Notes under the pieces: generated by a model
Database searches by the model: none
Seen by the model: only the letters and a program-made list of their open reading frames with translations
Told to the model about the DNA's origin: nothing
Program-made: the position numbers and the translations under genes
Shown here: in pieces, positions 1-15,217 of the stretch
Layout: every line of letters begins with the position of its first letter
Position numbering within the stretch: the first letter of the stretch is position 1
Origin: an uncultured Desulfobacterales bacterium
GTDB taxonomy: Bacteria > Desulfobacterota > Desulfobacteria > Desulfobacterales > G020354645
NCBI GenBank assembly: GCA_947259865.1
Contig: CAMYNZ010000039.1
Span: 1 to 15,217, forward strand
Length of the DNA stretch: 15,217 nucleotides
Direction of reading: 5' to 3'

Positions 1-1
1 C

Positions 2-139
2 TGCGGCCTCGCCGCTGACCGGCCCAATATCGTCCTGTTCTATGTCGACGATTTGGGCTGGAAAGACCTCGGCTGCCAGGGCTCGACCGTTTTCGAGAAA
101 GCCAGCCGGCAAACCCGCTTTTTATCGTCGATGCGATAA
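2..139 (+). pseudogene. Sulfatase N-terminal fragment (truncated remnant)
   Basis: Reading the frame that begins at base 2 gives CGLAADRPNIVLFYVDDLGW followed by KDLGCQGSTVFE, then unrelated residues and a TAA stop at 137-139. RPNIVL.YVDDLG is the N-terminal metal-binding signature of formylglycine-dependent sulfatases (arylsulfatase family); the paired Asp residues are calcium ligands. Such enzymes are usually more than 400 residues, and the C-x-P-x-R formylglycine motif should follow some distance downstream. Here homology stops after about 32 residues, so the gene is truncated or frameshifted and cannot give an active enzyme. The left edge of the window hides its start. The residue string before RPN looks like the end of a signal peptide. 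It is probably a relic left by a deletion or recombination just upstream of the M48 gene. Confidence 0.6.
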
Positions 140-206
140 CGACTTTCGGAGTAGTCATCACCGTGACGCGGTCGGGTCTAACCCCCGCAGTCCAGGAGAA
201 ATAATC

Positions 207-1019
207 ATGAAACTTTCAAAAACCGGTATTGCAATTATTTGCGTTGTATCTTTTCTATTCACCGCTTGCAGCACGGTGCCCATTACCGGAAGAACCCATT
301 TTGAACTGATTCCGGACGCCACCATGCTTTCTATGAGTAAAGAACAATACCGTGATTTTTTGAAATCCCATAAAATAAGCAAAAATGAACAACAGGCCCA
401 ACGGGTCGGACGTGTGGGCCGCAAGATTCAAAAAGCGGTCGAGCAATATTTAACGGAAAACAACCTGGCCCATGAAGTAAAAAATTATGAATGGGAATTT
501 AATCTTGTCGAAAGCGATCAGGTAAATGCCTGGGCTATGCCGGGCGGAAAAGTTGTGGTATACACGGGTATTTTGCCGGTTGCGCAAGACGAAAAGGGTC
601 TGGCGGTAATTATGGGTCATGAAATCGCTCATGTGGTCGCCGGTCACGGCAATGAGCGCATGTCCCAGGGGTTGATTTTCCAATTCGGGGGTATGGCCCT
701 GTCAACCGCTCTGTCAAACAAACCCCAGCAAACACGCCAACTCTGGATGCGGGTATATGGCGCCGGGGCCCAGTACGGTGTCATGCTTCCATACAGCCGA
801 CTGCACGAATCAGAAGCTGATCACCTGGGATTGGTATTCATGGCCATGGCCGGTTATGATCCCAATTCAGCGGTGGGTTTCTGGGAAAGAATGGCCAGGA
901 TGAAAAGTGGTCAGGCGCCTCCGGAATTTTTAAGCACCCATCCTTCTGATACGAGACGAATTCAAGACATTCGCAATCTAATTCCGAAGGCCATGCTTTA
1001 CTATCGCAAAAGCCAATAG
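207..1019 (+). CDS. M48-family lipoprotein zinc metalloprotease (LoiP/YggG-like)
   Basis: A 270-residue protein, predicted to be a membrane-anchored periplasmic zinc endopeptidase for envelope protein quality control. The N-terminus is a lipoprotein signal: a basic start, a hydrophobic stretch, and the lipobox LFTAC with the lipidated Cys at residue 21. Ser at the +2 position favours the outer membrane. The catalytic HEIAH motif is at residues 138-142 (two His zinc ligands and the general-base Glu), and the third ligand is the Glu of the EAD motif (ESEADHLG, near residue 203). A conserved NAWAMPGG..V.Y.G block precedes the active site. The ATG at 207 was chosen because an AGGAGA ribosome site lies just upstream and the signal peptide begins there. 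The open frame extends back to 42, but that part overlaps the sulfatase remnant and reads as nonsense. A small membrane-protein gene follows 50 bp downstream and may be co-transcribed. Confidence 0.93.
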   Translation: MKLSKTGIAIICVVSFLFTACSTVPITGRTHFELIPDATMLSMSKEQYRDFLKSHKISKNEQQAQRVGRVGRKIQKAVEQYLTENNLAHEVKNYEWEFNLVESDQVNAWAMPGGKVVVYTGILPVAQDEKGLAVIMGHEIAHVVAGHGNERMSQGLIFQFGGMALSTALSNKPQQTRQLWMRVYGAGAQYGVMLPYSRLHESEADHLGLVFMAMAGYDPNSAVGFWERMARMKSGQAPPEFLSTHPSDTRRIQDIRNLIPKAMLYYRKSQ

Positions 1020-1069
1020 AGCGTGACCAGATGCAACAATTTTAAATGGCTTAAAGTGAGGTAAGTTGA

Positions 1070-1444
1070 ATGAATCCAATATTGTTTATCGTTTCCGTTT
1101 TATGGATCGCGGCTGGAACAGTGATGATAATTTATACTGGCGGCACCCGGGCGTTTTGGGGTCGCATGCTCGACAGGTATAACCACAGGTGGCTGGCAGT
1201 TGGGCCCGGCATTGTCGGACTCACGTTATTGGTGAGTGGCTTCTAATATTAGGAGCTGTCCTGGCTGGCTGTCATCCTGGGCGTACTGGCGCTATTTAAA
1301 GGGATTTTTTTAATTTTTGGGCCAGCCCGGCGGGTAAAAACACTTTTTGATTGGTGGCTGCACAAAGCCGGTGATGGAACGCTTCGTCTGTACGGACTAT
1401 TTGCCTTTATCCTGGGCAGCCTTCTTCTGTCATATTTACTATAA
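1070..1444 (+). pseudogene. Small four-helix membrane protein interrupted by two in-frame stops
   Basis: An ATG at 1070, with GAGG eight bases upstream, opens a frame of 58 codons that stops at TAA 1244-1246. After one codon (TAT) there is a second stop, TAG 1250-1252. The very same frame then stays open for 63 more codons to TAA 1442-1444. The first part holds two hydrophobic helices (ILFIVSVLWIAAGTVMIIY; AVGPGIVGLTLLVSGF). The second part holds two more (LAVILGVLALFKGIFLIFG; LYGLFAFILGSLLLSYLL), separated by a basic loop with RR and a WW pair. Together they make a plausible four-helix inner-membrane protein of about 124 residues, cut between helices 2 and 3. The family is not recognised. 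The simplest reading is a recently inactivated gene. Alternatives are two separately translated halves (AGGAG sits at 1251-1255, but no ATG or GTG follows closely) or a sequencing error. It lies 50 bp after the M48 gene. Confidence 0.6.
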
Positions 1445-1490
1445 CAGACAGACCAAAAAATGTTGGGAAAGTGATAGGCTTTGAATCTCA

Positions 1491-1528
1491 ACGGGCTGCA
1501 GCCCGGATCCTTTCGAACCGCAGCCCGT
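1491..1528. terminator. Hairpin between convergent genes (possible bidirectional terminator)
   Basis: ACGGGCTGC at 1491-1499 pairs perfectly with GCAGCCCGT at 1520-1528, giving a 9-bp GC-rich stem with a 20-base loop. It sits between the plus-strand membrane gene (ends 1444) and the minus-strand ppdK (ends 1540). On the plus strand the stem is followed by AAAGTTTTT, a modest T-run. On the minus strand the T content downstream is weak. Terminator function is inferred from position and stem. Confidence 0.5.
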
Positions 1529-1539
1529 AAAGTTTTTGA

Positions 1540-4281
1540 TCATTTGTCCTTTGTAATCTCACCGCGGAGAGCTGCCTGGGCCGCAGCCAGGCGAGCAATG
1601 GGAACCCGATAGGGTGAACACGAAACATAGGTCAACCCGAGCTTATGACACAGGGCCACAGATTGCGGATCGCCACCGTGCTCCCCGCAAATACCGCATT
1701 CAAGATCGGGATTTACCTTGCGCCCCTTTTTCACCGCTATGGCCATTAGCTCACCCACCCCGTCCGGGTCGATGGTAGCAAATGGATTGTTCTGCAATAT
1801 TTTCTTTTCCAAATATGCGATCAGAAATCCGGCCTCAGCATCATCCCGTGAGATTCCAAAAGTGGTTTGGGTCAAATCGTTGGTTCCAAAAGATATAAAT
1901 TCTGCATACTCGGCGATCTGATCGGCTGTCAGCGCTGCGCGCGGAATTTCGATCATGGTGCCGAATTTATACTCGATATCAACACCCTGCTCCTCCATGA
2001 CTTTCTTGGCCTGGGTCTCGAGAATTTCCCGTTGTATTTTGAGTTCGTTCACGTGGCATGTCAATGGGATCATTACTTCCGGGTGCACCGAGATGCCTTC
2101 CTTGGCCACTTCACAGGCTGCTTCAAATATCGCCCGGACCTGCATGGTCGTCAGTTCCGGCATTTGAATACCCAGACGCACCCCGCGCAAACCAAGCATG
2201 GGATTTTCTTCCCGCAAGCTTTCCACCCGCTTGAGTATCGGCTCTTTTTCTTTGATCTGCGCCTGTAATTCATCGGTCTCTGAAGGTGTTGCGGCATACT
2301 GCAGTCGGATCTTTAATTCGGCCAGCTCGCGCGTCAGATCAATAATGTTGGGTAAGAATTCGTGCAGCGGCGGGTCAATCAAGCGAATGATAACCGGTAA
2401 ACCATCCATGGCCCTGAAAAGCCCGGCGAAGTCTTCGCGTTGAAAGGGTAAGAGGGTGTCAAGTGCTTCACGCCGCTCATCGGGCACATCGGACATTATC
2501 ATCTTCTGTACATGCGGCAGCCGACTGGCCTCGAAAAACATGTGTTCGGTGCGGCAAAGACCGATACCTTCAGCGCCGTATTCGCGTGCCCGTTGCGCAT
2601 CCCGGGGGTAATCGGCGTTGGTCCAAACACCGAGACGACGGAATTCGTCTGCCCAGGAGAGGAATTTTATCAACCACGGATCCTTGATATCAGGTACGAC
2701 GGTAGCAAGCTGCCCCTTATACAGCTCACCGGCAGTGCCATCGATCGAGATCCAGTCTCCTTCCTTGATGGTGAGATCGTTGACTCGCATCTCTCGTTTG
2801 TCCAGGTCGATGTTAAGCTCCGATACACCCACGACGGCCGGTTTTCCAAACTGGCGGGCCACCAGGGCCGCATGGCTGGTGCGACCGCCGCGACTGGTTA
2901 AGATCCCATTGGCGGCCAACATGCCGTGAACATCATCCGGTTTGGTCTCGGGCCGCACCATAATCACCTGTTTGCCGTCCTGCTTGGCCCACGATTCGGC
3001 TAAATCGGCATCCAGAGCCACCACACCGCAGGCAGCCCCCGGTGACACATTGAGACCCTTGGCCAGCATAGTTCCACTGGCTCTGGCTTCTTTGGTCGCT
3101 TCCGGATCAAACTGGGGATGCAGGAAAAAATCGATTTGTTCGGGTGTTACCCGCAAAACCGCTTCCTCTTTGGTTATGAGACCCTCTTCAACCATATCGA
3201 CGGCAATCCGCACAGCCGACTGCGCTGTGCGTTTACCATCACGCGTTTGCAGCATCCACAGCTTACTCTTTTCAACCGTGAACTCAACGTCCTGCATATC
3301 GCGATAATGGGTTTCGAGATCTCGACAAATTTGCTCGAATTCGGCATACGCATCCGGCAGTTCATTTTTCAGATTTTGAATATTTTCGGTCAGACGGATC
3401 CCGGCAACAACATCCTCACCCTGGGCATTCATCAGATAATCGCCTTCGATATTATTTTCTCCGGTTGACGCATTGCGCGTCATGGCAACACCGGTCGCAC
3501 TATCACTGCCCATATTACCAAAAACCATGGTCTGGATATTAACGGCGGTACCCAGGTCATGGGAGATACCGGCCGCATTGCGATAATCGATCGCACGTTT
3601 ACCGTTCCAGCTTTTAAAAACCGCCTCGGTAGCCAGCTTCAACTGTTCAATCGGGTCGGATGGAAATGCCTTTTGCGTGTGATCCTCATATATCTTTTTG
3701 AATTCGGTTGTTACGGTTTTCCAATCCGTTGCCGACAATTCGGAATCAGATTTAACGCCGGCTTTTTCACGGGCTGCGGTAATTAATTCCTCAAACGGCT
3801 CATCGGGCATCCCCATCACAACACTGCCGAACATTTGAACCAGTCGTCGGTAAGCGTCCCAGACGAATCTTTCATCCGCGGTAAGCGCAATCATGCCCTT
3901 GGCTGTCTGATCGTTCAAACCGATGTTGAGTACCGTATCCATCATGCCCGGCATTGAAAATTTTCCGCCCGACCGGCATGAAACCAGCAACGGATTTTTA
4001 GCATCCCCCAATTTTTTGCCGGTAGCCGCCTCGACCTCTTTTAGGGCATCCAGTTCCTGCTCCCACATATCCGTCGGAAATTTCTCACCTTCTTCAAGAT
4101 AAGCAAGGCAGGCTTCGGTTGTTAAGGTAAATCCCGGTGGAACCGGCACCTTCAATCGCACCATCTCCGCCAGGTTGGCTCCTTTACCGCCCAGAAGTCC
4201 GCGGACGGCGTCCCATTCTCCATCAACGTATTCCTCGGCCAATTTTACTTCGTTGAAAAGATATACCCACTTTTTAGTCAT
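1540..4281 (-). CDS. ppdK: Pyruvate, phosphate dikinase
   Basis: A 913-residue cytosolic enzyme that interconverts pyruvate + ATP + Pi with PEP + AMP + PPi. In anaerobes it links pyruvate to gluconeogenesis or works in PPi-dependent glycolysis. The N-terminal ATP-binding domain starts with GGKGANL at residues 31-37 and carries SGGKFSMPGMMDT at 104-116. The swivelling phosphohistidine domain has GGRTSHAALVAR with the phospho-acceptor His at 470; many family members have Met where this one has Arg. The C-terminal PEP/pyruvate barrel includes GIGLCRTEHMF, SFGTNDLTQ and CGICGEHGGDP, with the catalytic Cys at 865. The length is normal for the family and no damage is seen. The ATG at 4281 follows GGGGGTG on the minus strand. 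The gene stands alone, with a promoter candidate about 60 bp upstream. No regulatory kinase/phosphatase gene (PDRP) is visible nearby. Confidence 0.97.
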   Translation of the reverse strand: MTKKWVYLFNEVKLAEEYVDGEWDAVRGLLGGKGANLAEMVRLKVPVPPGFTLTTEACLAYLEEGEKFPTDMWEQELDALKEVEAATGKKLGDAKNPLLVSCRSGGKFSMPGMMDTVLNIGLNDQTAKGMIALTADERFVWDAYRRLVQMFGSVVMGMPDEPFEELITAAREKAGVKSDSELSATDWKTVTTEFKKIYEDHTQKAFPSDPIEQLKLATEAVFKSWNGKRAIDYRNAAGISHDLGTAVNIQTMVFGNMGSDSATGVAMTRNASTGENNIEGDYLMNAQGEDVVAGIRLTENIQNLKNELPDAYAEFEQICRDLETHYRDMQDVEFTVEKSKLWMLQTRDGKRTAQSAVRIAVDMVEEGLITKEEAVLRVTPEQIDFFLHPQFDPEATKEARASGTMLAKGLNVSPGAACGVVALDADLAESWAKQDGKQVIMVRPETKPDDVHGMLAANGILTSRGGRTSHAALVARQFGKPAVVGVSELNIDLDKREMRVNDLTIKEGDWISIDGTAGELYKGQLATVVPDIKDPWLIKFLSWADEFRRLGVWTNADYPRDAQRAREYGAEGIGLCRTEHMFFEASRLPHVQKMIMSDVPDERREALDTLLPFQREDFAGLFRAMDGLPVIIRLIDPPLHEFLPNIIDLTRELAELKIRLQYAATPSETDELQAQIKEKEPILKRVESLREENPMLGLRGVRLGIQMPELTTMQVRAIFEAACEVAKEGISVHPEVMIPLTCHVNELKIQREILETQAKKVMEEQGVDIEYKFGTMIEIPRAALTADQIAEYAEFISFGTNDLTQTTFGISRDDAEAGFLIAYLEKKILQNNPFATIDPDGVGELMAIAVKKGRKVNPDLECGICGEHGGDPQSVALCHKLGLTYVSCSPYRVPIARLAAAQAALRGEITKDK

Positions 4282-4337
4282 GTTGGCACCCCCATAATTA
4301 GTTTTCGTGTAATCTAAAAATCTTATAAACGCTTTGA

Positions 4338-4364
4338 ATTATAAAAAAAGTGACTGACTGTCAA
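4338..4364 (-). promoter_or_regulatory. Promoter candidate for ppdK
   Basis: On the minus strand a consensus -35 box TTGACA (4364-4359) is followed after 15 bp by a consensus -10 box TATAAT (4343-4338). The leader to the ppdK ATG would be about 50 bases. Both hexamers are perfect, but the spacer is two bases shorter than ideal. A small palindrome, GATCA-TCGG-TGATC (4375-4388), lies just upstream of the -35 and could be a protein-binding site. Confidence 0.5.
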
Positions 4365-4657
4365 GTCTAAAACAGATCATCGGTGATCAATGACCAATCG
4401 CAGAGCGGCAGGTTTGAAATTTCAATTCCAAACGGACCCAGGCAAAAGTACGTCAGTGCTTCAAGCCATGCTCTGGCAACCGCTGTCTATCAAACGGTTT
4501 GCAGGGAAAGAAAGCCTGAATTGGCTGTATCCATTTTTAACCGCCCCCAACTTTTTATAAGTGTGCTTAAATCTTTGTATCGCGGCCCGCGGTTACGACC
4601 GGTGTCACTTTCTGTTGTTGAAACTATGTTTCACGTATTTTCATGCTATTTTTTTGT

Positions 4658-4685
4658 TTGACATGCAAACTGCAGTGACTTAAAT
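4658..4685 (+). promoter_or_regulatory. Promoter candidate for the SpoIIAA-like gene
   Basis: A perfect -35 box TTGACA at 4658-4663 is followed after 16 bp by TTAAAT at 4680-4685, a weak -10 match. It lies about 100 bp before the ATG at 4785. The -10 box is poor, so the call is tentative. Confidence 0.35.
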
Positions 4686-4784
4686 AAATCGGAACATAAT
4701 TTTTTAAAATCCTCTACGATGGGGTTTTGAAGCTGCTTCTAAATGATATTGCTGTAAACAACCCACCTGTTCAAATAAGCCGCC

Positions 4785-5360
4785 ATGTACCAGGTACGCA
4801 AGGATTCCAAAAAAAATCGTCTTTATCTCACCTTTGCTGAACCCAGCAGGCAAGAGTTAAGAAAAGCATTGAAAGAGGTTGAAAAATTGTGCTTAACCTT
4901 ACAACCCAATTTTACGTGCGTGACTGATCTTAGAGATTGTGTGCCGATTATCGAAGAAAACAAGGATCTATTCGAAAAAAAGCAAAACAGAATCTGGGGA
5001 TTGGGCGTTGGCAAGACAGTCCGGGTCATACCTGAATCAGATTCAAGCCTGAATTTGGTGCAATCCCTGCGCTCGATTGCAGTTCAATATCAAACAGATT
5101 ATGTCACCAGCATCCAGGAGGCTGAAACCATCCTGGACACCTACAAAGAAGAAATAGATCGCCACAAAAGCCCGGTTGAAAATGAAATGTTCAAGATAAT
5201 TGACATGAATGGCTGGGAGTTCGAGAAGTGTTACTTAACCTATGATGAAGCGTTTAAGAATTTAAAGAAAATCCGTAAAACAGGTCGTCAAACGGCAATC
5301 GTAGTCGGTGCCAATGTTTCTGTCTGCAACAATTTGAAGAAGGCACGACCGGAAAAATAA
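4785..5360 (+). CDS. SpoIIAA/STAS-like protein of unknown function
   Basis: A 191-residue soluble protein with no signal peptide or membrane segment. Residues 1-85 (MYQVRKDSKKNRLYLTF, then two helical segments, PNFTCVTDLRDC, and GVGKTVRVIPES) have the beta-alpha pattern and spacing of SpoIIAA-like/STAS-type small domains. In those families the domain acts as a sensor or anti-anti-sigma-like module, often found alone in delta-proteobacteria. The remainder is mostly helical and charged. From about 140 to 191 comes a second short unit (MNGWEFEKCYLTYDEAFKNL, then RKTGRQTAIVVGANV) that I do not recognise. The start has only a weak ribosome site. The gene converges with the pseudokinase gene, leaving a 117-bp gap without an obvious terminator. 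A signalling role is an inference from the fold guess alone. Confidence 0.7.
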   Translation: MYQVRKDSKKNRLYLTFAEPSRQELRKALKEVEKLCLTLQPNFTCVTDLRDCVPIIEENKDLFEKKQNRIWGLGVGKTVRVIPESDSSLNLVQSLRSIAVQYQTDYVTSIQEAETILDTYKEEIDRHKSPVENEMFKIIDMNGWEFEKCYLTYDEAFKNLKKIRKTGRQTAIVVGANVSVCNNLKKARPEK

Positions 5361-5477
5361 CACGGGTTTTTAACCTACCAGGATCTTTACACGTATACAC
5401 CTTTTTAATCCTCGCCAGTACCGGATGCTGCAAGGACCGTTCTAAAATTTCAAGGGACTGCTCACCCAATAACCATT

Positions 5478-7247
5478 TCAGATATCTTTGAAATCAGTCG
5501 CTTTAAGATCCGCGCCCAACTTCCGTGTTTTAGTACTGAATTCTTCCAGAAGCCGTTTGAGGGCAAGCTGTTGTTTTTCATTGTAAAGTAAGAATAGATT
5601 CATCATTTTTCGTTTTTCCGAAGACTGGATCTCTGACTCCAGCCCGTATGATTTGGCGAGAACCAGCAGGTCTTTTAAGGCCGCGGTCGCATTTTGATAT
5701 CGGTCATCCGGATTTTCGGCGCAGGCTTTAAGCACAAATCGCCTTAAGATTTCCGGCAAACCCGGTACTTGACCGGCCGGATCCGGTACGATGTGTTTTG
5801 GGGGCAAATCTGAAGCGGTTCGAGTGGGATCTTCTTTGGAGGCCTTTTTGCCGGTGAGCATTTCATATGCGATAACACCTAACGCATAGATGTCACTGCG
5901 CCCATCAACTGCGGCACTCCGGATTTGCTCGGGGGACATGTAGGCCGCTGCACCCGGAAAATTCACTGCACTGTTTTTTGTCGGGCTATACAGCCCGAAA
6001 TCAAGAATTTTTAAACCGCCGCCCTGACATACGAAAAGGTTTGATGGCTTAATAGTTTCATGGAAAATATCCCGCTCGTGAGCATAGACGAGACCGGAAC
6101 AGATATGGATTAAAAAAGAGGTCGTTTGAGGGATCGGAATGGATTTCCATCTCTCAATTAGTGACGCCAATGTTTCACCTTCCAGCAGTTCCGTAATAAT
6201 AAAATAGGTGCGATATTGCTTTTCTATGTCATACACTTTGACGATGTTTTTATGATTCAGGGTGACTATACTTTTAGCCTTTTTGGGGTAACTGCCACCA
6301 AACTCTGAACCCATTGCCAAATCATGTCTTATCATCTTCACGGCTACCGGGATGTTCAGGTCGGCGTGTACACCCTTGTAGACGATACTGTTGGCGCCCT
6401 GTCCGATGATATCAGTGATATAATATTTTCCGATTCTCTTTTCTTTGGCAGGTCGCCATGACGAAAACCGTTTAACCAGCAGCTCAGTTAGAAAATTTCT
6501 CAATTCGGGATGTTCCGCAGCAATTTTATCAAACCGCGGTCTGGCGAGTCCCCAGAGTTCCATATCCGTTTCAGCTTTAATATACACGCGTTGCGTCTGG
6601 TCCGTCAGCATTGCCATCTCACCGATATGATCGCCTGCTTGCAGCCTTCCCGCTGGCTGGGTCTTATCGTTTTGGGCCACACTGGTGATGCACGAGCCAC
6701 TTTGAATAATATAAAAGGCGTCACTCCGGGTTCCTTGAGTGATGAATTTTTCACCCGCACTTATTTGCCTGTAGGTTAAGCTGTTTAAAAGGGGGCATAC
6801 GAGAACTCTATGGACGGATTCAAATAATTGTGTGTGTCGTAGAAACTCATAATCCGATGGGAGGGGCATCTTTTTTATCCCATCCGGGTTTGGTAGCGGA
6901 TGCTCCGGTGCTAGGTCCGGGATTTGAAACTCCAACCCGATAAGGTTGAATGCGGGATTGGTCGTATCGCTATTTATCCACTTGGCCCTGACCCGGACAA
7001 ACTCCCAGGATTCCTCAATCGAATTATAAATCTTCAAATGGAACGATATTTCAGGTTCGATTTCCCATTTGGTCTTCAAAATTACGCCGCCCATGCTCCG
7101 ATTGAGCAAATCCACATACAATGCAGCTGGCTGTTTTGTTACATGAATTCCAGGGACAAATCCCTGATTACCGGTATACAAAATCCCTATCTCCGGAGGG
7201 TTTAAAACTTCTCTCAGCCAACGCCTGCGATCATGTTGGATTTCCAT
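5478..7247 (-). CDS. PilZ - cyclic-nucleotide-binding - protein kinase-fold protein (predicted pseudokinase)
   Basis: A 589-residue soluble signalling protein. Start: the frame reaches 7289 only through a TTG codon; the ATG at 7247 has AAGGA eight bases upstream and is preferred. Residues 6-110 are a PilZ domain with both c-di-GMP motifs, RxxxR (R8-R12) and NxSxxG (N49, S51, G54). Residues 140-262 are a cyclic-nucleotide-binding domain with the phosphate-binding cassette G209-E210 to R220. Residues 273 to about 535 have a serine/threonine kinase fold: the glycine loop GQGANSIVYKG, VAVK with Lys304, DFG with Asp416, and MSPEQ for APE. The catalytic loop reads HETIKPSN (396-403), so Thr398 replaces the catalytic Asp. 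The alpha-C Glu position is Lys323 (PKKAKSIVTLNH). ATP binding may survive, but phosphotransfer should be impaired. The last 50 residues are helical and charged. No transmembrane segment is present. It converges with the SpoIIAA-like gene and diverges from ald. Confidence 0.88.
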   Translation of the reverse strand: MEIQHDRRRWLREVLNPPEIGILYTGNQGFVPGIHVTKQPAALYVDLLNRSMGGVILKTKWEIEPEISFHLKIYNSIEESWEFVRVRAKWINSDTTNPAFNLIGLEFQIPDLAPEHPLPNPDGIKKMPLPSDYEFLRHTQLFESVHRVLVCPLLNSLTYRQISAGEKFITQGTRSDAFYIIQSGSCITSVAQNDKTQPAGRLQAGDHIGEMAMLTDQTQRVYIKAETDMELWGLARPRFDKIAAEHPELRNFLTELLVKRFSSWRPAKEKRIGKYYITDIIGQGANSIVYKGVHADLNIPVAVKMIRHDLAMGSEFGGSYPKKAKSIVTLNHKNIVKVYDIEKQYRTYFIITELLEGETLASLIERWKSIPIPQTTSFLIHICSGLVYAHERDIFHETIKPSNLFVCQGGGLKILDFGLYSPTKNSAVNFPGAAAYMSPEQIRSAAVDGRSDIYALGVIAYEMLTGKKASKEDPTRTASDLPPKHIVPDPAGQVPGLPEILRRFVLKACAENPDDRYQNATAALKDLLVLAKSYGLESEIQSSEKRKMMNLFLLYNEKQQLALKRLLEEFSTKTRKLGADLKATDFKDI

Positions 7248-7296
7248 GAAGGTGTTCCTTTTTAAATCAAAAATGATGATATTAAACAATTTCTTT

Positions 7297-7328
7297 ACAT
7301 ATTAATATGTTATGATACTAATTGTCAA
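7297..7328 (-). promoter_or_regulatory. Promoter candidate with a perfect palindrome upstream of the pseudokinase gene
   Basis: On the minus strand a perfect -35 box TTGACA (7328-7323) is followed after 15 bp by TATTAA (7307-7302), a fair -10 match. The -10 lies inside a perfect 14-bp palindrome ACATATTAATATGT (7297-7310). A second inverted repeat, CAACAA-G-TTGTTG (7326-7338), overlaps the -35 box. The placement suggests control by a dimeric DNA-binding protein. The leader to the ATG at 7247 would be about 50 bases. Confidence 0.4.
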
Positions 7329-7368
7329 CAAGTTGTTGGCCATCTTCCCCTAACACTGACCCTCTTTC

Positions 7369-7399
7369 AGCAATCATCGTTTTTAATCGTATGATTGCT
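7369..7399. repeat. 9-bp inverted repeat (possible operator)
   Basis: AGCAATCAT at 7369-7377 is perfectly repeated in inverse as ATGATTGCT at 7391-7399, with 13 bases between. The stem is AT-rich and no T-run follows on the plus strand, so an operator-like site is more likely than a terminator. Confidence 0.5.
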
Positions 7400-7503
7400 T
7401 TACTCGATCAAAATAATTTGGTAACAAGAAATGAGGCAATACCTGTGTGACATTTCTAGTATTATATCCCAGGAATAAGTTTAAAAAGTCATGCAGCGGT
7501 TTG

Positions 7504-7527
7504 ATCCGCCAGAGACCGTTGGCGGAT
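7504..7527. repeat. 8-bp hairpin upstream of ald
   Basis: ATCCGCCA (7504-7511) pairs perfectly with TGGCGGAT (7520-7527) around an 8-base loop. It lies about 130 bp before the ald start and is not followed by a T-run. It could be part of the ald leader or of an old repeat element. Confidence 0.45.
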
Positions 7528-7654
7528 GAGCCGAGCATTTTAAACTGGATCGCAACGCAGCCTTCGGCCACAAGATGGGATTTTGAAACCACTTCTAAGG
7601 GTTTTCGTTTATTCTATGCCATGGATACATTAACACTTTCTAGGAGAGGTCGTT

Positions 7655-8767
7655 ATGATTGTAGGGATACTCAAAGAAATCAAGGCTGAGGAAAATCGCG
7701 TTTCTATGACCCCGGCCGGCGTGGAAATTATGCTGCAAAATGGGCACCAGGTATTGGTTGAAAAAAGCGCCGGGATCGGCAGCGGATTTGGCGATGACAT
7801 CTATTTGAAAGCCGGCGCTGAGATGGTCGCTAAACCGAAAACCATTTTCGAACGTGCAAATATGGTCATGCATGTCAAAGAGCCTTTGCCACCCGAGTAT
7901 GATCTAATCCGCAAAGATCAGATTGTTTTCACTTATCTGCACCTGGCAGCGGCAGAGGAACTGACTCACATCCTGATGAAAGCCGGAAGTGTAAACATCG
8001 CCTATGAAACGATTCAAAAAGAAGACGGCTCTCTACCCTTGCTTACCCCCATGAGTGAGGTGGCCGGACGAATGGCAATCCAGCAAGCAGCCAAATATCT
8101 TGAAATGTCGCAAGGCGGAGAAGGCGTCTTACTGGGTGGGGTTCCAGGGGTAGACCCGGGTTCCGTTCTCATTATCGGCGGCGGTGTTGTCGGCACAAAT
8201 GCGGCCAAGATGGCCTGCGGACTGGGGGCCAAAGTTTACGTTCTGGACTTCAATTTAGATCGTCTCCGCTATCTCAGCGATGTTATGCCCGCCAACTGTT
8301 TTCCGTTGATGTCAAACCCGGCGACCCGACGTAAACTCATCAAAGAAGCAGATGTCGTTGTGGGAGCCGTTCTGATTCCGGGTGCTAAGGCGCCCAGGCT
8401 GGTCACCCGGGATATGATAAAAACCATGAAAAAAGGTTCGGTGTTGGTTGACGTCGCCATCGATCAGGGGGGGTGCTTTGAAACTTCCAAAGCCACCACT
8501 CACGCCGATCCCATTTACATGATTGACGGCGTCGTTCATTACTGCGTGGCAAATATGCCGGGAGCTGTTCCAAAGACCTCAACCCTGGCGTTGACCAATG
8601 CTACTTTGCCCTATGCAGTGGAAATAGCCAACAAGGGATGGCAAGCTGCCTTTAAGGACAATCCTGAAATTAAGCTGGGGGCCAATGTCGTTCACGGCAA
8701 GGTAACCTATAAGGGCGTAGCGGAGGCTTTTGACTTAAAGTATGAAACAGTGGACAGTCTATTATAA
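7655..8767 (+). CDS. ald: Alanine dehydrogenase
   Basis: A 370-residue cytosolic enzyme catalysing L-alanine + NAD+ + H2O to pyruvate + NH4+ + NADH, reversibly. It can serve alanine use as carbon or nitrogen source, or ammonium assimilation. The N-terminus MIVGILKEIKAEENRVSMTP is typical of the family. Pyruvate-site residues Lys75 (VKEP) and His96 (YLHLAA) are present. The NAD-binding Rossmann motif GGGVVG is at 175-180, followed by the adenosine-ribose Asp198 (VLDFN). Asp270 (VAIDQGG) and Asn300 (VANMPGAVP) fall at the positions known from the Mycobacterium tuberculosis enzyme. Length is standard and no damage is seen. The ATG has a strong AGGAGAGG ribosome site. The gene stands alone, converging on miaA with a 35-bp gap. 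Pyruvate links it in metabolism to ppdK, but the two are not in one operon. Confidence 0.97.
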   Translation: MIVGILKEIKAEENRVSMTPAGVEIMLQNGHQVLVEKSAGIGSGFGDDIYLKAGAEMVAKPKTIFERANMVMHVKEPLPPEYDLIRKDQIVFTYLHLAAAEELTHILMKAGSVNIAYETIQKEDGSLPLLTPMSEVAGRMAIQQAAKYLEMSQGGEGVLLGGVPGVDPGSVLIIGGGVVGTNAAKMACGLGAKVYVLDFNLDRLRYLSDVMPANCFPLMSNPATRRKLIKEADVVVGAVLIPGAKAPRLVTRDMIKTMKKGSVLVDVAIDQGGCFETSKATTHADPIYMIDGVVHYCVANMPGAVPKTSTLALTNATLPYAVEIANKGWQAAFKDNPEIKLGANVVHGKVTYKGVAEAFDLKYETVDSLL

Positions 8768-8802
8768 AAGCTTTCTCAAAAACCCGTCTGCTATAGGTAT
8801 TT

Positions 8803-9750
8803 TTAATCTTGCAAAAATTTTTTTATCCTTGATCCCAAAGCGCGCATGCGGCTCGGTTCGGTCCAGGCAATCCCGTCATCGGCCCTGAACCAGGTTAACT
8901 GGCGTTTGGCGTATCTCCGGGTGTCGCGTTTCAAAGTCCGGACGGTTTCGTTCCAGGGCTGGCGCCCCTGGATAAATGCAGCCATGTGACGGTATCCGAT
9001 CGCCTGCATGGATTTGAGATCCGCTTTGTAACCCATGTCAAACAGGTTTTTTACCTCATCAACAAAACCCGCATCAAGCATGGCATCTACTCTCCGGTTT
9101 ATACGATCATATAATGTTTCGCGGGGCATACGCAGTCCAATTTTTAAAAATTTGAAGGGTGTATCGCAAAATTGGTGCTTGTTCTGATACCCGGAGATCG
9201 GTTCGCCGGTTGCCTCAAATATTTCCAGGGCCCTGACGATGCGATAGCCGTCATTGGGATGAATCTTGCGCGCGGTTTGCGGGTCTACGCTTATCAATCG
9301 CCGGTGCAGTGCTTCTGATCCCATGGTGACGGCTTCATCTTTTAATCGGGCGCGCAAACCGGCGTCCAGCGGCTCTGATGGGTATAACCCATGGAGAAGT
9401 GCCTTAATATAAAGTCCTGTTCCACCGACGACGTAAGCAACACTTTTATTGGAATGCAGTTGGAAAACTATTCTGCGTGCCAGCTCGGCATATTGGGCAG
9501 CATCAAAGGATTTGTCCGGATCCACGACATCAATCATGTGGTGTCTAATCTTGTGCTGCTCCAACGCGGTCGGTTTGGCTGTTCCGATATCCATAAATCT
9601 GTAGATCTGCATAGAGTCAGCACTGATAATTTGGCCCTCGATCTCGGTGGCCATGCTTATGGCTGCGGCAGTTTTACCAATTCCCGTCGGTCCGCAAATC
9701 ACAATGATTTTAGGTTTTTCCATAACGATGAAGTATAATATAACCGACAT
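8803..9750 (-). CDS. miaA: tRNA dimethylallyltransferase
   Basis: A 315-residue enzyme that transfers a dimethylallyl group from DMAPP to N6 of A37 in tRNAs reading UNN codons, the first step of i6A/ms2i6A formation. The P-loop GPTGIGKT is at 20-27. Asp45 in SADSMQIYRFMDIGTAKPT marks the family's substrate and catalytic block. It is followed by HHMIDVVDP, VGGTGLYIKALLHG, the QAIGYRHMAAFIQG segment and the C-terminal RDTRRYAKRQLTWFR. The length matches bacterial MiaA. Two starts are possible. The ATG at 9750 has AGGGG eight bases upstream and is preferred; the ATG at 9723 lacks a ribosome site but is where conserved sequence begins. No mutL or hfq neighbour is present. The upstream region contains inverted repeats that could mask the ribosome site. 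Confidence 0.96.
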   Translation of the reverse strand: MSVILYFIVMEKPKIIVICGPTGIGKTAAAISMATEIEGQIISADSMQIYRFMDIGTAKPTALEQHKIRHHMIDVVDPDKSFDAAQYAELARRIVFQLHSNKSVAYVVGGTGLYIKALLHGLYPSEPLDAGLRARLKDEAVTMGSEALHRRLISVDPQTARKIHPNDGYRIVRALEIFEATGEPISGYQNKHQFCDTPFKFLKIGLRMPRETLYDRINRRVDAMLDAGFVDEVKNLFDMGYKADLKSMQAIGYRHMAAFIQGRQPWNETVRTLKRDTRRYAKRQLTWFRADDGIAWTEPSRMRALGSRIKKFLQD

Positions 9751-9759
9751 TCTTTCAAC

Positions 9760-9783
9760 CCCTGAATTATATGTGCATCAGGG
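9760..9783 (-). promoter_or_regulatory. miaA leader: -10 box and ribosome-site hairpin
   Basis: On the minus strand CCCTGA (9783-9778) can pair with TCAGGG (9765-9760) around a 12-base loop. The 3' arm contains most of the AGGGG ribosome site used by the ATG at 9750. A perfect TATAAT (9771-9766) lies in the loop, without a good -35. If it is the promoter, the leader is only about 9 bases and the hairpin would not form in RNA; if transcription starts further upstream, the hairpin could mask the ribosome site. Confidence 0.35.
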
Positions 9784-9996
9784 ATCGGGGTATTTTTTTT
9801 AAGACAAGATGAACACCCAGTTGTTTCTAAATGGCAAAGGGTTGCTCCCGCTCCGAAAGGCAAACGACGGTGTTAGTTTTTGGGAGAGTAAATGTTTTAA
9901 CCTGCAGGCGGCAAATTGTCAGGGAGTTGCCGTTGCCAGGGCCGGCAGGCGATAACATGGCATCTCGTCATAAAAAAAATACCCCGACCCCTGATG
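9776..9996. mobile_element. 221-bp element with long imperfect terminal inverted repeats (MITE-like)
   Basis: The left arm 9776-9800 (CATCAGGGATCGGGGTA then eight T) is the inverse of the right arm 9972-9996 with a single mismatch in 25 bases. The match continues inward to 9811 and 9961, giving 36 bases with three mismatches in total. It does not extend outward. ATGTG occurs at 9771-9775 and again at 9994-9998, a possible 5-bp target duplication overlapping the right arm. The inside has no convincing gene; a 66-codon open frame at 9831-10031 crosses the right arm and is not credible. The structure fits a non-autonomous mobile element or paired ends recognised by a transposase elsewhere in the genome. 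It lies directly upstream of miaA, and its left arm forms part of the miaA leader. Confidence 0.6.
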
Positions 9997-10085
9997 TGGC
10001 TTGTAAAGTTTTAAATCACATGGTAATTTAATCAAATTAAATTCCGATTTTTTAGTTTTGAATCGTTTTATAAAGGATCCCAATT

Positions 10086-11153
10086 ATGTCCGCTAACTTT
10101 CAGGCCAACGCGCTGCCGTTATTGATCGGAAGTTTGCCATTGAAAGATCACCCAGCGGCCCTGGAACTTGTATTCGATCATACCCCCGAAATTCCGCTTT
10201 GGATTCAATTGCCGGCTTTTCCGCAAGAGCAAATGATCCCTCAATTTATGCCCGGACTGCCAGGTGTGACCCGCAAAAATGGAAAAACTTATATCGATAC
10301 CGCTGCCGAAAATTTTGATGATCAAGTTCTGGAGTTCTATGAAGATTATATGGCTGTAATCGATGGAGAAAAAGATCTGGATCTTACCCGATTTATCCTC
10401 ACGGCAGAGACAGCCAGGGGATTTTTGGAGTTCGTGAAGTATACGCGTTCGCTGTCATCACTTCCGGTCGCGGTCAAAGGCCAAATTACAGGACCCATAA
10501 CATTCAGCACCGGCATTCATGATCAGAATAAAAATGCGATATTTTATAATGAGCAAATCCGGGATGCAGCCGTGAAGCTCATAGCCCTGAAGGCCAAATG
10601 GCAGGTCCGACAGCTTTCAACCCTGGGATGTCCGGTAATTATTTTCTTTGATGAGCCCGCACTGGCGGGATACGGTACTTCAGAGTTTATCAGTATTTCA
10701 CTTGACGAAATAACGCTTTGTTTTGAGGAAGTTATGGAAGCTGTGCGTTCGGAAGGAGGACTGGCCGGCGTGCATGTTTGTGCCAATACCGACTGGTCGC
10801 TGGTTTTAGAATCTTCTGCTGATATTGTAAGCTTTGATGCTTATTCCTACTTTGATCGCTTTATACTTTACCCGGATCTAATTAAGACCTTTATTGAATC
10901 GGGAAGAATTCTGGCCTGGGGAATCGTTCCAACCGGTGATGCAGAAGATATTGAAAAGGAGACAACCGATTCCCTGGTGGCCCAATGGGAAGAAAAGGTT
11001 CAAGCCATTGTGGCGCTCGGTATCAATAGATCCAGGTTATTGGCCCAGTCCCTCATAACCCCGAGCTGCGGAACAGGGTCATTAAGCCTTGACCTCGCTA
11101 AAAAGGTGCTTAGGATTACCCGGGAAGTTTCCGATCGGGTAAGGCAGATTTAG
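10086..11153 (+). CDS. Stand-alone MetE-core-like / uroporphyrinogen decarboxylase-fold protein
   Basis: A 355-residue soluble protein of the UROD/cobalamin-independent methionine synthase (MetE) superfamily. It lacks the N-terminal half of full MetE (about 750 residues) and corresponds to the catalytic barrel only. Putative zinc ligands are H230 and C232 (GVHVCANTDW) and C328 (TPSCGTGS), matching the H-x-C and later Cys of MetE. The Glu ligand region reads IVSFDAYSYFD, so Asp may replace Glu. Other barrel blocks are KGQITGPITFS and FFDEPALAGYG, the latter resembling the MetE DEPA segment. Methyl transfer onto a thiol is therefore plausible; the methyl donor and acceptor cannot be told from sequence. 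Core-MetE proteins using corrinoid-protein donors are known in anaerobes, and this could be one. The ATG follows AAAGGA with normal spacing. It is apparently monocistronic, with a terminator 92 bp downstream. Confidence 0.8.
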   Translation: MSANFQANALPLLIGSLPLKDHPAALELVFDHTPEIPLWIQLPAFPQEQMIPQFMPGLPGVTRKNGKTYIDTAAENFDDQVLEFYEDYMAVIDGEKDLDLTRFILTAETARGFLEFVKYTRSLSSLPVAVKGQITGPITFSTGIHDQNKNAIFYNEQIRDAAVKLIALKAKWQVRQLSTLGCPVIIFFDEPALAGYGTSEFISISLDEITLCFEEVMEAVRSEGGLAGVHVCANTDWSLVLESSADIVSFDAYSYFDRFILYPDLIKTFIESGRILAWGIVPTGDAEDIEKETTDSLVAQWEEKVQAIVALGINRSRLLAQSLITPSCGTGSLSLDLAKKVLRITREVSDRVRQI

Positions 11154-11163
11154 AAAATCTACC

Positions 11164-11181
11164 CGAATTGATCCCAATTCG
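11164..11181 (+). terminator. AT-rich hairpin after the MetE-core-like gene
   Basis: CGAATTG (11164-11170) pairs perfectly with CAATTCG (11175-11181) around a 4-base loop, 10 bp after the stop codon. The following ATTTGTTTG is T-rich but interrupted. It could be a weak terminator or an mRNA 3'-end stabiliser ahead of the stronger terminator at 11245. Confidence 0.35.
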
Positions 11182-11244
11182 ATTTGTTTGCGATCAAACA
11201 GGGTTATGGAATTTATGATCATCGGTTGATCAAAGGCTATGGTT

Positions 11245-11280
11245 GGACAGATTCGTTCACTGATTTCTGTCCATTTTTTT
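11245..11280 (+). terminator. Rho-independent terminator
   Basis: GGACAGA (11245-11251) pairs with TCTGTCC (11266-11272) around a 14-base loop, followed directly by ATTTTTTT and then AATTTTC. It lies downstream of the MetE-core-like gene and separates it from the MoxR gene. Confidence 0.6.
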
Positions 11281-11318
11281 AATTTTCATTGCACATGTTG
11301 AATATGAGGATATCGATA

Positions 11319-12170
11319 GTGAATAAAAAAACAGACAGCCAATTTTCTGGAGCAACCCGTTATGTTTTGGATGATGAACTGGCCGGCATTGTCAACATTT
11401 CCATGGCACTTGAAATGCCGCTTTTGTTAAAGGGGGAACCGGGCACCGGTAAGACCATGCTGGCCCATGCCATAGCAGAGAGTTTGGAGATGCCCCTTAT
11501 TGTACTTAACGTTAAATCAAGCATGAAGCTCGTGGAAGCCCTGTATCAATATGACACGTTGACGCGGCTGAACGACAGCCGTTTTGGCGATTCCAGCCGG
11601 AATGTCAGCAATATCCAGGACTACATAAGAATGGGCAAGATCGGCCAGGCCTTTACCGCCGAAGCAAGAACGGTGCTGTTGATTGACGAAATCGATAAGG
11701 CTGACAGCGATTTCCAGGATGACATGCTGGATGTGCTGGATCAGATGGAATTCGACATAATCGAAATCGATAAGACCGTCAAAGCGAATCACCGCCCGGT
11801 GATCATCATTACTTCGAATGCTAAAAAAGACCTTTCGGATCCGTTTTTGGGCCGTTGCAATTTTCACCACATCGCTTTTCCGGAAACAGGCATGATGCGT
11901 GAGATTGTAAAGGTGCACTTTCCGGATATAGACACACAGCTGATTGAGAATGCCATAAATACTTTTTACCGACTACGGGAGATTGATACCGTAGAGAAGC
12001 GGCCCGCCACCCGGGAGTTATTAAACTGGATAAGAGCACTCAGTGCCGATCCTGATTTTAAACCTGACAACCTTGCCAATGGCGAAGTGCCCTTTATGGG
12101 AGTGCTGTTCAAAAAAAGTCAGGATTATCGGAGCGCTGCGCACAAGATAGAACGCCGAAGATTGCTTTAG
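11319..12170 (+). CDS. MoxR-family AAA+ ATPase
   Basis: A 283-residue soluble AAA+ ATPase of the MoxR/CbbQ type. Such ATPases work as chaperone-like remodelling factors together with a von Willebrand A-type partner, for example in maturation of metal-containing or multi-subunit enzymes. Walker A is GEPGTGKT at residues 39-46, and Walker B is VLLIDEIDKAD with D123 and E124. The sensor-1 segment IIITSNAKKDL is present, and FLGRCNFHHIAFP is the usual post-sensor block with the arginine-finger region. The GTG at 11319 was chosen because GAGGA lies eight bases upstream; ATG codons at 11295 and 11304 in the same frame lack a ribosome site. The CoxE-like gene 298 bp downstream on the same strand is the expected partner. 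The substrate is unknown. Confidence 0.9.
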   Translation: MNKKTDSQFSGATRYVLDDELAGIVNISMALEMPLLLKGEPGTGKTMLAHAIAESLEMPLIVLNVKSSMKLVEALYQYDTLTRLNDSRFGDSSRNVSNIQDYIRMGKIGQAFTAEARTVLLIDEIDKADSDFQDDMLDVLDQMEFDIIEIDKTVKANHRPVIIITSNAKKDLSDPFLGRCNFHHIAFPETGMMREIVKVHFPDIDTQLIENAINTFYRLREIDTVEKRPATRELLNWIRALSADPDFKPDNLANGEVPFMGVLFKKSQDYRSAAHKIERRRLL

Positions 12171-12237
12171 GGTGGCCATCGTATGGAAAAGTAATAATTT
12201 TTGTATCAGTTCATAATTAATATTTTGGTCTGCGAAT

Positions 12238-12382
12238 AAATCCGAAATTCGAATATCGAATGATCAAAATATGGCGTTCCTGAATCTCATCTCATTTTAA
12301 CGTACGGCTTATTTCTAAAGTTTAGAATTTTGAATTTTGGACATTTGAATTTGTTTCGGATTTCGGATTTCGTGCTTCGGAT
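12238..12382. repeat. Inverted and tandem short repeats in the MoxR-CoxE gap
   Basis: The 298-bp gap 12171-12468 is AT-rich and holds no credible gene. AAATCCGAAA at 12238-12247 is perfectly inverted as TTTCGGATTT at 12354-12363 and again at 12361-12370. The right side is a 7-bp tandem array: TTCGGAT at 12355 and 12362, a degenerate TTCGTGC at 12369, and TTCGGAT at 12376. Between them lie TTTAGAATTTTGAATTTTGG and similar near-repeats. It looks like a dispersed intergenic repeat inserted between two functionally linked genes. The other copies are outside this window. Confidence 0.5.
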
Positions 12383-12468
12383 TTGAATCATGCGATAAAA
12401 GCACGCAGTTAAAATTATTCGATGGCGTTTGTATAATTCCCATTTGTCAGTAAAGGAATGATCTGGGT

Positions 12469-13659
12469 ATGTTTATTGATTTTTTCTATACGCTGAAGGA
12501 TGTGGGGGTGCCGGTCAGTCCGACATCTTTTTTGACCCTGCACAAAGCTTTGGGTACCGGATTGATCAATTCCCTGAATGATTTTTATACCTCCTCCCGG
12601 GCCATCCTGGTCAAAAGCGAACGATATTTTGATCTTTTTGACCAGGTTTTCGCGCATCACTTCCAGGGCGCGGATTTGCCGGACTATACAGGCGTTGAGC
12701 TTGATGAAATTGCCCGGGCGCTGCTCCAGCAGTGGCTCAAAGAACCTGAGGCACTGGCTGACGCACTTGGAATTGACCCGTCGGAGTTAAAGAAATTGAG
12801 TCCAGAGGAGCTCATCGAATATTTTAAGGAACGGTTGAAAGAACAAACCGAAGCCCACCACGGTGGTAACCATTGGATTGGAACCGGCGGAACCTCACCG
12901 GTGGGCCATTCAGGGTATCACCCGGGTGGCATGCGTGTCGGTGGTATGTCTGGTAACAAATCGGCCGTAAAGGTCGCTATGGATCGAAGATACAAAGATT
13001 ATTCGCTGAATGGTCCCCTTACGCAATCCATGATGGGTGAAGCTCTAAAACGGCTGCGCAACATGATCCCGACCGGCCCCAAAGACCAGGTTAATATAGA
13101 TGCTACTATTTACCAGACTATGAAAAATGGGGGCGAAATTGAGATTATTTTTGACCGGAGTCTAAAAGATCGGCTCAAAGTGATCCTTGCTATAGATAAC
13201 GGCGGTTATTCCATGGATCCTTATGTGCCGATGGTCCAGACGCTTTTTGACTACACCCGGGCCCAATTCAAGGATATTAAAACTTATTTTTTTCATAACA
13301 CGATTTACGGTTCGTTGTGGTCAGATCCGGCACGCTATAAAAGGCCTGAGGCGATTGATGTATTTGCCCGCTTTGATCCGGAGACCCGTTTTATTGTAGT
13401 GGGTGATGCCAGTATGGCCCCCTATGAGCTAATGGCTGCGGACGGTTCCATACATCTGGAAGAACGCAGTGGCCGACCCAGCATCGAATGCCTGCAATTT
13501 CTTGCCAAAACCTTTACCCATTCCGTATGGCTGAATCCGATATCCGAGGGGATGTGGGGCTATACCCAAAGCATTAATGTTATCCGTGATATTTTTCCCA
13601 TGTTCGAGCTTTCTATTGATGGGTTGGAGAAGACCATCGCCCACCTCATGACCAAATAA
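12469..13659 (+). CDS. CoxE-like / von Willebrand A-type protein, partner of MoxR
   Basis: A 396-residue soluble protein. The N-terminal helical part (MFIDFFYTLKDVGVPVSPTS, then a long helical stretch with a Glu/Lys-rich run to about residue 128) matches CoxE-type VWA proteins that pair with MoxR ATPases. A Gly/His-rich linker follows at about 129-165 (HHGGNHW..GTGG..GHSGYHPGG). The C-terminal half is VWA-like: LKVILAIDNGGYSMDPY at about 235-252, then a helix, FFHNTIYGSLW, and FIVVGDASMAPYEL. The metal-site motif DxSxS is replaced by D243-N-G-G-Y247-S-M, so the MIDAS is degenerate and metal binding is doubtful. No membrane segment is seen. The start ATG is preceded by AAAGGA at a rather long 11-base spacing. 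The pairing with MoxR is inferred from gene order and family knowledge. The enzyme that the pair matures is not identified here. Confidence 0.85.
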   Translation: MFIDFFYTLKDVGVPVSPTSFLTLHKALGTGLINSLNDFYTSSRAILVKSERYFDLFDQVFAHHFQGADLPDYTGVELDEIARALLQQWLKEPEALADALGIDPSELKKLSPEELIEYFKERLKEQTEAHHGGNHWIGTGGTSPVGHSGYHPGGMRVGGMSGNKSAVKVAMDRRYKDYSLNGPLTQSMMGEALKRLRNMIPTGPKDQVNIDATIYQTMKNGGEIEIIFDRSLKDRLKVILAIDNGGYSMDPYVPMVQTLFDYTRAQFKDIKTYFFHNTIYGSLWSDPARYKRPEAIDVFARFDPETRFIVVGDASMAPYELMAADGSIHLEERSGRPSIECLQFLAKTFTHSVWLNPISEGMWGYTQSINVIRDIFPMFELSIDGLEKTIAHLMTK

Positions 13660-13836
13660 TTTCCGGCTTGAAACGGCCCTTTTCCGCAATCTCTGCGCTT
13701 GCCCTGTGGAATGCAGAGCATATTCCTCTGGGGTCAATCTGCGTAATTTAATTGTGCGGCGTACTAAAAGTACGCCTCCGCAAAATTCCTTGATTTCCTT
13801 GACCTTGCAAAAAATTGCTCGTTTCAAGCCCGGAAA
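13660..13836. repeat. 177-bp foldable element with terminal inverted repeats
   Basis: TTTCCGGCTTGAAAC (13660-13674), starting right after the CoxE-like stop codon, is inverted at 13821-13836 with one extra base. Inside are two more stems: CTCTGC (13691-13696) with GCAGAG (13713-13718), and a perfect 8-bp hairpin GGCGTACT-AAA-AGTACGCC (13758-13776). The transcript could fold into a closed multi-branch structure. It may be a MITE, a REP-type composite or a structured RNA. No T-run follows the 8-bp hairpin. A minus-strand open frame (13429-13860) crosses it but mostly overlaps the CoxE-like gene, so it was not called. Confidence 0.5.
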
Positions 13837-13893
13837 TGGCTTTATTATCTTGCGCATCAAAAAAATTCCTCTTTTATGAACGGAAACGGGAAC

Positions 13894-14985
13894 AAAAGAT
13901 AGGGGACGTTGTTGTCTAAGTTGATTTGTTTGTGTTATGTAACTGACAAAAATTTTTAATTAGGAGGGATACGATGCCGCGTCGAGCTCGCTTGGATGCC
14001 CCTGGGACTTTGCATCATGTGATGGTGCGAGGAATTGAAAAGCGCAGGATTGTCAATGATGTTGCCGACCGTAACAATTTTGTAAAGCGTTTGGCAGAGC
14101 TGTCTGCCGCTACAAAGACCACCATCTATGCCTGGGCACTGCTGACCAATCATGCCCATATACTTTTGCGCAGCTCGGACATAGGTCTTTCCGGATTTAT
14201 GCGTCGGTTGCTGACCGGTTATGCAATTTGGTATAATCGACGTCATCGCCGCTGGGGTCATTTATTTCAAAACCGTTATAAGTCCATTATCTGTGATGAA
14301 GATGCCTATTTTACAGAACTGGTGCGTTACATCCATTTAAATCCGTTGCGGGCTAAATTAGTTAAAGGTTTAGCACAACTGGATCGTTACCGCTGGAGCG
14401 GTCATGGCGTATTGATGGGTAAAATTAAAAATGAATGGCAGGATCGAGACTACGTATTGAAATGGTTTGGCAAAAAGGAAGGTGCGGCAAAGAATGCATA
14501 CCGCAACTATGTGAAAAAGGGAATCGATCAGGGACGTCGGCCTGAGCTTGTTGGTGGAGGTTTAATCCGTTCCTTAGGCGGTTGGTCGGCTGTGCTGGCT
14601 ATGCGTCGTTCCGGGGATCGTGAATTGAGTGATGATCGGATATTGGGAAGTGGTGAATTTGTCGAGCGGATCATCAAAGAAGCTGAAGCCAAAATTAAAT
14701 ATCAACTACCCGTCAAGAAGCATCATCAAAAAATTGATGAATTTATAACCCAAATATGTAAAAGTGAAAAAGTATCCATTGAAGAATTAAAAGCCGGTAG
14801 CCGGCGCAAGGAGGCAAGTGGGGTTCGAGCTCGGATTGCGATGGGATTGGTAAAGACTCATGGGGTTGCTTTAGCTGAAGTTGCCAGACAACTGGGTGTT
14901 TCGACCTCGGCCATATCAAAAATCATAAAACGAGCGAGTTAAAGTTAATAAGTCAACTCAGACAACAACGTCCCCTATATCTTTT
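13894..14985 (+). mobile_element. RAYT-type transposase element with inverted ends
   Basis: The transposase gene is enclosed by inverted repeats. The left arm at 13901-13924 begins AGGGGACGTTGTTGTCT. It is the inverse of the right arm at 14953-14976 with one mismatch in 24 bases. Outside these, AAAAGAT (13894-13900) is inverted at 14979-14985 with a 2-base bulge. The arms end 50 bp before the transposase ATG and 11 bp after its stop. No clear target-site duplication was seen, which fits HUH/Y1 transposition. Whether the element is still mobile is unknown. Confidence 0.75.
13974..14942 (+). CDS. REP-associated tyrosine transposase (Y1/HUH, IS200-like)
   Basis: A 322-residue single-strand DNA transposase of the RAYT group. 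The start MPRRARLDAPGTLHHVMVRG is typical. The HUH metal motif is HAH (H60, H62, in TNHAHILLR). The HRRWGHLFQNRYKS block is at 91-104, and the catalytic Tyr is Y119 in ELVRYIHLNPLRA. The C-terminal 70 residues (IDEFITQICKSEKVSIEEL.., RARIAMGLVKTHGVALAEVA, LGVSTSAISKIIKR) form a DnaA-domain-IV-like helix-turn-helix, found on many RAYTs and likely used for binding the repeat ends. All catalytic residues are present and the frame is intact. The ATG has a strong AGGAGGG ribosome site. RAYTs process REP/BIME palindromes in other genomes; here the likely substrates are the flanking inverted arms. Confidence 0.93.
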   Translation: MPRRARLDAPGTLHHVMVRGIEKRRIVNDVADRNNFVKRLAELSAATKTTIYAWALLTNHAHILLRSSDIGLSGFMRRLLTGYAIWYNRRHRRWGHLFQNRYKSIICDEDAYFTELVRYIHLNPLRAKLVKGLAQLDRYRWSGHGVLMGKIKNEWQDRDYVLKWFGKKEGAAKNAYRNYVKKGIDQGRRPELVGGGLIRSLGGWSAVLAMRRSGDRELSDDRILGSGEFVERIIKEAEAKIKYQLPVKKHHQKIDEFITQICKSEKVSIEELKAGSRRKEASGVRARIAMGLVKTHGVALAEVARQLGVSTSAISKIIKRAS

Positions 14986-15044
14986 GCGGCATCAGTCCGA
15001 AATTGCCTGTAATACCCAAATGGTATAAGATCAATATTTTGGAC

Positions 15045-15074
15045 TTGATTTGGCCCAATTTTTTTGGGTATATT
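15045..15074 (+). promoter_or_regulatory. Promoter candidate for the NfnA/SudB-like gene
   Basis: TTGATT (15045-15050) and TATATT (15069-15074, five of six matches to TATAAT) are separated by 18 bp. The transcript would start near 15081, about 30 bases before the ATG at 15110. The spacing and AT-rich context are good for a housekeeping sigma-70 promoter. Confidence 0.5.
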
Positions 15075-15109
15075 AATAGTTTACAAAATATGTTCTTTGG
15101 AGGTTTATA

Positions 15110-15217
15110 ATGTTCAAGATCGTTAAACGTGAAGAGATGTCGGAAGGTACAGTGATTCTCAATGAGATTGAGGCTCCCATGATTGCCCGAAAAGCAAAGC
15201 CCGGCCAGTTCGTGATC
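15110..15217 (+). CDS. NfnA/SudB-type FAD/NAD(P)-binding reductase subunit (partial, 5' end)
   Basis: Thirty-six codons before the window ends: MFKIVKREEMSEGTVILNEI, then EAPMIARKAKPGQFVI. This matches the N-terminal flavin-binding barrel of the sulfide dehydrogenase / ferredoxin:NADP+ reductase alpha subunit (SudB, NfnA), related to the dihydroorotate dehydrogenase electron-transfer subunit; A.KAKPGQFVI is the characteristic stretch. In anaerobes this subunit pairs with a larger GltD-like subunit for electron-bifurcating transhydrogenation between NADH, NADPH and ferredoxin. The partner gene would lie to the right, outside the window. GGAGG lies seven bases before the ATG. The family is fairly certain; the exact member cannot be fixed from 36 residues. 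Confidence 0.8.
   Translation, partial: MFKIVKREEMSEGTVILNEIEAPMIARKAKPGQFVI

Follow-up and report, generated by a model that had tools for sequence, protein, structure and literature searches.

A gene in the 15,217-nucleotide stretch of DNA analysed here (the window) encodes a protein, P0001, that joins a PilZ-type domain, a cyclic-nucleotide-binding (cNMP) fold and a Ser/Thr kinase fold. It belongs to a branch of homologues, clade A, in which the cNMP pocket lacks its phosphate-binding arginine, catalytic residues of the kinase have been lost repeatedly, constraint has shifted to the PilZ domain, and the gene is followed, at all five loci read, by one for pyruvate, phosphate dikinase (PPDK). 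The explanation we favour, with a little less than even confidence, is that this PPDK-linked branch began as a Ser/Thr kinase under cyclic-nucleotide control and became a non-catalytic switch, c-di-GMP-sensing and ATP-holding, whose target would be PPDK or another pyruvate/PEP step. For the anatomical and evolutionary part of this explanation our confidence is high.

Domain architecture of P0001

The gene was recovered at the coordinates given in the preliminary description, on the minus strand and with a product of 589 aa (Table 1). Its frame opens with an ATG at 7247, a TTG at 7289 being a possible alternative start further upstream, and the plus strand in the same frame is riddled with stops. 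The Pfam matches cover residues 277-518 for the kinase and 160-246 for the cNMP fold, while PF07238 (PilZ) matched neither P0001 nor its own aligned N-terminal fragment at E values up to 10. Two of the three domains proposed from the letters alone were thus found directly, and the third only on relatives. The residues singled out there, namely the c-di-GMP motifs (R8xxxR12 and N49RS51MGG54), K304, K323, H396-E397-T398 and D416, all stand as described in the alignment. Neither DUF299 (PF03618) nor PASTA domains were among the Pfam matches of P0001.

Table 1 Features of the window discussed in the text
Feature	Position	Strand	Size, evidence or remarks
PPDK gene	1540..4281	-	913 aa; TIGR01828 1279.9 bits, cut-off 843.45
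Gene without assigned family, between the P0001 and PPDK genes	4785..5360	+	191 aa; L001 has a copy, 70% identical, in the corresponding position
PilZ - cNMP-type domain - pseudokinase gene (P0001)	5478..7247	-	589 aa; translation, domains, homologues, model
C-terminal helix, residues 557-576, beyond the kinase fold	5520..5579	-	structure model
Kinase fold, residues 270-530	5658..6440	-	PF00069 1.7e-40; PknB-like in PDB searches
Thr398 replacing the catalytic aspartate (HET for HRD)	6054..6056	-	alignment, tree
Lys323 replacing the alpha-C glutamate	6279..6281	-	alignment
cNMP-binding fold, residues 141-262, degenerate pocket	6462..6827	-	PF00027 1.7e-15
Gln219 replacing the phosphate-binding arginine	6591..6593	-	Arg in 0/24 clade A vs 87/88 sister group
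PilZ domain, residues 1-110	6918..7247	-	tree length, N-terminal fragments, model
c-di-GMP motif 2, N49xS51xxG54	7086..7103	-	N49 24/24, S51 22/24, G54 23/24 in clade A
c-di-GMP motif 1, R8xxxR12	7212..7226	-	24/24 in clade A
Alanine dehydrogenase gene, divergent upstream neighbour	7655..8767	+	TIGR00518 512.7 bits; also near the L004 locus

The assignment of the N-terminus was examined through relatives and structure. Precomputed domain annotation places PF07238 on 17 of the 120 homologues retained (best 120 of 6918). Our own searches with an E limit of 10 gave matches for two of 19 clade-A rows (best 2.4e-4) and, among 13 N-terminal fragments taken from the alignment, for 11 (best 5.4e-10); the fragment of P0001 is one of the two misses. 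Structure prediction, which had been proposed as a check, gave a full-length AlphaFold2 model with a pLDDT of 85.4 and a pTM of 0.82 (97 rows). In this model the N-terminus forms six strands over residues 13-107; RxxxR precedes the first strand, and NxSxxG lies between the second and the third. The c-di-GMP motifs of PilZ domains are RxxxR and [D/N]xSxxG, and these are their usual places in PilZ folds. The PilZ domain of P0001 would probably bind c-di-GMP. Searched against the PDB up to an E value of 5, a profile built from the 13 fragments gave no match, and the model of the PilZ domain alone was poor (pLDDT 57.7), so that no fold search was made from it. With the full model, the top Foldseek matches were to the cGMP-dependent protein kinase PKG (7t4u, 8.5e-24), accompanied by PknB-type matches; the best 50 of 2000 matches are all kinases, which says nothing either way on PilZ. 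By sequence, the best PDB match of the kinase was of PknB type (1o6y, 1.3e-35).

The gene is unlikely to be a pseudogene, given full-length open frames in the window and at four related loci (L001-L004, see below) and a dN/dS well below 1 at saturated dS. Between the window and L001, the kinase region has a dN of 0.21 and a dN/dS of about 0.1 (NG86), with dS saturated at 2.0. Against Rfam, nothing in the window scored as high as a family's gathering threshold, and between 4200 and 7700 patterns of promoters and terminators were no more frequent than in shuffled sequence.

Loss of catalytic residues in one branch

The homologue set comprised the best 120 of 6918 matches at E up to 1e-3; the precomputed annotation gives all 120 both a cNMP and a kinase domain. 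Eight incomplete rows (P0007, P0026, P0085, P0093, P0094, P0100, P0108 and P0116) were dropped, leaving 112 rows for the tree and the counts. In the tree, 24 full-length rows including that of the window form clade A (SH-aLRT 100), and we refer to the remaining 88 as the sister group. Two of the dropped rows group with clade A by sequence, P0007 without the catalytic Asp and P0026 with it. A search with a clade-A profile drew the same boundary: apart from the truncated P0007, scores fell from 921 to 755 bits directly after clade A.

Among these best 120 of 6918 homologues, the catalytic Asp is present in 7/24 clade-A rows against 88/88 in the sister group, and the alpha-C Glu in 8/24 against 88/88. 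On a tree built without the two columns, the fewest changes that explain the pattern are three for Asp398 and three for Glu323. The replacements of Asp398 differ by lineage, being Thr or Ile in the window's group, Ala in P0006/P0014 and Arg in the P0013 group. Conservation of the two substitutions among homologues, which the preliminary description had named as a check, is partial. Position 398 is Thr or Ile in the window protein and in five of its closest homologues (P0002-P0005 and P0007), and a one-off mutation is ruled out, the loss recurring in close relatives and in most clade-A rows. At the alpha-C position the change is shared less widely: P0001-P0004 and P0007 have Lys or Arg there, whereas P0005 and L001 have Glu.

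K304, N403 and D416 are all kept in 23 of the 24 clade-A rows, although 17 of the 24 have lost the Asp. This is the pattern to be expected if nucleotide binding, and not catalysis, were retained, and the earlier proposal of a pseudokinase with preserved ATP-site residues is in this respect backed by the phylogeny and the residue counts. Bacterial Ser/Thr pseudokinases have been defined by the absence of the beta3 Lys, the HRD Asp and/or the DFG Asp (PMC12599244); P0001 has T398 in place of the HRD Asp and keeps K304 and D416. It likewise lacks both the HRD Asp (Thr398) and the alpha-C Glu (Lys323) of active PknB-type kinases, and appears to have lost kinase catalysis.

The picture is less uniform across the clade. 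P0008-P0012 retain K304, E323, D398, N403 and D416, including the DFG motif, and differ in the catalytic loop by K400 to N or S; P0030 and P0051 keep the Asp and lack the Glu. The full catalytic set is kept in 0/24 clade-A rows, but this count is weakened because K400 is also Asn in 8 of 23 Asp-keeping relatives read at genome loci, and we therefore rely on the Asp and the alpha-C Glu instead. As P0008-P0012 keep both of these, and their K400 change also occurs in Asp-keeping relatives, part of clade A may still be catalytically active.

Degeneration of the cNMP pocket

The fold of the central domain is present in P0001, and the arginine of its phosphate-binding cassette is missing. In the sister group, residues 216-221 most commonly read GEPRSA (38/88); Arg219 is present in all but one row, which has Ser. 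Clade A has Leu in 17 rows, Gln in 5 and Val in 2 at this position, in a gap-free stretch of the alignment (best 120 of 6918 homologues). Relatives outside clade A that were read at genome loci have the arginine in 21 of 23 cases, and the other two, both without PilZ, have Gln. Parsimony requires two changes in all and places the loss on the stem of clade A, ahead of the losses of catalysis. The window protein and P0002 (2/24) carry an arginine one place further on, Arg220, which might partly substitute for Arg219. The ribose-binding Glu210 is kept in 22/24 rows and Ala212 in 24/24.

The role of this arginine has been described in other proteins. In Bd1971 of Bdellovibrio, the phosphate cradle includes the corresponding Arg67, whose replacement by Asp raised cellular c-di-GMP like the loss of catalytic residues did (PMC6717892). 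In the PKA of trypanosomatids, the same arginine is replaced, and purine nucleosides instead of cAMP serve as ligand (PMC10959531). P0001 had been proposed to read two nucleotide second messengers. Because the phosphate-binding arginine is lost throughout clade A, the cNMP half of that proposal is not supported, and a clade-A protein probably reads one second messenger and not two. GGDEF domains and class III cyclases both occur in 4/4 clade-A genomes, and therefore both messengers may exist in the cell.

Shift of constraint to the PilZ domain

Among the three domains, PilZ is the one most strongly conserved within clade A, whereas in the sister group it is the one that varies most. At fixed topology, tree lengths in clade A were 3.24 for PilZ, 4.18 for the cNMP domain and 7.43 for the kinase, and in the sister group 41.3, 16.9 and 15.3, respectively, so that the ratio of PilZ to kinase was 0.44 vs 2.7. 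Mean pairwise identity agrees with this, at 0.71 in clade A vs 0.32 in the sister group for PilZ, and 0.54 vs 0.60 for the kinase. The complete c-di-GMP motif is present in 21 of 24 clade-A rows vs 71 of 88 sister rows (best 120 of 6918 homologues). Constraint has thus shifted to the PilZ domain in clade A.

Distribution of the architecture

The preliminary description knew of no described system with this architecture. The PilZ-cNMP-kinase arrangement is in fact common in sequence databases, with relatives at E up to 1e-90 in 64 of 389 genomes in the class of L004's genome. Among the open-licence papers listed by our searches, judged by titles and the starts of abstracts, we found none on such a protein or on its link to PPDK. 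Homologues that bear names are called protein kinase, CRP-like or Bud32-like. Scores typical of clade A are restricted, among 291 genomes of the order, to the four genomes that hold L001-L004 (at least 972 bits, vs at most 702 elsewhere). Seven relatives without PilZ were inspected at the N-terminus, where six have a cysteine-rich domain and one is masked.

Linkage to PPDK

A scan of genome contigs yielded five loci: the clade-A loci L001-L004, from four metagenome-assembled genomes of Deltaproteobacteria, and L005, an intact relative from the same assembly as L004. Intact relatives also occur in two of the four clade-A genomes (L010, L011). In the window and in L001-L004, i.e., in 5/5 clade-A loci, the next downstream frame of at least 100 aa on the same strand encodes PPDK. 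The gaps between the two genes are 1196 bp in the window, 1608 in L001, 335 in L002, 161 in L003 and 116 in L004, and the four PPDKs are 73-87% identical to that of the window. The proteins of L002-L004 share only 47-49% identity with the window protein, and the linkage is still present. An opposite-strand gene lies within the gap of 1.2-1.6 kb in the window and L001, and a simple operon is therefore excluded at these two of the five loci.

The linkage is confined to clade A in the material searched. No PPDK gene was found near active-type relatives in 20 fetched stretches (L030 and L046-L064; 13 of the PilZ type, 7 without PilZ), or in 0/17 once three stretches with short flanks are set aside (L030 and L046 with less than 1.6 kb downstream, L063 with practically none). 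All 23 relatives at active-type loci, 22 in the 20 stretches and one in L011, have both the Asp and the Glu. Conversely, no clade-A-like gene stood beside PPDK in 20 PPDK neighbourhoods of genomes outside the clade, with less than 1.5 kb of upstream flank in L116, L119 and L120; judged by eye from the frames, the genes upstream of these PPDKs vary between genomes. Searched with one query each, the 20 active-type stretches gave a class III cyclase match in 5 cases and a PP2C phosphatase match in 3 (7 stretches in all), and the five clade-A loci gave neither.

A single origin of the five linked PPDKs is not rejected by the PPDK tree (p-AU 0.912); a free quick tree splits them into two groups and is 36.7 log units worse. 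As the tree allows one origin, we take the linkage as one that was kept over deep divergence and not gained five times independently. Other neighbours are shared less widely: miaA, the 191-aa gene and M48 by the window and L001, alanine dehydrogenase by the window and L004, and a 140-aa gene by L001-L003, some of the contigs being short.

PPDK has a known regulator in bacteria as well as plants, PDRP (DUF299), which a review states to occur in every bacterium that has PPDK (PMC8100219). PF03618 was not found in the four clade-A genomes, whose assemblies may be incomplete, although that of L001 is a chromosome of 5.57 Mb. Elsewhere in the order it was present in 1 of 29 genomes with a PPDK 67-79% identical to that of the window, and a count over the order gave 13 of 116 genomes; among 14 control genomes, the search found it in three (E. 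coli, B. subtilis and C. vibrioides). All 33 PPDKs that cover the site have the Thr targeted by PDRP, next to the catalytic His (TSH); the 34th, from L004, ends before it.

Proposed function and alternative explanations

As read from the tree, the scenario we favour begins at the base of the branch, where the phosphate-binding arginine disappeared from the cNMP pocket; about three losses of the catalytic Asp followed, with PilZ nearly fixed throughout. c-di-GMP would bind to PilZ via R8, R12, N49, S51 and G54, and the cNMP-type fold, itself without ligand, would relay the resulting change to the kinase fold, which would still hold ATP (K304, N403, D416) and serve as a docking surface instead of an enzyme. 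The target would be PPDK or a different enzyme of the pyruvate/PEP node; the gene for alanine dehydrogenase is also nearby in the window and in L004. From the linkage we infer PPDK itself as the target only tentatively, and with more doubt than belief. The strictest version is unlikely as a whole: a c-di-GMP-gated, ATP-binding pseudokinase that controls PPDK by direct contact in bacteria without the usual PPDK regulator, and that arose from a cyclic-nucleotide-regulated kinase by loss first of the pocket and then, several times, of catalysis.

The PPDK linkage might instead be nothing but an inherited neighbourhood, the protein acting as a general c-di-GMP receptor, for example in motility or adhesion, with a C-terminal part that drifts since its kinase role was lost. 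That there are only five loci, with a single origin of linkage not rejected, gaps of more than a kilobase at two of them and further neighbours in common between some, would fit this, as would the kinase tree length in clade A, which exceeds those of PilZ and the cNMP domain. However, the linkage has persisted in proteins as divergent as those of L002-L004 while other neighbours are found at only some loci, and the near-complete retention of the ATP-site residues, together with the low dN/dS between window and L001, argues that the C-terminal part is not drifting freely. We regard this reading as somewhat unlikely. A kinase fold that is active in a non-canonical way, or in part of the clade, and that phosphorylates PPDK in place of the missing DUF299 protein seems improbable to us. 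Activity is known in some proteins without the expected catalytic residues, the catalytic set of P0008-P0012 would suit such a role, and so would the DUF299-target Thr, universal among the PPDKs covering the site, alongside the failure to find DUF299 in the four clade-A genomes. Yet the tree implies three changes of the catalytic Asp, with Thr, Ile, Ala or Arg as replacements, and the window protein lacks the alpha-C Glu as well. Moreover, DUF299 is also rare where a close PPDK occurs without a clade-A protein, so that its absence requires no replacement.

The degenerate cNMP-type domain could also have switched its ligand, for which trypanosomatid PKA provides a precedent with loss of the same arginine, and the ribose-binding Glu210 is largely kept in clade A. 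In trypanosomatid PKA, however, a Glu at the Ala position contacts the ribose 3' and 5' OH (PMC10959531), and this Glu is absent here, position 212 being Ala in every clade-A row. A nucleoside swap is for this reason very improbable.

Read as a non-catalytic, c-di-GMP-sensing switch, the branch presents a natural series that leads from an intact kinase, by way of the lost cNMP arginine, to a kinase fold that gave up catalysis about three times; the c-di-GMP domain persists, and PPDK is a candidate partner. A link between c-di-GMP and the pyruvate/PEP node, if true, would couple lifestyle signalling directly to carbon flow, and the scarcity of DUF299 in clade-A and related genomes makes the control of PPDK in these bacteria a testable matter. 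Bacterial pseudokinases in general are described as largely unexplored by experiment and of unknown function (PMC12599244).

Comparison with known systems

Outside its own clade, P0001 comes nearest to the proteins of the sister group, from Desulfobacterales and others and annotated as 'protein kinase' (e.g., P0059 and P0090), which match it along the full length at 39-48% identity, with all three domains in identical order. They differ from clade A in keeping the Asp and Glu (88/88) and the cNMP arginine (87/88), and the active-type stretches are without PPDK in 20/20 cases. The kinase fold is shared with PknB-type bacterial Ser/Thr kinases, from which P0001 differs in lacking the HRD Asp and PASTA domains. 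PKG has a cNMP domain directly before the kinase, as does P0001; unlike PKG, P0001 has one such domain with a broken pocket, a PilZ domain in front and a kinase without the catalytic Asp.

Bd1971, a cAMP-sensing c-di-GMP phosphodiesterase of Bdellovibrio, resembles P0001 in bringing a cNMP domain and c-di-GMP biochemistry together in one protein, but is described with an EAL output and an intact Arg67 cradle (PMC6717892), whereas P0001 has a PilZ receptor, no EAL and no arginine. PDRP (DUF299, PF03618) belongs to an unrelated family and would have only the possible target, PPDK, in common with P0001. The bacterial pseudokinase families ActPs1-3, GLW, CP1, DYD and DLHK share with P0001 a Ser/Thr kinase fold that lacks one of three key residues, and the main text of the 2025 review that describes them does not contain the terms PilZ, c-di-GMP or cyclic nucleotide (PMC12599244). 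Domains and fold are already known, and what is unusual is a branch of this architecture that appears to have lost catalysis and is linked to PPDK.

Genes beside the pseudokinase and PPDK

The 191-aa protein encoded between the pseudokinase and pyruvate, phosphate dikinase (PPDK) genes of the window has a 70% identical counterpart in the same place in clade-A locus L001. Downstream of PPDK, three clade-A loci (L001, L002 and L003) encode a 140-aa protein that belongs to no known family; a look at 20 other PPDK neighbourhoods did not find it. Elsewhere in the window, the AAA ATPase is MadB-like, with a match under the curated cut-off, and the 396-aa protein that follows had no match in Pfam, NCBIfam or PADLOC.

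Coordinates of genes and gene groups in the window and related loci
Locus	Feature	Position	Strand	Remark
Window	191-aa protein, no known family	4785-5360	+	opposite strand to flanking pseudokinase and PPDK
Window	AAA ATPase, then 396-aa protein	11289-13659	+	
Window	Y1 (REP-type) transposase	13974-14942		after 396-aa protein
L001	140-aa protein	19712-20098		
L002	140-aa protein	4955-5332		
L003	140-aa protein	6141-6563		
L047	tandem kinase pair	754-3949		
L050	tandem kinase pair	1168-4270		
L054	class III nucleotidyl cyclase, PP2C phosphatase or both, close to kinase	7201-10453		

Active-type relatives outside clade A

In six relatives (L047, L050, L057, L060, L061 and L062), a conserved Cys/Trp-rich N-terminal domain (NCWE..KCGR...) replaces PilZ on the same cNBD-kinase core. 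Two genomes encode a tandem pair, in which the cNBD-kinase with the cysteine-rich N-terminus precedes a PilZ-cNBD-kinase; in the first member of both pairs (L047, L050), Gln occupies the site of the cNMP arginine. In some active-type loci (L052, L054, L055, L060 and L062) the kinase has a class III nucleotidyl cyclase, a PP2C phosphatase or both close by, neighbours such as a cNMP-controlled kinase would have.

DUF299 in the order

PPDK is common in genomes of the order, yet its known regulator DUF299 is rare, being found in 13 of 116 genomes of the order and in 1 of 29 genomes with a close PPDK (hosts of L080 and L082-L109). This scarcity runs counter to a review's statement that every PPDK-bearing bacterium has DUF299 (PMC8100219).
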